Below, piece after piece: positions 1-64,000 of a DNA stretch of 64,000 nt. This stretch comes from Gallaecimonas kandeliae (GTDB taxonomy: Bacteria > Pseudomonadota > Gammaproteobacteria > Enterobacterales > Gallaecimonadaceae): NCBI RefSeq assembly GCF_030450055.1, contig NZ_CP118480.1, positions 1,267,415-1,331,414 of the forward strand, written 5' to 3'. The notes under the pieces are model-generated. The model searched no databases and was not told where the DNA came from. It saw only the letters and a program-made list of their open reading frames with translations. The position numbers and the translations under genes were made by a program. Position 1 is the stretch's first letter. Every line of letters starts with the position of its first letter.

Positions 1-1000
1 TACCGCCGGGGCGCAGCAGTTTCATGGCCTGGAGGTTGATGTCCTTGTAGCCGCGCGCCGCGCTATTGAGGTTGGCCTTGGAGTCCACGAACTTGGGCGG
101 GTCCAGGACGATAACGTCGAACTGGCGGCCTTCAGTGGCGTAGCGGCGCAGCAGGGCGAAGACGTCCTCCTGGACGAAGTCGCAGCGGCTCTCGTCAAGG
201 CCGTTGAGGAGGAGGTTCTCCCGGGCCAGTTCCAGGGCAGGGCCCGACACGTCCACCTGGGTGACGTGCTTGGCGCCGCCCTTGAGGGCATAGGCGCCAA
301 AACCCCCTGTGTAGGAGAAGCAGTTCAGCACCTCCTTGCCTTCCACATAAGGCAGCACGGCGGCGCGGTTGTCCCGCTGGTCCAGGTAGTAGCCGGTCTT
401 GTGGCCCTGGATGAGATCCACCCAGAGCTTGATGCCGTTCTCTTCGATGGCCACCTTCTGGGGCAGTTCGCCTGCGAGGGTCTGCACCAGGGGCTCCAGC
501 TCTTCCTTGCGGCGCACCGCCACGTCGGAGCGTTCATGGATGGTGCAGCCGGGGAAGCGGGCCTTGAGGGCAGCCACTATGGCGTCGCGCCAGATGTCGG
601 CGCCGATGGACAGCAGTTGGCAGACCAGCACATTGTCGTAGCGGTCTATGGTGATGCCCGGCAGGCCGTCGCTCTCGGCCGCCACCACCCGGTAGCCGGT
701 CAGGCCCTCGCGCTGCACCATGGGCTGGCGGCGCTCGTCGGCGGCATGGATGCGGCGGGCAAAGAAGTCGGCGTCCACCTTCTCTTTTTCGTCGAAGGTC
801 CAGACCCGGGCGCGGATCTGCGAGGCAGGCGAGTAGGCGGCCCTGGCCAGCCACTGGCCGTCATGGCTGTAGATCTCTACCGTGTCGCCGGCCTTGGGCT
901 TGCCTTTGAGGTGGTGGACAGCCCCGGCGAAGATCCAGGGATGGCGGCGTTTGACGGATTTCTCGCGGCCTTCGGCCAGAACCAGGGCGTTACGGGGCAT
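1..1000 (-). CDS. rlmI: 23S rRNA (cytosine(1962)-C5)-methyltransferase RlmI, 3' end cut by window edge
   Basis: Class I SAM-dependent methyltransferase that makes m5C in 23S rRNA. 333 codons are visible from the ATG at 998-1000; the gene runs off the left edge, so the C-terminus is missing. The N-terminal ~75 residues ([20 protein letters not shown]) are the PUA RNA-binding part. The methyltransferase core follows, with [10 protein letters not shown] near residue 210, the SAM-binding NCFSYTGGF, and the catalytic-loop DPPKF. This order (PUA, EEHEH linker, Rossmann MTase) is that of RlmI/YccW. It is last in its direction after the chemoreceptor terminator, so it is probably transcribed alone. 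Confidence 0.93.
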
Positions 1001-1051
1001 GGGAGCTGTCTCTTGGGTACAGGGGCCGAGATTGTAGGCCCTGGCGGCGCA

Positions 1052-1079
1052 AATAAAAAGCCGGGCTGGTGCCCGGCTT
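1052..1079 (-). terminator. Rho-independent terminator of the chemoreceptor gene
   Basis: Perfect 9-bp stem (1058-1066 with 1071-1079), loop of 4. On the minus strand it is followed by a T-rich run at 1052-1057. It lies 17 nt past the chemoreceptor stop. Confidence 0.85.
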
Positions 1080-1096
1080 GATGCGCTGGAGAAGGC

Positions 1097-2602
1097 TTAG
1101 ATGCGAAGGCCCTGGAGTATTTCCCCCAGCTTGCGGGCCAGGCCTTGGAGCTCGTGGGTACCGCGGGCGTTGTCTACCGCCGCTTCTTCCACCGACAGCG
1201 ACTGCTGGCGCACCTGGGTGATGTTCTGGGCTATGTCTTCGGCCACGGCGCTCTGTTCTTCGGCGCTGGCGGCGATCTGGGCCATCATCGAGAACACCTG
1301 CTCGGAGTGGCGGGTGATGGTGGTCAGATCCTGGCCGGCCTGGGCGATGAGGGTGCCGCCGTGCTCGGCCTGCTGCACCGTCTTGTCCATCAATCTCGCC
1401 ACCTCGTCGGTGCCGGACTGCAGCTCCTCGATCATCCGCTGGATCTCCACCGTCGCCTGCTGGGTACGGGCGGCGAGGGTACGCACCTCATCGGCGACCA
1501 CGGCGAAGCCGCGGCCCTGCTCGCCGGCCCGGGCCGCTTCGATGGCGGCGTTCAGGGCCAGCAGGTTGGTCTGCTCGGAGATGGCGTTGATGGTGGTGAC
1601 CACTTCGTCGATGCGCCTGGCGTTGTCGTTGACCTTGGTCACGGCTGAGCTGGCTTCGAAGATCTCCCTGGACAGGGCTTCGATGGCGGCGATGGTGTCC
1701 TGGATATTGCGGGCCCCTTTCTGGGACTCGCTGGACGCGTGCTGGGTCTCGGTGGAGGCCTGCTCGGCGTGGACAGCCACTTCCTTGACGGTGGCGCTCA
1801 TCTCTTCCATGGCGGTGGCCAGGGAGTCCAGGCTCTGGCGCTGGTTCTGGGCCAGGCCTTCGGTATTGGCGGCCTGGCCGCGGAAGGTGTCGGCGGAATG
1901 GCCGAGGGCGTCGCTGCTGTCCTTGATCAGCTTCACCAACTGGTGCTGGCGCTCGGCCAGGCGGTCGATGGCGATGGCCAGGGACGAAAACTCGTCACGG
2001 ACAGGGAAGAAGTTGAGGCGGAAGGTGAGATCCCCGTCGGCCACCCGGGTGATGGCTTGTACCTGGCTGAAGAGGGCGCCGCCGATGAAGGTGGAGACGT
2101 AGTAGGTGATGATGCCGAGGATCACCAGGGCGACGGCCAGCAGCAGCAGGTAGTCCTTACTGGTGGCCCAGAATTCGGCCTTCTCGAGCTTTGCTTCCTG
2201 GCCCAGCCACCAGCCCTTGCCAGGGACTTGGGCGGCAGCGGCGGCCTGGCCTTTGACGATGCCAGGACCGTCACGCAGGGCATCGAGGTCGGTGTCCATG
2301 GCGCTGAAGCCGGGCAGGGCGTTGCCGTTGTCGTCCATCAGCACAAAGCGGGCGCCGGCAGCCTTGAGCAGGGTCGTGGCCTGTTGCCGGTCGAGGCCGG
2401 CCAGGCCGTCGGCCAAGGCCTTGACCTCACTGTTGATGCCCTGCACCTGCTCCTGTTCGAAGGCGCTGAGATCGCGACTGATGCCGATGGCGGCCAGCAG
2501 CACCATCATCAGCATGGGCAGGCCGAACAGCAGGAAGAGTTTTTCCTGGAGTTTGAGATGGATGAGATAACGGTCGATCCAGCGAAACTTCACTTCGCGC
2601 AT
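1097..2602 (-). CDS. Methyl-accepting chemotaxis protein, small periplasmic sensor
   Basis: Transmembrane chemoreceptor of 501 aa that signals to CheA/CheW. Two membrane helices (about residues 21-41 and 150-173) bracket a short periplasmic domain of ~108 residues that I do not recognise. A HAMP linker (~174-228) and a long cytoplasmic coiled coil follow. The conserved hairpin tip is clear ([18 protein letters not shown], about 343-360, then [15 protein letters not shown]). There is no C-terminal NWETF-type CheR tether. The start is the ATG with GAGG 7 nt upstream. It stands alone with its own terminator. The ligand cannot be told from sequence. Confidence 0.92.
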
Positions 2603-2695
2603 GGGGAGTCCTCAAAGCAAGGGGGCATGTCGTTGTTGTTGTCGGCCTTGGCGGCACAAACTTGACGGTCTGTCTGGTGCCAGCAAAGAGCATGC

Positions 2696-3199
2696 CTATT
2701 TTACGCGAGGAGGGGGTAAGCCTGCATCCAGGGCAGCCAGGGCGGCTTTCAAGGCTGTGAGCTTGGCCTCACCTTCGGCCAGTTGTTCCTGGCTGATGCC
2801 CTGAGCCTTGCCCTTTTCGATGAGCTTCTCAAGCTGGGCCACCTTGGCGCGGGCCGCCACCTGGAAGCTGGCCACCAGGGCCTGGTGGCGGTCGTTCTCC
2901 CGCTTGAGGTAGGCATCGGGGTCGTCCATCGGTTGTGGAGCCTGGGGCTGGTGCTGGCCTATGGGTGGCGCCATGACGTCGGTCAGGGGCACGGCCGGCA
3001 AAGGCTTAGGCTCGGCAGCCTTGTCTGTAGCCGCCTGGGCGGTTTGCGGCGCGGGGGGCGGCTCATCCCAAGGCGGGACATTGAAGGGGTTATCCACCGG
3101 CCTCGGGCTCAGGGCCAGTTGCCTGGTGTCGGTGTTGTCCGCCGGCCAGAGGTAGCCGATAAGCAGCAGTAAGGGCAGGGCCAGCAACCATTTTTTCAC
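2696..3199 (-). CDS. Small membrane-anchored, proline-rich protein of the phospholipase unit
   Basis: No family recognised. 167 aa with three visible parts: an N-terminal hydrophobic anchor or uncleaved signal (MKKWLLALPLLLLIGYL), a Pro/Ala-rich linker (~residues 30-85, PPWDEPPPAP), and a charged helical tail (~105-160, Lys/Glu/Ala-rich, probably coiled coil). It starts with GTG in a GTGA overlap with the stop of the preceding SurA-like gene, so it is translationally coupled and third in the phospholipase operon. The anchor-linker-helix layout recalls lipase-specific foldases, but it is far shorter; that parallel is inference only. Confidence 0.7.
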   Translation of the reverse strand: MKKWLLALPLLLLIGYLWPADNTDTRQLALSPRPVDNPFNVPPWDEPPPAPQTAQAATDKAAEPKPLPAVPLTDVMAPPIGQHQPQAPQPMDDPDAYLKRENDRHQALVASFQVAARAKVAQLEKLIEKGKAQGISQEQLAEGEAKLTALKAALAALDAGLPPPRVK

Positions 3200-4197
3200 G
3201 GCGTTTCCTTCCTCAGTTGTGCCAACAGGGCCTGCCAGTTGGCCTTGGCTTTTTCCTTGGCCAGGGCCTGCCTGGCCACGTAGGCCACGGTCTCGGAGTC
3301 GGCGGCCGGCAGCTCGTAGTGGCGCTCCAGCACTTCCACCTGGCCGTAACGGCCCGAAGGCAGGCGGATGGCCGGTGAACGCCCCTGTTCTGGGGTGACG
3401 AAGGCCAGGGTCTTGAGCACATCCCCCTGGGCCTGGGGCCTCTCCAACAGCACCGGAGCGGAAGGCGGCAGCTTGGCCAGCGTTTCCTGGTCTGGCGCCT
3501 CGAAGAGCCTTACCTTGACCCAGGCCAACTCGCGAAAGTCCGCCTGGTGGGCCTGGTAGTAGTCGGCAATTTCGCCTGCCGTGACGCTGGCCGCCAGGCG
3601 CTTGAGTTCCGCGTTTTCATGATGGGGGTCACCCGCCAGGCCTAGCCTTTCCATCAGCCAGACCCTGTCCAGGCGGTTTTCCACCAGGGTGCGGGAGCAG
3701 GTCAACCTGTCGGCCGGCCAGCCCAGCCAGCCTGGTGCCAGCGCCAGCTTGGCCTCTTGCCACAAAAGCCCGGCGAGGCCTGCCTGGTTGCCGTCTTGAA
3801 GCAGCAACCGTTCCTGGAGGTTGAGTCCTTGAAGGTCGGTGGCGCTCCACTGCTTGCCGTCCAGTTCCAGGATGGTGCCGGTAAAGCGGGCGCGCTGCTG
3901 GGCGGCCTTGGCCTGGTCCTGAATGTAGGGCGCTATCAGGGCCAGCCACTGCTCGTCCAACTGGCGTTGGTAGCTGCTGCCCACCCGGGACTGGGCCCTA
4001 AGGGCTTCGCCGTAATGGGCGCGGGCATAGGGACCCAGCAGGGCGTCGTCGGCCAGTTGCGTCGCCACCTTCTTGGCCGGCAGCCGGCTCATGTCGGCCA
4101 GGCGGCCGAGCAGGGCATCGTCGGGACAGGCGGCCCGCAGGGGGCCGCCGAACAGGACCAGCGCCAGGGCGCCGGCCAGCTTAACGTTGCATCGCAT
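3196..4197 (-). CDS. SurA/PpiC-like periplasmic folding factor
   Basis: 333 aa with a signal peptide (MRCNVKLAGALALVLFGGPLRA, cleavage near A22). The middle carries the typical pre-PpiC helix (TAGEIADYYQAHQADFRE, ~210-227). Next come a parvulin-like strand (WVKVRLFEAP) and the usual C-terminal helix of SurA/PpiD proteins (VAYVARQALAKEKAKANWQ). The parvulin core looks eroded, so it may be a chaperone rather than an active prolyl isomerase. The start codon lies inside the end of the phospholipase gene (17-nt overlap) and its stop overlaps the next start. This suggests a helper dedicated to the secreted enzyme. Confidence 0.72.
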   Translation of the reverse strand: MRCNVKLAGALALVLFGGPLRAACPDDALLGRLADMSRLPAKKVATQLADDALLGPYARAHYGEALRAQSRVGSSYQRQLDEQWLALIAPYIQDQAKAAQQRARFTGTILELDGKQWSATDLQGLNLQERLLLQDGNQAGLAGLLWQEAKLALAPGWLGWPADRLTCSRTLVENRLDRVWLMERLGLAGDPHHENAELKRLAASVTAGEIADYYQAHQADFRELAWVKVRLFEAPDQETLAKLPPSAPVLLERPQAQGDVLKTLAFVTPEQGRSPAIRLPSGRYGQVEVLERHYELPAADSETVAYVARQALAKEKAKANWQALLAQLRKETP

Positions 4198-5185
4198 GGT
4201 TCAGCACCTTGACCACCATGGCGATGGCATGGGGGATGACGATGCGTCCGACAGTGATCCTGTCGTTCTGATCCTGTGAGCTCAGCACCAGGCCGCCCTG
4301 GCTGTAGGAGATGTCGCCGCCTTCGGTGAGCAGGGGGCGGATGTCATCGTCACTGACCGGCACGTCCTCGAAGTCGGCCAGGGCCGTTGTCACCAGGGCC
4401 GGGTCGTTGAGGTGCTCGCTGTCGTAGTAATCCCTTACCCAGGATTCCCAGCCGGAGTGGTTCAGGGCCGAGGTGGTCCAGGTGTGGTGGGGCTGGAGCA
4501 GATCGGTGGAATGCAGGCTGTAGCCCAGGGCATCGACGCTGTGGCTGGCCAGGTAACGGCCGTACCAGTACTGGGCCAGGTTGTCGATGGGCTGGAAGGG
4601 CATGGTCTCGAAGTCCTCGTACATGCTGTAGGTCGAGGTGCTGCCCTGGCGGTAGTGGGCTTCGGTAATACCGTAGCTGTTGTACTTGGAGCCGTCGCCG
4701 AACCAGCCGCCCTTGCCGCCGGGGCCGTCGTCCAGGTGGTCGCCCTTGAGCCAGGTGGCGGCCAGGTTGTCCACGTCGCCCCAGACGGTGAGCTTGGCGT
4801 AGTTGTAGCCGCCGTAGTCGTTACCGTGGGCGTCCGGGCCCTGGGTGTGGTTCTGGAAGTGCCAGTAGGAGGTGTAGGAGACGATGCTGTCCAGGGTGCC
4901 CCAGAGGGGGGCCTTGACGCAGTCGCCGGTGACGGCGCCGCACAGGTAGGTGTCTTCGAAGTCGTCCACGTCATAGGCCCCTTGGCCCAGGCGTTCGGCC
5001 AACTGGGCCACCGTCAGTCCTGCCTGGCTGGCGTATTGGGCCAGTTTGGCGTACTGGGTGCTGTCCGGGTGGGCAGCCATGTAGTTGACGGCGTCGATGA
5101 CGATGCGTTTGTGGGTTTCCTGGGTGAATGCCTGGGCCTGGTGGGCCAGCAGGCAGGGCAGGGCTGCGAGCAGGAGCTTTTTCAT
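4181..5185 (-). CDS. Secreted phospholipase C / P1-nuclease-like zinc enzyme
   Basis: 334 aa, Sec signal peptide (MKKLLLAALPCLLAHQAQA), mature protein starting near F20. The start FTQETHKRIVIDAV is the helix that opens zinc-dependent phospholipase C/S1-P1 nuclease folds. Further His/Asp clusters are visible: YWHFQNHTQGPDAHG (~105-125) and, in the position of the family's second metal site, LGYSLHSTDLLQPHHTW (~232-248). A Gly/Asp-rich loop lies between them. Substrate (phospholipid or nucleic acid) cannot be assigned. It is first of three overlapping genes with the SurA-like and anchored proteins. An imperfect inverted repeat precedes it. Confidence 0.75.
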   Translation of the reverse strand: MKKLLLAALPCLLAHQAQAFTQETHKRIVIDAVNYMAAHPDSTQYAKLAQYASQAGLTVAQLAERLGQGAYDVDDFEDTYLCGAVTGDCVKAPLWGTLDSIVSYTSYWHFQNHTQGPDAHGNDYGGYNYAKLTVWGDVDNLAATWLKGDHLDDGPGGKGGWFGDGSKYNSYGITEAHYRQGSTSTYSMYEDFETMPFQPIDNLAQYWYGRYLASHSVDALGYSLHSTDLLQPHHTWTTSALNHSGWESWVRDYYDSEHLNDPALVTTALADFEDVPVSDDDIRPLLTEGGDISYSQGGLVLSSQDQNDRITVGRIVIPHAIAMVVKVLNHAMQR

Positions 5186-5194
5186 TTGTCCATT

Positions 5195-5232
5195 CCCTTA
5201 GTGTTGTTGTTAAACCGCCTTTAACCTAAGGG
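5195..5232. repeat. Nested inverted repeat before the phospholipase gene
   Basis: CCCTTAG (5195-5201) and GTTAAA (5209-5214) are mirrored by the contiguous TTTAAC-CTAAGGG (5220-5232), with a 5-nt centre. It begins 10 nt upstream of the phospholipase start and would fold in its 5' leader, or serve as an operator. No known binding motif recognised. Confidence 0.5.
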
Positions 5233-5300
5233 AAACAAATGACGAAAAAATGGCAGCTAAGTGAATGGCATCAATGGCTTGGGAGAAAAGCGATCTGCAT

Positions 5301-5326
5301 AAAAAAGCCGGCTGATGCCGGCTTTT
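5301..5326 (-). terminator. rimO: Rho-independent terminator after rimO
   Basis: AAAGCCGGC / GCCGGCTTT hairpin with a 4-nt loop and A/T runs on both sides. It sits directly after the rimO stop and could also stop transcription coming from the other side. Confidence 0.85.
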
Positions 5327-5328
5327 TC

Positions 5329-6645
5329 TCAGATCTTGCTGCCCCAGAGGTCATACTCGTCGGCGTTGTCTATGGTCACCTTGACGATGTCGCCGGGCTT
5401 CACACCCTGCTCGCCGTTGAGGTAGACGACGCCGTCGATCTCGGGGGCGTCGCCCTTGGTGCGGCCTATGGCGCCCTCTTTGTCCACCTCGTCGATCAGC
5501 ACGTCCTGGACAGAGCCCACCTTGCGCTGCAGCTTGGCGGCGGAGATCCGTTGCTGGGCTTCCATGAAGCGGGCGAAGCGCTCTTCCTTCACCGCTTCGT
5601 CGACGGGGCTCGGCAGGGCGTTGGCGGCGGCCCCTTCAACGGGGCTGTATTTGAAGCAGCCGACGCGGTCCAGTTCAGCTTCGGTGATGAAGTCCAGCAG
5701 CATCTGGAAGTCGTCCTCGGTCTCGCCGGGGAAGCCGACGATGAAGGTGGAGCGCAGCGTCAGGTCCGGCACGTCGCGGCGCCAGCGCTGGATGCGCTCC
5801 AGGGTGCGTTCCACCTGGCCGGGGCGCTTCATCTGCTTGAGGATGGCGGGGCTGGCGTGTTGCAGCGGCATGTCGAGGTAAGGCAGCACCTTGCCCTCGG
5901 CCATCAGCGGTATGACGTTGTCCACGTGGGGGTAGGGGTAGACGTAGTGGAGCCGGGTCCAGACCCCCAGCTCGCCGAGGGCCTCGGTCAGCTGGTACAT
6001 GTCGGATTTGACCGGGCGGCCGTTCCAGAAGTCGGTGCGGTGCTTGATGTCGACGCCGTAGGCGGAGGTGTCCTGGCTTATCACCAGCAGTTCCTTGACG
6101 CCGGCGTTGACCAGCCGCTCGGCCTCGCTCAGTACCTGGCCCACGGGGCGGGATACCAGATCGCCACGCATGCTGGGGATGATGCAGAAGCTGCAGCGGT
6201 GGTTGCAGCCTTCACTGATCTTCAGGTAGGCGTAGTGGCGCGGGGTCAGCTTGACGCCCTGGGGCGGCACCAGATCCAGGAAGGGGTTGTGGCCTTTCTG
6301 CTGGGGCAGGTGCTCGTGGACCTTGTCCAGCACCGCCTCATAGGCGTGGGGACCTGTGATACCCAGCACATGCGGGTGGATCTCGCGGATCTCGTCTTCC
6401 TTGGCACCCAGGCAGCCGGTGACTATGACCTTGCCGTTCTCATTGAGGGCTTCGCCGATGGCGTCCAGGGATTCCTGCACGGCGCTGTCGATAAAGCCGC
6501 AGGTGTTGACGATCACCAGGTCGGCGTCGTTGTAGCTGGGGACTATGTTGTAGCCCTCGGTGCGAAGCTGGGTCAGGATCCGCTCGGAATCCACCAGATT
6601 CTTGGGGCAGCCAAGGCTGACGAAGCCTATGGTCTGGTTGCTCAT
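5329..6645 (-). CDS. rimO: Ribosomal protein uS12 methylthiotransferase RimO
   Basis: Radical-SAM enzyme that adds a methylthio group to Asp88 of ribosomal protein S12. 438 aa, the family's usual length. The N-terminal MTTase domain has its three cluster cysteines C13 (LGCPKN), C49 (VNTCGF) and C78 (TGCLG). The radical-SAM triad is C147/C151/C154 ([10 protein letters not shown]). A TRAM domain closes the protein (~375-438). The frame stays open further upstream, but the ATG at 6643-6645 has a GAGG 7 nt before it and matches the family start [16 protein letters not shown]. Monocistronic, with its own terminator and divergent from sixA. Confidence 0.97.
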
Positions 6646-6727
6646 GAACACCTCGAAAAACTGGCACGGCAAAAGGCGGCATAGTTTACTCAAGGATGAG
6701 CAGAACTGCATCCGAAGAAAGCGAGAT

Positions 6728-7204
6728 ATGGCCCGCATCCTCACCCTCATCCGTCACGCCAAGTCCAGCTGGCGCCATCCTGAGCTCGATGACAAGCTGC
6801 GGCCTCTTGGCGGGCGCGGCTATCGGCAGTTGGCGGTGATGGCCGGGGAACTGGCCGGCTGGCCAAGACCTGAGCAGGTGCTAGTGTCAGACGCGGTGCG
6901 CACTTACAGCACAGCCCTTGGTCTCAAGGTGGCCGGCGCCTTTGCCAAGGCCCCCCTGGTGCTGGAACCTGGCCTTTACCTGGCGGGGGCCGAGGCGCTC
7001 CTTGCCTGCTGCCAGGCCCATGACAGCCCCCACCTGGCCTTGGTGGCCCACAACCCTGGCCTGGAGGCGCTGATGGCAAGGCTTGGCCTGCCTAGGCCCA
7101 TGCCAACCCTGGCAGCAGCCCAGCTGGAACTGGCCGGCGACTGGCAGGCGCCGGGGCGGGTCAAACTGCGCCACTATTGCCTGCCGGCGGAACTGTTCCA
7201 ATAA
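6728..7204 (+). CDS. sixA: Phosphohistidine phosphatase SixA
   Basis: Histidine-phosphatase-superfamily enzyme of 158 aa; E. coli SixA, which acts on phosphohistidine in phosphotransfer proteins such as ArcB and the nitrogen PTS, is similar in length. The catalytic RHA motif is at the N-terminus (LIRHAKSSW), with a second conserved His in [11 protein letters not shown] chose the ATG at 6728 because the family begins almost directly at the RHG/RHA strand; earlier in-frame starts would add an unrelated extension overlapping rimO. Divergent from rimO, 82 nt between starts. Confidence 0.88.
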
Positions 7205-7344
7205 GGCGATGACATTGGTCGGGATATTGGGGGTTTTCTGGGGGCGCAGCTGCATTATCATAGGCACCCCGGGCTCGCGCTGGGCCTAAGCTTGTATAAA
7301 GGCTTGGGCCGGCTACGCAGCCACCCTGATGTATAGGTGAAGCA

Positions 7345-7989
7345 ATGACAGCTGATGCAGGAAACAACGCCGTCACGGTGAGGCGCAAGGTGGAGATCCC
7401 CGTCCTGGGGGGCCGCTACCTGGCGACTTTCATTACCTTCGACAACCTGCCCGACGGCAAGGAGCACTTTGCCCTGGCGCTGGGTGACTGGCAGCGGGAC
7501 AAGCCGCTGGTGCGCATGCACTCGGAATGCGTGACGGGTGACGTCTTCCTGTCGGCCCGTTGTGACTGTGGCCCCCAGCTGGAAGAGGCCATAGTACGCA
7601 TCAGCGCCGAGGGCGGCGTCATCCTCTACCTGCGCCAGGAAGGGCGTGGCATAGGCCTTATCAACAAGCTCGATGCCTACGCCAAACAGGACGAAGGCCT
7701 CAATACCTACGAGGCCAACAGGGCCCTGGGCTTCGAAGATGACCAGCGTGATTTCGGTGTGGCAGCCCTGATGCTCAAGGCCCTGGGCCTTGACCATATC
7801 CGCCTGCTCACCAACAACCCCCGCAAGATTGAGCAGCTCGAGAGCCACGGCATCCATGTGGATGAGCGGGTCGGCACCCGTGTCTACCGCAACGACCATA
7901 ACGAGCGTTACCTGGCGGCGAAAAAGGAAGAGGGGCGCCATGCCCTGGGCGGCGACGACGATTGTTGCCCCTTCCACAGCAAGTATTGA
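7345..7989 (+). CDS. ribA: GTP cyclohydrolase II
   Basis: First step of riboflavin synthesis: opens GTP to the diamino-pyrimidinone phosphate, releasing formate and pyrophosphate. 214 aa, stand-alone RibA without a fused RibB domain. Zinc cysteines C62, C73, C75 (HSECVTGDVFLSARCDCG), catalytic loop LRQEGRGIGL (~97-106) and the C-terminal LLTNNPRK are all present. No FMN riboswitch consensus is visible in the 140-nt leader. A 9-bp hairpin (7283-7310) lies there instead. Followed by its own terminator. Confidence 0.96.
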   Translation: MTADAGNNAVTVRRKVEIPVLGGRYLATFITFDNLPDGKEHFALALGDWQRDKPLVRMHSECVTGDVFLSARCDCGPQLEEAIVRISAEGGVILYLRQEGRGIGLINKLDAYAKQDEGLNTYEANRALGFEDDQRDFGVAALMLKALGLDHIRLLTNNPRKIEQLESHGIHVDERVGTRVYRNDHNERYLAAKKEEGRHALGGDDDCCPFHSKY

Positions 7990-8005
7990 TTTAAGCCCAG
8001 TTCCC

Positions 8006-8030
8006 AAAGGCCGTGTTAGCGGCCTTTTTC
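8006..8030 (+). terminator. ribA: Terminator after ribA
   Basis: 8-bp stem AAAGGCCG/CGGCCTTT with a 6-nt loop and a T run, 17 nt past the ribA stop. Confidence 0.8.
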
Positions 8031-8038
8031 TTTGGCCT

Positions 8039-8833
8039 TCAGTAGGGCTTGTTCAATAGCTTGAACAGTCGTCCTTTCCAGGACGGCGCTTTTTTCATCT
8101 CATCGAGCAGCGCCGCAAATTCATGGGTCAGTACCGTCCAGAAACGCTGATCGGCTGGCGCCTTGACCACACCATAACGGCAAGGTTCGTTCTCTGGGGT
8201 GAAAGTGCCGAACATTTTGTCCCAGATGATTAACACCCCGGCAAAATTCCTGTCCAGGTAATCCGGGTTTTGGGCGTGATGCACCCTGTGATGGGAGGGG
8301 GTATTGAGCCAGCTTTCCAAAAAGCCCCAACGGCGGGGACTTGGGGAATGGATAAAAAACTGAAATGCCAAGTTCAGTGCCACCATCATCACTATCCAGG
8401 CAGGCGCAAATCCCAACCAGGCCAGCGGCGCCCAGAACAGCCACATCCCCACCAGGGGGTAAAAGAGCGACTGGCGCAGTGCCGTCGAATAATTGAGCTG
8501 TTCCGAAGAATGGTGCACCACATGGGCCGCCCACAACCAGTGGCAGCGATGGGAGCAGCGGTGGAACCAGTAATAAAGGAAGTCCTGGGCGATACAGAGG
8601 GCGAGGAAAGCCCAGGGCCCGGCGGGCAGCTCGAATAGCCGGTGCTCGTATAGCCAGCGGTAAAGCAAAAGGGCAGGGAACCACATCAGGTATTCGGCCA
8701 ATTGGTAACTGCCGGCCAGCAGGAAATTCTGCAGCCATTCCCTTTTTTGATATCGCTCCGGGTGCTGGTATTGTTCAAAAAAAACCATGCCGATGAAGAT
8801 CGGCGCCATCAACAATAAAAGCAGGTTATCCAT
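8039..8833 (-). CDS. Sterol desaturase / fatty acid hydroxylase family membrane protein
   Basis: 264 aa di-iron membrane oxygenase. The histidine boxes are complete: HRCSH (HX3H), HVVHH (HX2HH) and HHRVHH, spaced as in the fatty-acid hydroxylase superfamily. At least four hydrophobic stretches flank them. Substrate unknown; bacterial members act on lipids, carotenoids or alkylglycerols. I start at the ATG 8831-8833 (MDNLLLLLMAP) with GAGGA upstream. The frame remains open for 650 nt more, but that region is the antisense of the AraC gene. It diverges from that regulator, which may control it. Confidence 0.85.
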   Translation of the reverse strand: MDNLLLLLMAPIFIGMVFFEQYQHPERYQKREWLQNFLLAGSYQLAEYLMWFPALLLYRWLYEHRLFELPAGPWAFLALCIAQDFLYYWFHRCSHRCHWLWAAHVVHHSSEQLNYSTALRQSLFYPLVGMWLFWAPLAWLGFAPAWIVMMVALNLAFQFFIHSPSPRRWGFLESWLNTPSHHRVHHAQNPDYLDRNFAGVLIIWDKMFGTFTPENEPCRYGVVKAPADQRFWTVLTHEFAALLDEMKKAPSWKGRLFKLLNKPY

Positions 8834-8884
8834 GGAAAGGTCCTCAAGCCATTTTCCGCTGACCTTGGCCGAAAAGGCCCATCC

Positions 8885-9847
8885 TTGCTTGTCTTCAGGA
8901 ACCGTTGCCTGGTGAAGAGCTGCCAAACCGACATCGCCTGGCCTTATCTCGAGCCCCTTTACCAGGCGCTGGGCAAGAGCAGGCCCGAGCCGGGCCGCCT
9001 CGAGGCTGGCCTCTATTTCGATGCTTTGGCCGAAGGTACGGCGCGCTGGCCCCTCTTTCCCCTCGATATGGGGCTGGCGGTCAGGGCCGCTGATTACCCG
9101 GCCCTTGGCCAGCTGCTGCAGAGCTGTGAGCGCCTTGACCAGGCCCTGGCAGCCCTCTTCCGCTACCAATGGCTGGTGGCGAGGCTGGGGGAGGCGCGGC
9201 TGGAGCACCAGGGCGAGCAAGCCCTGCTGTGCTGGGAGCCCTGGCCTGGGGTTCCTGCCCTGGCGGTGGAGCGCAACATGGCCGGCTGGCTGGCCTATGC
9301 CCGTTTCCTGTTGGGGCCGGGTTACCAGCCCCAGGCCCTGACCTTCAGGCACCAGGCCAGGCTGGTCCCAGCCCGTTACCAGGCCAAGCTGGGCTGCCCT
9401 GTGCGCTTCGGGGCGCCCAACAATGCCCTCTTGTTCCCCGCCGCCTGGCTCAGCCTGCCCCTGCGGGGGGACGGCGCCCTGCACGGGCACCTGTCACAGT
9501 ACGCCGAACTGCAGTTGGCCTTGTTGGCCGGCGGCCTCGCCGAGCGGGTCAATGGTGCCCTGGACAGCTTGCTGGGGGAGGAAGTGCCCACCCTGGTGGC
9601 GGTGGCGGGGCGCCTTGGCTTGTCAGCCAGGCAGCTTCAAAGGCAACTGGCGGCCCAGGGGCTACGTTTCCGTGAGTTGCAGGATGGCTGGCGGGCCAGG
9701 CAATTGAAGGCGCTGGCGCAGAGGGGCTGGCACTGGGGGGAGGTGGCGGCGGCCTTGGGCTATGCCGAGCAGGGAGCCCTCATCAAGGCCTGCCGGCGCT
9801 GGTATGGCTGTACCCCTGTGGAGCTGGCAAAGAAAAAGGGACCCTGA
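8885..9847 (+). CDS. AraC-family transcriptional regulator
   Basis: 320 aa from a TTG at 8885; a GTG at 8912 is an alternative start with AGGA before it. The N-terminal two-thirds resembles the arabinose-binding-type (PF12625) sensor domain of OruR/ArgR-like AraC proteins. The C-terminal ~90 residues form the double helix-turn-helix: LGLSARQLQRQLAAQG is the first recognition helix and LGYAEQGALIKACRRWYG the conserved second one. Divergent from the fatty-acid hydroxylase gene (51 nt apart), a usual arrangement for a local activator. The inducer is unknown. Confidence 0.85.
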   Translation: MLVFRNRCLVKSCQTDIAWPYLEPLYQALGKSRPEPGRLEAGLYFDALAEGTARWPLFPLDMGLAVRAADYPALGQLLQSCERLDQALAALFRYQWLVARLGEARLEHQGEQALLCWEPWPGVPALAVERNMAGWLAYARFLLGPGYQPQALTFRHQARLVPARYQAKLGCPVRFGAPNNALLFPAAWLSLPLRGDGALHGHLSQYAELQLALLAGGLAERVNGALDSLLGEEVPTLVAVAGRLGLSARQLQRQLAAQGLRFRELQDGWRARQLKALAQRGWHWGEVAAALGYAEQGALIKACRRWYGCTPVELAKKKGP

Positions 9848-9858
9848 GGTCCCTTTTT
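9833..9858 (+). terminator. Bidirectional terminator between araC-type gene and hns
   Basis: AAAAAGGGACC/GGTCCCTTTTT, 11-bp perfect arms and a 4-nt loop. The regulator's stop codon lies in the loop region. On the minus strand it lies 13 nt past the hns stop, so it serves both genes. Confidence 0.88.
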
Positions 9859-9871
9859 CGTCTGCTCAAGC

Positions 9872-10276
9872 TTACTTGATCAGGTAGTTGTCCAGGTTGC
9901 CGCCGTTGTCGACGATTTCCTTGAAGACCTTGGGCATGCGGCCGATGCCGGTCCACAGGATCTCTTCACCATCTTTTTCCAGGCGGTATTTGGGAGCGCG
10001 CTTGGCACCTTTGCCGCCGCGGCGAGAAGGTGCGGCAGTGGCGCCACCCAGGATGTCTTCTGCAGAAATACCGGCCTCGGCCATGGCTTTGCGCAGCTCG
10101 TCGATTTTGGCCAGGCGCTCGGCTTCTTCTTTCTGGCGCTCTTCTTCTTCACCGGCGCGCATTTCGATAATGGCTTCCAGCTTACCTTTGATTTCTTCGA
10201 GTTCCTGAAGGCTCAGCTCTTTGGTGGCGGCGTTAAGGCGGCGTTGGTTACCCAGGATCTGCAGAAAATCTGACAT
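9872..10276 (-). CDS. hns: H-NS family nucleoid protein
   Basis: 134 aa xenogeneic silencer/nucleoid organiser. The N-terminal helices for dimerisation (MSDFLQILGNQRRLNAATKE) and the acidic coiled coil (~30-75) are followed by a basic linker (SRRGGKGAKRAPKY) and the C-terminal DNA-binding domain. The DNA-contact loop reads WTGIGRMP where E. coli H-NS has WTGQGRTP, so the Q/R of the AT-hook-like motif is Ile. The end DNYLIK matches the family. The ATG at 10274-10276 fits the family start; the open frame before it is the promoter region. Confidence 0.93.
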   Translation of the reverse strand: MSDFLQILGNQRRLNAATKELSLQELEEIKGKLEAIIEMRAGEEEERQKEEAERLAKIDELRKAMAEAGISAEDILGGATAAPSRRGGKGAKRAPKYRLEKDGEEILWTGIGRMPKVFKEIVDNGGNLDNYLIK

Positions 10277-10319
10277 ATTTATGTCCTTTAGCTTGGTGCA
10301 AGGATGGAATGACACTCTA

Positions 10320-10348
10320 TTTTTAAAAAAGGATAGGCCAGTTTGCAA
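10320..10348 (-). promoter_or_regulatory. hns: Predicted sigma-70 promoter of hns
   Basis: On the minus strand, TTGCAA (10343-10348), 17-nt spacer, TAAAAA (10320-10325), about 45 nt before the start codon in an AT-rich leader. Confidence 0.5.
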
Positions 10349-10360
10349 GATGCGAGAAGA

Positions 10361-10387
10361 AAAAAAAGCGGCTTTCGCCGCTTTTTT
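10361..10387 (-). terminator. Terminator of the ETF-QO gene
   Basis: GCGGC/GCCGC stem with a TTTC loop between A and T runs. On the minus strand it begins right at the ETF-QO stop codon. Confidence 0.8.
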
Positions 10388-12015
10388 CACATATTAGGGT
10401 AGTTTGGACCGCCTGCACCTTCAGGTGTTACCCATTGGATATTCTGAGAGGGATCCTTGATATCGCAGGTTTTACAATGGATGCAGTTTTGCGCATTGAT
10501 TTGCAGCCGCTTGCCGTCTGCTTCCTCGACAATCTCATAAACGCCGGCCGGGCAATAGCGCTGGGCGGGCTCGTCGAAACGGGGCAGGTTATAGGCCACC
10601 GGAATGCTTTGGTCTTTCAGCTTTAAATGACAGGGCTGATTTTCTTCGTGGTTGGTATTGGAGATAAATACTGAACTCAGCCTGTCAAAACTTAATTTAC
10701 CGTCGGGCTTGGGATAATTGCGGGGCTGATGCCGGTCAGCCGTTTCCAATTGCAGATGATCGGCCACCGGATCGGACAGGGTCCAAGGGGCCTTGCCACC
10801 CAGGATGTTCTGTTCCACCCAGTTATAAGCGCCGCCCAGCAGCGGGCCCCATTTGTGCAGGGCCGCGCCGAAATTGCGGGCGCAGTGCAGCTCTTCATGA
10901 AGCCAGGACGCCTTGAAACGGCCCTCGAAGGTGGCCGCCGTCAGGGGCTCTTCGCCCTTGAGGTCGGCGATGACGGCCTCGGCGGCCAGCATGCCGGACT
11001 TCATGGCGGTGTGGCTGCCTTTGATCTTGGCGAAGTTGAGGGTGCCGGCATCGCAGCCGATCAGCATGCCGCCGGGGAAGGCCATGCGGGGCAGGGAATT
11101 GAGGCCGCCCTTGGCGATAGCCCTAGCACCGTAGCTGATGCGCTCGCCGCCTTCGAGGTACTGGGCATAAAGCGGGTGTTGCTTCATGCGCTGGAATTCC
11201 TCGAAGGGCGACAGGTAGGGATCCTTGTAATTGAGGTCGACGATGAGGCCCACCGAGATCAGGCCATCCTCCAGGTGGTAGAGGAAGCTGCCGCCGGTGG
11301 CGGTCTTGTCCAGGGGCCAGCCGCCGGCATGGACCACCAGGCCGGGCTTGTGCTTGTCTTTTGGCACCTGCCACAGCTCCTTGAAGCCGATGGCGTAATG
11401 CTGGGGTTCCTTGCCGTCGGCCAGCTTGAAGCGCTCGAGCAGCTCTTTGCCCAGGTGGCCGCGGCAACCTTCGGCGAAGAGGGTCTGCTTGGCCAGCAGA
11501 TTCATGCCGGGCTGGAACTGGGGGCCTTCGCTGCCGTCCTTGAGGCGGCCCATGTCGCCGGTCTGGATACCCACGACCTTGCCGTTATCGTCAAAGATGA
11601 TCTCGGCGGCAGGGAAACCGGGGTAGATCTCCACCCCCAGGCTTTCGGCCTGCTCGGCCAACCAGCGGCAGAGGTTGCCGAGGCTGATGATGTAGTTGCC
11701 GTCGTTGTGCATGGGCCTCGGAATGGCCCAATGGGGAATGGCTTTTTGGCCTGCTTCTTCCAGCAAATAGAGCTCGTCTTTGGCCACGGCGGTGTTGAGG
11801 GGAGCGCCTTTTTGCTGCCAGTCGGGGAAGAGTTCGGTAAGGGCCCTGGGTTCGAAGAGGGCGCCGCTCAAGATGTGGGCCCCCACTTCGGAGCCTTTTT
11901 CCACTACGCAGACCATCAGATCCGGGTCAAGCTGTTTGAGGCGACAGGCGGCACTCAGGCCGGCCGGGCCTGCGCCCACCACCACCACATCGAATTCCAT
12001 GGTCTCGCGTTGCAT
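10387..12015 (-). CDS. Electron transfer flavoprotein-ubiquinone oxidoreductase
   Basis: 542 aa FAD and 4Fe-4S membrane-associated enzyme that passes electrons from EtfAB to ubiquinone. The N-terminal dinucleotide fold is VVVGAGPAGL (11-20). The C-terminal ferredoxin-like part holds the cluster cysteines (CPAGVYE, then CIHCKTCDIK) and ends in the family tail GGPNYPNM. It is divergent from etfBA, and a LiuR-type palindrome lies in the shared 180-nt region. The Etf system therefore appears to be expressed together with leucine and valine breakdown, which feed it through acyl-CoA dehydrogenases. Confidence 0.96.
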   Translation of the reverse strand: MQRETMEFDVVVVGAGPAGLSAACRLKQLDPDLMVCVVEKGSEVGAHILSGALFEPRALTELFPDWQQKGAPLNTAVAKDELYLLEEAGQKAIPHWAIPRPMHNDGNYIISLGNLCRWLAEQAESLGVEIYPGFPAAEIIFDDNGKVVGIQTGDMGRLKDGSEGPQFQPGMNLLAKQTLFAEGCRGHLGKELLERFKLADGKEPQHYAIGFKELWQVPKDKHKPGLVVHAGGWPLDKTATGGSFLYHLEDGLISVGLIVDLNYKDPYLSPFEEFQRMKQHPLYAQYLEGGERISYGARAIAKGGLNSLPRMAFPGGMLIGCDAGTLNFAKIKGSHTAMKSGMLAAEAVIADLKGEEPLTAATFEGRFKASWLHEELHCARNFGAALHKWGPLLGGAYNWVEQNILGGKAPWTLSDPVADHLQLETADRHQPRNYPKPDGKLSFDRLSSVFISNTNHEENQPCHLKLKDQSIPVAYNLPRFDEPAQRYCPAGVYEIVEEADGKRLQINAQNCIHCKTCDIKDPSQNIQWVTPEGAGGPNYPNM

Positions 12016-12106
12016 TGACGACTCCTGCTCGTTATGTCAGCGTCCAGGGCCCATTTTTACTGGTCTGGGCCATTTTTTGACACTGCTCTTATCTGTTGAA
12101 TGTCAA

Positions 12107-12124
12107 GTTGACGTTTACGTTAAC
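12107..12124. promoter_or_regulatory. LiuR-type operator, etf divergent region
   Basis: GTTGACGT-TT-ACGTTAAC: two 8-bp arms (7 of 8 paired) around a 2-bp centre. Located between ETF-QO (start 12015) and etfB (start 12196). The same architecture occurs before liuR and before the thiolase operon. LiuR control of ETF genes is known in gammaproteobacteria; assignment of the site here is by similarity. Confidence 0.75.
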
Positions 12125-12195
12125 AGTAAGTATTTTGGCGGTAAAGCCAGGACAGGTCCAGAGACCGTCCTCCACCCAGCTTCAGAGGAGTTGCC

Positions 12196-12945
12196 ATGAA
12201 GGTGCTGGTCGCGGTCAAACGCGTCATCGATTATAACGTCAAGGTCCGAGTCAAGGCAGACAACTCCGCCGTGGACCTGGCCAATGTGAAAATGGCCATC
12301 AACCCTTTCTGTGAAATCGCCGTGGAAGAGGCGGTCCGGCTCAAGGAGCAGGGCAAGGCCAGCGAAGTGGTGGCCGTGTCCGTGGGCTCCGACGCCTGTC
12401 AGGAGCAGCTGCGTACCGCCCTGGCCCTGGGTGCCGACCGCGCCATCCAGGTAAAGGCCGAAGACGGCCTGGACTCCCTGCTGGTGGCCAAATTATTGGC
12501 CAAAGTCTGTGAGCAAGAGAACCCCGACCTGGTGATCCTCGGCAAGCAGGCCATCGATTCCGACAACAACCAGACCGGCCAGATGCTGGCGGCCCTCAAA
12601 GATTGGCCCCAGGCTACCTTCGCTTCCCAAGTGGAAGTGGGCGAGGGTGAGCTGGTGGTGACCCGCGAAATCGACGGTGGCCTCGAGACCATCGCCGTGG
12701 CCCTGCCGGCCGTGGTGACCACAGACCTGCGCCTCAACGAGCCCCGCTACGCTTCCCTGCCCAACATCATGAAGGCCAAGCGCAAGCAACTGGACGTGCT
12801 GGACGCCGAAGGCTTCGGCCTGGATCTCAGCCCCCGCGTCAAGGTGCTGGGCGTGACTCCGCCGCCGGTTCGCCAGGGCGGCGAAATAGTGGAAAGCGTC
12901 GACGTCCTTATCGACAAACTGCGTAACCAAGCGAAGGTGATCTGA
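12196..12945 (+). CDS. etfB: Electron transfer flavoprotein beta subunit
   Basis: 249 aa. Binds AMP and, with EtfA, carries electrons from acyl-CoA dehydrogenases to ETF-QO. Family start [20 protein letters not shown] and the ETF-beta signature region ([20 protein letters not shown], ~181-200) are visible. GAGGAG lies 5 nt before the ATG. The stop shares one base with the etfA start (TGATG), so the subunits are translationally coupled. Confidence 0.97.
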
Positions 12946-13871
12946 TGAGCATTCTGGTCATTGCCGAACACGACAACCAACATCTCAAACCGGAAACGGC
13001 CAAAGTGCTGAATGCCGCCCGCGCTATGGGCGACGATGTCCACCTGCTGGTGGCCGGTCACCAATGCCAGGAGGTTATCCATGCTGCAACTCAACTTGAT
13101 GGTGTCGCCAAAGTCCTGGTGCTGGATGATGAACGTTTTGCGCATCCGCTCCCGGAAGTCCTGAGCCAGGCCGTCCTGGCCCTGGCCGGCAACTACAGCC
13201 ACCTGGTCACCGCCAGCTCCACCACCGGCAAGAACCTGATGCCGCGCATCGCCGCCAAGCTGGACGTGGCCCAGATCTCCGACATCATCGCCGTGGACAG
13301 CGCCGACACCTTCAAGCGCCCCATCTACGCCGGTAACGCCATCGCCACAGTCCAGGCCCTGAATGCGGTCAAGGTCATCACTGTCCGTCCTTCCGCCTTC
13401 GACGCCGTGGGCAACGGCAGCGCCGCCCCTGTCGAGCAGCTGGGCAGCAATGAGAGCTTCGGCAAGAGCCGTTTCGTCAAGGCCGAGCTGACCAAGAGCG
13501 AGCGCCCGGATCTCGGCTCCGCCCGGGTGGTGATCTCCGGCGGCCGCGGTCTGCAAAGCGGCGACAACTTCGTGATGCTGGAAAAACTGGCCGACAAGCT
13601 GGGGGCCGCCATCGGTGCCTCCCGTGCCGCCGTCGACGCCGGCTTCGTGCCCAACGACTGGCAGGTCGGCCAGACCGGCAAGATAGTGGCGCCGGATCTC
13701 TACATCGCCGTCGGCATCAGCGGTGCCATCCAGCACCTGGCGGGCATGAAGGAGTCCAAGGTCATAGTGGCCATCAACAAAGACCCCGAAGCCCCGATCT
13801 TCCAAATTGCCGACTACGGCCTGGTGGGGGATCTCTTCGAACTGGTGCCAGAGCTGACCGACAAGCTCTGA
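12945..13871 (+). CDS. etfA: Electron transfer flavoprotein alpha subunit
   Basis: 308 aa, FAD-binding partner of EtfB. N-terminal [18 protein letters not shown] is typical. The C-terminal FAD-domain signature is complete: SGGRGLQSG at ~198-206, then [36 protein letters not shown]. Usual length. It ends in a strong terminator, so etfBA is a two-gene unit downstream of the LiuR-type operator. Confidence 0.97.
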
Positions 13872-13886
13872 GCCCCGCGGCATTAC

Positions 13887-13915
13887 AAAAATGCGCCCCC
13901 AGGGGCGCATTTTTT
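13887..13915 (+). terminator. etfA: Terminator after etfA
   Basis: AAAATGCGCCCC/GGGGCGCATTTT, about 12-bp arms with a 2-nt centre and a T run, 16 nt past the stop. Confidence 0.88.
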
Positions 13916-13982
13916 ATGGGCCAACCGGGCCGACATAAGCCCTGCTCTGGGGTACACTGGCGCCCAAAATAAGGAAGTCTCG

Positions 13983-14564
13983 ATGGCACAGCTTTACTTC
14001 TATTACTCGGCGATGAACGCCGGTAAATCCACCTCCCTGCTGCAGTCCGCCTACAACTACCGCGAGCGGGGCATGAACGTGCTGCTCTACACGGCGGCGG
14101 TGGACGACCGCTCCGGGAAGGGCATCATCAGTTCCCGCATCGGCCTTGAGAGCGAGGCCAGGGTCTTCGACGCTGGCACCGATCTCTTTGCCGAGGTGCT
14201 GGGGCTTTCCCATACCCAGCGCTTCCATTGCCTGCTGCTGGACGAAGCCCAGTTCCTGTCCAAGGCCCAGGTGGCCCAGCTCTGCCGTGTCGTCGACGAG
14301 CTGGGCATTCCTGCGCTGGCCTATGGCCTACGCACCGATTTTCGCGCCGAGCTGTTCGAGGGCGCCCAGTACCTCTTGGCCTGGGCCGACAAGCTGGTGG
14401 AGCTCAAGACCGTCTGCCACTGTGGCCGCAAGGCCAATCGCGTGCTGCGGGTAGGGGAGGACGGCCAGCCCAGCAAGGAAGGGGCCCAGGTGGAAATCGG
14501 TGGCAACGACCGCTACGTCTCGGTGTGCCGCAAGCACTACCTGGAAGCCTTGGCAAGGGGCTGA
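13983..14564 (+). CDS. tdk: Thymidine kinase
   Basis: 193 aa type II thymidine kinase of nucleoside salvage (thymidine + ATP to dTMP). P-loop SAMNAGKST (9-17), the DEAQF catalytic motif (~90-94), and structural zinc cysteines CHCGRKA (~143) with a C-terminal CRKHY. Start ATG 13983 with AAGGAAG upstream. It is followed after 52 nt by proB and may be read into it, since no terminator separates them. Confidence 0.97.
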
Positions 14565-14616
14565 GCCGCCCTGTATAAGAAGGCTTTACCGCATGGAGAT
14601 GTAAGGGGTGAAGCCG

Positions 14617-15714
14617 ATGAGATTGGTGGTCAAACTGGGCACCAGCGTGTTGACCGGTGGCAGTAGCCGCCTGGACAGGGCCCATATGGTGGAGCTGGTG
14701 CGCCAGTGCGCCGCCTTGCACAGGGCCGGCCACCAACTGGTGGTGGTCACCTCGGGTGCCGTGGCCGCCGGCCGCGAGCAACTGGGCTTTCCCGACCTGC
14801 CATCCGATCTCCCTCACAAGCAGATGCTGGCGGCCGTGGGCCAGGGCCAACTGGTACACCTCTGGCAGCACCTCTTCGACCTCTACGGCATCCAGGTGGG
14901 GCAGATGCTGCTGACCCGGGCCGACCTCGAGGACCGCGAGCGCTTCCTCAATGCCCGCGACACCCTGGGCACCCTGCTGGGTCACGGTGTCGTCCCCCTC
15001 ATCAACGAGAACGACGCCGTCGCCACCACCGAGATCAAGGTCGGGGACAACGACAACCTCTCGGCCCGGGTGGCCCTCTTGGCCAAGGCCGAGCTGCTGA
15101 TGCTGCTGACCGACCAGCCCGGCCTCTTTACCGCCGATCCCCGTACCAATCCCCAGGCCGAGCTTATCGAAGAGGTCCGGACCATAGACTCCACCCTGCA
15201 CAAGCTGGCCGGCGGCAGTGTCTCAGGTCTTGGCACAGGCGGCATGGCCACCAAGCTGCAGGCCGCCGACCTGGCCCGCCGGGCCGGCACCGCCGTGGTG
15301 ATAGCAAGCGGCCATGCTCCTGACGTCATCACCCGGCTGGCGGCGGGAGAGCGGGTCGGTACACGCTTCGCGCCCCTGGAGGACGCCCTGGTCAGCCGCA
15401 AGCAGTGGATCTTGGCCGGGCCCCCGCCCGCAGGTTCCTTGGCGCTGGATCTGGGAGCCGTCAAGGCCCTGGTGGACAAAGGTGCCAGCCTGCTGCCCAA
15501 GGGCATAGTGGCGGTCAAGGGCGACTTCGAGCGAGGGGATGCCGTGAGCCTGTTGGGGCCGGACGGCGCCAAGCTGGGTGTCGGGCTGGCCCGCTACAAC
15601 GCGGCCGAGCTCAAGGCCATCGCCGGGGTTCATTCCGACGCCATCAGCATGGCTCTTGGCTTTGACAGAGGGGACGTGGCAGTGCACAGGGACGACCTGG
15701 TGCTGCTGGGGTAA
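14617..15714 (+). CDS. proB: Glutamate 5-kinase
   Basis: 365 aa, first step of proline synthesis. The amino acid kinase domain begins [13 protein letters not shown] and includes [17 protein letters not shown] (~128-145) and the Gly-rich GTGGMATKL (~206). A C-terminal PUA domain follows (~270-365). A GTG at 14608 is in frame, but the ATG at 14617 has AAGGGG 8 nt before it and fits the family start. proA, usually adjacent, is not here; a terminator follows directly, so ProA must be encoded elsewhere. Confidence 0.95.
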
Positions 15715-15715
15715 T

Positions 15716-15742
15716 AAAAAAGGCCGCATGCGCGGCCTTTTT
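15716..15742 (+). terminator. Bidirectional terminator between proB and liuE
   Basis: AAAGGCCGC/GCGGCCTTT with an ATGC loop and A/T runs on both sides. It lies between two convergent genes and touches the liuE stop. Confidence 0.88.
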
Positions 15743-16668
15743 CAGAGGTTGGTCATCAAGCAGTCTTTTTCCCGGCCCTTGAGGGCCAGGGACACCTTGG
15801 AGGTGGGGCTGCGGCCCAGCTTGTCGCTGATGAACCAGCCGGCCTCACAGAGCCTGTCCAGGTTCACACCGTGGGCTATGCCGAGGCCGTCCAGCAGGTA
15901 GACCAGATCCTCGGTGGCCACGTTGCCGCTGGCACCCTTGGCGTAGGGGCAGCCGCCGAGGCCGGCCACGGCCGAGTCCACCACGCTGATGCCCATGGAC
16001 AGGGCTGTGTGGATGTTGGCGATGGCCATCCCGTAGGTGTCGTGGAAGTGCACGGCCAGCTTGCCGAGCGGCACTTCCTGGGCCACGGCCTCGAGCAAGG
16101 CCCGGGTTTTTTCCGGGGTGCCTACCCCTATGGTGTCGCCGAGGGAGATCTCATCACAGCCCATGTCCCAGAGCGCCTTGGCCACCTGGGTGACCTGCTG
16201 CGGCGCTATGTCGCCCTCGTAGGGGCAGCCCAGCACGCAGGATACGTAACCCCGTACCCGTACGCCTTTGGCCTTGGCCTCTTTCACCACCGGCTCGAAA
16301 CGGGCCAGGCTCTCGGCTATGGAGCAGTTGATGTTGGCCTGGCTGAAGGTCTCGGAAGCGGCGCCGAACACCGCCACCTCGTCGGCCTTGGCCGCCAGGG
16401 CCCCTTCCAGGCCCTTGAGGTTGGGGGTCAGGGCCGAGTAGATCACCCCTTCCTTGCGCGCCAGGGCCTCAAACAGCTCGGCCGTGTCGGCCATCTGCGG
16501 CACCCATTTGGGGGAGACGAAGCTACCCACCTCTATGTGCTGCAAACCGGCGCCGGCCAGCATCTCGATCAGCTGCTTCTTGTCGCTGAGGGCCACCTGG
16601 CCCTTCTCGTTCTGGAGGCCATCTCTGGCCCCCACTTCGACAATGCGAACCTGCTTGGGATAGGGCAT
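15742..16668 (-). CDS. liuE: Hydroxymethylglutaryl-CoA lyase
   Basis: 308 aa, DRE-TIM metallolyase that cleaves HMG-CoA to acetyl-CoA and acetoacetate, the last CoA step of leucine breakdown. The N-terminal [14 protein letters not shown] is the hallmark active-site strand. Metal-binding HFHDTYG (~207-213) and the Cys loop [14 protein letters not shown] (~240-253) are present. Last gene of the liu operon; its start shares one base with the liuD stop. Acetoacetate would still need a CoA transferase or synthetase, not seen in this window. Confidence 0.97.
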
Positions 16669-18647
16669 CAGGCGTCCTCCAACCTGACCAGTTCGGCGCC
16701 GTCGTTGACGCGGTCACCGACTTGGAAGAAGACCTCGGCCACCACGGCGTCGCAGGGCGCGGCTATGGCGTATTCCATCTTCATGGCTTCCATGACGATC
16801 AGGGTGTCGCCGGCCTTGACCTGGTCGCCGGCCTTGGCCGGTACCGCCACTATGGTGCCGTTCATGGGCGCCGTGAGGTCACCCTCGTCACCGGCCTGGT
16901 GTTGGGCGTCGCTGCGGTATTCCCGCACCTCGAAGGGCTGGCCCTGGTCGAACAGCATCACGCAGTCGCCGTGCTGCCAGACCGGCAGGTGCAGCTGGTG
17001 GCCGTCGAGGCTCGCCTGGAGGCGGTCGCCGTCCAGTCGGCCCTGGGCCAGGATCTGGTGATCGTGGAAGCGCAGCTGCCAGCCGCCGTCCTGGGGACGG
17101 GCCAGCACTTCCAGGGGCTCGATGTTGCCGATGTCCAGGTTGAGCTTGATCAGCGCCTCGCTGCCCAGGCGCCAGCCGTCCGCCCTGTGCCAGGGGGAGC
17201 CGGGCTCGTGGCTTTCCTGGCGCAGGCTCTGGGCGCCTTGCTGGCGGAAGCAGAGCAGGGCCAGGGCGGCCAGGGCCAGACGGTGTTCGGTCCACTGGGG
17301 TTCGAAGGTCAGGGCCTCGGCATGGCGCTCGATGAAGCGGGTGTTGAGCTCGGCGGCCAGGAAGGCGGGGTGGCTGACCAGGCGGCGCAGGAAGCCGACG
17401 TTGGTCTGGATCCCGGCCAGGCAGTACTGGTCCAGTGCCCTCGCCATCTTGCCAAGGGCACTGGCGCGATCGGGGCCGTGGACGATGAGCTTGGCGATCA
17501 TGGGGTCGTAGAAGGGGCTGATCTCGTCGCCCTGGCGTACCCCTGTGTCGATGCGCACCCCTTGGGTGGGCTCGCGCAGCAGGCGGATGGGGCCGCTCTG
17601 GGGCAGGAAGCCCTTGTAGGGATCTTCGGCGTAGATGCGCACCTCGACGCTGTGGCCGTTGCAGGGCACCTGCTCCTGGGTCAGGGGCAGGGGTGCGCCT
17701 GCGGCGACCTTGAGCTGCCATTCCACCAGATCCTGGCCCGTGACCATCTCGGTGACGGGGTGCTCCACCTGCAGGCGGGTGTTCATTTCCATGAAGTAGA
17801 AGTCATTGCCGTCCAGCAGGAACTCGACGGTGCCGGCGCCCACATAGCCGATGGCCTGGGCGGCCTTGACCGCCGCTTCACCCATGGCGCGGCGCAGCTT
17901 GGCGGACAGGCCCGGGGCCGGGGCTTCTTCCACCACCTTCTGGTGGCGGCGCTGGGCAGAGCAGTCACGGTCGCCGAGGTAGACGCAGTTGCCTTGCTGG
18001 TCGGCGAAGACCTGCACTTCCACGTGGCGGGGGCTGCCGAGGTAACGCTCCAACAGCAGGGTGGCGTCGCCGAAGGCGTTCTGGGCTTCGCGGCGCGCCG
18101 CGTCCAGGCCTTCTTTGAGTTTTTCAGGGCCTTCCACCACCCGCATGCCTTTGCCGCCGCCGCCCATGGCGGCCTTGATCAGCAGCGGGAAGCCGATGGT
18201 CAGGGCTTCGCTCACCAGACGGTTGTCGGACTGATCTTCACCGTGGTAACCGGGCACCAGGGGCACGCCGGCGTCTTCCATGATGGCCTTGGCCGCAGAC
18301 TTGGAGCCCATGGCCTCGATGGCGGCCACAGGCGGGCCCACGAAGGCGATGCCGGCGGCGGCGCAGGCCTCGGCAAAACCGCTGTTCTCGGACAGGAAGC
18401 CATAGCCGGGGTGAACGGCCTCGGCCCCTGCTTCCTGTGCTATGGCCAGGATCTTGTCGGCGCGCAGGTAGGACTGGGCCGCTTCCGCCGGGCCCAGGTA
18501 CCAGGCCTCGTCCGCCAGTTGCACGTGGCGGGCCTGGCGGTCGGCATCGGAATAGAGGGCGATGCAGCGGATGCCGAGGCGGTGGGCGGTGCGGATCACC
18601 CTACAGGCGATCTCGCCGCGGTTGGCGATGAGCAAGGTCTTAAACAC
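16668..18647 (-). CDS. liuD: 3-methylcrotonyl-CoA carboxylase, biotin (alpha) subunit
   Basis: 659 aa. Biotin carboxylase (1-~445: [14 protein letters not shown] start, ATP-grasp [24 protein letters not shown]), a middle BT domain, and a C-terminal biotinyl domain with EAMKMEY, biotin on K623. Works with LiuB to carboxylate 3-methylcrotonyl-CoA. Starts with GTG (AGGAG upstream) and overlaps the end of liuC by 8 nt. Confidence 0.97.
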
Positions 18648-19434
18648 GGTTTTTCTCCTGCCAGCCGGGGGCGCGTTTGTCGAAGAAGGCCTTGAGCCCC
18701 TCCTGGCCTTCCGGGCTGACGCGAATGCGGGCGATCTCGTTGGCGGTATGGTGGCGCAGGGCGTCGTCCAGCGGGCTGGCGGCCACGTGGCTCAGCAGCT
18801 GCTTGCAGGCCACCATGGCCAGGGGGCCGTTGGCCAGCAGGGTTTGGATGAAGCCGTCCAGGCAAGCATCCAGCTCCTCGATGGCTACCACCTCGTGCAC
18901 CAGGTCCAGCTCCAGCGCCTTGGCGGCGCCGAAGCGCTCGGCGGTGAGGGCATAGCGGCCTGCCTGGCGGGGGCCCATGGCCCGCACCACGTAGGGGCTG
19001 ATGACGGCCGGGATCAGGCCCAGCTTGACCTCGGACAGGCAGAACTGGGAACCGTTCTCGGCCACGGCGATGTCGCAGCAGGCGATGAGGCCCAGGGCGC
19101 CACCGAAGGCGCTGCCCTGCACCCGGCACAGGGTGGGGTGGGGGAAGCTGTCCAGGCGCATCATCAGCTCGGCCAGGGCCTCGGATTCGGCCAGGTTCTG
19201 GTCGAAGCTCTGGGTGACCTGGCGCTGCATCCACTTGAGGTCGGCGCCGGCGGAGAAATGCTTGCCTTCGGCCTTGAGCACCAGCAGCCGCACCTTGGGG
19301 TCGTCCGCCAGCTCGGAAAGGGCCTGCACCAGCTGGCCGATCAACACCTCGTCGAAGGCGTTGTATTTTTCCGGCCTGTTGAGGCAGAGAGTGGCGACGC
19401 CACGTTCGTCGATTTCAGTCGATAACCAATCCAT
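18640..19434 (-). CDS. liuC: Methylglutaconyl-CoA hydratase
   Basis: 264 aa crotonase-superfamily enzyme hydrating 3-methylglutaconyl-CoA to HMG-CoA. Oxyanion loop FSAGADLKWM (~60-69) and the second Gly loop GSAFGGALGLIACCD (~107-121). The function is taken from its place between liuB and liuD. Good AAGGAGG before the ATG. Confidence 0.93.
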   Translation of the reverse strand: MDWLSTEIDERGVATLCLNRPEKYNAFDEVLIGQLVQALSELADDPKVRLLVLKAEGKHFSAGADLKWMQRQVTQSFDQNLAESEALAELMMRLDSFPHPTLCRVQGSAFGGALGLIACCDIAVAENGSQFCLSEVKLGLIPAVISPYVVRAMGPRQAGRYALTAERFGAAKALELDLVHEVVAIEELDACLDGFIQTLLANGPLAMVACKQLLSHVAASPLDDALRHHTANEIARIRVSPEGQEGLKAFFDKRAPGWQEKNRV

Positions 19435-19443
19435 GCTGCCTCC

Positions 19444-21054
19444 TTACATGCGGAACACGCCGAAGCGGGTATCAATGATGGGTGCGTTGAGGGACGCGGC
19501 CAGGGCCAGGGCCAGTACCTCGCGGCTCTGGGCCGGGTCTATGACGCCGTCGTCCCAGAGGCGGGCCGAGGCGTAGTAGGGGTGTCCCTGCTTCTCGTAC
19601 TGGTCGATGATGGGGGCCTTGAACGCCTTCTCTTCTTCCTCGGTCCAGCTCTGGCCTTGTTTGGCCAGGTTGTCCTTGGTGACGGTGGCCAGTACGCCGG
19701 CGGCCTGCTCGCCGCCCATCACGGAGATGCGGGCATTGGGCCACATCCACATCAGGGTGGGGTCGTAGGCGCGGCCGCACATGCCGTAGTTGCCGGCGCC
19801 GTAGGAGCCGCCGATGACCAGGGTGAACTTGGGCACATTGGCGCAGCTCACCGCCGTCACCATCTTGGCGCCGTGCTTGGCGATGCCCTCGGCCTCGTAT
19901 TTCTGGCCGACCATGAAGCCGGTGATATTCTGCAGGAACACCAAAGGCACCTTGCGCTGGCAGCAGAGCTCGATGAAGTGGGCCCCTTTCTGGGCGCTCT
20001 CGGAAAAGAGGATGCCGTTGTTGGCCACTATGCCCACCGGGTAGCCCTGGATATGGGCGAAGCCGCAGACCAGGGTAGGGCCGTAGAGGGCCTTGAATTC
20101 GTGGAACTCGGAGTCGTCCACCAGCCGGGCTATCACTTCCCGCACCTCGAAGGGTTTCTTGAGGTCGGTGCCGACGATGCCGTAGAGCTCTTCCACCGGG
20201 TAACGGGGCGCCTTGGGCTCGCGCAGGGCCAGCTGCTGGGGCTTTTGCCAGTTGAGGTTGGCCACCGCTTCGCGGGCCAGGGCCAGGGCATGGGCGTCGT
20301 CCTGGGCGTAGTGGTCGGCCACGCCGCTCACCTTGCAGTGCACGTCGGCCCCGCCGAGGTCTTCGGCGCTCACCTCTTCACCTGTGGCGGCTTTGACCAG
20401 CGGCGGGCCGGCCAGGAAGATGGTGCCCTGGTTGCGGACAATGATGGACTCGTCGGCCATGGCCGGCACATAGGCGCCGCCGGCGGTACAGAGGCCCATC
20501 ACCACAGCAATCTGGGGAATGCCCTTGGCGGACATCTGCGCCTGGTTGAAGAAGATGCGGCCGAAGTGATCCCGGTCGGGGAAGACTTCGTCCTGGCGGG
20601 GCAGGAAGGCGCCGCCGGAGTCCACCAGATAGATGCAGGGCAGGTGGCAGCGGGCTGCGATCTCCTGGGCCCGAAGGTGCTTGCGCACCGTCAGGGGGTA
20701 ATAGGTGCCGCCTTTGACGGTGGCGTCGTTGGCCACGATCATGCATTCGACGCCGGAGACCCTGCCTATGCCGGCGACGACACCGGCGCAGGGCACATGG
20801 TCTTCGTAGACGGCGTGGGCGGCCAGTTGGGCGATTTCCAGGAAGGCAGAGCCCGGGTCCAGCAGCAGGTCGATACGCTCACGGGCCAGCAGTTTGCCCC
20901 TGGACTTGTGGCGTTCGCAGGCCTTGGCACCGCCGCCTTGGCTGATGGCGGCTATCTTGTCCTGGAGGTCGGCCACCAGCTCGCGCATGGCGGCATCTTT
21001 GGCCTTGAAGGCTTCGCTGTTGGGATTGATGTTGGATGACAGGAACATCGACAT
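19444..21054 (-). CDS. liuB: 3-methylcrotonyl-CoA carboxylase, carboxyltransferase (beta) subunit
   Basis: 536 aa, full family length. Two crotonase-like halves of the acyl-CoA carboxyltransferase fold: the first with [14 protein letters not shown] and [14 protein letters not shown], the second with [18 protein letters not shown] (~418-435) and [13 protein letters not shown]. Transfers CO2 from LiuD-biotin to 3-methylcrotonyl-CoA. AAAGGAC precedes the ATG. It is separated from liuA by a terminator hairpin, unlike the tight spacing of the following genes. Confidence 0.97.
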
Positions 21055-21064
21055 TGTCCTTTGC

Positions 21065-21091
21065 TAAAAAGGGCACCCGGCCGGGTGCCCC
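21065..21091 (-). terminator. Intra-operon terminator between liuA and liuB
   Basis: A perfect 20-nt palindrome, GGGCACCCGG and its complement (21071-21090). On the minus strand TTTTT follows at 21066-21070, 14 nt after the liuA stop. By its form it is a complete Rho-independent terminator inside the operon, so liuRA and liuBCDE levels may differ. Confidence 0.8.
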
Positions 21092-21104
21092 TTCCGACGG
21101 GAGA

Positions 21105-22274
21105 TCAGCGGGACTCGTTGAAGAGTTCGCGGCCGATGAGCATGCGGCGGATCTCGGAGGTTCCGGCACCGATCTCGTAGAGTTTGGCGTCGCGCAGCAG
21201 GCGGCCGGTGGCGTATTCGTTGATGTAGCCGTTACCGCCCAGCAGCTGGATGGCGTCCAGGGCCAGTTGGGTGGCCAGCTCGGCGCTGTAGAGGATGACG
21301 CCGGCGGCGTCCTTGCGGGTGGTCTCGCCACGGTCGCAGGCCTTGGCCACGGTATAGACATAGGCGCGGGCGGCGTTCATGCGGGTGTACATGTCGGCCA
21401 GTTTGCCCTGCACCAGCTGGAAGCTGCCGATGGCCTGGCCGAACTGCTCGCGGTCGTGCACATAGGGCACCACTATGTCCATGCAGGCCTGCATGATGCC
21501 CAGGGGGCCGCCGGACAGCACCACGCGCTCGTAGTCCAGGCCGCTCATCAGCACTTTGACGCCCTGGTTCAGCTCGCCGAGGATGTTTTCCTTGGGCACT
21601 ATGCAGTCTTCGAACACCAGCTCGCAGGTGTTGGAGCCGCGCATGCCCAGCTTGTCCAGTTTCTGGGCCTGGGAGAAGCCCTTGAAGCCGCGCTCTATGA
21701 TGAAGGCGGTGATGCCGTGGGGGCCCTTGTCGAGGTCGGTCTTGGCGTAGACCACATAGGTGTGGGCGTCGGGACCGTTGGTGATCCACATCTTGTTGCC
21801 GTTCAGCACGAAGTGATCGCCGTTGTCGCGGGCAAACAGCTTCATGGACACCACGTCGGAGCCGGCATTGGGTTCGGACATGGCCAGGGCGCCGATGTGC
21901 TCGCCGCTGATGAGCTTGGGCAGGTACTTGCGCTTCTGCTCTTCGTTGCCGTTGCGGTTGATCTGGTTGACGCAGAGGTTGGAATGGGCGCCGTAGGACA
22001 GGCCTACGGAGGCGCTGGCCCGGGAGATCTCCTCCATGGCCACCACGTGCTCCAGGTAACCCATGCCGGCGCCGCCGTACTCTTCCGGCACTGTGACGCC
22101 CAAGAGGCCCATCTCGCCGAATTTCGGCCAGAGCTCGTTGGGAAACTGGTTGTCGTGATCTATCTGCGCGGCGCGAGGGGCTATGACCTCACGGGCAAAG
22201 GCGTTGACGTGGTCACGGATCATGTCCGCGGTATCACCCAAACCGAAATTCAGGCTTTTGAACTGGCTAATCAT
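21105..22274 (-). CDS. liuA: Isovaleryl-CoA dehydrogenase
   Basis: 389 aa FAD acyl-CoA dehydrogenase oxidising isovaleryl-CoA to 3-methylcrotonyl-CoA and reducing EtfAB. The FAD/substrate signature [15 protein letters not shown] (~131-145) and the C-terminal signature ([20 protein letters not shown], ~345-364) are visible. The isovaleryl-CoA function follows from its place in the liu cluster directly behind liuR. The terminator hairpin before liuB follows it. Confidence 0.96.
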
Positions 22275-22301
22275 CAGCTTCTCCCCCGAGATGCGTGGTG
22301 G

Positions 22302-22727
22302 TTAGCTGCCGCTGGCCTTTTTCTTATCCTGAATATCAGTCAAGGCGGCGCGACAGCGGGTTTCTGCCGACGTCAGTTCCATGAGCACCACTTTGATGTC
22401 TTCCATCTGCTGCTCCAGGGCCGATTTCTTTTCAAAAATCAGGTCCAGCATGGTGTGCAGCTGGGTGACGGAAGACTTGTCTGCATCGTACAGATCGAAC
22501 AGCTTGCGCACTTCCGCCAGGGTGAAACCCAGGCGTTTGCCACGGAGAGTCAGCTTGAGGCGAACCCTGTCCTGGCGATTGTAGACGCGCGTCTGTCCCT
22601 TACGCTCCGGCGTGATCAGCCCCTGGTCCTCGTAGAAACGGATGGACCTGGTGGTGATGTCGAACTCTTTCGCCAGTTCGCTGATGCTGTAGGTAATGCT
22701 CTTGTTGGACATGGTGTCTTGGCTCAT
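22302..22727 (-). CDS. liuR: MerR-family regulator LiuR
   Basis: 141 aa. N-terminal MerR winged helix-turn-helix (ITYSISELAKEFDITTRSIR, then FYEDQGLITPERKGQTRVYN), followed by the long dimerisation helix (~85-125). No metal-binding cysteines of the CueR/ZntR kind. It heads the liu operon, as LiuR does in Shewanella and Pseudomonas relatives. It is expected to bind the 18-bp palindromes described at 12107, 22754 and 23184. An alternative start lies at 22712 (MSNKSITYSI), closer to the family norm. The effector is presumably a CoA intermediate. Confidence 0.92.
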   Translation of the reverse strand: MSQDTMSNKSITYSISELAKEFDITTRSIRFYEDQGLITPERKGQTRVYNRQDRVRLKLTLRGKRLGFTLAEVRKLFDLYDADKSSVTQLHTMLDLIFEKKSALEQQMEDIKVVLMELTSAETRCRAALTDIQDKKKASGS

Positions 22728-22741
22728 CGTCGATGGTTCTA

Positions 22742-22771
22742 CCTTACTGGAAGTTTACGTAAAGGTAAAGC
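22742..22771 (-). promoter_or_regulatory. liuR: LiuR-type operator within the liuRABCDE promoter
   Basis: Read on the minus strand: CTTTACCT-TT-ACGTAAAC (22754-22771), containing the perfect core TTTACGTAAA. A -35 TTTACC (22765-22770) and -10 TAAGGT (22742-22747) with a 17-nt spacer bracket the core, so the regulator would sit between -35 and -10 as MerR proteins do. It is 15 nt before the liuR start, which gives autoregulation. Confidence 0.75.
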
Positions 22772-23179
22772 TATGGGCGCCCGGGGGGAAATGGCGCGCA
22801 AGCCCCTGTCAAGACTGACTTTCCTGGCTATAAAAGGCAAGCCTTCTTTGCCGGGGATTTCATCGTTTTGCCATGGGGGGGAAGGAAACTGGAAGGGGGC
22901 TGCCTCGGCTCGCCGGCGAGGAATGCCTTTTAGCTGCTTTGAAGGCCTAACGACCCAAACGGGCTGCTATGCTGCCAAGGACCTTTCATATAGAAAATAG
23001 GTATAGGTAAGGAAGGCGACGGGCATTATCCGGGCTCGAGAGGGTCCAAAAGAAGGGAGGATGCCTGGTTTGAGCGGTGCTGTGCCGTTAGCGACCTGAT
23101 TTAGAGAAGAGGAGTGTGCCAGGGGAGGGCTGTCACCAGGCCTGCTGGGGTCATCTTTTCCCAAGAGGTCCGATGCCCT
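22772..23179. other. Intergenic region between the liu and valine operons
   Basis: About 400 nt between two operators, with no convincing gene. A 75-codon open frame on the plus strand (about 22773-23000) has no ribosome site and no recognisable content. A TATAAA-like box occurs near 22835. Apart from that I see nothing in it. Confidence 0.4.
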
Positions 23180-23183
23180 TGAC

Positions 23184-23201
23184 GTTGCCGTAAACGTCAA
23201 C
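23184..23201 (+). promoter_or_regulatory. LiuR-type operator before the thiolase-mmsA operon
   Basis: GTTGCCGT-AA-ACGTCAAC (7 of 8 arm pairs), nested in a larger perfect inverted repeat TTGACGTT (23180-23187) / AACGTCAA (23193-23200). Possible -35 TTGCCG (23185-23190) and -10 TAGTCT (23209-23214) with an 18-nt spacer place it inside the promoter. The start codon is 41 nt downstream. Confidence 0.75.
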
Positions 23202-23242
23202 AGTGCGGTAGTCTGTGCCAAATCGCTTTGAAGGAGTGAGCC

Positions 23243-24415
23243 ATGTCTATCGTTATCCTGGGCGCAGCCCGTACCGCCATGGGCGGATTCCAGGGCGCCC
23301 TGGCCGAAGTATCAGCCCCTGTTCTGGGCGCCAGCGCCATCAAGGCGGCCCTGTCCCGCGCCGGCCTCAAGGCCGAAGATGTCTCCGAGACCCTGATGGG
23401 CTGCGTGCTGCCGGCCGGTCTTGGCCAGGCCCCGGCCCGCCAGGCCAGCCGTCATGCCGGCCTGCCCGATAGCTGTGGCGCCACCACCATCAGCAAAGTC
23501 TGCGGCTCCGGCATGAAAGCCGTGATGCTGGGCCATGATCTGCTCAAGGCCGGCAGCGCCGATGTTATCGTCGCCGGCGGCATGGAGTCCATGACCAATG
23601 CACCTTATCTGCTGCCCAAGGCTCGCGGCGGGCTGCGCATGGGCCATGGCGAGGTCAAGGACCACATGTTCCTGGACGGCCTGGAAGACGCCTACACCGG
23701 TCGCCTGATGGGCTCCTTCGCCCAGGAGACGGCCGACAAGTACGATATCAGCCGTGAAGACATGGACGCTTTCGCCATCGAATCACTGAACCGTGCCAAG
23801 GCCGCCATCGACAGTGGCGCCTTCGCCGGCGAGATCACCCCGGTCAGCATCCAGACCCGCAAGGGCGAGCTATTGGTGGAAGTGGACGAGCAGCCCGGTA
23901 AGGCCATGCCCGAGAAGATCCCGACTCTGCGTCCGGCCTTCGCCAAAGACGGCTCCATCACCGCCGCCAACTCTTCTTCCATCTCCGACGGCGCCGCCGC
24001 CTTGGTGCTGATGCGTGAAGACGATGCCAAGGCCCGCGGCCTGGCGCCCCTGGCCCGCATCGTCGGCCAGGCCCAGCACGCCCAGCACCCCAGCGAATTC
24101 ACCATAGCGCCGGTGGGCGCCATCCAGAAGGTGCTGGACAAGGCCGGCTGGCGCAAGGACGAGGTGGATCTGTTCGAGATCAACGAGGCCTTCGCCATGG
24201 TCACCATGCTGGCCGTGCGCGAACTGGGTCTCGATAGCGCCAAGGTCAACGTCAACGGCGGCGCCTGTGCCCTGGGCCACCCCATCGGTTGTACCGGTGC
24301 CCGCCTGCTGGTGACCCTGGCCTACGCCCTCAAGAACCGTGGCCTCAAGCGCGGTGTTGCTTCCCTTTGTATCGGCGGCGGTGAAGCCACTGCCGTCGCT
24401 ATCGAACTTCTTTAA
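23243..24415 (+). CDS. Acetyl-CoA acetyltransferase (thiolase)
   Basis: 390 aa thiolase II. Nucleophile C87 in VCGSGMKAV, catalytic His in GGACALGHPIGCTG, and C-terminal C376 in CIGGGEATA. First gene of the valine/isoleucine operon, AAGGAG before its ATG, directly behind the LiuR-type operator. It could cleave 2-methylacetoacetyl-CoA from isoleucine or acetoacetyl-CoA from leucine; sequence alone does not decide. Confidence 0.95.
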   Translation: MSIVILGAARTAMGGFQGALAEVSAPVLGASAIKAALSRAGLKAEDVSETLMGCVLPAGLGQAPARQASRHAGLPDSCGATTISKVCGSGMKAVMLGHDLLKAGSADVIVAGGMESMTNAPYLLPKARGGLRMGHGEVKDHMFLDGLEDAYTGRLMGSFAQETADKYDISREDMDAFAIESLNRAKAAIDSGAFAGEITPVSIQTRKGELLVEVDEQPGKAMPEKIPTLRPAFAKDGSITAANSSSISDGAAALVLMREDDAKARGLAPLARIVGQAQHAQHPSEFTIAPVGAIQKVLDKAGWRKDEVDLFEINEAFAMVTMLAVRELGLDSAKVNVNGGACALGHPIGCTGARLLVTLAYALKNRGLKRGVASLCIGGGEATAVAIELL

Positions 24416-24424
24416 GGAACGGCC

Positions 24425-25915
24425 ATGAAAACAGTACCTCTCTTTATCGACGGCGAGTTCGTGCAAAGCCGCACCGAGCAATTCATCGACGTCACCAACC
24501 CTGCCGACAACAGCGTCATCGCCAAGGTGCCTTGCGCCACCCAGGGCGAGATGGAAGCGGCGGTGGAAAGCGCCAAGCAAGCTTTCATGGAATGGAAAGA
24601 GACGCCGGTTTCCCAGCGTGCCCGCATCATGCTGCGCTATCAGCAGCTGCTGAAGGACCATCACGACGAAATAGCCGAGATCCTGGCCGGTGAGACCGGC
24701 AAGACCTTCGAAGACGCCAAGGGTGACGTCTGGCGCGGTATCGAAGTGGTGGAGCACGCCGCCAACATCGCCAGCCTGATGATGGGCGAGACGGTAGAAA
24801 ACGTGGCCCGCGGCATTGACTGCTACAGCCTGACCCAGCCCCTGGGCGTCTGCGCCGGTATCACCCCGTTCAACTTCCCGGCCATGATCCCGCTGTGGAT
24901 GTTCCCCCTGGCCATCGCCTGCGGTAACACCTTCATCCTCAAGCCTTCCGAGCAGGATCCCCTGACCCCGACCCGCTTGGTTGAACTGTTCGTCGAGGCC
25001 GGCGCGCCCAAAGGGGTGCTGCAGGTGCTGCACGGCGGCAAGGAGCAAGTGGACTTCCTGCTGGACAACCCCGCCGTCAAGGCCCTGTCCTTCGTGGGCT
25101 CTGTGCCGGTCGGCCAGTACATCTACAGGCGCGGCACCGAGAACCTCAAGCGGGTCCAGGCCTTTGCCGGCGCCAAGAACCACATGGTGGTGATGCCCGA
25201 CGCCAACAAGCGCCAGGTGATCAACAACATCGTCGGCGCTTCCGTCGGCGCCGCCGGCCAGCGCTGCATGGCCATCTCCGTGGTGGTGCTGGTGGGCGAG
25301 GCCCAGGAATGGGCGGCCGACATCCAGGCCGAACTGGCCAAGGTCCGTCCCGGCCTCTGGAACGATCCTGACGCGGCCTACGGCCCCCTGATCTCGCCCA
25401 AGGCCAAGGAGCGGGTACTGGAACTGATCCAGTCCGGCAAGGACGAAGGCGCTACCTGCCTGCTGGACGGCTCCGGCTTCAGCCTCAAAGGCCATGAGGC
25501 CGGCAACTGGGTCGGCCCGACCCTGTTCGCGGACGTAACCCCGGACATGCGCATCTACAAGGAAGAGATCTTCGGCCCCGTGCTGTGCCTGACCAACGCC
25601 GACTCCCTGGATGACGCCATCGCCCTGGTCAACGCCAGCCCCTTTGGCAACGGCACCTCCATCTTTACCGCTTGTGGCGCCGCGGCCCGTAAGTACCAGC
25701 ACGAAATCGAAGTGGGCCAGGTCGGTATCAACGTACCGATCCCGGTACCGCTGCCGTTCTTTAGCTTCACCGGCTGGAAGGGTTCCTTCTACGGCGACCA
25801 GCATGCCTATGGCAAGCAGGCGGTGCGTTTCTATACCGAAACCAAGACCATCACCGCCCGCTGGTTCAGCGAAGACATTCCCTCCGGCCCCAACATGACC
25901 ATCCATTTGAAGTAA
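24425..25915 (+). CDS. mmsA: Methylmalonate-semialdehyde dehydrogenase (CoA-acylating)
   Basis: 496 aa aldehyde dehydrogenase that converts methylmalonate semialdehyde to propionyl-CoA in valine breakdown. Typical [20 protein letters not shown] (~152-171) and catalytic C281 in [12 protein letters not shown]. The EIFGPVLC C-terminal signature is present. Nine nt behind the thiolase gene. Confidence 0.96.
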
Positions 25916-25921
25916 GAGGGG

Positions 25922-27085
25922 ATGATTGTGAACTTTCATCTGACCGAAGACCAACTGGCCTTCCAGGAAACCGCCCGCCAGTTCGCCCAGAGCGAACTGG
26001 CTCCCAATGCCGCCCGTTGGGACAAGGAACACCATTTCCCGGTTGAGGTGATCAAGCATGCCGGCGAGTTGGGCTTCCTGAGCCTCTACACCCCTGAGGC
26101 CGCCGGCGGCCTGGGGCTGTCCCGCCTGGACGCCAGCATCGTCTTCGAACAGCTGGCCATGGGCTGTACGCCCACCACGGCCTATATGACCATCCACAAT
26201 ATGGCGACCTGGATGGTGGCGAGCTTCGGTACCCCCGAAGCCGTGGAAGAGTTCTGCCCCGATCTGGTCACCGGTGAGAGGCTCGCCTCCTACTGCCTGA
26301 CCGAGCCGGGCGCCGGCTCCGACGCCGCCAGCCTGACCACCTCTGCCCGCCGTGACGGCGACGACTATGTGCTGAACGGCGCCAAGGTCTTTATCAGCGG
26401 CGCAGGCAGCACCCAGGTACTGGTGGTAATGGCCCGCACCGGCGAAGCCGGTCCTGCCGGTATCAGCGCCTTCGTGGTACCCGCCGACGCCGAGGGCGTG
26501 GGTTACGGCAAGGCCGAAGAGAAGATGGGGTGGAACGCCCAGCCCACCCGCATGGTGACCTTCGAGAACGTCCGCATCCCTGCCCGCTACCGTCTGGGCG
26601 AGGAAGGGGAGGGCTTCAAGTTCGCCATGATGGGTCTGGACGGTGGTCGCATCAACATCGCCACCTGTTCCATCGGCACTGCCCAGCAGGCCCTGGAAAC
26701 CGCAACCCAGTACATGCAGGAGCGCCAGCAGTTCGGCAAGCCCCTGGCCGCTTTCCAGGCGTTGCAGTTCAAGCTGGCTGACATGGCCACCGAGCTGGTG
26801 GCGGCGCGCCAACTGGTGCGCCTGGCGGCCTACAAGCTCGACGTGAAAGATCCCGAGCGCACCGCTTATTGCGCCATGGCCAAGCGTTTCGCCACTGACG
26901 TGGGCTTCAAGGTCTGTAATGAGGCCCTGCAACTCCACGGCGGCTACGGTTATATCCAGGAGTATCCCCTGGAGCGCCATGTGCGTGACGTGCGTGTCCA
27001 CCAGATCCTGGAAGGCACCAACGAGATCATGAGGCTCATCGTCGGCCGCCGCCTGCTGGCGGAGCACGCCAACCCCATTCTGTAA
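25922..27085 (+). CDS. Acyl-CoA dehydrogenase, probably isobutyryl-CoA
   Basis: 387 aa FAD enzyme. Signatures YCLTEPGAGSDAASL (~122-136) and HGGYGYIQEYPLERHVRD (~340-357). In the gene order mmsA - dehydrogenase - hydratase - hydrolase - mmsB it takes the isobutyryl-CoA to methacrylyl-CoA step; it may also act on 2-methylbutyryl-CoA. Electrons go to EtfAB. AGGGG precedes the ATG. Confidence 0.93.
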   Translation: MIVNFHLTEDQLAFQETARQFAQSELAPNAARWDKEHHFPVEVIKHAGELGFLSLYTPEAAGGLGLSRLDASIVFEQLAMGCTPTTAYMTIHNMATWMVASFGTPEAVEEFCPDLVTGERLASYCLTEPGAGSDAASLTTSARRDGDDYVLNGAKVFISGAGSTQVLVVMARTGEAGPAGISAFVVPADAEGVGYGKAEEKMGWNAQPTRMVTFENVRIPARYRLGEEGEGFKFAMMGLDGGRINIATCSIGTAQQALETATQYMQERQQFGKPLAAFQALQFKLADMATELVAARQLVRLAAYKLDVKDPERTAYCAMAKRFATDVGFKVCNEALQLHGGYGYIQEYPLERHVRDVRVHQILEGTNEIMRLIVGRRLLAEHANPIL

Positions 27086-27094
27086 GGAGGCACC

Positions 27095-27871
27095 ATGCAA
27101 GCACCTTTGGATTTGCGCATCGACGGCCACGTGGCCGTGCTGACCATGAACAACATGCCGGCCAACACCTGGACGGCAGAAAGCCTGCGCGGCTTGGCCG
27201 CCACAGTGGAAAAGCTGAACGCCGACAAGAGCGTCTATGCCCTGGTGCTGTGCTCGGCCAGTGAGAAGTTCTTCAGTGCCGGTGCCGATCTCAAGATCTT
27301 TGCCGACGGCGACAAGGACGTGGCCGGTGACATGGCCCACCTCTTCGGTCGTGCCTTCGAAACCCTCTCCGACTTCCGCGGCGTGTCCATCGCCGCCATC
27401 AACGGCTATGCCATGGGTGGTGGCCTGGAAGTGGCCCTGGCCTGTGATCTGCGCATCGCCGAAGAGCAGGCTGTCATGGCCCTGCCGGAAGCCAAGGTCG
27501 GCCTGCTGCCTTGCGCCGGCGGTACCCAGAACCTGACCCACTTGGTGGGCGAGGGCTGGGCCAAGCGCGTCATCCTCTGCGGCGAGCAGCTCAACGCGAC
27601 CAAGGCCTTGGAGATAGGCCTGGTAGAAGAAGTGGTGGCCAAGGGTGAAAGCTTCGACGCCGCCATGAAGCTGGCCCGCCAGGTGGGCAACCAGAGCCCG
27701 CAGGCCGTGGCCCTTTGCAAGAAGCTGGTGCAGAGCTGCCGCCACGCGCCGCTGCACACAGGCCTTGGCAAGGAGCGCGAGTATTTCGTCAAGCTCTTCG
27801 ACGGCCATGACCAGAAGGAAGGGGTTCAGGCTTTCCTGGAAAAACGTCAACCCAAATGGCAGAACCAATGA
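27095..27871 (+). CDS. Enoyl-CoA hydratase (methacrylyl-CoA)
   Basis: 258 aa crotonase. Oxyanion loops FFSAGADLKIF (~64-74) and INGYAMGGGLEVALACD (~101-117), with the general-acid/base Glu region LPEAKVGLLPCAGGTQ (~130-145). Position in the operon assigns hydration of methacrylyl-CoA to 3-hydroxyisobutyryl-CoA. Its stop overlaps the next start (ATGA). Confidence 0.92.
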   Translation: MQAPLDLRIDGHVAVLTMNNMPANTWTAESLRGLAATVEKLNADKSVYALVLCSASEKFFSAGADLKIFADGDKDVAGDMAHLFGRAFETLSDFRGVSIAAINGYAMGGGLEVALACDLRIAEEQAVMALPEAKVGLLPCAGGTQNLTHLVGEGWAKRVILCGEQLNATKALEIGLVEEVVAKGESFDAAMKLARQVGNQSPQAVALCKKLVQSCRHAPLHTGLGKEREYFVKLFDGHDQKEGVQAFLEKRQPKWQNQ

Positions 27872-28977
27872 GCGATATCGTCCAATTCGAAGAGCTGGAT
27901 ACCGCCAACGGCAAATGCATAGGGGTAGCCAGGCTCAACAGCGAAAAGTCCCTCAACGCCCTCTCCGAGGCCATGATCGACCTGCTGGGTCCCCAGCTCA
28001 AGGCCTGGGAAGAAGACCACCGCGTCGTGATGGTGGTGCTGGAAGGGGCAGGGGAGAAGGCCTTTTGCGCCGGCGGCGACGTGGTCGCCCTCTACAACGC
28101 CATGAAAGACGGTGACAACGGCGGCCAGGCGGTTGAGCAGTTCTTCTTGAAGGAATACCGCCTGGATTACCAGATCCACTGCCTGAAGAAGCCGGTGCTG
28201 ATCTGGGGTCACGGCATCATCATGGGCGGCGGCCTCGGCCTGATGAGCGGCGCCTCCCACCGGGTGGTGACGGAAACGGCCCGCATCGCCATGCCGGAGA
28301 TCACCATAGGCCTCTACCCTGATGTGGGTGGCACCTACTTCCTGTCCCGCATGCCGGGCAAGTGCGGCCTCTTCCTCGGCCTGACCGGTGCCAACATCAA
28401 TGCCGCCGACGCCCTTTATGTGGGCCTGGCCGACCATTTCATCCCCTCCGAAGACAAGGGCCGCCTCTTCGATGCCCTCTGCCACGTCAACTGGGGTGAG
28501 ACCCTGAGCCTCAACCACGAGAAGCTGAGCCAGGCCCTGAAAGCCCTGGAACAGCCGGCCCGGGTCAAGCTGCCCCGCGGCCAGGTCAAGGGCCACCAGG
28601 AAGCCATAGACCACCTCTGCGAAGGCGAGGATCTGGCGGCCATAGTGGACAGGATCTGTGGCCTGGAGACGGAAGACAGCTGGCTGGCCAGGGCCCGCGA
28701 TGCCCTCAAGCACGGCAGCCCCCTGTCGGCCTCCATCGTCTTCGAGCAGCTCAAGCGTGGCGGCCAGCTCAGCCTGGCCGACGCTTTCCGCCTCGAGGCG
28801 GGGCTTTCCTGGCGCTGCGGCGAGTTCGGTGAATTCCAAGAAGGGGTCCGGGCACTGCTCATCGAGAAAGACCGCAACCCCAACTGGCGTTTCAAGTCGG
28901 TGGCAGACGTAGACGGCGCCGTGCTGGCCCGGTTCTTCGAGAGCCCCTGGGATCTCCATCCCCTGGCAAATATCTAA
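27868..28977 (+). CDS. 3-hydroxyisobutyryl-CoA hydrolase
   Basis: 369 aa crotonase-family hydrolase, longer than hydratases in the way HIBCH is. CAGGDVVALYNAMKDG (~68-83), GHGIIMGGGLGLMSGASHRV (~115-134) and the Glu/Asp catalytic strand MPEITIGLYPDVGGTYFLSR are the HIBCH pattern. Hydrolyses 3-hydroxyisobutyryl-CoA to the free acid, the substrate of MmsB. I use the ATG at 27868 in the ATGA overlap; another ATG lies 12 nt upstream. Confidence 0.93.
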   Translation: MSDIVQFEELDTANGKCIGVARLNSEKSLNALSEAMIDLLGPQLKAWEEDHRVVMVVLEGAGEKAFCAGGDVVALYNAMKDGDNGGQAVEQFFLKEYRLDYQIHCLKKPVLIWGHGIIMGGGLGLMSGASHRVVTETARIAMPEITIGLYPDVGGTYFLSRMPGKCGLFLGLTGANINAADALYVGLADHFIPSEDKGRLFDALCHVNWGETLSLNHEKLSQALKALEQPARVKLPRGQVKGHQEAIDHLCEGEDLAAIVDRICGLETEDSWLARARDALKHGSPLSASIVFEQLKRGGQLSLADAFRLEAGLSWRCGEFGEFQEGVRALLIEKDRNPNWRFKSVADVDGAVLARFFESPWDLHPLANI

Positions 28978-28986
28978 GGAGTGGCT

Positions 28987-29862
28987 ATGAAAATCGCGTT
29001 TATCGGCCTTGGCAACATGGGTGGCCCCATGGCCAAAAACCTGTTGAAGGCCGGCCATGAAGTGATGGCGGTGGATCTCAACACCCAGGCGGTGGCAGAG
29101 CTGGTGGAAGCCGGTGCCAGCGCCGGCAGTGCCGACGATGCCGCCCAGTGCGAGGTGGTTGTCTCCATGCTGCCCGCCGGCCGCCATGTGGCCGGGCTTT
29201 ACCTTGGTGAAACGGGCCTGTTGGCGAAGCTCGCCGAAGGGGCACTGGTCATCGACTCCTCCACCATAGACGCGGCTACCGCCAAGAAGGTCCACGAGGC
29301 CGCCCGGGTTGCCGGTATCGACTTCGTCGATGCCCCCGTTTCCGGCGGCACCGCCGGCGCCGCGGCCGGCACCCTGACCTTCATCGTCGGTGGTTCTGAC
29401 CAGGCCTTCGAGCGCGCCAAGCCGGTGCTGGACGCCATGGGCGCCAACATTTTCCATGCCGGCGGCGACGGTGCCGGCCAGGTGGCCAAGATCTGCAACA
29501 ACATGCTGCTGTCGGTGCTGATGGCCGGCACCTGCGAGTCTCTCAAGCTGGGCATGGCCCACGGCCTGGATCCCAAGGTGCTGTCCGACATCATGAAGGT
29601 CAGCTCAGGCGGTAACTGGGTGCTGGAAAAGTACAACCCCGTGCCCGGCGTCATGGAAAACGCCCCGGCCTCCAAGGGCTACCAAGGCGGCTTCATGAGC
29701 CAGCTGATGAGCAAGGATCTGGAACTGGCCATGGGCGCCGCCGGCGAAGTGGCAGCCCCTGTGCCCATGGGCGCCCTGGCGCGCTCGCTCTACCAAATGC
29801 ATAACAAGAAAGGCAACGGCACCAAGGACTTCTCGTCCCTGCTGGCGTTGTTCGAGGAGTGA
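28987..29862 (+). CDS. mmsB: 3-hydroxyisobutyrate dehydrogenase
   Basis: 291 aa NAD-dependent beta-hydroxyacid dehydrogenase. N-terminal GLGNMGGPMAKNL dinucleotide and substrate signature, DAPVSGGTAGAAAGTLT (~117-133) and catalytic Lys in GDGAGQVAKICNN (~160-172). Oxidises 3-hydroxyisobutyrate to methylmalonate semialdehyde for MmsA. TAAGGAG stands 5 nt before ATG 28987; a GTG two codons earlier overlaps that ribosome site and is less likely. Confidence 0.96.
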   Translation: MKIAFIGLGNMGGPMAKNLLKAGHEVMAVDLNTQAVAELVEAGASAGSADDAAQCEVVVSMLPAGRHVAGLYLGETGLLAKLAEGALVIDSSTIDAATAKKVHEAARVAGIDFVDAPVSGGTAGAAAGTLTFIVGGSDQAFERAKPVLDAMGANIFHAGGDGAGQVAKICNNMLLSVLMAGTCESLKLGMAHGLDPKVLSDIMKVSSGGNWVLEKYNPVPGVMENAPASKGYQGGFMSQLMSKDLELAMGAAGEVAAPVPMGALARSLYQMHNKKGNGTKDFSSLLALFEE

Positions 29863-29864
29863 CA

Positions 29865-30623
29865 ATGAATTTGAAGAACGCTGTAATTGCCATCACTGGT
29901 GCCGGCCGCGGCCTGGGCCAGTCCATGGCCGTGATGCTGGCCGAAAACGGCGCCAAGATAGCCCTTATCGACGTTAACGGCGACGATCTGGCCACCTCCA
30001 AGAGCCTGGTGGAAGGGGCTGGCTCCGAGGCCCGTTGCTACGAGTGCAACATCACCGACGAGGCGGCCGTCGAGGCCACCTTCAAGCAGATCGGTGAAGA
30101 CTTCGGTACCCTGAACGGCCTCATCAACAACGCCGGCATCATGCGTGACGGCATGCTGCTCAAGGCCAAGGACGGGCAGCTGACCAAGATGAGCCTGGAG
30201 CAGTTCCAGTCCGTCATCAACGTCAACGTGACCGGCACCTTCCTCTGTGGCCGTGAAGCCGCCGCCACCATGGTGGCCAAGGGCGCCAAAGGGGTGATCA
30301 TCAACATCTCCAGCGTTTCCCGTTCCGGCAACATGGGCCAGACCAACTACTCCGCCTCCAAGGCGGCAGTGGCCACCATGGCGGTGACCTGGGGCAAGGA
30401 ACTGTCCCGCTACGGCATCCGTACCGGTGCCATAGCGCCTGGCGTCATCAAGACCGCCATGACCGACCAGATGAAGCCGGAAGCCATTGCCCGCATGGAG
30501 CAGGCCATCCCCGTTGGCCGCCTCGGCCTGCCGGAAGAGATTGCCCACGGTGTGAAGTTCATCTTTGAAAATGACTATTTCACCGCTCGCGTGCTGGAAA
30601 TCGACGGCGGCATTCGCATTTAA
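29865..30623 (+). CDS. Short-chain dehydrogenase, candidate 3-hydroxy-2-methylbutyryl-CoA dehydrogenase
   Basis: 252 aa classical SDR: GAGRGLG cofactor loop, NNAG, catalytic YSASK (~160-164) and the C-terminal LEIDGGIRI. It ends the valine operon, four bases overlapping nothing else, with GAGGAG 5 nt before its ATG. Together with the thiolase it would complete isoleucine breakdown; the insertion KDGQLTKMSLEQF and the end DGGIRI resemble the human type 10 17-beta-HSD. That assignment is inference; a FabG-like role is the alternative. Confidence 0.8.
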   Translation: MNLKNAVIAITGAGRGLGQSMAVMLAENGAKIALIDVNGDDLATSKSLVEGAGSEARCYECNITDEAAVEATFKQIGEDFGTLNGLINNAGIMRDGMLLKAKDGQLTKMSLEQFQSVINVNVTGTFLCGREAAATMVAKGAKGVIINISSVSRSGNMGQTNYSASKAAVATMAVTWGKELSRYGIRTGAIAPGVIKTAMTDQMKPEAIARMEQAIPVGRLGLPEEIAHGVKFIFENDYFTARVLEIDGGIRI

Positions 30624-30632
30624 TAACCATTG

Positions 30633-30664
30633 AGGCCCGCCGTAGCAGGCTGGCCTGATTTTTT
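30633..30664 (+). terminator. First terminator of the valine operon
   Basis: Stem AGGCC-GCC/GGC-GGCCT with one mismatch, loop 30642-30647, then TTTTTT, 10 nt past the SDR stop. Confidence 0.78.
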
Positions 30665-30666
30665 AT

Positions 30667-30700
30667 TACCCCGGGCTATTTTGGCCTGGGGTATTTTATT
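30667..30700 (+). terminator. Second, tandem terminator of the valine operon
   Basis: Ten-base-pair stem TACCCCGGGC/GCCTGGGGTA with one G-U pair and a 7-nt loop, then TTTTATT. It starts 3 nt after the first terminator. The ~220 nt on to putP hold no other clear signal. Confidence 0.7.
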
Positions 30701-30921
30701 GGCCCGCTTTGGGCCTGTGCGCTTTTTTAGCGGTTTCCTCGCGTTTTTCTGCGATAGTGGGCATCTGCCGGGGTCTCCGGCCAGTCTGGGGGGCGAAATC
30801 TGCTCGCCGGCATGTTAAGGTGTTTGTTCGAATTCAAATGAAATGGCTGTTTTGGTGCTGCCTTCCCTGACGAGAGGCAACGACCAAAACCGATAAAGTC
30901 ACCCTATTACGAGGAGGCAGA

Positions 30922-32445
30922 GTGGAAACTGGCACGCTTATTTCGTTGGCGACCTATTTTATTGCCATGCTGGGCATTGGTTTGTATGCCTACAAAAAAT
31001 CGACGGACGACATCTCGGGTTACATGTTGGGGGGCCGCGGCCTTGGCCCGGCAGTAACGGCCCTTTCCGCCGGCGCTTCTGACATGAGTGGTTGGATCCT
31101 GATGGGCCTGCCTGGCGCCATCTATGTCTCAGGTCTGTCCCAGATCTGGATTGCCGTGGGCCTGACCATAGGTGCCTACCTCAACTACGTGGTGGTGGCG
31201 CCGCGCCTGCGCACCTACACCGAAGTGGCCAACGACTCCATCACCATCCCCGACTTCTTCGGAAACCGTTTCGAGGACGAGAAGCGCCAGTTGCGCATGC
31301 TGTCCTCACTGGTGATCATCATCTTCTTCACCCTCTACACCTCGGCCAGCCTGGTCGCCGGGGGCAAGCTGTTCGACAGCTCCTTCGGCCTTTCCTACGG
31401 TACTGGCCTCATCATCACCGCCGGTGTGGTCTGCGCCTACACCTTGTTCGGCGGCTTCCTGGCCGTGTCCATGACCGACTTCGTGCAGGGCTGCATCATG
31501 CTGATGGCCCTGGTGATAGTGCCAATCGTGGCTTTCACCGACCTGGGTGGTGTCAGCGCTACCGTGGGCAAGGTCCATGGCCTCAATCCCCTCTACCTGG
31601 ACCTCTTCAAGGACGCGGCCCAAAGCGGGGTACTGCAGAACGTGTCCCTGCTGGGCATCGTTTCCCTGCTGGCCTGGGGCCTGGGCTATTTCGGCCAGCC
31701 GCACATCATAGTGCGCTTCATGGCCATCCGCTCTGTCCGTGATATCAAGACGGCACGCCGCATCGGCATCTCCTGGATGCTGGTCTCTATCATCGGCGCC
31801 ATGGCGACCGGTTTCGTGGGCATCGCCTACGTGGCCAAGACCCAGATGAGCCTCGCCGACCCCGAGACCATCTTCATCGTCTTCTCCCAGTTCCTGTTCA
31901 ATCCGCTGGTGGGGGGCTTCCTGCTGGCGGCCATCCTTGCGGCCATCATGAGCACCATCTCCTCACAGTTGCTGGTCACCTCCAGCTCCCTGACCGAGGA
32001 CTTCTACAAGGCCTTCGTACACCGGGACGCCAGCCAGAAGGAACTGGTGCTGGTGGGCCGGCTGTCCGTGCTGCTGGTCTCCATCGTCGCCATCGCCCTG
32101 GCCTGGAACCCGGAGAACAGCATACTGCACCTGGTCAGCAACGCCTGGGCCGGTTTCGGTGCCGCCTTTGGCCCCGTCATCATCTTCAGCCTGTTCTGGA
32201 AGCGCATGACGTTGCAGGGCGCCATGGCCGGTATGCTGGTTGGGGCGGCGACAGTGCTGTTCTGGATCTACGGCCCCGTCACCATCGACGGCAAGCCGCT
32301 GTCCAGCTACCTCTACGAGATAGTCCCCGGCTTTATCCTCTGTAGCCTGGCCATCTGGGTAGTGAGCCTGATGACCAGCGAGCCCTCCAGCAGTATGCAG
32401 GAGCGCTTCAGCGAGATGGAAAGGGTGACGGCGGAACACGCCTGA
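30922..32445 (+). CDS. putP: Sodium/proline symporter PutP
   Basis: 507 aa sodium:solute symporter with about 13 hydrophobic helices. Starts LISLATYFIAMLGIGLYAYK. Helix 2 SAGASDMSGWILMGLPGA carries the Asp and Ser residues used for Na+/proline in PutP. GTG start with GAGGAGG before it. Single gene with its own terminator; no putA is adjacent. Confidence 0.94.
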   Translation: METGTLISLATYFIAMLGIGLYAYKKSTDDISGYMLGGRGLGPAVTALSAGASDMSGWILMGLPGAIYVSGLSQIWIAVGLTIGAYLNYVVVAPRLRTYTEVANDSITIPDFFGNRFEDEKRQLRMLSSLVIIIFFTLYTSASLVAGGKLFDSSFGLSYGTGLIITAGVVCAYTLFGGFLAVSMTDFVQGCIMLMALVIVPIVAFTDLGGVSATVGKVHGLNPLYLDLFKDAAQSGVLQNVSLLGIVSLLAWGLGYFGQPHIIVRFMAIRSVRDIKTARRIGISWMLVSIIGAMATGFVGIAYVAKTQMSLADPETIFIVFSQFLFNPLVGGFLLAAILAAIMSTISSQLLVTSSSLTEDFYKAFVHRDASQKELVLVGRLSVLLVSIVAIALAWNPENSILHLVSNAWAGFGAAFGPVIIFSLFWKRMTLQGAMAGMLVGAATVLFWIYGPVTIDGKPLSSYLYEIVPGFILCSLAIWVVSLMTSEPSSSMQERFSEMERVTAEHA

Positions 32446-32451
32446 ACCACG

Positions 32452-32480
32452 AAAAAGCCGGCCTAAGGGCCGGCTTTTTT
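32452..32480 (+). terminator. putP: Terminator between putP and the CBS gene
   Basis: AAAAAGCCGGCC/GGCCGGCTTTTT with a TAAG loop; 12-bp arms, usable in both directions. Confidence 0.88.
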
Positions 32481-32496
32481 CATGTCAGAAGAAAAC

Positions 32497-33075
32497 TCAA
32501 GCGGACTTCAGTACGTGGAAGACTTCCGCGAAGCTGTGGGCGCGCTGGGTGATATCCAAGGGGATATGCAGGGCCCGGGCTATATCGGCGGCGGAGATCA
32601 TGCCGCGCAGGTTGTTGCTCTTCTTGTCCAGCAGCAGTATGTGCTGTTCGCCCAGTTCCTGCAGGGTATAAAGCACATCGCCAATGCTGGCGCTTTCCAG
32701 CTCCTGATAGGCGAAGCCATGCAGGTGGGACTTGTCGGTCATCACATCCCGCACCGTGACTTCGTTACGGGGAATGCCCTTGTTGGTGGCTGCCATCAGC
32801 ACCTTGTGGCTCTGGAGATCGCCTGCGCTGACGATGCCGAGGAAGCGGTTCTGGACGTCCACTACCAGCTTGGCCTTGACGTGGGCCTTTTTCATCATGA
32901 AGAGGGCGTCATCAATCTTGACGTCATGCTCTATAACCATGGGGGCGCGGCGGGCGAAGTCGGTGGTGATCCAGGCGGCGGGGCTTTCCAGGCTCAACTG
33001 GGCAGGATATTCGGCATCGGCAAAGTGTTCCACATCGGCCATGCCAATGGTGGGGATCAGGGAGAATGTGTTCAT
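32497..33075 (-). CDS. CBS-domain pair protein
   Basis: 192 aa, soluble. Two CBS motifs: residues ~45-100 (APMVIEHDVKIDDALFMMKK, FLGIVSAGDLQSHKV) and ~108-175 (VTVRDVMTDK, LRGMISAADIARAL). Such tandem CBS domains bind adenine nucleotides. No enzymatic domain is attached, so a nucleotide-sensing accessory role is likely, partner unknown. GAGG stands before the ATG. Confidence 0.82.
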   Translation of the reverse strand: MNTFSLIPTIGMADVEHFADAEYPAQLSLESPAAWITTDFARRAPMVIEHDVKIDDALFMMKKAHVKAKLVVDVQNRFLGIVSAGDLQSHKVLMAATNKGIPRNEVTVRDVMTDKSHLHGFAYQELESASIGDVLYTLQELGEQHILLLDKKSNNLRGMISAADIARALHIPLDITQRAHSFAEVFHVLKSA

Positions 33076-33125
33076 AAATACCTCTACTGAACTGAATTGT
33101 TATATGTATAAGCAGCAATAACAGT

Positions 33126-33413
33126 TCATGGTGAGGCGCGGGCAGGGGGGCGGTAGCGCGGATCCGACAGGGCTACTACTGGTGTCTGTTCCGGCTCCAG
33201 GTGCCAGGCCAAGACATTACAGGTGCTGGGGCCGGACAGCGGCAGCAGCGGCAGGTCGTCGAAGTCGGCGACAGCTTGGTTTTCCTGGGGTTGGCTGAGG
33301 TTGTAACCGTCTCCCACTGGTGCCGCCGAGGCGTCACCGAGCCCGATCCAGGCGACCTGGGCGAACAACATGACCCAGAACAACCTGCGCAGTGGTAGAG
33401 GGAGTGACAACAT
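33126..33413 (-). CDS. Small secreted hypothetical protein
   Basis: 95 aa from ATG 33411-33413 (an in-frame start 24 nt upstream is possible). Signal-like N-terminus (LPLRRLFWVMLFAQVAWIGL, Ala-rich cleavage region near residue 32), then a short mature part with one Cys and a Pro-rich tail. No family recognised and no strong ribosome site, so it may be a chance frame. Confidence 0.45.
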   Translation of the reverse strand: MLSLPLPLRRLFWVMLFAQVAWIGLGDASAAPVGDGYNLSQPQENQAVADFDDLPLLPLSGPSTCNVLAWHLEPEQTPVVALSDPRYRPPARASP

Positions 33414-33476
33414 CGAACGCCTTCCCGGAAACTCCAATAATTATGTTATGCGACTTATCTTGGGGAAAAACAACCC

Positions 33477-33641
33477 CTAGCTCCGCCACATATCGTTTTC
33501 GATGTCTTCCTTGCGGCGACCCTTCCCATGGCGCCGGTCTTCCTTATCAGGTTCCCAGCGCATTTCTTCCCGCCTTTCGCGGCCTTTTCGGCGATGGCTG
33601 AAGCGACGATCGACATCTTCATGTTCTTTTTTCTCTGTCAT
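33477..33641 (-). CDS. 54-aa highly charged small protein
   Basis: MTEKKEHEDVDRRFSHRRKG start, 54 aa, about half of the residues Arg, Lys, Glu or Asp, ending in NDMWRS. A strong GAGGAGG lies 6 nt before the ATG, good support that it is translated. No signal peptide or hydrophobic helix. Nothing recognised; the charge pattern suggests RNA, DNA or ribosome association, which is inference. Confidence 0.62.
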   Translation of the reverse strand: MTEKKEHEDVDRRFSHRRKGRERREEMRWEPDKEDRRHGKGRRKEDIENDMWRS

Positions 33642-33855
33642 GGCAAGCCTCCTCGGCCCAAATGGGGCTTAGTTGCCCAAAGTACAGTAGCTTTAAAAAT
33701 AGCGCTTTGCTGGGCCTGCTGCGCGGCCAGAGAGAAGCTGGGTAAGTCGCTGATGCGTTCATTCATGATCCATTGCAGTATTGGGCCATGGCATTGCTTG
33801 GGCCCTCAGCCCTCAGCTGATAACCTGAGGTCATAGCAGTAAGGAGAGAAACTTC

Positions 33856-34797
33856 ATGACCGGCACCCGCAGGCCCGTTCTGGGCATAGCGCTTGGCAGT
33901 GGGGCCGCCAAGGGATGGGCCCATATCGGTATCCTCAACGGCTTGGCCAAGCTGGGCATCAAACCGGATCTGGTGGCAGGTTGCTCCATCGGCGCCCTGG
34001 TGGGCGCCGCCTACGCCGGAGGTCGGCTGGGCGTGCTGGAGAAGTGGGTACGGGGTTTTACCCGGCTGCAGGTGATGTCCCTGCTGGATCCCAGCTTCAG
34101 CGGCCGTGGCCTTTTCTCCGGCGAGAAGGTGTTCAATGTCATCTCCAACGGCATGAACCAGAACGATTTTTCCCAAACCAAGTTGCCGTTCGCGGTCGTC
34201 GCGACAGAGTTGCACACCGGGCGTGAGCATTGGATTGAAGAAGGGGATCTGGTGTCGGCGGTAAGGGCATCCTGTGCCATGCCTGGCCTGTTCGTCCCTA
34301 TCTACCGGGATGGCCACCTACTTATAGATGGGGCTGTGGTCAACCCTGTCCCCGTTTCCCTGGCCAGGGCCATGGGCGCCGAAGTGGTGATCGCCGTCAA
34401 CCTGGCCAGCGATGTTCACCATCAGGTGAATACCGAAGAGGAAGAGGAAGAAGAGGAAAGCGTCTTCAGGCAGTGGTTCAACCGCATCCGCCCCGAAAAG
34501 GAAGCCAAGGAGTTGCCTCTGCCGTCCATGTGGGGAGTGATGAGCGGCGCCATCAACATCATGCAGGAGAGGATCACCCGTGCCCGCATGGCCGGTGACC
34601 CACCCGAGCTGGAGCTCAAGCCTCGGCTGGCCGAGATCAACATCATGGAATTTCACCGTGCCGAGGAGGCGATTACCGAAGGGGAAGCCTGTGTGGCCCG
34701 CATGGCGCATTTTCTTTTGGCTGAGCTGGCCTACCTGGGGATCCACCCCGAACCCTCCGCAATGGAAGGCGATGGCGCGGGCAAAGCAAAAAGTTGA
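33856..34797 (+). CDS. Patatin-like phospholipase, RssA type
   Basis: 313 aa serine acyl hydrolase. Oxyanion loop LGSGAAKGWAH (~13-23), nucleophile S44 in GCSIG, catalytic Asp158 in DGA. This is the order seen in RssA/NTE-type bacterial patatins. An unusual run of eight Glu (194-201) splits the domain after the Asp loop and is followed by a charged linker. A C-terminal ~100-residue helical region follows. No signal peptide. GGAG before the ATG. Confidence 0.88.
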   Translation: MTGTRRPVLGIALGSGAAKGWAHIGILNGLAKLGIKPDLVAGCSIGALVGAAYAGGRLGVLEKWVRGFTRLQVMSLLDPSFSGRGLFSGEKVFNVISNGMNQNDFSQTKLPFAVVATELHTGREHWIEEGDLVSAVRASCAMPGLFVPIYRDGHLLIDGAVVNPVPVSLARAMGAEVVIAVNLASDVHHQVNTEEEEEEEESVFRQWFNRIRPEKEAKELPLPSMWGVMSGAINIMQERITRARMAGDPPELELKPRLAEINIMEFHRAEEAITEGEACVARMAHFLLAELAYLGIHPEPSAMEGDGAGKAKS

Positions 34798-34810
34798 CGT
34801 TGGCGTCAAC
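34793..34810. promoter_or_regulatory. LiuR-like palindrome at the end of the patatin gene
   Basis: GTTGACGT-TG-GCGTCAAC, 8-2-8 layout; inner GTTGACG/CGTCAAC pair perfectly. It covers the patatin stop codon and lies between convergent genes, so a promoter role is doubtful. It may be a chance match, a 3'-end hairpin, or a distal site. Confidence 0.35.
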
Positions 34811-35092
34811 CTTCTGGTCCGTCCAGTGGCTTTTTTTAGAGCGGTTGCTTTACGTGCGCGTCATGACTCCATATGATGATGACACTTCGATTACCTTGGT
34901 TTTCAGGTAAGCCGAAGAATAAATTCTCGTTGGGGGAGAAGCCTGGGCAAAGGAATTGACCAGGTAAAAAAGAAAGGGATAGCAATCGCAAATAAAAACA
35001 ACCGCCTAGAAGCGGGATAATAAGAAATAGCAAGCAGCGAAAAATAGAAAGGTACCGTGCAGTTAGATCCCAATGTACGATGTCGGTACTGC
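34811..35092. other. AT-richer intergenic stretch, no gene recognised
   Basis: About 280 nt of clearly lower GC than its surroundings, purine-rich on the plus strand. Open frames of 27-88 codons on both strands have no recognisable product. A T-run at 34831-34837 could end patatin transcription, but its stem is only 4 bp. Confidence 0.4.
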
Positions 35093-35133
35093 AAAAAACC
35101 AAAGGCCAGTTTTTACTGGCCTTTCTTTTTTTC
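35093..35133 (-). terminator. Terminator of the second chemoreceptor
   Basis: AAAGGCCAGT/ACTGGCCTTT, 10-bp arms with a TTTT loop, flanked by T/A runs on both sides; directly past the stop at 35136. Confidence 0.88.
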
Positions 35134-35135
35134 TG

Positions 35136-37064
35136 TCAGTAACGGAAGCGTCCCACCAGGGCTGCCAGGTCACCGGACAGCTGGTGCATGCGCCTGGCGG
35201 TCTGGGCCGAGGCGTTGGCGGCATTGGAAGCGTCCTGTGATGACAGGTTAATGCTTTCCACGTTGCGGTTAAGGTCATTGACCACGCTGGATTGCTCCTC
35301 CGTGGCCGTGGCCACCTGCAGGTTCATGTCGGAGATCTGCACCACCTTCTGGGTGATCTCCCCGAAAAGCCCCCCCAGCTTATTGACGGCGGCCACGGCG
35401 TCATCGGCCATGCTCTTGCCGGCCCCCATGGTGGTGACGGCGCTCTGGGTGTCCTGTTGGAGCTGGGTGATCATGCCTTGGATCTCCTCGGTGCTCTGGG
35501 CTGTCCTCGATGCCAGGCTCCTGACCTCGTCTGCCACCACCGCAAAGCCCCGCCCTGCATCGCCGGCACGGGCCGCTTCGATGGCGGCGTTGAGTGCCAG
35601 CAGGTTGGTCTGTTCCGAAATGCTGCGGATGACGTCCAGGATGGAACCAATCTGCACCGATTGCTGCGCCACCGTATTGATGACCCCCGAGGCCTTGTCC
35701 AACTGACCGGAGAGGTTGCCTATGGCATTGATGTTGGCACTGACTTCGCTACGGCCAGCTTCTGCCTGCTCTGAGGCCGCCTGGGCCACCTGGGCGGCGT
35801 TGGCGGCATTGGCGGCAATTTCCTGCACAGTGGCGCCCATCTCGGTGATGGCGGTGGCCACCAATGTGGTCTGATCCCTGACGCTGGCCGAGGCATTGGA
35901 GCCCCGCTCGGCGATATCCCTCACTTCATCGGCGCTGTGGTGTTGGGCCTCGGCGGTCTGGGCCATGTCCCTGACCATCTGCTGGAGCTGGGTGACGAAC
36001 TGATTGAAACCGCTGCTGAGGCGGGCGATTTCGTCGTCACCCTTGATGGGGATCCGTACCGAGAGGTCGCCACCGCCGGCGCCGACCTGCTCGAGGCGCT
36101 CCGCCACGTCCCTTACCGGCCTGGCAATGCTGTTGGCCACCAGCATCGCCAGGCCAATGCCCAATACCAGCACCGCCAGGGCCACGGCGATAGCGGTATA
36201 GGTGGCTTTGTTGACCGAGGCCAGCACTTCACTTCTCGGTACTTCGGCCACCAATACCCAGTCCACGTCGGGGACGCTGATGGCCGCTATCATGACGGTT
36301 TTGCCGTCCCGCTCGATAAGCCCCTGGTGGTAGCCGCTCTGGAGCAGAGTGGATGCCAAATCGGCGGTGGGGCCTTGGTCCAGCTGCTTGCCGTTCTGGG
36401 AATCGTCAGGGTGGATCCGTATCTTGCCGCTGCTGTCGGTGAGGTAGACATAGCCGCTCTGTTCCAGCCGGTAGTTGCGGATCTTGTCGGCCAGGGAACT
36501 GATGTTGAAGCCCACACCGGCGATGCCCAGGAAATGCCCGCTGAGGTCCCGCATGGTGATATCCACGAAGAAACGGGCCTGGCCTGAGGTGTCCACGTCG
36601 AACGCCAGGTCGCTGTCTTTGCCGCTGTCCTGGATGCGGAAAAACCAGGTGAAATTGGGATTGTTGCGGTCGAAACTGCCCTGCAAGCCCTTATCGTCGA
36701 TGGCCCGATGTTTGCCCCCCGTCATCACGAAGACAGTGTCAGCGCCAAAGCTCTTCTTGATGGCGGTCAACTTGGCTAGCAGCTGTTGCTGGCGCTGGTC
36801 CGCCGGCTCGCCGTCCTCAATCCACTGGTGGATGAAGGGGTCCAGGGCCAGCTGCCTGGCGTTGGCCATGGCCGGCTTGATGTCGGCCTGGATCTCATTG
36901 CGGATCGCCTTCAGCTTGGCGGGTAGCTCTTCCTTGGTCACCTTGTGGGTGATGAGCTGATGCTCGCTATAGAGGGTGATGAAGGAGTTGAGCAACAAGG
37001 CCAGGGTCATCAGCAGGCTGATGACCAGGATAAGCCGGTTGCGGATGGATAGGGCGGTCAACAT
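35136..37064 (-). CDS. Methyl-accepting chemotaxis protein with dCache sensor
   Basis: 642 aa. TM1 (~10-32), a large periplasmic Cache-type domain (~33-275; the WFFRIQDSG...FFVDITMRD and [17 protein letters not shown] strands are typical of dCache_1), TM2 (~285-308), HAMP (~309-362) and the cytoplasmic signalling coiled coil with [18 protein letters not shown] and [15 protein letters not shown]. Such sensors often bind amino acids, but the ligand motif cannot be judged by eye. No CheR tether. Single gene. Confidence 0.92.
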
Positions 37065-37226
37065 GAGGATCCCCTGATGTTAGGTCTTGTTCCTGATCGG
37101 CTGCCTGGAAGTATAACTTGAGGCCATTTAGGTATCTGACAGTACAAAGCTGACCAGACACTGTCAGCGCCACGGGTTTTGGTCCACAATAGCCCTATGC
37201 CTTTCGTTCCTGGGGAGACAACCGCC

Positions 37227-37658
37227 ATGTGGGAATTGATTCGTGACGGTTACCGCTTGCTCAAGCATTGGCCGGTCAAAAGCAGCCTGATGCTGCGCTT
37301 CCCCCTGACCCAGAGCGTCTTGTTGTCCCGCCTGCTGCTCTATTGGGTACCGGGCCTGGCCTTGGCCTGGTTCATCTTGAGCATGAAGTTCTCCGAGCAG
37401 ACCCTGGAAAACCCGCAACTGATGATGGCCTTGCTGCTGCTCAGCCTGCCGGTGCAAAGCTTGCTGTGGCTGGGCAAGGAAGGGCGCAAGCCCTTGACCC
37501 CCGGCGATCGCCACTGGTTCAACCAACTGGCTGAGCGCATGAAGGGGCAGGGGATAAGGCCGGCCGCCAAGGTGGAAGGGGCCCGCTACCTCGAACTGGC
37601 CCTGGTGATGGAACAAGCCTTCAAGCGTGGCGGCCAGGCCTTTGGCCAACCCGACTGA
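37227..37658 (+). CDS. yfbV: UPF0208 membrane protein YfbV
   Basis: 143 aa; E. coli YfbV, 151 aa, has been linked to insulation of the Ter macrodomain. Two hydrophobic helices (~36-55 and ~62-80) and the conserved WLGKEGRKPLTPGDRHWF, VEGARYLELALVMEQAFKRG. ATG 37227 gives a family-length protein; starts at 37179 and 37197 would add unrelated residues. It is the first of a yfbV-yciA-maeA series on the plus strand. Confidence 0.85.
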   Translation: MWELIRDGYRLLKHWPVKSSLMLRFPLTQSVLLSRLLLYWVPGLALAWFILSMKFSEQTLENPQLMMALLLLSLPVQSLLWLGKEGRKPLTPGDRHWFNQLAERMKGQGIRPAAKVEGARYLELALVMEQAFKRGGQAFGQPD

Positions 37659-37720
37659 GCATGGCAAAAAGGCCTTGGCATAGGTATAGTTAACAGCCTC
37701 TTTTCGAGGAGTGCTGCTGT

Positions 37721-38119
37721 ATGACCGACGCCAAACGCCACCCCAAGGGTGATCTCGTTATCCGTACCCAGACCATGCCTGCCGACACCAACCAGAATGG
37801 TGACATTTTCGGTGGCTGGCTCATGTCCCAGATGGACCTTGCCGGTGGCATCCTCGCCACCGAAATTGCCCGCGGTCGTATCGCCACCGTCGCCGTCGAA
37901 GGCATGACCTTCCACCAGCCGGTCAAGGTTGGTGATGTGGTCTGTGTCTACGGCGACTGTACCCGTATCGGCAATACCTCCATTACCATCAAGCTGGAAG
38001 TCTGGATCAAGCCGCTGCTGCGCTCCGGTAGCACCGAAAGGTATTGCGTGACCGAAGCCCTCTTTACCTATGTGGCCATCGACGATGCTGGCCGCCCCCG
38101 TCCCGTGCCCAAGGATTAA
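37721..38119 (+). CDS. yciA: Acyl-CoA thioesterase YciA
   Basis: 132 aa hot-dog thioesterase, broad-range acyl-CoA hydrolase. Catalytic [20 protein letters not shown] (~24-43) holds the conserved Asn and Asp. [18 protein letters not shown] is the second family block. Five nt before the malic enzyme gene, so probably cotranscribed. Confidence 0.93.
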
Positions 38120-38124
38120 GTGCA

Positions 38125-39816
38125 ATGAGCCAAGCCCCCAAGCGCCCCCTCTACATTCCCTATGCGGGGCCGGCCCTGCTGGAGTCGCCGCTGCTGAACA
38201 AGGGCAGCGCCTTCACGCGTCAGGAGCGTATCCACTTCAACCTGCTGGGCCTGCTGCCCCAGTACGTGGAAACCATAGAAGAGCAGAAGGAAAGGGCCTA
38301 TGCCCAGTTCTCCAGCTGCACCTCCGACTTGGACAAGCACGTCTACCTGCGCTCCATCCAGGACAACAACGAGACCCTCTTCTACCGCCTGCTCGAAGAG
38401 CATCTCGAAGAGGTGATGCCAATCATCTACACGCCCACCGTCGGCCAGGCCTGCCAGGAATTTTCCAAGATCTACCGTACCCACAGGGGCCTGTTCATCT
38501 CCTACGAGGACAGGGACCATATCGACGACATCCTCCAGAACGCCACCAAGCAGAACGTCAAGGTGATAGTGGTCACCGACGGCGAGCGGATCCTGGGCCT
38601 GGGCGACCAGGGCATCGGCGGCATGGGCATTCCCATCGGCAAGCTGTCCCTCTATACCGCCTGTGGCGGCATCAGCCCGGCCTACACCCTGCCGGTCGTG
38701 CTGGACGTGGGGACCAACAACCCGGATCTGCTGAACGACCCCATGTACATGGGCATGCGCCAGAGCCGCATCAGCGGTGACGAATACTACGAGTTCGTCG
38801 ACACCTTCATCCAGGCCGTCAAGCGCCGCTGGCCCAGCGCCCTGCTGCAGTTCGAGGACTTCGCCCAGGGCAACGCCATGCCGCTGCTGGAGCGCTACAA
38901 GGACAAGGTCTGTTGTTTCAACGACGACATCCAGGGCACTGCCGCCGTCACCGTCGGCACCCTCTGGGCCGCCTGCAAGGCCAAGGGCGAGCAGCTCAAG
39001 GACCAGAAGGTGGTGTTCTTGGGAGCGGGCAGTGCCGGCTGCGGCATCGCCGAGCAGATCGTCGCCGCCATGAAGACTGAGGGCCTTACCGACGCACAAG
39101 CCCGCGCCCGGGTGTTCATGGTGGACCGCTGGGGCCTGCTGACCAGTTCCATGCCCAACCTGATGTCCTTCCAGGCGAGGCTGGGCCAGGACGTGGCCCT
39201 GCTCAAGGAGTGGCAGGTGGAGAGCAAGAACATCTCCCTGCTCGAGGTGATCCAGAACGCCAAGCCCAGCATCCTCATCGGGGTGTCCGGCCAGCGCGGC
39301 CTCTTTACCGAAGAGGTGATCAGGGCCCTCCATGCCGGTTGTGAACGCCCCATGGTGATGCCGCTGTCCAACCCCACCTCCAGGGTGGAAGCCACGCCCC
39401 AGGAGATCCTCAACTGGACCGACGGCCAGGCCATGGTCGCCACCGGCAGCCCCTTCCCGCCGGCCCTGGTGGGCAGCGACAAGGTGGCCATTGCCCAGTG
39501 CAACAACTCCTACATCTTCCCCGGCATCGGCCTGGGAGTGCTTGCCGCCAAGGCAAAACGGGTCACCGACAACATGCTGATGGCCGCCTCCAAGGCCCTG
39601 GCCGAGTGCTCGCCCCTGGCCAACGACGGCACTGGCCCTGTGCTGCCGCCCCTTGGCGAGATCCGCGAGGTGAGCAAGTACATCGCCCTGGCCGTGGCCA
39701 AACAGGCCCAGTTGGACGATGTGGCCCTGGATACCTCGGACGAGGCGCTGATCGCCGCCATCGACAAGAATTTCTGGCTGCCGCGTTACCGCAATTACCG
39801 CCGCACTTCCTTCTGA
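38125..39816 (+). CDS. maeA: NAD-dependent malic enzyme
   Basis: 563 aa, length of E. coli SfcA. Malate to pyruvate plus CO2. Metal and substrate motifs [20 protein letters not shown] (~150-169), [20 protein letters not shown] and the NAD fold [11 protein letters not shown] (~295). The real start is ATG 38125; the open frame continues backward over yciA but that is out of family. Strong terminator follows. Confidence 0.96.
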
Positions 39817-39818
39817 TG

Positions 39819-39846
39819 AAAAGGCTCCTTCGGGAGCCTTTTTTTA
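39819..39846 (+). terminator. maeA: Terminator after maeA
   Basis: AAAGGCTCC-TTCG-GGAGCCTTT with a TTCG tetraloop and seven T; starts 3 nt past the stop. Confidence 0.9.
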
Positions 39847-39915
39847 TCGCCTTTTCCTGGCCCTGGGCTCAGCCGCTGCCACACTTAAGCTGGTATCAAA
39901 CTCCAGTGAGAAGGC

Positions 39916-41052
39916 ATGAAACTCAAAGGCTTGCTGTTGCTGCTGCCCCTGGTCGGCATCGCCGCCTACCTCTGGCTGAGGCCGGCATCGCCCCTGGTGC
40001 TGCCCATGGCCAAGGTGCAGCGGGGCGAGGTGGAATCCCTGGTGGCCAACACCAGGGCCGGCACCGTCAAGGCTTGCCACCGGGCCTACCTGTCCTTGTC
40101 CATCGGCGGCCCCATCGACAGGTTGCTGGTCACCGAAGGGGACAGGGTCAAGGCCGGCCAGTTGATGCTGGCCCTCTGGCAGGACGACTTCAAGGCGGCC
40201 CTGGCCAAGGCCAGGGCCGGTGTGGAGGTGGCCCAGCAGGCTCGCCACCAGGCCTGTTTGCAGGCCGACTTTGCCGAGCGGGAGTTCAAAAGGGTCAAAG
40301 CCCTGGTGGCCAGGGCCCTGATATCCCGCCAATCCCTGGACGACGCCAAGACCAAGCTGGACGAAGGCAAAGCCAACTGCGAAGGGGCCGAAGCTGGCCT
40401 CGAAGAAGCCAAGGCCGGCCAGCAGCTGGCCGAGGCGCAGCTGGCCAAGAGCGAACTGCGCGCCCCCTTCGCCGGGGTGGTGGCCGAGGTGAACGGTGAA
40501 GAGGGGGAATACCTCATTCCCTCGCCCCCTGGGGTGCCGACCCTGCCGGCCATCGACCTCATCGACGATAGCTGCCTGCTGATCTCGGCCCCCATCGACG
40601 AAGTGGATGCGGCCAAGGTGGCCCTGGCCCAGGCGGTGCATGTGACCCTGGACGCCTTTCCCGGCCAGCGCTTCGAAGGCCTGGTCAGCCGTATCGCCCC
40701 TTACGTGCTGGACAGGGAAAAGCAGTCCCGTACCGTGGAGGTGGAGGTCAAGCTCAAGGACAAACCCAGCGATGGCAAGACGCTGCTGGTGGGCTACTCG
40801 GCGGACGTGGAGATCATCACCGACAAGGTCAAGGACAGCCTCTATGTGCCGGCCGAGGCCTTGCTGCCTGACGGCAGTATCTACCGGCTGGATCCTAACG
40901 GCCTGCTGTCCAAGGTGTCGGTGACTACTGGCCTTGGCAATTGGCAACAGGTGGCCATTCGCGCTGGCCTTGCCGATGGCGATCTCATAGTGCTGACCCC
41001 GACGGATCCCCAGGTGGCGCCAGGCAAGGCGGCGGTACCCAAGCATGATTGA
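39916..41052 (+). CDS. ABC exporter periplasmic adaptor (HlyD/MacA family)
   Basis: 378 aa membrane fusion protein. One N-terminal anchor (MKLKGLLLLLPLVGIAAYLW), lipoyl halves around a helical hairpin (~75-190; LIVEGDRVKAGQ-like VTEGDRVKAGQLML and SELRAPFAGVVAEVNGEEGE), then beta-barrel domains. It starts a four-gene overlapping unit with an ATPase and two permeases. No outer-membrane TolC partner is in the window. Confidence 0.9.
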   Translation: MKLKGLLLLLPLVGIAAYLWLRPASPLVLPMAKVQRGEVESLVANTRAGTVKACHRAYLSLSIGGPIDRLLVTEGDRVKAGQLMLALWQDDFKAALAKARAGVEVAQQARHQACLQADFAEREFKRVKALVARALISRQSLDDAKTKLDEGKANCEGAEAGLEEAKAGQQLAEAQLAKSELRAPFAGVVAEVNGEEGEYLIPSPPGVPTLPAIDLIDDSCLLISAPIDEVDAAKVALAQAVHVTLDAFPGQRFEGLVSRIAPYVLDREKQSRTVEVEVKLKDKPSDGKTLLVGYSADVEIITDKVKDSLYVPAEALLPDGSIYRLDPNGLLSKVSVTTGLGNWQQVAIRAGLADGDLIVLTPTDPQVAPGKAAVPKHD

Positions 41053-41716
41053 GCTGCAAGGGGTGAGCCGGCGCTTTGAGCTGGGCGGCCAGCAGGTCAA
41101 GGGGCTGGACAGGGTCGATCTCCAGATCGCCAAAGGGGACTATGTGTCGGTGATGGGCCCCTCCGGTTCGGGCAAGTCGACCCTGCTCAACGTACTGGGG
41201 CTGCTGGACAGGCCGGACGAAGGGGAATACCGCCTGGCCGGCACCGCCACCCGCCACCTGTCGGAGGAGGAGCGGACCCGGCTCAGGGCCAGCCATGTGG
41301 GCTTCGTGTTCCAATCCTTCCATCTGGTCCGGCGCCTGAGCGCCGCCGACAACATGGCCCTGCCGCTGGTGCTGGCCGGGGTGGCGCCCAAAGTGCGCCA
41401 GGCCCGTATCCAGGCGCTGCTGGCGGATCTGCAATTGACCGACCGCGCGGCACATCTCCCCCACCAGCTATCCGGCGGCCAGCAGCAGCGGGTGGCCATA
41501 GGCAGGGCCATGGCCGCCAAGCCGCAGCTGCTGCTGGCGGACGAGCCTACCGGCAACCTGGATTCCAAGGCCGGCGGCCAGGTCATTTCCCTCTTGGAAG
41601 ATCTCAACCGCCAGGGCATCACCCTGGTGCTGGTCACCCATGACATGGAGGTGGGTAAGCGGGCCAGGCGCCGGCTGCGCATGATTGATGGCGCCATAGT
41701 GGAAGACAGCGGATGA
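41045..41716 (+). CDS. ABC transporter ATPase (MacB/LolD type)
   Basis: 223 aa nucleotide-binding subunit. Walker A GPSGSGKST (~37-45), signature LSGGQQQRVAIGRAM (~139), Walker B LLLADEPTGNLD (~160-171), H-loop VTHDME. The length and EPTGNLD are those of LolD/MacB-type mechanotransmission transporters. Overlaps the adaptor gene by 8 nt and the first permease by 4 nt. Confidence 0.94.
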   Translation: MIELQGVSRRFELGGQQVKGLDRVDLQIAKGDYVSVMGPSGSGKSTLLNVLGLLDRPDEGEYRLAGTATRHLSEEERTRLRASHVGFVFQSFHLVRRLSAADNMALPLVLAGVAPKVRQARIQALLADLQLTDRAAHLPHQLSGGQQQRVAIGRAMAAKPQLLLADEPTGNLDSKAGGQVISLLEDLNRQGITLVLVTHDMEVGKRARRRLRMIDGAIVEDSG

Positions 41717-42921
41717 GGGCCTCCGACCTGCTGGGCTTCGCCGTCAGGAGCCTGCTTAGCCAAGGGCTGCGCGGCCCCATGCTGCTGCTGGCCATGGCCA
41801 TCTCGGTGGCCTCGGTGTTGCTGCTTATCGCCCTGGGCCAAGGAGCCAAGAGCTATGTGGAAAAGGAGTTCGCCTTCATCGGCCGCGATCTGCTGGTGAT
41901 GCTGCCCGGGCGCAAGGAAACCACCGGTACGTTGCCGCCTTTGACCGGGGCCGCCGCCCGGGAGCTGACCCTGGACGACATGGCCTTCCTGGCCCACCGC
42001 CTGCCCAGGCTGCGCTTTGCGCCCCTGGTGGTGGGCCAACTGGAGGTGGCTTTCGGCGGCCGGGCCAGGGAGGTGATGACCCTAGGCACCACGGCCGAGT
42101 TCTTCGAAACCCACCATCTCCGGCTGCTGCAGGGCAGGGGGCTGCCGCCAGGGGATCCCCGCAAGGCCCAGGCGGTCTGCGTGCTGGGAGGCAAGCTGGC
42201 CGAGGATCTTTTCGGCAACCAGAGCCCGCTAGGGCAACAGTTGCGGCTGGGGCCGGCCCGTTGCCGGGTATTGGGGATCTTCGGCGGCACCGGCAGCGCC
42301 ATGGGGGTGGACATCTCGGACGATCTGCTGGTGCCGGTTGCCTCGGCCGAGGCCCTGTTCGACACCCAGGGCCTGTTCCGCCTCTTCATCCAAAGCAAAA
42401 GCGGTGGGGCGCCAGCCGGGGTCAGGGCCGAATTGCTTAGGCTCATCGCCGAGCGCCATCAAGGCGAGGCGGACGTGACCCTCATCTCCCCCGACGCCTT
42501 GCTGGCCACCTTCGGCGACATCATGACGGTGTTGACGGCCGCCGTCAGCGGCATCGCCGCCATCAGCCTGGCGGTGGCCGGCATCCTCTTGATGAACATC
42601 AGCCTCATCAACGTCCAGCAGCGCATCCCCGAAGTGGGGCTCTTGAAGGCCCTGGGCGCGGGCACAGGCCAGGTCAGGGCCATCTTCCTTTGTGAGGCGG
42701 CGCTGCTCTCGGGCACGGGTGCCCTGCTGGGCATGGTTCTGGGGGAGAGCACCTTGTTGCTGGCCGCCTGGTTCTGGCCCGAGTTCCCGCTGCACCTGGT
42801 GCCCTGGAGCCTGCCTGCCGCCATGTTGCTGGGCATAGGGGTGGGACTGCTGTTTTCCTGGCTGCCGGCGAGAAGGGCCGCCAGGTTGGAGCCGGTGACC
42901 AGCTTGAGGGGAGGCCGCTGA
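41713..42921 (+). CDS. ABC transporter permease 1 (MacB/FtsX fold)
   Basis: 402 aa. One N-terminal membrane helix (~20-40), a large periplasmic MacB-PCD domain (~45-270), then three C-terminal helices of the FtsX fold (GLLKALGAGTGQVRAIFLCE is the coupling-helix region, LPARRAARLEPVTSLRGGR the end). ATGA overlap with the ATPase gene. Confidence 0.9.
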   Translation: MRASDLLGFAVRSLLSQGLRGPMLLLAMAISVASVLLLIALGQGAKSYVEKEFAFIGRDLLVMLPGRKETTGTLPPLTGAAARELTLDDMAFLAHRLPRLRFAPLVVGQLEVAFGGRAREVMTLGTTAEFFETHHLRLLQGRGLPPGDPRKAQAVCVLGGKLAEDLFGNQSPLGQQLRLGPARCRVLGIFGGTGSAMGVDISDDLLVPVASAEALFDTQGLFRLFIQSKSGGAPAGVRAELLRLIAERHQGEADVTLISPDALLATFGDIMTVLTAAVSGIAAISLAVAGILLMNISLINVQQRIPEVGLLKALGAGTGQVRAIFLCEAALLSGTGALLGMVLGESTLLLAAWFWPEFPLHLVPWSLPAAMLLGIGVGLLFSWLPARRAARLEPVTSLRGGR

Positions 42922-44111
42922 TGCGTAGTGCCGACGCCCTCGATTGGATCCTGGGCTCATTGCGCCAGGGGCGGCTCAGCACCGGCCTCTCTGTGCTGGG
43001 CATTGCCATCGGCATACTGGCGGTGACATTGCTCACCGCCATAGGGGAAGGGGTGCGGCTCTATGTACTGGACAGCTTCTCCCAGTTCGGCAGCCGCCTG
43101 GTGGCCATTACCCCTGGGCGCACCCAGACCCAGGGCCTTGGTAGCCTGTTGGGCTCGACCCGGCCTCTGACCCTGGAGGATGCCGAGGCGCTTCGCCACC
43201 TGCCCGGGGTATCGGCAGTGGTACCTGTGGTGGGCGGCACCGGCACCATCAAGGCCGGCCACCTGAGCCGTGCCAGCGACATAATGGGGGTGGGGGCCGA
43301 GATGCCGGAGGCCTGGCTGTTCCCGGTGGCCAGCGGCCAGTTCCTGCCCAAGGAGGATCCTGGCCGGCCCCTGGCGGTGCTGGGCAGCCGCATGGCCAGG
43401 GAGCTCTTTCCACAAGGCGGTGCCCTGGGCCAGTTGCTGCACATCGCCGGCTACCGTTTCCGTGTCGTGGGGACCATGGTTTCCAAGGGGCAGTTCCTCG
43501 GGTTCGACCTGGACGACGTCGTCTATATCCCCGCCGACCAGGCGCTCAGCCTCTTTAACCGCGTCGGCCTGATGGAAGTGGACGTGGTCTACCAGCCCTA
43601 TTTCCCAGAGGACCGGCTGACCGGCCAATTGCGCCAGACTCTGCAGGCCCGCCATGGCCGGGACGATGTCACCCTCTTTACCCAGAGTGACATGCTGGCC
43701 ACCCTCGACAGGATCCTCTCTGTCATCAAGAGCGCCATCGCCGGCCTCGGCGGCATCTCGCTGCTGGTGGGTGGGGTAGGGGTCTTTACCATCCTCTCCA
43801 TTGCCGTGGATGACCGCCAAGGGGAGATTGGCCTGCTGCGGGCCCTGGGCTGTTCACAGCGGCTGCTGCTGGGGCTCTTCCTTGGGGAGGCGTTGCTGCT
43901 GTCGCTGCTGGGGGGCCTGGTGGGGATGCTGCTGTTGCTGGGCATCAGGGGCCTGCTGTGGCTGGCCTTGCCGGCCCTGCCGCTGGAGCTGCACCTTGGC
44001 TATCTGCTGTTGTCCCTGGGGCTGGCGGCTACCGTCGGGGGCCTGGCCGGCGCCCTGCCGGCCTGGCGGGCCAGCCGCCTGTCTCCGGTCCAGGCCCTCC
44101 ATGCCGAGTGA
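42921..44111 (+). CDS. ABC transporter permease 2 (MacB/FtsX fold)
   Basis: 396 aa, same fold as permease 1 but clearly diverged: N-terminal TLLTAIGEGVRLYVLDSFSQ, periplasmic domain, C-terminal IGLLRALGCSQRLLLGLFLG and SRLSPVQALHAE. TGATG overlap with permease 1. A heteromeric permease pair plus an adaptor points to an exporter of MacAB-like architecture; the substrate is unknown. Confidence 0.9.
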   Translation: MRSADALDWILGSLRQGRLSTGLSVLGIAIGILAVTLLTAIGEGVRLYVLDSFSQFGSRLVAITPGRTQTQGLGSLLGSTRPLTLEDAEALRHLPGVSAVVPVVGGTGTIKAGHLSRASDIMGVGAEMPEAWLFPVASGQFLPKEDPGRPLAVLGSRMARELFPQGGALGQLLHIAGYRFRVVGTMVSKGQFLGFDLDDVVYIPADQALSLFNRVGLMEVDVVYQPYFPEDRLTGQLRQTLQARHGRDDVTLFTQSDMLATLDRILSVIKSAIAGLGGISLLVGGVGVFTILSIAVDDRQGEIGLLRALGCSQRLLLGLFLGEALLLSLLGGLVGMLLLLGIRGLLWLALPALPLELHLGYLLLSLGLAATVGGLAGALPAWRASRLSPVQALHAE

Positions 44112-44117
44112 CGTTGC

Positions 44118-44567
44118 TCAGTTGCGGCGAATAAGGACGACGCCGGCGATCACCATCAGGGCGCCAGCAATCCTGGGACCATTGACTTCCCGCTGCAGGT
44201 AGCCCACCCAGCCTTGGTGATCGAGGAGCAGGGACGCCAACATTTGTCCTGCCACCAAGATGGCGATGAAGGCCGCCGCCCCTAGCCTCGGGGCCACGAA
44301 GGCGGCCACCGCCACGAAGAAGGCGCCGAGCAGCCCCCCTGTCCATTGCCACCAGGGCAGCTGCCCCAGCATCTGTGGGCTGGGCGGTGCCTGGCGCAGC
44401 ACCAGCAGGTAGGCCCCGAGGGCCAGGGCACCGACGGCAAAGCTGATGAAGGCGGCCCAGATGGCACCGCCGGCGCCCCTGGCCAGTTGGGCATTGATGC
44501 CGGCCTGGAGGGGCATCATGGCGCCTGCCAGCAGGGTCACCAGGATCAGCAGGGTCAGGATGTTCAT
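44118..44567 (-). CDS. YdcZ-family (DMT superfamily) membrane protein
   Basis: 149 aa, five hydrophobic helices: MNILTLLILVTLLAGAMMPL, AGINAQLARG, ISFAVGALALGAYLLVL, GGLLGAFFVAVAAFVAPRLG, AGALMVIAGVVLI. That is the PF04657 (DUF606) half-length transporter pattern, which usually works as a dimer. TAAGG before the ATG. Seven nt downstream of the CbiM-like gene. Substrate unknown. Confidence 0.85.
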   Translation of the reverse strand: MNILTLLILVTLLAGAMMPLQAGINAQLARGAGGAIWAAFISFAVGALALGAYLLVLRQAPPSPQMLGQLPWWQWTGGLLGAFFVAVAAFVAPRLGAAAFIAILVAGQMLASLLLDHQGWVGYLQREVNGPRIAGALMVIAGVVLIRRN

Positions 44568-44574
44568 GTTGGCC

Positions 44575-45210
44575 TTAGTCGTTGAGATAATCACTGTCGT
44601 GGAATTCCTTCAGCCAGTGCGGCTTGTAGATGGCCAGCACCGTCACGGCCATGCCGTTGAGCAGGGCCTCGGGAAAGGCCAGCAGCGGCATCAGCACCAG
44701 GTAGTTGTCCAGCACCTGTTCCGCCTTGAAACCCTCGCCGAAATAAAACCAGGCGGCCATGGCCAGCATCTGGCCGATAAGGGCCAGGGCGGCGTTGAAA
44801 AAGCCGGCACAGAAGAAGTAAACGAAGAGGTTGTGGGGCAGGAAGCGATAGACGACCCGCCGCCCCCCTTCGGAAAGCAGCACCGGCAGCAGCACCCCGG
44901 CCAGCAGCTGGATCCCCAGATGTTGCCAGGCCGTCAGCCCAGCCAGGGCCAGCAGGCCCAGGGGCAGCAGCCCGGCCAGCAGGGCCAGGCGCCAGCCCAG
45001 CACCAGGGTAACGGCGGTCAGCCCCAGGAAATGCACCTTAAGGCCGGGCTCTATGCCGGCCTTGAGCAGCCAGAGCACCAGCAGCACCAGGGCCGAGCCC
45101 AGGAAGAGCCCTTGCAGCCAGGCTTGGGAGCGCAGCAGGGCCAGCTCCCCGCGCTTCTGCGCCCAGGCGCAGCAGGCGAGGGCGCCGGCCAGCAGCGCCC
45201 AGGGGCTCAT
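44575..45210 (-). CDS. CbiM-like energy-coupling-factor membrane component
   Basis: 211 aa, six to seven helices. [20 protein letters not shown] and the [20 protein letters not shown] stretch are the CbiM/ECF S-component pattern (PF01891). No cognate ATPase or T component nearby and no visible cobalamin riboswitch, so metal uptake is only a guess. It overlaps the end of xthA by 4 nt. Confidence 0.75.
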
Positions 45211-46016
45211 AGCTCGAAGGTGGTCCAGATGGGGGCGTGGTCAGAGGGCTTCTCTATGCCGCGCAGCTCGTAGTCGATGTCCGCTTCCACCGCCTTGGCG
45301 GCCAGGGGCTGGGTGGCCAGCACCAGGTCGATGCGCAGGCCGCGGTTGTCGTCGAAGCCCTTGGAGCGGTAATCGAACCAGGAAAACTTCTGATCCTCGG
45401 CCGGGTGCAGGGTGCGGAAGGTGTCCACCAGGCCCCAGGCCAGCAGCTTGTCCATCCATTCCCGCTCTTCGGGCAGGAAGGAGCATTTACCCTCGCGCAG
45501 CCAGCGCTTGGCGTTGGCCTCGCCGATGCCGATGTCGAGATCGGTGCTGGAGATGTTCATGTCCCCCATGATCACCAGGGCCTCTTCCGGCTGGTGCTTG
45601 TCCTCGAGATAGCCCATCAGGTCGGCATAGAACTTTTCCTTGGCGGGGAATTTCAGCTCATGGCTGCGGTTCTCCCCTTGCGGGAAGTAGCCGTTCATCA
45701 CCGTCAGGGGCTTGCCGTCAGGGAGCTGGAAACGGCCGATGATCATGCGTTTCTGGGCCTCTTCACCGTCGCCAGGAAAGCCCTTCTCTACGGCCTCCGG
45801 CGGAAGCTTGGACAGCAGGGCCACCCCGTAGTGGCCCTTCTGGCCGTGGAAGTGCACCTGGTAGCCCATGGCCTGGACCTCTTCCAGAGGGAACTGGTCG
45901 TCATGGACCTTGGTTTCCTGCAGGCCGATGATGTCCGGTTGGTGCTTGTCGATCAGGGCCTGGAGCTGGTGGAGGCGGGCACGCAGGCCATTGATGTTGA
46001 AAGAGATGATTTTCAT
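45207..46016 (-). CDS. xthA: Exonuclease III
   Basis: 269 aa AP endonuclease and 3'-5' exonuclease of base excision repair. Catalytic residues are all visible: NING start, LQETKVHDD (metal-binding Glu), [41 protein letters not shown] and SDHAP near the end. Start ATG 46014-46016 (MKIISFN); another ATG 6 nt upstream. First of xthA - CbiM-like - YdcZ with overlaps. Confidence 0.96.
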
Positions 46017-46091
46017 GCGCATGGGATCTTGTCTTGGGTTGGCCTATGGTAGCATGCAGAGCCGGCCCGTCGAGGCCGGCACAGATGGGAT

Positions 46092-46119
46092 AAAAAAAGC
46101 GGCCTGAGGCCGCTTTTTT
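46092..46119 (-). terminator. ridA: Terminator after ridA
   Basis: AAAGCGGCC/GGCCGCTTT with a 3-nt loop, T run on the minus strand; 2 nt past the ridA stop. Confidence 0.85.
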
Positions 46120-46120
46120 A

Positions 46121-46501
46121 TCAGTCGCCGTAGGCGACGGCTTCCACTTCCACCAGGGCGTCCTTGGGCAGGCGGGCCACCTCCACGCAGCTGCGGGCCG
46201 GTTTATGGTCGCCGAAGAAACGCTCGTAGATGGCGTTGACGGTACCGAAGTCGGCGAGATCCTTGACGAAGACGGTGGTCTTGATGACATGGTGCCTGTC
46301 GAGGCCGGCCGCTTCCAGGATCGCCAGCAGGTTATTGAGGGCCTGCTCGGTCTGGGCTTCGATGCCCTGCACCATCTCGCCGGTGGCGGGATCCAGGGGG
46401 ATCTGGCCTGAAGTGTAGAGGAAGGGACCTACCTTGCGGGCCTGGACATAGGGGCCTATGGCGGCCGGGGCCTTAGGGGTGTTGATGATGGTTTGGCTCA
46501 T
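46121..46501 (-). CDS. ridA: 2-iminobutanoate/2-iminopropanoate deaminase
   Basis: 126 aa RidA: hydrolyses reactive imines from PLP enzymes such as threonine dehydratase, linked to branched-chain amino acid synthesis. IINTPKAPAAIGPYVQ start, SGQIPLDPATGEMV, and the catalytic Arg in PARSCVEVARLPKDALVEVE. GAGGAG before the ATG. Single gene. Confidence 0.96.
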   Translation of the reverse strand: MSQTIINTPKAPAAIGPYVQARKVGPFLYTSGQIPLDPATGEMVQGIEAQTEQALNNLLAILEAAGLDRHHVIKTTVFVKDLADFGTVNAIYERFFGDHKPARSCVEVARLPKDALVEVEAVAYGD

Positions 46502-46538
46502 GGATGACTCCTCTTTCAGATGCCGCTAAGGGTACCAG

Positions 46539-46841
46539 CTAGGGTTTTTTCCGGCGAGAGGGCAGGGCTTTCTTTTCGTCCTCGCTCAGGCACTTGAGTT
46601 CGTCGTTGGTGAAGTCGTCGCGGTAGTAGAGGAAATCCACGCATTCCTGCTCGTAGCGCTGTTTGGCGGCGCTCATCATCTGCGGGTTGCTTTTGAGCTT
46701 GTCCATGTTGCGCCTCATCATGTCGCAGCGCTGGGCCAGCTCTTTCATCTCGACGATGCGGCTACAGGGATCCGTGGTGGTGCAAGCAGAAAGGGACGCC
46801 AAGATGGCGCCGGCCAGCATGGCCTTGGTGATGGTTTTCAT
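46539..46841 (-). CDS. Small lipoprotein, unknown function
   Basis: 100 aa. Lipobox LSAC at residues 17-20, then four more Cys and many Met/Lys (EMKELAQRCDMMRRNMDKLK). GAGGGGG before the ATG. Basic C-terminus PSRRKKP. No family recognised. Confidence 0.7.
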   Translation of the reverse strand: MKTITKAMLAGAILASLSACTTTDPCSRIVEMKELAQRCDMMRRNMDKLKSNPQMMSAAKQRYEQECVDFLYYRDDFTNDELKCLSEDEKKALPSRRKKP

Positions 46842-46900
46842 TGAAGCCCCCTCTATAAGTCTCTCTCATTCTTAGACTTATCTTCAGGGGGCGCAAATTT

Positions 46901-47629
46901 TCAGTGCAAAAGTCCCATGGGCGCCTGGCGCGGTTTACCCATGACTTCGCTGAGCATTTCCAGGCGTTGGGCGGTGAGCAGGGGATTGCTGAAGCGTTGG
47001 ATGAAGGTCAGCAGGCGCTGGCAGACATAGTCCTGGTCCAGCACCGACATCTCCACCAGCATGTCCTGCAGTATGGCGGTGGCACCGAGGGAGGGTTGCA
47101 TCAGATCGGTGTTGTCGGCCACGTACTGGGCCGCAAACTCGATGGCGCCTGACTGCAAGGTGTCCATCAGGCAGACAAAGGAGTCGCCGTCGTGCTGGTG
47201 CAGTTCGGGTACCGAATCGGCCAGGCTTATCAGGGCATCCAGCAGCTCACGGGCCTCGTCGGGCACGAACTCGCGCATCTCCTCGGCCTTGGGGTGATGG
47301 CGGTCGAAGCCTTCGGGCAGGGCCCTGGTCAGGGCTGTGGTCATTTCCGCTTCTGTGATGAGGGCTGCCACGTCCAGCTGTTGTACGTCGGGCAGCTGGG
47401 AGAAGCCGGGCATCTCGGCGGCCAGGCGCACCGCCGCCGCCACTTCCAGGCAGTAGACGAAGCAGGCCAGCCAGCTGCCGGGCTCGGTGGTGGTCAGGGT
47501 TTCCCAGTCACGATGCACCAGAAAGCTGCTGGCGAATTGCCCAGCCTCTGTCTCGTGGTTGTCTTGCCAAGCCTCCAGGCCATCCTGGTAGCGGGCAATC
47601 AACTGATCTGTGAGTTCCTGAAGTTCCAC
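46901..47629 (-). CDS. Hypothetical cytoplasmic protein
   Basis: 242 aa, acidic, helical, no signal or membrane segment. Starts with GTG (MELQELTDQLIARYQDGLEA). Has conserved-looking Trp/Asp patches (DWETLTTTEPGSWLACFVY) but no motif I know. It lies directly downstream of the tRNA-Tyr terminator, on the same strand. Confidence 0.7.
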   Translation of the reverse strand: MELQELTDQLIARYQDGLEAWQDNHETEAGQFASSFLVHRDWETLTTTEPGSWLACFVYCLEVAAAVRLAAEMPGFSQLPDVQQLDVAALITEAEMTTALTRALPEGFDRHHPKAEEMREFVPDEARELLDALISLADSVPELHQHDGDSFVCLMDTLQSGAIEFAAQYVADNTDLMQPSLGATAILQDMLVEMSVLDQDYVCQRLLTFIQRFSNPLLTAQRLEMLSEVMGKPRQAPMGLLH

Positions 47630-47671
47630 CTGATGGCAGCCTCATCTACAAAAGGGCGGGCAGTATAACCC

Positions 47672-47698
47672 AAAAAAAAAGCCGCCTGAAAGGCGGCA
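47672..47698 (-). terminator. Terminator of the tRNA-Tyr unit
   Basis: GCCGCC/GGCGGC hairpin with a 4-5-nt loop, then nine T on the minus strand, directly behind the second tRNA gene. Confidence 0.88.
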
Positions 47699-47702
47699 TA
47701 TA

Positions 47703-47787
47703 TGGTGGTGGGGGAAGGATTCGAACCTTCGAAGGCTGAGCCGTCAGATTTACAGTCTGATCCCTTTGGCCACTCGGGAACCCCACC
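47703..47787 (-). tRNA. tRNA-Tyr (GUA), copy 2
   Basis: 85 nt with CCA encoded. Anticodon GTA (complement at 47751-47753), class II variable arm, T-loop GGTTCGAATCC. Identical to copy 1, 49 nt away. Confidence 0.97.
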
Positions 47788-47836
47788 GGAGTTCGGTCTA
47801 TAGAAAGCCGCCGCTGGCCACTTTCGTTGTAAAGGA

Positions 47837-47921
47837 TGGTGGTGGGGGAAGGATTCGAACCTTCGAAGGCTGAGCCGTCAGATTTACAGTCTGATCCCTT
47901 TGGCCACTCGGGAACCCCACC
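47837..47921 (-). tRNA. tRNA-Tyr (GUA), copy 1
   Basis: 85 nt including CCA, anticodon GTA (47885-47887). Identical in all 85 positions to copy 2. First in the transcript, behind a strong promoter. Confidence 0.97.
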
Positions 47922-47935
47922 CCGATGCGGCCGCC

Positions 47936-47963
47936 ATAGTACCAAAATCCGATCCGATGTAAA
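47936..47963 (-). promoter_or_regulatory. Promoter of the tRNA-Tyr pair
   Basis: Minus strand: TTTACA (47958-47963), 16-nt spacer, TACTAT (47936-47941), followed by a GC-rich discriminator (GGCGGCCGC), the layout of stringently controlled stable-RNA promoters. Confidence 0.7.
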
Positions 47964-48034
47964 GGGCGAAATTTGCTAAAAATCTGCCTTAAGCGGCCGA
48001 TACAGGGGTTAACCAAGTTAAACGATGATTTTCT

Positions 48035-48517
48035 GTGCAAATCAACGGCCTTGCCTTCCAAGACGAACTGCAACTGGCGCCCAAGCTGGCGTCGGCGGTG
48101 GCGTCTGGCCAGCGTTCGGACTTCGCCCTGCTGTTGGCGATGCTGGGCAACGATTTGCTGGAAAAGCCGGGCCTGGCCAGCCCAGAGCTGGGCGAGGGCC
48201 TGGCGGCGCAGCCTTTCGAGCTGCCGCCCAAACGGCCCCTGGGGGCCGATGAGCGCACCCCGGCCCGCTCCCAGGCCCTGAGTGACCTCTTCCACAAAGA
48301 AGGCATGGTGGCGGCGCGGCTCTTCGACTGCCTTGATCCCGAGCCGCAGTTGGACCGGCGGGACGACAAGGCCTACCTGCCGGAAGCCTTGCTTGACGAT
48401 CTGGATCCCAAGGCCGCCTGGCAGGCCAAGGGCCAGGCCCTGCCTTCTCGGCCCGGCCTCACCGCCAACGCCGATCTCGGCGAGGTGCTGAGCCGGCTGC
48501 GCCAGGCCGTCGCCTGA
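48035..48517 (+). CDS. VC2046/SO_2500-like protein of unknown function
   Basis: 160 aa, GTG start. The N-terminal pattern ELQLAPKLASAVASGQRSDFALLLAMLGNDL resembles a small family of Vibrio/Shewanella hypothetical proteins, with an internal conserved ADERTPARSQAL-type Arg/Asn block. No enzyme motif, signal or membrane helix. Family recall is from memory and uncertain. Confidence 0.65.
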   Translation: MQINGLAFQDELQLAPKLASAVASGQRSDFALLLAMLGNDLLEKPGLASPELGEGLAAQPFELPPKRPLGADERTPARSQALSDLFHKEGMVAARLFDCLDPEPQLDRRDDKAYLPEALLDDLDPKAAWQAKGQALPSRPGLTANADLGEVLSRLRQAVA

Positions 48518-48605
48518 GCTGGCCCGCCACTTCTTTGCAAAGTTATGAGGGAGCCCACAGCCCGGCTATGGACTTGCCTCCACCCCCTCATTACACTGGC
48601 GCCGC

Positions 48606-48623
48606 CTTGACGTTAACGGAAAG
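48606..48623 (+). promoter_or_regulatory. Weak LiuR-like palindrome at the VC1184-type gene
   Basis: CTTGACGT-TA-ACGGAAAG, 6 of 8 arm pairs. It overlaps the ribosome site (GGAAAG) and ends 6 nt before the GTG start. Could be chance; if bound it would block initiation. Confidence 0.3.
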
Positions 48624-48629
48624 CCAGTT

Positions 48630-49862
48630 GTGAATATTCAAGCCCTGCGTGACCAGTTTCCTGCCCTGAACCAAGATCTCAACGGTGCCAAGCCGGTCTT
48701 CCTGGACGGCCCCGGCGGCGCCCAGGTGCCCCAGTCGGTGCTGAATGCCATGACCGGCTACCTCGGCCGTTACAACGCCAACCTGGGGGGCGCCTACTTC
48801 TCTTCCCAGAAGACCATGGAGGTGATGGCCCAGGCCCGCGAGGCGGCCAAGGATCTGCTGAACGCCCGCCGCCCCGAGGAGATCGTCTTCGGCCCCAACA
48901 TGACCACCCTGACCTTCGCCTTCTCCCGCGCCATCAGCCGCGACTGGCAGGCCGGCAACGAGGTGATAGTGACGGCCCTGGATCACTACTCCAACGTTTC
49001 CTCCTGGATGGAAGCGGCGGCCGACAAGGGCGTCACAGTGCACCAGGTGCCGGTCAGGGAAGCAGACTGCACCCTGGACTACGACGCCCTCTTCGCCAAG
49101 CTGGGCCCCAAGACCCGGCTGGTGGCCCTGAGCCATGCCTCCAACACCACCGGCTCCATCGTCGACGTCAAGCGCGTGGTGGAAGCGGCCCACAAGGTGG
49201 GTGCCCTGGTCTGGGTGGACGCCGTCCACTACACCCCCCACGAGCTGGTGGATGTCCAGGCCCTGGGCTGCGACTTCCTGGCCTGCAGCGCCTACAAGTT
49301 CTTCGGCCCGCATCTGGGCATGATCTGCGGCCGCTATGCGCTGCTGGGCAGCCTGCGCCCCTACAAGGTGGAGCCGGCCACCAACCTGGTTCCCGGCAAA
49401 TTCGAGACCGGCACCCAGAGCTTCGAGGCCCTGGCCGGTTTCATCGAGGCCGTCAACTACCTGGCCTCCCTGGCGGGCCTGCCTGGCGACAAGCCGCGCC
49501 GCGAGCGGCTGGTGGCCAGCTACCAGGCCAGCAAGCAGCACGAGATGATGCTTAGCCAGTATTTCCTGGAGCGCGCCGCCGCCATACCGGCCATGAAGAT
49601 CCGTGGCATCACCGACCAGGGCCGCCTGGCCGAGCGCACCCCCACCTTCGCCTTCACCCTGGACGGGGTGGCCAACAGGGCCGTCAGCGAGGCCATGGGG
49701 CAGGCCGGCATCTGCCTTGGCGACGGCAACTTCTACGCCCTGGGCCTGGTACGCCAGTTGGGCCTGGAAGAGAGCGGCATAGTGCGGGTGGGCTGCATGC
49801 ACTACAACAGCACCGACGAGCTGGACCGCTTCTTTGATGTGCTGCAAAGCCTGGTGAAGTAA
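48630..49862 (+). CDS. Cysteine-desulfurase-like PLP enzyme, VC1184 family
   Basis: 410 aa class V aminotransferase fold. PLP lysine K223 in SAYKFFGPHLG, Asp197 and His200 in VDAVHYTPHE, phosphate-binding FGPNMTTL near 88. The Cys loop expected for a true desulfurase is not evident, so the reaction may be a related lyase or transaminase. GTG start with GGAAAG. Followed by a terminator and then pdxH, which makes its cofactor. Confidence 0.85.
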   Translation: MNIQALRDQFPALNQDLNGAKPVFLDGPGGAQVPQSVLNAMTGYLGRYNANLGGAYFSSQKTMEVMAQAREAAKDLLNARRPEEIVFGPNMTTLTFAFSRAISRDWQAGNEVIVTALDHYSNVSSWMEAAADKGVTVHQVPVREADCTLDYDALFAKLGPKTRLVALSHASNTTGSIVDVKRVVEAAHKVGALVWVDAVHYTPHELVDVQALGCDFLACSAYKFFGPHLGMICGRYALLGSLRPYKVEPATNLVPGKFETGTQSFEALAGFIEAVNYLASLAGLPGDKPRRERLVASYQASKQHEMMLSQYFLERAAAIPAMKIRGITDQGRLAERTPTFAFTLDGVANRAVSEAMGQAGICLGDGNFYALGLVRQLGLEESGIVRVGCMHYNSTDELDRFFDVLQSLVK

Positions 49863-49865
49863 GAT

Positions 49866-49891
49866 AAGGCAGTCTGATGACTGCCTTTTTT
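49866..49891 (+). terminator. Terminator between the PLP enzyme gene and pdxH
   Basis: AAGGCAGTC-TGAT-GACTGCCTT plus a T run, 3 nt past the stop. Confidence 0.85.
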
Positions 49892-49903
49892 ATTGGAGCC
49901 GGA

Positions 49904-50539
49904 ATGAGCATCGACGCCATGCGGCGGGTTTTCCGCCATGCCCCCCTGACCCAATTGGATGCCGATCCGCTGCACCAGTTCGACCAGTGGTTTCGCGAAG
50001 CCCGTGACGCCAGCCCGGTGGACTGGCTGGAAGTGAACGCCATGACCCTCTCTACCCTGGGCCTGGACGGGTTCCCCAAGGCCAGGATAGTGCTGCTCAA
50101 GGGCCTGGACGAACGCGGCTTCCAGTTCTTCACCAATTACGACTCCGACAAGGGCAAGGAGCTGGCGGCCAACCCCAACGCCAGCCTCAACTTCTACTGG
50201 CCGCACCTGGCCCGCCAGGTGCGGGTCGAAGGCCGGGTTGAGAAGGTCAGTCGCGAGGAGTCCGAGGCCTACTTCGCCTCCCGCCCACGGGGCTCCCAAC
50301 TGGGGGCCTGGGCCTCGGCCCAGTCCGAGGCCATCGACACCCCGGCGGTGCTGGACGGCCAGTTGGAGGCCGCCGAGGCTCGCTTCCCCGGCACTGTGCC
50401 CTGTCCGCCCCATTGGGGAGGCTACCTGCTGGTGCCACAGCGCATCGAGTTCTGGGCCGGGCGGGAGAACCGCCTGCACCACAGGGTCCGCTACGAACGA
50501 GCGGAGAAAGGTTGGCAGCACCAGTGGCTGTCTCCCTGA
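49904..50539 (+). CDS. pdxH: Pyridoxine/pyridoxamine 5'-phosphate oxidase
   Basis: 211 aa FMN oxidase forming PLP. ARIVLLKGLDERGFQFFTNY (FMN-binding), RQVRVEGRVEKVS, and the C-terminal EFWAGRENRLHHRVRY signature. ATG 49904 with GGAG gives MSIDAMRRVF, the family start; an in-frame earlier ATG falls inside the terminator. Confidence 0.95.
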   Translation: MSIDAMRRVFRHAPLTQLDADPLHQFDQWFREARDASPVDWLEVNAMTLSTLGLDGFPKARIVLLKGLDERGFQFFTNYDSDKGKELAANPNASLNFYWPHLARQVRVEGRVEKVSREESEAYFASRPRGSQLGAWASAQSEAIDTPAVLDGQLEAAEARFPGTVPCPPHWGGYLLVPQRIEFWAGRENRLHHRVRYERAEKGWQHQWLSP

Positions 50540-50542
50540 AGC

Positions 50543-50567
50543 AAAAGGCGCCTTGGGCGCCTTTTTT
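50543..50567 (+). terminator. pdxH: Terminator after pdxH
   Basis: AAAAGGCGCC-TTG-GGCGCCTTTT, 10-bp arms and T run, 3 nt past the stop. Confidence 0.88.
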
Positions 50568-50588
50568 CATGGCCGGCGTTCACGAAGT

Positions 50589-50620
50589 GGACATTTAGAC
50601 GTTTAGACGTTTAAATATCT
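50589..50620 (+). promoter_or_regulatory. metA: Four tandem Met boxes (MetJ operator) before metA
   Basis: Four adjacent 8-mers GGACATTT, AGACGTTT, AGACGTTT, AAATATCT against the MetJ consensus AGACGTCT; the two central ones match 7 of 8. Ends 23 nt before the metA start. Predicts repression by MetJ with S-adenosylmethionine. Confidence 0.85.
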
Positions 50621-50643
50621 GTGACCAGCAGCCGGAGCCTTCC

Positions 50644-51591
50644 ATGCCCATCCGTATTCCCGACGCCCTGCCCGCCGCCCAGGTGCTGCAGGGCGAAAAC
50701 ATCTTCGTGATGACCGAGACCCGCGCCATCCACCAGGACATCCGGCCCATGGAGGTGCTGCTGCTGAACCTGATGCCGAAGAAGATAGACACCGAGAACC
50801 AGATCCTGCGGCTGCTGGCCAACACGCCGCTGCAGGTCAACATCAGGCTGCTGCGCATCGATGCCAGGGGATCCCGCAATACCCCCCAGTCGCACCTGGA
50901 GCGCTTCTACTGCGACTTCGAGGACATCCGCGGCCAGAACTTCGACGGCCTCATCATCACGGGGGCGCCCCTGGGCCAGGTGCCTTTCGAGGAGGTGCAC
51001 TACTGGGACGCCATCCGCACCATCATCGACTGGTCCCGTGAGCACGTGACCTCGACCCTCTTCCTGTGCTGGGCGGCCCAGGCGGCCCTCAAGCATCTTT
51101 ACGGCCTGGAGAAAAAAACCTTGGCGACCAAGCTGTCCGGCGTCTTCGAGCACAGGACCCTGGCCAAGGCCAATCCCCTGGTGCGCGGCTTCGACGACCA
51201 CTTCCTGGCGCCCCTGTCCCGCTTTGCCGATTTCGACAGGGCCCTTATCGAGGCGCAGACCGACCTGCAGGTGCTGGCGGACCATCCCCAGGCCGGGGTT
51301 TATCTCGCCGCCACCAGCGATCTTCGCCAGATCTACGTGACAGGCCACCCCGAGTACGATGCAGGCACCCTGGATCAGGAATATCAGCGGGATCTGGCCG
51401 CCGGCCTGGCCCCCGAATTGCCTTGCAACTACTACCCGGGCGACGATCCGGCCCAGCCACCCCGGGCCCGCTGGCGCAGCCACGCCAGCCTCCTCTACAG
51501 CAACTGGCTCAACTACTGCGTCTACCAGTTGACCCCTTACGATCTGCGGGAAATGCTGCCCAAGGAGACGGAAGTCCGGGCTGCCAGCTAA
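50644..51591 (+). CDS. metA: Homoserine O-succinyltransferase
   Basis: 315 aa, first committed step of methionine synthesis. Catalytic Cys142 ([10 protein letters not shown]), His235 and Glu237 (VTGHPEYDA), at the same numbers as in E. coli. Gly111 (TGAPLGQV) is associated with succinyl-CoA use, while Glu there marks acetyl-CoA enzymes. Preceded by Met boxes and followed by its own terminator. Confidence 0.97.
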
Positions 51592-51594
51592 AAG

Positions 51595-51623
51595 AAAAAG
51601 GCCGCATCAAGCGGCCTTTTTTT
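51595..51623 (+). terminator. Bidirectional terminator between metA and atoE-like gene
   Basis: AAAAAGGCCGC/GCGGCCTTTTT with a 5-nt loop, between convergent genes, 3 nt past the metA stop and 13 nt past the other. Confidence 0.88.
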
Positions 51624-51636
51624 CAGCGATGCCCGG

Positions 51637-52920
51637 TCAGAAGAAACTCAGCCCCAGGGCGATGATGACGCCGCTCACCAGCAGCTGGATCAGGCAATAA
51701 CCCATGATGTCGCGGGCGCCGAGGCCGGCGATGGCCAGCACCGGCAGGGCCCAGAAGGGCTGCAGCAGGTTGGTCCAGGCATCGCCCCAGGCCACGGCCA
51801 TGGCCACCTTGGCCACGTCCACGTTGAGTGCCGCCGCCGCCGGCAGCATGACGGGGGCCTGCACCGCCCACTGGCCGCCGCCTGAGGGTACGAAGAGGTT
51901 GATGATGCCGCCTGACAGGAAGGTCCAGAGCGGCAGGCTCTGCTGATCCGAGATATGGACGAAGAACTGGGCCAGATCCGTGGCCAGCCCTGAGCTTTGC
52001 ATCAGCGCCATGATGCCGGCGTAGAAGGGGAACTGGATGAGGATGCCGCCGGCCGTGGAAACCGCCTGGGGCAGGGCGCCGAGGAAGCGGGCGGCAGTGC
52101 CGAACAGCAGCAGGGCCAGGGTCAGGAAGCAGAGGTTCAGCACGTTGAGGTTGAGGCCGCCGCCGCCAAAGAAATAGGGCAGCAGCCAGGCCAGCATCAG
52201 GGCCGCCGTCAGCAAGGTGGGCCAGCGGCTGTTGAGGCCTGGGCCGTAGCCGGCGGTCAGCTGAGAATCGTCCTGGCTCTCCACCTTGGCGAGCTTGGTG
52301 TTCTTGTCCAGCATCAGCATGTTGAGCAGCGGCATCACTATCACCAGGGCCAACACGATCAAGAGGTTGTAGCCGGCGAAGATGGTCTGGCTGGTGGGAA
52401 TGAGGCCAATGGCCTTTTCCTCGAAATGGCCGGGGGTGTTGATGGTCAGGGGGATGGAGCCGGACAGGCCGGCGTGCCAGATGAGAAAGCCCGAGTAGGC
52501 CGAGGCCACCAGCAGCTTGTAGTCCACGGCCATCTCGCGGGCTATGGCGCGGGCGAAGAAGGCGCCCACCACCAGGCCGAAGCCCCAGTTGAGCCAGGAA
52601 GCCAGCAGGGCCACCAGGGTCACGGCGACGATGGCGCTCTTGGGGCCGGGCAGCATCCGGGCCAGGGCGCCGAGGCCCTTCCTGACCGGCGGCGTCGAGG
52701 CCACCAGGTGGCCGAGCACCAGGATCAGCGCCATCTGCATGGCGAAGGTCAAGAGGTTCCAAAAGCCCTTGCCCCAGGTGTTGACGGCGGCCATCGGCGC
52801 CATGCCTTCGACGCCGATGGCCAGGCCCAGCACCAGCAGGGTGAGCAGCATCACCAGCACGAAGGGGTCGGGAAGGTAACGTTCAACCAGGCGCACGGCG
52901 CCTTTGACTAGCCAGCCCAT
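51637..52920 (-). CDS. Short-chain fatty acid transporter, AtoE family
   Basis: 427 aa, about 12 helices. NWGFGLVVGAFFARAIARE (~112-130), FLIWHAGLSGSIPL, FVPSGGGQWAVQAPVM (~345) and GDAWTNLLQPFWALP are the AtoE/SCFA-transporter blocks. AGGAA before the ATG. Proposed to take up acetoacetate or butyrate; no atoDAB enzymes are next to it, so the pathway link is inference. Confidence 0.9.
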   Translation of the reverse strand: MGWLVKGAVRLVERYLPDPFVLVMLLTLLVLGLAIGVEGMAPMAAVNTWGKGFWNLLTFAMQMALILVLGHLVASTPPVRKGLGALARMLPGPKSAIVAVTLVALLASWLNWGFGLVVGAFFARAIAREMAVDYKLLVASAYSGFLIWHAGLSGSIPLTINTPGHFEEKAIGLIPTSQTIFAGYNLLIVLALVIVMPLLNMLMLDKNTKLAKVESQDDSQLTAGYGPGLNSRWPTLLTAALMLAWLLPYFFGGGGLNLNVLNLCFLTLALLLFGTAARFLGALPQAVSTAGGILIQFPFYAGIMALMQSSGLATDLAQFFVHISDQQSLPLWTFLSGGIINLFVPSGGGQWAVQAPVMLPAAAALNVDVAKVAMAVAWGDAWTNLLQPFWALPVLAIAGLGARDIMGYCLIQLLVSGVIIALGLSFF

Positions 52921-52972
52921 AGCGGTTCCTATCTTGTTGTTTTAAGAAGGGTCTGGCTACAAGGTTAACCCA

Positions 52973-53413
52973 TTATGGGCGGCAGCACGCCTTATACTTT
53001 CGGCTAGAGCCACAGGGGCAGGGGGCGTTGCGATCGGGCTGGGGGTAGGTGCCGGAATGGAATAACCAGCGGCCCTCGATCTTGAGGAAGAGGCTCTTTT
53101 CCAGGTGGAAGACAACCTTGTCGCCGTCCTGGTAGCGGGCCACGAAGGTGACCTGGCTCTCTTTGGCACCGGCTTTGTGTTCCAGCACCTTGAGATCCAT
53201 CCAGGGCAGGGCGATGAAGGGGTGGATGTCGGCCAGCTCAGGCCTGGTATCCGGGTGCCAGCTGTCCAGGATGAAGGCCGGCAGAGCCTTGACGTGGGCG
53301 CAGTAGCGCGCCCGCATCAGGGCTTCGGCGCTCTCGGCCAGTGCGCCCTGGTGCAGGGCGCCGCAGCAGCCTTCATAGGTAAGGCCGGAGCCGCAGGGGC
53401 AATCAGGCCGCAT
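52973..53413 (-). CDS. ychJ: YchJ-family SEC-C zinc-motif protein
   Basis: 146 aa. SEC-C motifs at both ends: CPCGSGLTYEGCC (6-18) and CPCGSSRKYKACC (~132-144), around an NTF2-like middle (LMRARYCAHVKALPAFILDS, WLFHSGTY). Function unknown. It overlaps the end of the dioxygenase gene by 11 nt, so both are probably on one transcript. Confidence 0.9.
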   Translation of the reverse strand: MRPDCPCGSGLTYEGCCGALHQGALAESAEALMRARYCAHVKALPAFILDSWHPDTRPELADIHPFIALPWMDLKVLEHKAGAKESQVTFVARYQDGDKVVFHLEKSLFLKIEGRWLFHSGTYPQPDRNAPCPCGSSRKYKACCRP

Positions 53414-54056
53414 GGGCGGTCAGCACCACCACGTCCCAGTAGCCGAGCTGTTGGCCTTCAAGGGGAATGACGGGGGCGGCGTTGTGGAAGTAGCGGGCGT
53501 CGTTGAGCACCACATATTGGCCGTCGGCAAAGCGTTCGCAGAAGAAGGGCGCGGCGTCCTTGGCTTCGTAGAGCATCAGCTCGCCGCCTTCGACGCTGCC
53601 GGTGCCCAGCACATAGACGCCGAGGAAATCGAAGCCATCCTGATGCACGCCCTCGGGGGCCGGCGGGGTGGCATTGCGGGATTCGGTCTTGATGCGGATC
53701 TGGTGAATTTCGATCACCGCCTCGTCGCTCAGGCCGCATTCCTGCTGGAAACCCTCAAGCATGGCCACCATGGCCTCGCCGTGCAGGGTGGCGTCGGGGA
53801 TTTCTTCGTAGCGGCGCTCCACATCCCCCAGGTACTGGTTGATGTCGCTGGACTGCATGAAGCTCTTGGTGGGCAGGCGCTGGACCTGGCCCGCTACCAG
53901 CTTGACGTTGGAATAGCAGCGGTAACGGAAATCCCCCTGGATATAGGGATCCTTGGGCAGGGCATTGAAACTGTCCTGGATGCCGGCAACGGCGGCGGCG
54001 CTCAGCTGACCTTGGACCAGGGTGAAGTCGGATGCGGGGCTCAGGGTAGGACTCAT
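53403..54056 (-). CDS. 2OG-Fe(II) dioxygenase, PF10014 family (free amino acid hydroxylase candidate)
   Basis: 217 aa. Iron facial triad His138-x-Asp140 (GVHQDGFDFLG) and His191 (DARYFHNAAPV); the RYRCYSNVKLV strand, EIHQIRIKT and GGELMLYE match the layout of L-isoleucine 4-hydroxylase and its relatives. These hydroxylate free aliphatic L-amino acids, which is known for the family; substrate here is unproven. ATG 54054-54056 with GGAGAAG. A consensus promoter lies upstream and, beyond it, a LiuR-like palindrome. Confidence 0.82.
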   Translation of the reverse strand: MSPTLSPASDFTLVQGQLSAAAVAGIQDSFNALPKDPYIQGDFRYRCYSNVKLVAGQVQRLPTKSFMQSSDINQYLGDVERRYEEIPDATLHGEAMVAMLEGFQQECGLSDEAVIEIHQIRIKTESRNATPPAPEGVHQDGFDFLGVYVLGTGSVEGGELMLYEAKDAAPFFCERFADGQYVVLNDARYFHNAAPVIPLEGQQLGYWDVVVLTAHAA

Positions 54057-54093
54057 TACTTCTCCATCACTGCTGTCGTGCAACAGGGGCGGC

Positions 54094-54122
54094 ATTATAG
54101 CGGCGGCTTGTGGCACTGTCAT
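54094..54122 (-). promoter_or_regulatory. Sigma-70 promoter of the dioxygenase gene
   Basis: Minus strand: ATGACA (54117-54122), 17-nt spacer, perfect TATAAT (54094-54099). Leader of about 30 nt. Confidence 0.75.
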
Positions 54123-54131
54123 GACATGAAC

Positions 54132-54149
54132 TGTGACGTTAACGTCAAC
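54132..54149. promoter_or_regulatory. LiuR-like operator between the dioxygenase and marC-type genes
   Basis: TGTGACGT-TA-ACGTCAAC with the perfect 14-nt core TGACGTTAACGTCA (54134-54147), and a further half-site TTGACGTA at 54151-54158. It starts 9 nt upstream of the dioxygenase -35, and the half-site could itself be the -35 (TTGACG, 20-nt spacer, TCTAAT) of the marC-type gene. Confidence 0.5.
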
Positions 54150-54267
54150 TTTGACGTACAGGGAAAAATCAAAAATTCTAATGCGAGCGTGCGCAAAATA
54201 ACTCGTTAGTCCAAGCCCTTGCCGGCCAGTAGACTTGCTCCACCTTGAAACAGCCGGAGCCCTGACG

Positions 54268-54900
54268 GTGGACTACGCCATCTATACCCAGTTTTTCGTG
54301 GCCATGCTGGCCATCGTCAACCCCTTTGGGCTCTTGCCGATCTTCATCGGCCTCACTTCCGATCAGAGCCAGCAGGAGCGGCGCCGCACTGCGCTGATGG
54401 CCAGCTTTGCCTCGGCCGTGATCCTCTGGGTGGTGTTGTTGCTGGGGGAAAGCCTGCTGCACTTCTTCTCCATCTCAGTCTCCTCCTTCCAGGTGGCCGG
54501 CGGCGTGCTGCTGAGCTTCACGGCTCTCTCCATGCTCCAGGGCAAACTGGGGGAGACGAGGCGCACCACAGAAGAAGGCCGGGAAGCGGCCGGCATGGAC
54601 TCCGTCATCCTGGTGCCCCTGGCGCTGCCGCTTATCGCAGGCCCTGCCGCCATCACCACCGTCATCGTCTTTACCCAGGCCCACCACAGTCTGGTGGACA
54701 AGGGCGCCCTCGGTATCGCCATCGCCTTGCTGGCCTTGGTGACCTGGGCCGTATTCCTCTGCGCCCCTGTGCTGGCGCGCTGGCTGGGCACCACCGGCAT
54801 CAACCTCATCACCAGGGTCATGGGCCTCATCATGATGGCGCTGGCGGTGGAATTCATGGCAAAGGGGGTCAAGGGGCTCTTCCCCGTGCTCTGTGGTTAA
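54268..54900 (+). CDS. MarC/NAAT-family membrane protein
   Basis: 210 aa, six helices. VAMLAIVNPFGLLPIFIGLT (~13-32) and VPLALPLIAGPAAITTVIVF (~115-134) are the two repeated signature halves of the MarC family. Members include SnatA-type neutral amino acid carriers; E. coli MarC has no drug role. GTG start with GGAG 8 nt upstream. Divergent from the dioxygenase gene with the palindrome between them. Confidence 0.88.
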   Translation: MDYAIYTQFFVAMLAIVNPFGLLPIFIGLTSDQSQQERRRTALMASFASAVILWVVLLLGESLLHFFSISVSSFQVAGGVLLSFTALSMLQGKLGETRRTTEEGREAAGMDSVILVPLALPLIAGPAAITTVIVFTQAHHSLVDKGALGIAIALLALVTWAVFLCAPVLARWLGTTGINLITRVMGLIMMALAVEFMAKGVKGLFPVLCG

Positions 54901-54958
54901 GGGGGGATTTGGGTCAGTCTGCCAGGCTTTGGTTTGCCCAAGCTTCTGGAGAAGAAAG

Positions 54959-55114
54959 ATGAAAACCCGCTTGCTGCTGGCGCTGGTCGGCCTGTCCCTG
55001 CTGTCCGGCTGCACCATCCGTGGCCCCGAAGTCCGGGTCAAGGCACCTGAGGTGGTGATAGGCGATCAAGGCCATCATTGCCCGCCCGGCCAGGCCAAGA
55101 AAGGTCGTTGCTGA
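54959..55114 (+). CDS. 51-aa lipoprotein
   Basis: MKTRLLLALVGLSLLSGC: signal peptide with lipobox LSGC, then a short mature tail with an RVKAPEVVIGDQG stretch and a second Cys pair (HHCPPGQAKKGRC). GGAG before the ATG. Similar tiny lipoproteins occur beside many genes; function unknown. Confidence 0.7.
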   Translation: MKTRLLLALVGLSLLSGCTIRGPEVRVKAPEVVIGDQGHHCPPGQAKKGRC

Positions 55115-55139
55115 AAAAGGCGCCCAAGGGGCGCCTTTT
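55114..55139 (+). terminator. Bidirectional terminator between the lipoprotein gene and dgt
   Basis: AAAAGGCGCCC/GGGCGCCTTTT, about 10-bp arms, overlapping both stop regions. Confidence 0.82.
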
Positions 55140-56455
55140 CAATGGGGTTGGCGTTCGAAGATGGTGCCCGCCTTGGGCAGGAAGAGGCTGCCGTAGAGGC
55201 GGCTGGCGTATTCGTCGGTCATGCCGGAGATGTAGTCGGCGATGACGCGGGGGCTTTCCCCTGCCGCCTGCCAGCGGGCGCGGGTGCCTGCCGGCAGCAG
55301 CCGGGCCGGATCCGAGGCCAGGGCCTCGAACAGGGCCATCACCATCTGCTGGCCCTTGTATTCCAGCAGCTGCAGTTCAGGCCTCTGGATCACCTGGTGC
55401 AATACGAACTGCTTGCAGGCTTCCAGCAGCAGGTGGTGGGGCTCGGGCAGGGCGGCATTCCAGGCCAGCAGCGGTTCTTCGAAGCCGGCCATTTCCCTGA
55501 GCCTGACGGCAGTGATGAGGCTGTTGACCAGGGTACCTATGGCCTGCTTGCGCAGGTGGTGCTGGCCGGAAAAGAGCTGGGCCCCCAAGGCATCGATATC
55601 CAGCGGCAGCTCAAGCCCCCGGACCTTGGACGCCACTTCTCCTTCCCAGGCTTCCCTGTCCACCAGGCCCAGCACTATGGCATCTTCCATGTCGTGGATG
55701 CCGTAGGCGATGTCGTCACCCAGCTCCATGATGGAGCAGTCCAGGGACTTGAAGCCGGCCCGGCCGTGGCGCTGGCCGGGCTTGCCCGGCTGGAGGGCGC
55801 AGAAGTGCTCGCGGTCGCCCTGGCCCAAGGGGGCCAGTATCCAGTCCAGGCTGTCCTTGTCCTCGTCGTAGAGGGCCTTGGCCGGGTGCCAGTCGCCGGC
55901 CTTGAGTTGGCGGGCGCTGGCCGGCAGGGGCGGCAGCACGCCAGAGGCGGCGCTCTGCAGCACCGGGTATTTCAGGACGCCGAGCAGGGTGCGGCGGCAG
56001 AGATCCATGCCGTTGGTCTCGGTGTAGGGTTCCAGCTTGGCGAGGATGCGCAGCGTCTGGGCGTTGCCCTCGAAGCCGCCATGGTCACGCATCAGGTAGT
56101 TGAGGGCCACTTCGCCGCCGTGGCCGAAGGGCGGATGCCCTATGTCGTGGGCCAGGCAGAGGGCGTCGATAAGGGCATCTTCTGCCAGCAGCGGCTGCTG
56201 CTCGGGGTGCTTTATCTTCAGCTGGGCCAGTATGCCGGTGCCTATCTGGGCCGCCTCCAGGGAATGGGTCAAGCGGGTGCGGTAGAAGTCACTCTGGCCC
56301 ACCCCCAGTACCTGGGTCTTGGCCTGCAGGCGGCGGAAGGCCGCCGAGTGCAGGATACGGGCTCTGTCCCGCTGGAAGGGAGAGCGGTGATCCTCGATGC
56401 GGGCCTGCTGGCGATCACTGGCGCGGGCTGACCAGGTTGTGCTCGGGGTCGTCAT
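55139..56455 (-). CDS. dgt: dGTP triphosphohydrolase (type 2), HD superfamily
   Basis: 438 aa. Metal ligands His64 (RTRLTHS), His103-Asp104 ([15 protein letters not shown]) and a later Asp in [13 protein letters not shown]. Hydrolyses dGTP to deoxyguanosine and triphosphate; relatives are known to limit phage by lowering dNTPs. I start at ATG 56455, since the two upstream in-frame ATGs only lengthen the overlap with yfbR (41 nt even so). Second gene behind yfbR. Confidence 0.92.
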
Positions 56456-57032
56456 TGATGTCATCCAGGGAAAGGGAGAAGCTGGGCACAAACTCGTCCA
56501 GGAAGTAGCGGATGGCGTCGTTCATGCGATTGGCCAGCATGGCTTCCAACCGGCGCTTGGCCGGGCCGAACTCGTGGTTGCCGAGGTTCAACTCCTGCAG
56601 GCATTTAAGGTAGGCACAAAGGGTGTCTGCATCCTTGACCAGGGCCCGTGCCTCGGCATCTTCGGGCTGGCTGGTAAAAAGCCCCTGGTAGGCTGGCTTC
56701 AGCGGATCAGGGGCCATGGCCATCAGCCGCTGCTCGGCGGCCGCCTCTATCTTCTTGTACTCGTCGGCGATATTAGGGTTGTAGTACTTGACCGGGGTCG
56801 GCAGATCGCCGGTCAAGACCTCAGAGGCATCGTGGAAGAGAGCCAGGGTGGCGACCTGGTTGGCGTCCACCTTTCCGCCGAAACAGTGGTTCTTGATGAG
56901 GGCCAGGGCATGGGCCACCATGGCCACCTGCAGGCTGTGCTCGGCCACGTTTTCCGGCTGGACGTTGTACATCAAGGGCCAACGGCGGATGAGCCGCAGG
57001 CGGGCGAGGTGGGCAAAGAGATGGCTGGCCAA
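56415..57032 (-). CDS. yfbR: 5'-deoxynucleotidase YfbR
   Basis: 205 aa HD-domain nucleotidase acting on dNMPs. [20 protein letters not shown] start block, [19 protein letters not shown] and [14 protein letters not shown] are E. coli YfbR signatures. I place the start at TTG 57032, with AAGGAG 6 nt before it. A more upstream ATG (57089) would add 19 residues and lacks a ribosome site. Overlaps dgt; both control dNTP pools. Confidence 0.92.
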
Positions 57033-57149
57033 AATGCACTCCTTGAAACTGGCCTCTCCAGAGGTATCACTTGTGGCGGTGGTGCGCAAGTTCCGTTACC
57101 TTTAGGGACGGCCCTGCTGATTTTTTGACCCTTGTGAACGGCCCCTCCC

Positions 57150-57710
57150 ATGACCAGTATCAGCGCTTCCCAAAGTGACAGCTCCAGCCAGTCTTCCCTG
57201 GCGGCCGGTTTGCGCATCCAAGGCAGCAAGCAGGACAAGGCCAACCCCGCCGCTCCCAAGGGGGCCGATGGTCACCCCCTGAATGAGCAGCAGCTCAAAG
57301 CACTGCAGGATCTCAAGGCCAGAGACAGGGAAGTGCGGACCCACGAACAGGCCCATGCCAGTGCCGCTGGGCCCTATGCCCAGGGGGTCCATCTTCAGTA
57401 CAAGCGCGGCGCTGACGGCAACAGTTATGCCGTGGAAGGGGAGACCAGTGTCGACACCAGCCCTGTATCAGGGGACCCTCTGGCGACCCTGGCCAAGGCC
57501 AGGACTATTCTCAAGGCCGCCCTGGCCCCGGCCCAGCCGTCTGCCCAGGACCAGAAAGTGGCCGCCGAAGCCCAGCAGATGATCATCGAAGCCCAGGCCG
57601 CCATTGCGGCCCAAGCCCAGAGCCAGGGGCAGCAACAAAGCACCCCGCAGCGCGCCTACCAGGACGCCGGCAAGTCAAAGGCGTCCTTGGGGCTGGATCT
57701 CTACGCCTGA
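57150..57710 (+). CDS. SprA-related putative metalloprotease
   Basis: 186 aa. HEQAH metal site inside REVRTHEQAHASAAGPYA (~61-78), then YAVEGETSVDTSPVSGDP (~100-117), the PF12118 core. Low-complexity Ser/Gln ends. No signal peptide. Function in the family is unproven. Confidence 0.85.
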   Translation: MTSISASQSDSSSQSSLAAGLRIQGSKQDKANPAAPKGADGHPLNEQQLKALQDLKARDREVRTHEQAHASAAGPYAQGVHLQYKRGADGNSYAVEGETSVDTSPVSGDPLATLAKARTILKAALAPAQPSAQDQKVAAEAQQMIIEAQAAIAAQAQSQGQQQSTPQRAYQDAGKSKASLGLDLYA

Positions 57711-57728
57711 GCCCGCCGGTTCGAATGC

Positions 57729-58337
57729 TCAGCGGGACTGGCCGCCATTGCCCTGCTTGGAAATGCCCCCCGCCACCACCAGCGGCAGCACTTCAGAGGC
57801 CGACAGCGCCAGGGGCGTCACCTTGTCTTTGGGGACCAGGATGAGGTTGCCGGCGAAGTTGAAGGACTGGGGGAGGTAGACCGCCACCCTGTCGTCCAGG
57901 CCGAGCTCTGCCAGGTCGTCCCGGGTCACGAAACCTATCACCTCCAGGTGCTCTCCCAATTTCACCAATACCGGTTTGGAAAAGCGCTTGTCCTGACCGG
58001 TAACGGCCCCCAGCAGATCCTTGATGGCGCCGTAGAGCTGCTTGACCAGGGGCAGCCTTTCCATCAGCCGGTCCACCAGGCTGAACAGCCAGCGGCCTAT
58101 GACGTTACCGGCCAAGAGGCCTATGGTCATGACGATAAGCAAGGTCAGGATCAATCCCAATGGGGCCACCAACCAATGGGGGATGGGGCTGCCCAGCAGC
58201 GGCTCCAACCAGGAGGCGAGGGGCTTGAACAGCCCCTCGTTGAAATAGCGGTAAAGGGCCCAGATCAGGTAGAGGGTCAGCAGCACCGGCGCCGTGATCA
58301 CGAAGCCTTGGAATAACCAGCGCAGGGGTTTGAACAT
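57729..58337 (-). CDS. DUF502 membrane protein
   Basis: 202 aa. Two hydrophobic helices (~7-28, ~58-80), then GNVIGRWLFSLVDRLMERLP, VKQLYGAIKDLLGAV, and VAVYLPQSFNFAGNLILVPK, the conserved DUF502 region. Function unknown. Followed by no obvious partner. Confidence 0.9.
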   Translation of the reverse strand: MFKPLRWLFQGFVITAPVLLTLYLIWALYRYFNEGLFKPLASWLEPLLGSPIPHWLVAPLGLILTLLIVMTIGLLAGNVIGRWLFSLVDRLMERLPLVKQLYGAIKDLLGAVTGQDKRFSKPVLVKLGEHLEVIGFVTRDDLAELGLDDRVAVYLPQSFNFAGNLILVPKDKVTPLALSASEVLPLVVAGGISKQGNGGQSR

Positions 58338-58351
58338 GGTTTTTCTTCCAT

Positions 58352-58378
58352 AAAAAAAGGGAGCCTAAGGCCCCCTTG
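58352..58378 (-). terminator. Terminator of the ompA-like gene
   Basis: AAGGGGGCC-TTA-GGCTCCCTT (one G-U) followed by a T run on the minus strand, 14 nt past the stop. Confidence 0.75.
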
Positions 58379-58392
58379 TTCAGCAGGTCAAC

Positions 58393-59466
58393 TCACATCT
58401 TGGTCTGGGGGACCTGCTTGGTGGCGGACAGCTTGGCCTCGATACGACGGTTGGCGGCGCGGGCTTCCTTGCTGGTGCCGGCGACGGCCGGGCGGCTTTC
58501 GCCGTAGCCGACGGTCTTGATGCGGCTGGCATCGATACCGAACTGGCTCGCCAGGGTGTCGCCCACGGCCTTGGCGCGGCGCTCGGACAGCTTCTGGTTG
58601 TAGGCGGCGGCGCCGGTGTCGTCGGTATGGCCTTCGATCACGACGTCAAGCTGCGGGAAGTCCTGCATGAACTTGGCGACCTTCTGGATCTCCGGGTAGT
58701 AGGTGGGTTTGACCACGGCGGAGTTGTTGTCGAAGTTCACCAGCAGTTTCACGGCCACTTCCTGGGTGTCGTACTTGGTACAGCCGCGCGCATCCACCTG
58801 GTAGTTGGCTGGGGTGCCGGGGCAGGCGTCCTGGTCGTCCACGACGCCGTCATGGTCGGAATCGACAGGCACCACTGGGGCCGGGGTGGGAGCCGGTGCC
58901 GGGGTTGCCTTTTGCGGGGCAGAGCCGAAGAAGTACTGGATACCGACGTTGGCCAGCACGTCGGTGAAGTTGCTGTTGTCCTGCTGGCCGGCTACCTCGG
59001 CACGGAAGGCCAGGTTGTCGGTTATGAAGGTACGGTAGCCGACGGTCAGGCGGGCGAAACTGTCGCTTTCGTTTTCCACCTTGGTGCGGTTGAGACCCAG
59101 GCCGGTATAAAAATGGTCGGTGATATTGAACAGCACGTCGGCGCCGTAAGATTCACCGTAGCCGTTGCTGCTGGTGCTTTTCAGTTTGGCGTCCAGGTAG
59201 TCGTAATAACCGCGGACTTCCCAGTTGCGGTCGACGCGGTAACCAAATTCCACACCTGGGGCAAAGGTTTTAAAATTCTGGGAAGGTTCGTAGCTGGAAG
59301 AACCTTTGTCGATGGAGCGGTTCATGTCGAGGTCCATGGCGCCTACATGACCGCCAAGATAGACCCTGCCAGCCAAATCATCTTTGGTTACGGCGGCATA
59401 AGAACCGAAAGTTGCGGTCATCAAAACAGCTGCCGCAGTAAAACGAAAAGCGCTAACCTTTTTCAT
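58393..59466 (-). CDS. OmpA-family outer membrane porin with TSP3 repeat
   Basis: 357 aa. Signal peptide (MKKVSAFRFTAAAVLMTATF, cleavage after SYA), an eight-strand beta-barrel (~25-200), a Pro/Ala hinge, one thrombospondin type 3 repeat (DSDHDGVVDDQDACPGTP), then the peptidoglycan-binding OmpA C-domain (VVIEGHTDDTG, LSERRAKAV, GYGESRP, NRRIEAKL). GGGAG before the ATG. Abundant envelope linker protein. Confidence 0.94.
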   Translation of the reverse strand: MKKVSAFRFTAAAVLMTATFGSYAAVTKDDLAGRVYLGGHVGAMDLDMNRSIDKGSSSYEPSQNFKTFAPGVEFGYRVDRNWEVRGYYDYLDAKLKSTSSNGYGESYGADVLFNITDHFYTGLGLNRTKVENESDSFARLTVGYRTFITDNLAFRAEVAGQQDNSNFTDVLANVGIQYFFGSAPQKATPAPAPTPAPVVPVDSDHDGVVDDQDACPGTPANYQVDARGCTKYDTQEVAVKLLVNFDNNSAVVKPTYYPEIQKVAKFMQDFPQLDVVIEGHTDDTGAAAYNQKLSERRAKAVGDTLASQFGIDASRIKTVGYGESRPAVAGTSKEARAANRRIEAKLSATKQVPQTKM

Positions 59467-59525
59467 ATTCACTCCCTGCAAAAGGCAAAAAACAGCAACC
59501 AGATCTAGTAGTTGCGTCGATGGCA

Positions 59526-59555
59526 AGTGTAGGCAATGAAATGAAATCACGACAA
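59526..59555 (-). promoter_or_regulatory. Promoter of the ompA-like gene
   Basis: Minus strand: TTGTCG (59550-59555), 18-nt spacer, TACACT (59526-59531), leaving a leader of about 55 nt. Confidence 0.5.
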
Positions 59556-59614
59556 TTCAAAATTGTACGGGGATTTAGCGACGATTAAGAATCAACCCTG
59601 TTTTACAGCCTCCC

Positions 59615-61732
59615 TTAACGACGCAACAACAAAAGCTCTGATGGGTGTTTTTTGGGCAGGGTATAAAGGAGCTGGGCTTCATCCGGCGAAACATCGAATT
59701 GCGCCTGGTAACCCTGGGGTAATTGCAGTACCTCGGAAATGGAGCCACTTCCCAGATCATAACGATGGATATGCTGCTCCCCCCTGTCAGTCAGGTAATA
59801 GATGCCGCTGCCGGCCAACTGCCAGCCGTCACAACGCTGCCAGGTGATGTTGGTGCCCACTTCGGTGAGCTGGCCGGTAGCCAGCTCCATGCGCCACAGG
59901 CCAGGGGTATGGACCCGGGTCAGGTAGAGATATTTTTCGGCCTTGTCCGGCTGGCCGCAATAGCCGCCGGAGCGGGTTACTTGCACCGGCTTGCTGTTGC
60001 CGTTGTCCCAGCGCCAGATCTGCCAGTCGCCGCTGCGCTCAGAAGCGAAATAAAGGTGCTTGCCGTCGCTGCTCCAGCGGGGGTTGGCTCCCCGGTAGTC
60101 GCTGAGCAGGTGGGTTTCGCTCCACCTCGAGGCCTGGGTGTCGAATTGCAGCAGGTCTTCGTTGCCACCGGCAACCGCCACTTCCTGGTTGAAATGCAAA
60201 GGACCCAGGTGGTTGTCCTCATCGAAGTCGGTGAGTTGCAACTGCAGCGGCCCTGTCATGCGCCAATACTGGCTCTTGCCGGTGCGCCTTGAGGCGAAGT
60301 AGAGGGTTTTGCCGTCCGGGCCGAAGCTGGGGGCGTACTCATCTGCATCGGAGTTGGCCACCGCTTTGGCCTTGGCGCCTGGGTAGAAGAAGGGGTTGGG
60401 GGTACGGTAGATATCCTGCTCCGACTCACCCTGGACCACCAGCAACTGGTCATTGACCGGATCGTAGACGGGGCTGTGGAGGGGGCTGTCGGTGACTATG
60501 GTCTGGGACAACAGGTTGCTGTCCATCCGTTCGAGGCGACCCGGCTTTTCGATGAGATAATAGTGGCCAGCATCCTCGCCCCAGCTGAAGCTGTTCCGGT
60601 GCAGGCTGCCGGTAATGTAGATGGCCAACAGGTGATAGCCATGGGTGGCATCCACGAACAGCAAGGTTTGGTCCTGCCAACGACTGTCCCTGACCACGGC
60701 CAACTGGCTGCCGTCATGGGACAGGGCAAAAGCGACATCGCCGGCGCCGGGATCTATGGGGTTGGTCAAGGGGACTGCCTGGCCCGTGGCCAGGCGCAGC
60801 CGATAGACCTGGTAGGGTTTTTCGGGGCTGTCCCTGTGGTTGAAATAGAGGGTCTGGTTGTCCTTGCCGAAGCGGACCATGGTCTTGCTGTTTTCTTCAA
60901 GGCAGCCAGCTACCCTGTGCTCGTCTTCAAGTTCTGCCTTGTCCAAGTCCAGGGTCGCCACCCTGATCTCGCAGCGGTGCTGGTGGCGCCAGACAAAGGC
61001 CAGGCTGCGGCCATCCGGCGACCAGGCCGGTGAACGGCGGTCGGCGCCATCGTCGGTCAGGGAACGGGGTTGGTTGACTGAACGCGTATTGGGTGGCGGC
61101 AATTTTTGCAGGTAGAGCTGATGAGGGCCGTCATTCTCGCTGTAGGTAAAGGCGATATAGTGGCTGTCCGGGGAAAACTGTGGCTGGCTTTCTTGGCCCG
61201 GCAGCGCCGTCAGGGCCAGTTTCTGGGTAAAACGCTGGTTGATGGCCAGCTCTCTGAACAGCTTGCCCAGCAAAGGGGATAGCAACAGCAGCACCAAGGC
61301 CAGGCCCCAACCCAGTTCTTTAAAACGGCGTTTGGGCCGGGCCTTGGGGACCAGGGACGGCGGCAGCCGGGGCGCCTCCAGTACCACGTCCTGGACCTCG
61401 GCCACTAGGCGGTAACCTTTCTTGGGTACGGTGACGATAAAGCGGGGGCTGCGGGCGTCGTCACCCAGGGCGCGCCTCAGCTTGACGATGAACTGGTTGA
61501 GGGCGTTGTCGGAAACGATGACGTCATTCCAGGCATGGTCCAACAACTGGTCGCGGCTGACCACTTCTCCGGCATGGCGGGCCAGCAAGGTCAGTATCGC
61601 CATGGCCCTGGGCTCGAGGGTGATTTCCTGGTCTCCCTGGCTGATGAGATTCAGCTCGGGACGGACCAGCCACTCTCCGATGCGGAAGGCAGTCTTGTCG
61701 AGTTCAAGCCTGGGAGAGCTTTCGATTTCCAA
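59615..61732 (-). CDS. CadC-like transcriptional regulator with periplasmic beta-propeller
   Basis: 705 aa. OmpR-type winged helix at the N-terminus (~12-112; DNALNQFIVKLRRALGDD, VPKKGYRLV), one membrane helix (~138-159), then a large periplasmic part of PD40/TolB-like blades (FSPDSHYIAFT, SPDGRSLAFV, FGPDGKTLYFAS, WSSDGKHLYFAS). This is the one-component ToxR/CadC plan with a propeller as sensor. TTG start at 61730-61732 with AAGGA 6 nt before it. The ompA-like gene follows on the same strand. Confidence 0.9.
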   Translation of the reverse strand: MEIESSPRLELDKTAFRIGEWLVRPELNLISQGDQEITLEPRAMAILTLLARHAGEVVSRDQLLDHAWNDVIVSDNALNQFIVKLRRALGDDARSPRFIVTVPKKGYRLVAEVQDVVLEAPRLPPSLVPKARPKRRFKELGWGLALVLLLLSPLLGKLFRELAINQRFTQKLALTALPGQESQPQFSPDSHYIAFTYSENDGPHQLYLQKLPPPNTRSVNQPRSLTDDGADRRSPAWSPDGRSLAFVWRHQHRCEIRVATLDLDKAELEDEHRVAGCLEENSKTMVRFGKDNQTLYFNHRDSPEKPYQVYRLRLATGQAVPLTNPIDPGAGDVAFALSHDGSQLAVVRDSRWQDQTLLFVDATHGYHLLAIYITGSLHRNSFSWGEDAGHYYLIEKPGRLERMDSNLLSQTIVTDSPLHSPVYDPVNDQLLVVQGESEQDIYRTPNPFFYPGAKAKAVANSDADEYAPSFGPDGKTLYFASRRTGKSQYWRMTGPLQLQLTDFDEDNHLGPLHFNQEVAVAGGNEDLLQFDTQASRWSETHLLSDYRGANPRWSSDGKHLYFASERSGDWQIWRWDNGNSKPVQVTRSGGYCGQPDKAEKYLYLTRVHTPGLWRMELATGQLTEVGTNITWQRCDGWQLAGSGIYYLTDRGEQHIHRYDLGSGSISEVLQLPQGYQAQFDVSPDEAQLLYTLPKKHPSELLLLRR

Positions 61733-61778
61733 CTCAAGTCCTTGATTATTCTTTTAAAATAAAAAGATCATGAAAATC

Positions 61779-62013
61779 TCACCTTCTTATCATGCCCTTT
61801 GGTCTCTTTCAGGGCAACCTGATCTGGCATTGGTTTGAGTCGGCCCGGAACGCCGAGCAATGGTCTTGCCGAGACATCGGCGAGCCAGGCAAGGGAGAGG
61901 GAGACCGGCGGGAAAGACCGAGTCAGATCCATGCGCATCGCTATTGGACCCTGGACTAACCAGCGGTTTTTTGGACGCACCTCCGCGGCTTCCCATCGGG
62001 AAGCCGTTTTTTT
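61779..62013 (+). ncRNA. Candidate small RNA between regulator and dioxygenase genes
   Basis: Plus-strand stretch with no gene of its own, ending in a strong terminator that has a T run only in this direction. No other plus-strand gene lies within the preceding 4.7 kb. A weak promoter (TTGATT at 61743, GATCAT at 61766) precedes it. Inner stems include GCCGA-GACA-TCGGC. No known RNA family recognised; the 5' end is a guess. Confidence 0.3.
61986..62013 (+). terminator. Plus-strand terminator without an assigned gene
   Basis: CGGCTTCCC-ATC-GGGAAGCCG and seven T. The minus side has no T run. Confidence 0.8.
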
Positions 62014-62022
62014 ATGCATGAA

Positions 62023-62047
62023 AAAGGCGCCCTAGGGCGCCTTTTTT
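62023..62047 (-). terminator. Terminator of the IPNS-like gene
   Basis: AAGGCGCC-CTA-GGGCGCCTT with A/T runs on both sides, next to the stop at 62049. Confidence 0.85.
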
Positions 62048-62048
62048 C

Positions 62049-62981
62049 TTACTTGATGAGGCCGATCTCGCGCAGCCTTTCCATCAGGTAGTCGTCGGCA
62101 CTGATGGCCGGGTCCCGCTTGGGTCTGTCTTCGCTGACGCAGCTGTCCAGGGCGTCGATGATGACGTCCGGGTTGAAGTGCAGGAAGAAGGGAATGGAGT
62201 AGCGGGAGCTGCTGGAGAAGGGCGCTGGCGGGTTCACCACGCGGTGGGTGGTGGAGGGCAGCAGGTAGTTGGTCAGGCGCTGCAACATGTCACCGATGTT
62301 GCAGATGATGGCGCCTTCGATGATGGTCACCTCTATCCAGCTACCGTCTTTGGCCAGCACTTCCAGGCCGGGTTCGCGGGAGCCTACCAGCAGGGTCAGG
62401 ACGTTGATGTCCTCGTGGGCGGCGGCGCGCACGCTGGGGGTGCCTTCATCGACGATGGGCGGGTAGTGCAGGGGGCGCAGTATGGAGTTGCCCAGGTTCA
62501 CCTTGCCTCGGAAGAAATCGCGGGGCTGCTTGAGGTAGACGGCCAGGGCGTCCAGCACCTTGTTGCCGAGGGTATCCAGGGCCTGGTACAGGGACAGCAT
62601 GCGCGGCTTGAACTGCGGCACTTCCTCTGGCCAGACGTTGGGCTGCAGCTGCGGGTAGGGGGCTTCCCCTTCCAACTCGCGGCCGACGTGCCAGAACTCC
62701 TTGAGATCGACGTGCTTGGCATCTTTTGCGATCTCGGTGCCGAAGGGGGTATAGCCGCGGGCGCCGCCCTTGCCGGCCAGGTGGTACTGTTTCTTGACGT
62801 CCTCGGGCTGGGCAAACAGCTCGCGGCTGATGTCCAGGGCGCCGTGGATCACCTCGTCCGCTATGCCGTGTTGGGTCAGGGCGACAAAGCCGAACGATTC
62901 GTAGCCTTGGCCGATATCCTGGACGAAGGCGTCGAAATCAGTGTCGTAACGGCTCATGTCGATATGAGGTATGGAAGCCAT
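62049..62981 (-). CDS. Isopenicillin-N-synthase-like 2OG-Fe(II) oxygenase
   Basis: 310 aa. N-terminal DIOX_N (IPHIDMSRYDTDFDAFVQDI, FGFVALTQHGI) and a jelly-roll with His189-x-Asp191 (AAHEDINVLT), His246 (STTHRVVNP) and 2OG-binding Arg260 in RYSIPFF. Bacterial relatives are uncharacterised. ATG 62981 has AAGGA 7 nt before it; 13 extra upstream codons are unlikely. Confidence 0.9.
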   Translation of the reverse strand: MASIPHIDMSRYDTDFDAFVQDIGQGYESFGFVALTQHGIADEVIHGALDISRELFAQPEDVKKQYHLAGKGGARGYTPFGTEIAKDAKHVDLKEFWHVGRELEGEAPYPQLQPNVWPEEVPQFKPRMLSLYQALDTLGNKVLDALAVYLKQPRDFFRGKVNLGNSILRPLHYPPIVDEGTPSVRAAAHEDINVLTLLVGSREPGLEVLAKDGSWIEVTIIEGAIICNIGDMLQRLTNYLLPSTTHRVVNPPAPFSSSSRYSIPFFLHFNPDVIIDALDSCVSEDRPKRDPAISADDYLMERLREIGLIK

Positions 62982-63072
62982 TTTCTGATCCTTGTTATCT
63001 AATCGATTGCGTGAAGCCAAAAAAGCTCCGGGATCCTAGTCATGCCGGGCGGCTTCGGCAAGTGTGTTGTTC

Positions 63073-63106
63073 AGAAAAGGCCCAGCCGCGGTTGGACGCG
63101 GCTGGG
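63073..63106 (-). terminator. Terminator of the right-edge metalloprotease gene
   Basis: CCCAGCCGCG/CGCGGCTGGG, 10-bp arms and a 6-nt loop, followed on the minus strand by CCTTTTCT, 9 nt past the stop. Confidence 0.75.
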
Positions 63107-63114
63107 TTTGGGGC

Positions 63115-64000
63115 TCAGTGGCGGGGCAGGGGGGGCATGAAGCTGCGGCGCTTCATGCTGGGCAGGGGGTCGTAAGCCGGTGCCGTGTCTGAGGCTGAGG
63201 CGATGCTGCTGGCCTTGAGGGGGGCACCGCTGGCGCAGGCCGGGGTCAGGTTGTCTGTCCAGCCCTCACCCTGACACATCTCCTGGGGTGTCAAGGTGCT
63301 GAGCAGGCCGCTGGCGGCGCTGTAGGCCTCCGGCAGAATGTTCTGCACCGCAAAGAGGGCCCGGGGGCGGAGCTGGCTGGCGCCGATGCGGTTGCGCTGA
63401 CCCCTGTCCACCTTGTAGTCATTGCCGGAGGTGGGGTTGCTGGGCAGGTTGGTGACGGCCATGTCGCGGTCTATGCCGAGGCGCAGTTTGACCATGGTTT
63501 CTTCGAAGAGCATGGCCAAGTCTTCACGGGTGCTGGCGAAGTTGTAGTAGTCGTTGGCGCCGTCAGGGAAGAAGAAGCCGGAGATGTCGCTGGGCTGGTA
63601 GGCCTTCTGGGTGGCGTTGGCCGTGGCGCCATAGAAGCTGACCTGCCCCAGTTGGCGCATCTCGTTCGACTGCAACGGATATTGGGTGGCGAGTTGGTCA
63701 GAAACGATGGGGTCCTTCAGGGCCTGGTTGGCGAAGCTGTCGTTGCCGTCGATGCCGGCGCTGAGCTTCTGTTGGGACATGAAATCGTTGGCATGGGTCA
63801 GCTCATGGTAGAGCAGGGAGCCCAGATCCGCTTCCAGCTCGCTGAATTGCCTGCTCTGGCGCGCTTCGGGGTCGGTGCTGCGGAAGGCATAGTCGTTGTT
63901 CTTGACGTAGCGCCAGGGCATCAGGAACTGCAGATCAGAGCCGAAGCTGCTGCGGTAATCGGGCTGCTCGTTGATCATGTCCCGCTCGGCCGGGGTCAGC
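63115..64000 (-). CDS. HEXXH-motif zinc metallopeptidase-like protein, N-terminus cut by window edge
   Basis: 295 codons visible; no start codon in the window, the open frame continues past the right edge. A zinc site LYHELTHANDF stands in the visible N-terminal part, with a downstream EDLAMLFEETMVKLRLG helix that may supply the third ligand (Glu). Two Cys near the C-terminus could form a disulfide. Probably exported, but the signal region is not seen. No family assigned. Confidence 0.7.
   Translation of the reverse strand, partial: LTPAERDMINEQPDYRSSFGSDLQFLMPWRYVKNNDYAFRSTDPEARQSRQFSELEADLGSLLYHELTHANDFMSQQKLSAGIDGNDSFANQALKDPIVSDQLATQYPLQSNEMRQLGQVSFYGATANATQKAYQPSDISGFFFPDGANDYYNFASTREDLAMLFEETMVKLRLGIDRDMAVTNLPSNPTSGNDYKVDRGQRNRIGASQLRPRALFAVQNILPEAYSAASGLLSTLTPQEMCQGEGWTDNLTPACASGAPLKASSIASASDTAPAYDPLPSMKRRSFMPPLPRH

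Follow-up and report, generated by a model that had tools for sequence, protein, structure and literature searches.

We propose that a PF10014 dioxygenase gene and a PLP enzyme gene form a split module in the window (the whole 64,000-nucleotide stretch of Gallaecimonas kandeliae DNA analyzed here), that a LiuR-type operator lies on the dioxygenase half, and that C4-hydroxylation of an amino acid would be followed by C3–C4 cleavage. The proposal as a whole is given a probability of roughly 0.4, and its parts differ in strength. The dioxygenase and the PLP enzyme very probably act in one pathway; the palindrome next to the dioxygenase gene is, as judged from its sequence, probably a LiuR-type operator that LiuR would bind; and the order of C4-hydroxylation and C3–C4 cleavage is a tentative assignment in both reaction and substrate. 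The boxes, the gene families, the co-occurrence of the two genes, their joint absence from one member of the genus (G001) and the missing desulfurase cysteine are computed observations. The features are listed in Table 1.

Table 1. Features of the window discussed in the text. The names liuR and liuA–E are those we take to apply to the genes around 22302..22727.
Feature	Position	Strand	Basis or remark
LiuR-type operator at etf operon	12108..12123	none	pattern and weight-matrix match
liuR, MerR-family regulator	22302..22727	-	beside liuA–E genes
Operator at liuR	22754..22769	none	pattern and weight-matrix match
Two overlapping LiuR-type operators at thiolase gene	23179..23200	none	pattern and weight-matrix match
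LiuR-type PLP box, TTGACGTTAACGGAAA	48607..48622	none	7 bp upstream of PLP gene
PLP enzyme, aminotransferase class V, TIGR01976 (cysteine desulfurase-like), Fgm3-like	48630..49862	+	profile and PDB match
pdxH, pyridoxamine 5'-phosphate oxidase	49877..50539	+	14 bp downstream of PLP gene
PF10014 2OG-Fe dioxygenase gene	53403..54056	-	profile 5.8e-53; iron triad H138-x-D140...H191
Predicted dioxygenase promoter, ATGACA-N17-TATAAT	54094..54122	-	-35 at 54122-54117, -10 at 54099-54094
LiuR-type box 1, GTGACGTTAACGTCAA	54133..54148	none	contains perfect 14-nt core
Weaker LiuR-type box 2, TTGACGTACAGGGAAA	54151..54166	none	2 mismatches; score 15.6; centre 18 bp from box 1
Possible marC promoter, TTGACG-N20-TCTAAT	54151..54182	+	by eye; 20-nt spacers not covered by scanner
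MarC/YchE-type NAAT family membrane protein	54268..54900	+	GTG 54268; alternative TTG 54235

Across the order, the dioxygenase and PLP genes were detected in the same 59 of 394 genomes (E <= 1e-25 for the dioxygenase, 1e-60 for the PLP enzyme), as same-strand neighbours in 52 and apart in 7; a first sample had likewise placed both in the same 11 of 59 genomes. In the window the two genes are 3.5 kb apart, and G001 is without both, the order of dgt, marC, ychJ, scfa, metA, pdxH and the 48035-type gene being unchanged there. Among 80 named homologue loci, 46 have a PLP ortholog within the 4-kb flank, which at 44 of them comes immediately downstream in the same orientation; no PLP gene was present in the flank at the remaining 34. 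An Lrp/AsnC-type gene is found nearby at 13 loci, five of which lack the PLP gene. The co-occurrence comes mostly from adjacent pairs and related genomes. With the strict cut-offs, a sample of the whole class contained the dioxygenase in 1 and the PLP enzyme in 6 of 369 genomes, both counts including the window genome (G000); in four of the five other PLP-bearing genomes, a looser cut-off gave a weaker PF10014 match at some other genomic position, which is not counted as support. The fifth, G559, lies outside the order and yielded no PF10014 match.

The PLP protein scores 505.8 against the TIGR01976 model (VC1184 type), above its curated cut-off of 352.35, and 223.4 against the SufS model, below the cut-off of 475.1. 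It shares with SufS and CsdA the class-V PLP fold family and the PLP lysine, K223, and differs from them at the catalytic cysteine, which aligns with Y369 of the window protein and is tyrosine in 53 of 53 orthologs. The top PDB match is Fgm3 (9x4u) with 190 bits, a margin of just 18 bits over SufS (172), and Fgm3 likewise lacks the desulfurase cysteine, having F at the position of Y369. According to the cited parts of PMC10967133 and PMC10367076, Fgm3 cleaves the C-beta/C-gamma bond of 4-hydroxy-Arg to give L-Ala. The Fgm1–Fgm3 route of Fusarium resembles our proposal in that C4-hydroxylation precedes a C-beta/C-gamma cut by a PLP enzyme, and differs from it in that the hydroxylase is a P450 and the fungal route is biosynthetic. 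The putative retro-aldol base of Fgm3, Y225, located by counting (PLP lysine + 2), is not conserved, since 51 of the 53 PLP orthologs have F there and the other 2 have Y; in Fgm3 itself its role is a proposal in the cited part of PMC10367076. The gene is probably co-transcribed with pdxH. A promoter, TGGACT-N17-TACACT, was assigned to it by eye, and the promoter scanner returned none for this gene.

For the second enzyme, the profile match bears out the PF10014 family of the initial annotation, and the iron triad H-x-D...H is kept in all 89 relatives of the alignment. The start is most likely ATG 54056, giving 217 aa, because ATG 54122 falls in the -35 element of the predicted promoter. The protein shares with IDO and HilB the fold (6lnh, TMq up to 0.71), the iron triad, the conserved HQxR and P155. 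It differs from them in that Y143, S153 and R227 of the IDO pocket are replaced by I122, P132 and W207, leaving P155 as the only one of four tested residues to be kept; in having E135-G136 instead of I-W; and in its PLP partner, where IDO and HilB have HilA/HilC. Its NCBIfam HilB score is 21.5 against a cut-off of 350. Since three of the four pocket residues are replaced, the substrate may bind differently, and the choice of Ile, Leu or Met as substrate, made earlier by analogy with IDO, is not supported as it stood. The R227 column holds M in 47, L in 22, W in 18 and R in 2 of the 89 relatives. Published simulations have IDO R227 contacting the substrate carboxylate, R121 is invariant in the dioxygenase alignment, and two f2-family members in A1, likewise with the PLP partner downstream, keep Arg at GxRD; for these reasons, a loss of 2-oxoglutarate binding is not claimed from the missing GxRD Arg. 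The nearest solved structures are the cyclopropanases BelL and HrmJ (9dq0 and 8jms; PDB name, BsmA domain protein), which share the PEGxHxDG motif and abstract a C4 hydrogen of a free amino acid, as the proposed chemistry would, and which differ in keeping Arg at the GxRD position and in belonging to antibiotic pathways. In the cited parts of PMC3684760 and PMC10764440, C4 of free amino acids is the site of hydroxylation by IDO and HilB and the site of attack by BelL and HrmJ; TqaL, a relative by structure, acts at C3 according to the part of PMC10764440 concerned.

The core palindrome of box 1, TGACGTTAACGTCA (54134-54147), is the sole perfect copy in the 3.84-Mb genome. Allowing up to three mismatches, the core has 11 matches in the window against a shuffle mean of 0.69 and maximum of 4 (100 shuffles); with up to two, 26 forward places were counted genome-wide against 9 in a backwards control. 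An extra half-site, TTTGACGTAC (54150-54159), yields box 2, giving three half-sites in a row, as against the paired boxes with a 6-bp separation at liuR, thiolase and bkd. The broader LiuR-type pattern TTKACGTNNACGTMAA, an 8-2-8 palindrome drawn from the liuR, etf and thiolase sites, has seven matches in the window at <=1 mismatch against 0.01 expected, and box 1 and the PLP box are each one mismatch away from it. Weight-matrix scores are 22.4 for box 1, 24.8 for the PLP box and 25.2 for the liuR operator; the PLP box ranks third and box 1 fifth within the window, and 0 of 1,279,700 simulated positions reached the score of either. The perfect core, the extra half-site and the layout shared with the liuR, etf and thiolase operators, all described in the initial annotation, were thus recovered, and so was the position of the palindrome outside the -35/-10 spacer. 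The predicted dioxygenase promoter matches the consensus at 11 of 12 positions (0.1 expected), and box 1 lies upstream of its -35 element, at about -46 to -61, a position unusual for simple repression. At promoters activated by MerR-type regulators, the operator is placed within a 19–20-nt spacer. This arrangement is not found at the dioxygenase, where the spacer is N17 and the box is outside it; at marC, the one box that reaches into a possible N20 promoter, at its -35 element, is the weak box 2. Because box 1 is upstream of the promoter and beside the possible marC promoter, the effect of LiuR at the dioxygenase is less clear; the PLP box covers the predicted transcription start, which suits a repressor.

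Conservation of the palindrome in close relatives, proposed earlier as a check, is mixed. Among the four dioxygenase-bearing genomes of the genus, box 1 is present in two, being kept in G004, whereas half of it is lost in G002 (score 10.8) and it is absent in G003. The PLP box is present in three, kept in G002 and G004 and absent in G003, so that G003 has both enzyme genes and neither LiuR-type box was found there. marC is present without any box in G001 and without the boxes in G003. G000, G002 and G004 share a conserved block that extends from the box towards marC, and conservation is poor from box 1 to the dioxygenase promoter; the -10 region of this promoter is kept in G002 and G004 and weaker in G003. 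Within 400 bp upstream of the dioxygenase at the 80 named loci, no LiuR-type box was found at <=1 mismatch, the best match having two (L072), and none was seen by eye in the marC–dioxygenase gap of Aeromonas.

We hypothesize that the PF10014 dioxygenase would add a hydroxyl group to a free amino acid, C4 being the likeliest position, and that the PLP enzyme would cut the C3–C4 bond of the product, releasing a short amino acid, for instance L-alanine, and an aldehyde or ketone; leucine, for example, would give L-alanine and acetone, and isoleucine 2-aminobutyrate and acetaldehyde. Since LiuR-type boxes lie at both genes in this species, G002 (with the dioxygenase box degraded) and G004, LiuR would repress both genes in these three of the five genus members while branched-chain amino acid breakdown is off. 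Shared LiuR control with this breakdown, as suggested in the initial annotation, is retained as a prediction from sequence. If the chemistry is true, a bacterial oxygenase–lyase pair would break an unactivated amino-acid carbon chain, which to our knowledge is otherwise known just from a fungal biosynthetic route. The proposal offers a testable function for two vaguely or wrongly named families of many gammaproteobacteria, PF10014 of this clade and the "cysteine desulfurase-like" TIGR01976, and the species without boxes and the one without the genes are natural controls for the LiuR link. That PF10014 C4-hydroxylation and a TIGR01976 C3–C4 lyase constitute an unrecognised gammaproteobacterial degradation route, LiuR-wired on two genes in this genus, is rather unlikely. 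The LiuR targets given for Shewanella and other proteobacteria in the cited parts of PMC3223726 and PMC5343134 are ldh, liu, ivd, bkd, gltBD, thrABC and aceBA. Shared with that regulon are the MerR-family regulator beside liu genes and the palindromic boxes at liuR and at bkd-like and gltB-like genes (named by eye); the PF10014 dioxygenase, the TIGR01976 PLP enzyme and MarC, by contrast, are not among the targets named in these parts of the papers.

The initial annotation had instead paired the dioxygenase with the divergent gene, as a LiuR-controlled branch in which free Ile, Leu or Met would be hydroxylated and the product exported by MarC. The gene is confirmed as MarC-family (PF01914, 1.7e-61; YchE-family NCBIfam equivalog NF008320, 261.7 against a cut-off of 216), and a LiuR-type box together with a divergent MarC is what the window presents. 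A search with the MarC of the window (E <= 1e-12, flanks of 4 kb) placed a divergent MarC beside the dioxygenase at 6 of the 80 named loci, all in Aeromonas, and no MarC relative was found near it at the other 74; the arrangement also occurs in the four dioxygenase-bearing genus members, and the conserved block mentioned above runs from box to marC. Against export speak G001, which retains marC and synteny while the dioxygenase is missing, a sample of 21 genomes in which 9 of the 14 with a MarC-family match lack the dioxygenase, and the IDO pocket residues that are not retained. MarC as main partner was rejected as the primary link on the evidence of G001 and the 80 loci; the export branch is improbable, and the Aeromonas arrangement keeps it alive. 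It is unlikely, too, that the module is real and its palindrome belongs not to the dioxygenase but to marC, or to some other regulator whose half-site is TGACGT. Box 2 and the -35 of the possible marC promoter overlap, and a 20-nt spacer such as that promoter has is typical of MerR control; the poorly conserved interval before the dioxygenase promoter and the three half-sites in a row, unlike the 6-bp double boxes at liuR, thiolase and bkd, point the same way. This reading is countered by marC being without a box in G001 and G003 and by the PLP gene, which does not adjoin marC, having a similar box in the same three species.

Rather unlikely is a role of both enzymes in making or degrading a specialised metabolite, with the boxes having no regulatory use. 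The relatives BelL, HrmJ and TqaL are biosynthetic in the cited part of PMC10764440, and the lack of boxes in G003 and, at <=1 mismatch, upstream of the dioxygenase genes at the 80 named loci fits this view; however, there are two separate high-scoring boxes, box 1 and the PLP box are kept in the same species, and recurring neighbours at the named loci beyond the PLP and Lrp/AsnC-type genes are mostly confined to one lineage each. An accidental match in a region rich in LiuR sites is already very improbable. Genome-wide, the LiuR-type motif at two mismatches is barely enriched (67 against 52 in the control), the number of boxes given for the whole genome being a lower bound. Against chance stand the seven boxes in the window, the simulated scores, the counts at <=1 mismatch in the relatives, which exceed their controls (12 vs 5, 20 vs 4, 13 vs 1 and 23 vs 2), and the retention of box 1 in G004.

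Across 394 genomes of the order, the PF10014 dioxygenase gene and the class-V PLP enzyme gene (together, the module) were found in the same 59 genomes from 12 genera, and in a 59-genome sample both occurred in the same 11. The two genes are adjacent in 52 of the 59 carriers, with a gap below 250 bp; the unlinked pairs belong to the four carriers in this genus and three genomes of family f25. Joint absence within genera that have carriers was seen in G001, G013, G015 and G049 (genera g1, g10, g12 and g35). Because the genomes are related and most pairs represent one locus, the seven unlinked pairs, together with the joint absences, weigh most. The genus member G001, which has neither module gene, retains the gene order dgt, marC, ychJ, scfa, metA, pdxH and the 48035-type gene; since G003, the most distant relative, carries both module genes, we infer that G001 lost them and did not lack them from the start. 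Agreement is looser beyond the order: one genome (G559) encodes the PLP enzyme with no PF10014 match, and four others show weaker PF10014 matches only.

The best 80 of 460 dioxygenase relatives were analyzed as named loci with a 4-kb flank, some on short contigs. A PLP ortholog lies within this flank in 46 loci, directly downstream on the same strand in 44 and on the opposite strand in 2, and is missing from it in 34 (some contigs being short). A gene from a single Lrp/AsnC-type cluster, labelled from a Pfam check on one member, occurs near the dioxygenase in 13 of the 80, 8 of which also have the PLP gene; the remaining recurrent neighbours are mostly confined to one lineage each. Genome G047 carries, besides the module dioxygenase, a second, more distant PF10014 paralog (L012, contig C4; 26% identity). 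In nine Aeromonas loci (L163, L166, L168, L075, L079, L084, L091, L097 and L103) a MarC/YchE-type gene is transcribed divergently from the dioxygenase gene; in the first three, flanking genes resemble adhE and oppA by eye, with the PLP gene located on a different contig. Searches of an open-licence library turned up no paper that connects PF10014 with TIGR01976 or either of them with LiuR.

The PLP protein belongs to TIGR01976 (505.8 bits versus a cut-off of 352.35), and its best PDB match is Fgm3, a Fusarium enzyme described in two papers as cutting the C-beta/C-gamma bond of 4-hydroxyarginine to give L-Ala (PMC10967133, PMC10367076). Whereas SufS has a catalytic-site cysteine, the window protein has Y369 at this position, a tyrosine in 53/53 orthologs. 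Simple transfer of function from Fgm3 is disfavoured, because the position of its Y225, which residue counting puts at lysine + 2, is occupied by F in 51 of 53 orthologs and by Y in the other 2.

The iron triad of the dioxygenase is intact in all 89 sequences. The initial annotation placed it with hydroxylases of free L-Ile, L-Leu and L-Met, which the comparison with isoleucine dioxygenase (IDO) does not support as stated: IDO Y143, S153 and R227 are replaced by I122, P132 and W207, and the R227 column, placed by alignment to the 6lnh segment, holds M, L or W in 87/89 sequences. According to one study, IDO R227 and Y143 contact the substrate carboxylate in simulations rather than in a crystal structure, and R227 variants are inactive on two aromatic amino acids (PMC10180240). 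An AlphaFold model (mean pLDDT 79, from 9 sequences) is closest to the PDB chains of HrmJ and BelL, followed by 8w8h, 3pl0 and IDO. BelL and HrmJ abstract hydrogen at C4 of 6-nitronorleucine (PMC10764440), and IDO and HilB hydroxylate C4 (PMC3684760).

Coordinates of genes and putative regulatory sites in the window
Feature	Position	Strand	Sequence or remark
liuR, MerR-family gene	22302-22727		
ORF	33856-34797		
LiuR-type palindrome	34793-34810		GTTGACGTTGGCGTCAAC
Next called gene	35136-37064	opposite	
PLP-gene box	48607-48622		LiuR-type
PLP enzyme gene	48630-49862	+	TIGR01976
Dioxygenase gene	53403-54056	-	PF10014
Box 1	54133-54148		LiuR-type
Box 1 core palindrome	54134-54147		TGACGTTAACGTCA, 14 nt
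Box 2	54151-54166		TTGACGTACAGGGAAA, weaker
Stretch before marC	54177-54206		CTAATGC...AAAATA.CTCGTTA
marC	54268-54900	+	MarC/YchE-type

The perfect palindrome reported in the initial annotation is present in box 1, its sole perfect copy in the whole genome. With up to three mismatches the core has 11 window matches versus a shuffle mean of 0.69, and the broader pattern TTKACGTNNACGTMAA, at no more than one mismatch, has 7 versus 0.01 expected. Among the matches listed, at least 18 places in the own genome lie at 0-1 mismatch to TTKACGTNNACGTMAA; at no more than one mismatch the four genus relatives give 12, 20, 13 and 23 forward matches, the backwards control yielding 5, 4, 1 and 2. Looser matches carry little meaning, as the own-genome count at two mismatches is 67 versus 52 backwards.

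The conservation expected of box 1 in close relatives holds in G004 (one mismatch), is reduced to the inner half in G002 (3 mismatches by our own count, score 10.8) and is gone in G003, where the dioxygenase is present; G001 has neither dioxygenase nor box, and marC is still there. The PLP-gene box is kept in G000 (this genome), G002 and G004 and absent from G003, so that the same three species box both module genes, the G002 dioxygenase box being degraded, and G003 boxes neither.

The MerR-family gene (liuR) adjoins acyl-CoA dehydrogenase, carboxyl transferase, enoyl-CoA hydratase, biotin carboxylase and HMG-CoA-lyase-type genes, which together form the customary liu set (liuA-E). The PLP-gene box lies between a TACACT element (by eye) and the start codon, covering the predicted transcription start, a position that would suit a repressor. 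LiuR is described as a MerR-family regulator that represses the use of branched-chain amino acids (PMC3223726). Box 1 is upstream of the predicted dioxygenase -35, outside the -35/-10 spacer as initially annotated, and box 2 overlaps the -35 element of a putative marC promoter identified by eye. LiuR could bind both boxes and block both divergent promoters; alternatively, it would act chiefly on marC. We loosely favour joint LiuR repression of the module. The stretch before marC is largely conserved in 5/5 aligned genus members, including G001, which lacks the dioxygenase, and may be the true marC promoter or another protein's site.

A weight matrix was built from 13 training sites among own-genome and relatives' matches, excluding the two module boxes. 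Window scores were 25.2 (liuR), 25.0 (etf), 24.8 (PLP-gene box), 23.6 (thiolase), 22.4 (box 1) and 22.1 (34794 site), a partly circular ranking, since the training sites were chosen by pattern and those at liuR, etf and thiolase are among them. None of 1,279,700 simulated positions reached the box 1 value of 22.4. The 34794 palindrome overlaps the stop codon of its ORF, with a weaker site from 34849, and no target gene is evident. Neighbours of other own-genome boxes resemble bkd E1, acetolactate synthase, prpB/prpC, gltB, kbl/tdh, hutI and hpd (first residues, by eye), together pointing to a broad amino-acid regulon. Two overlapping LiuR-type boxes (L024, G000:C1:1726871-1726892) lie near a ketoacyl-ACP-synthase-III-like gene, named by eye, which is a possible further member.
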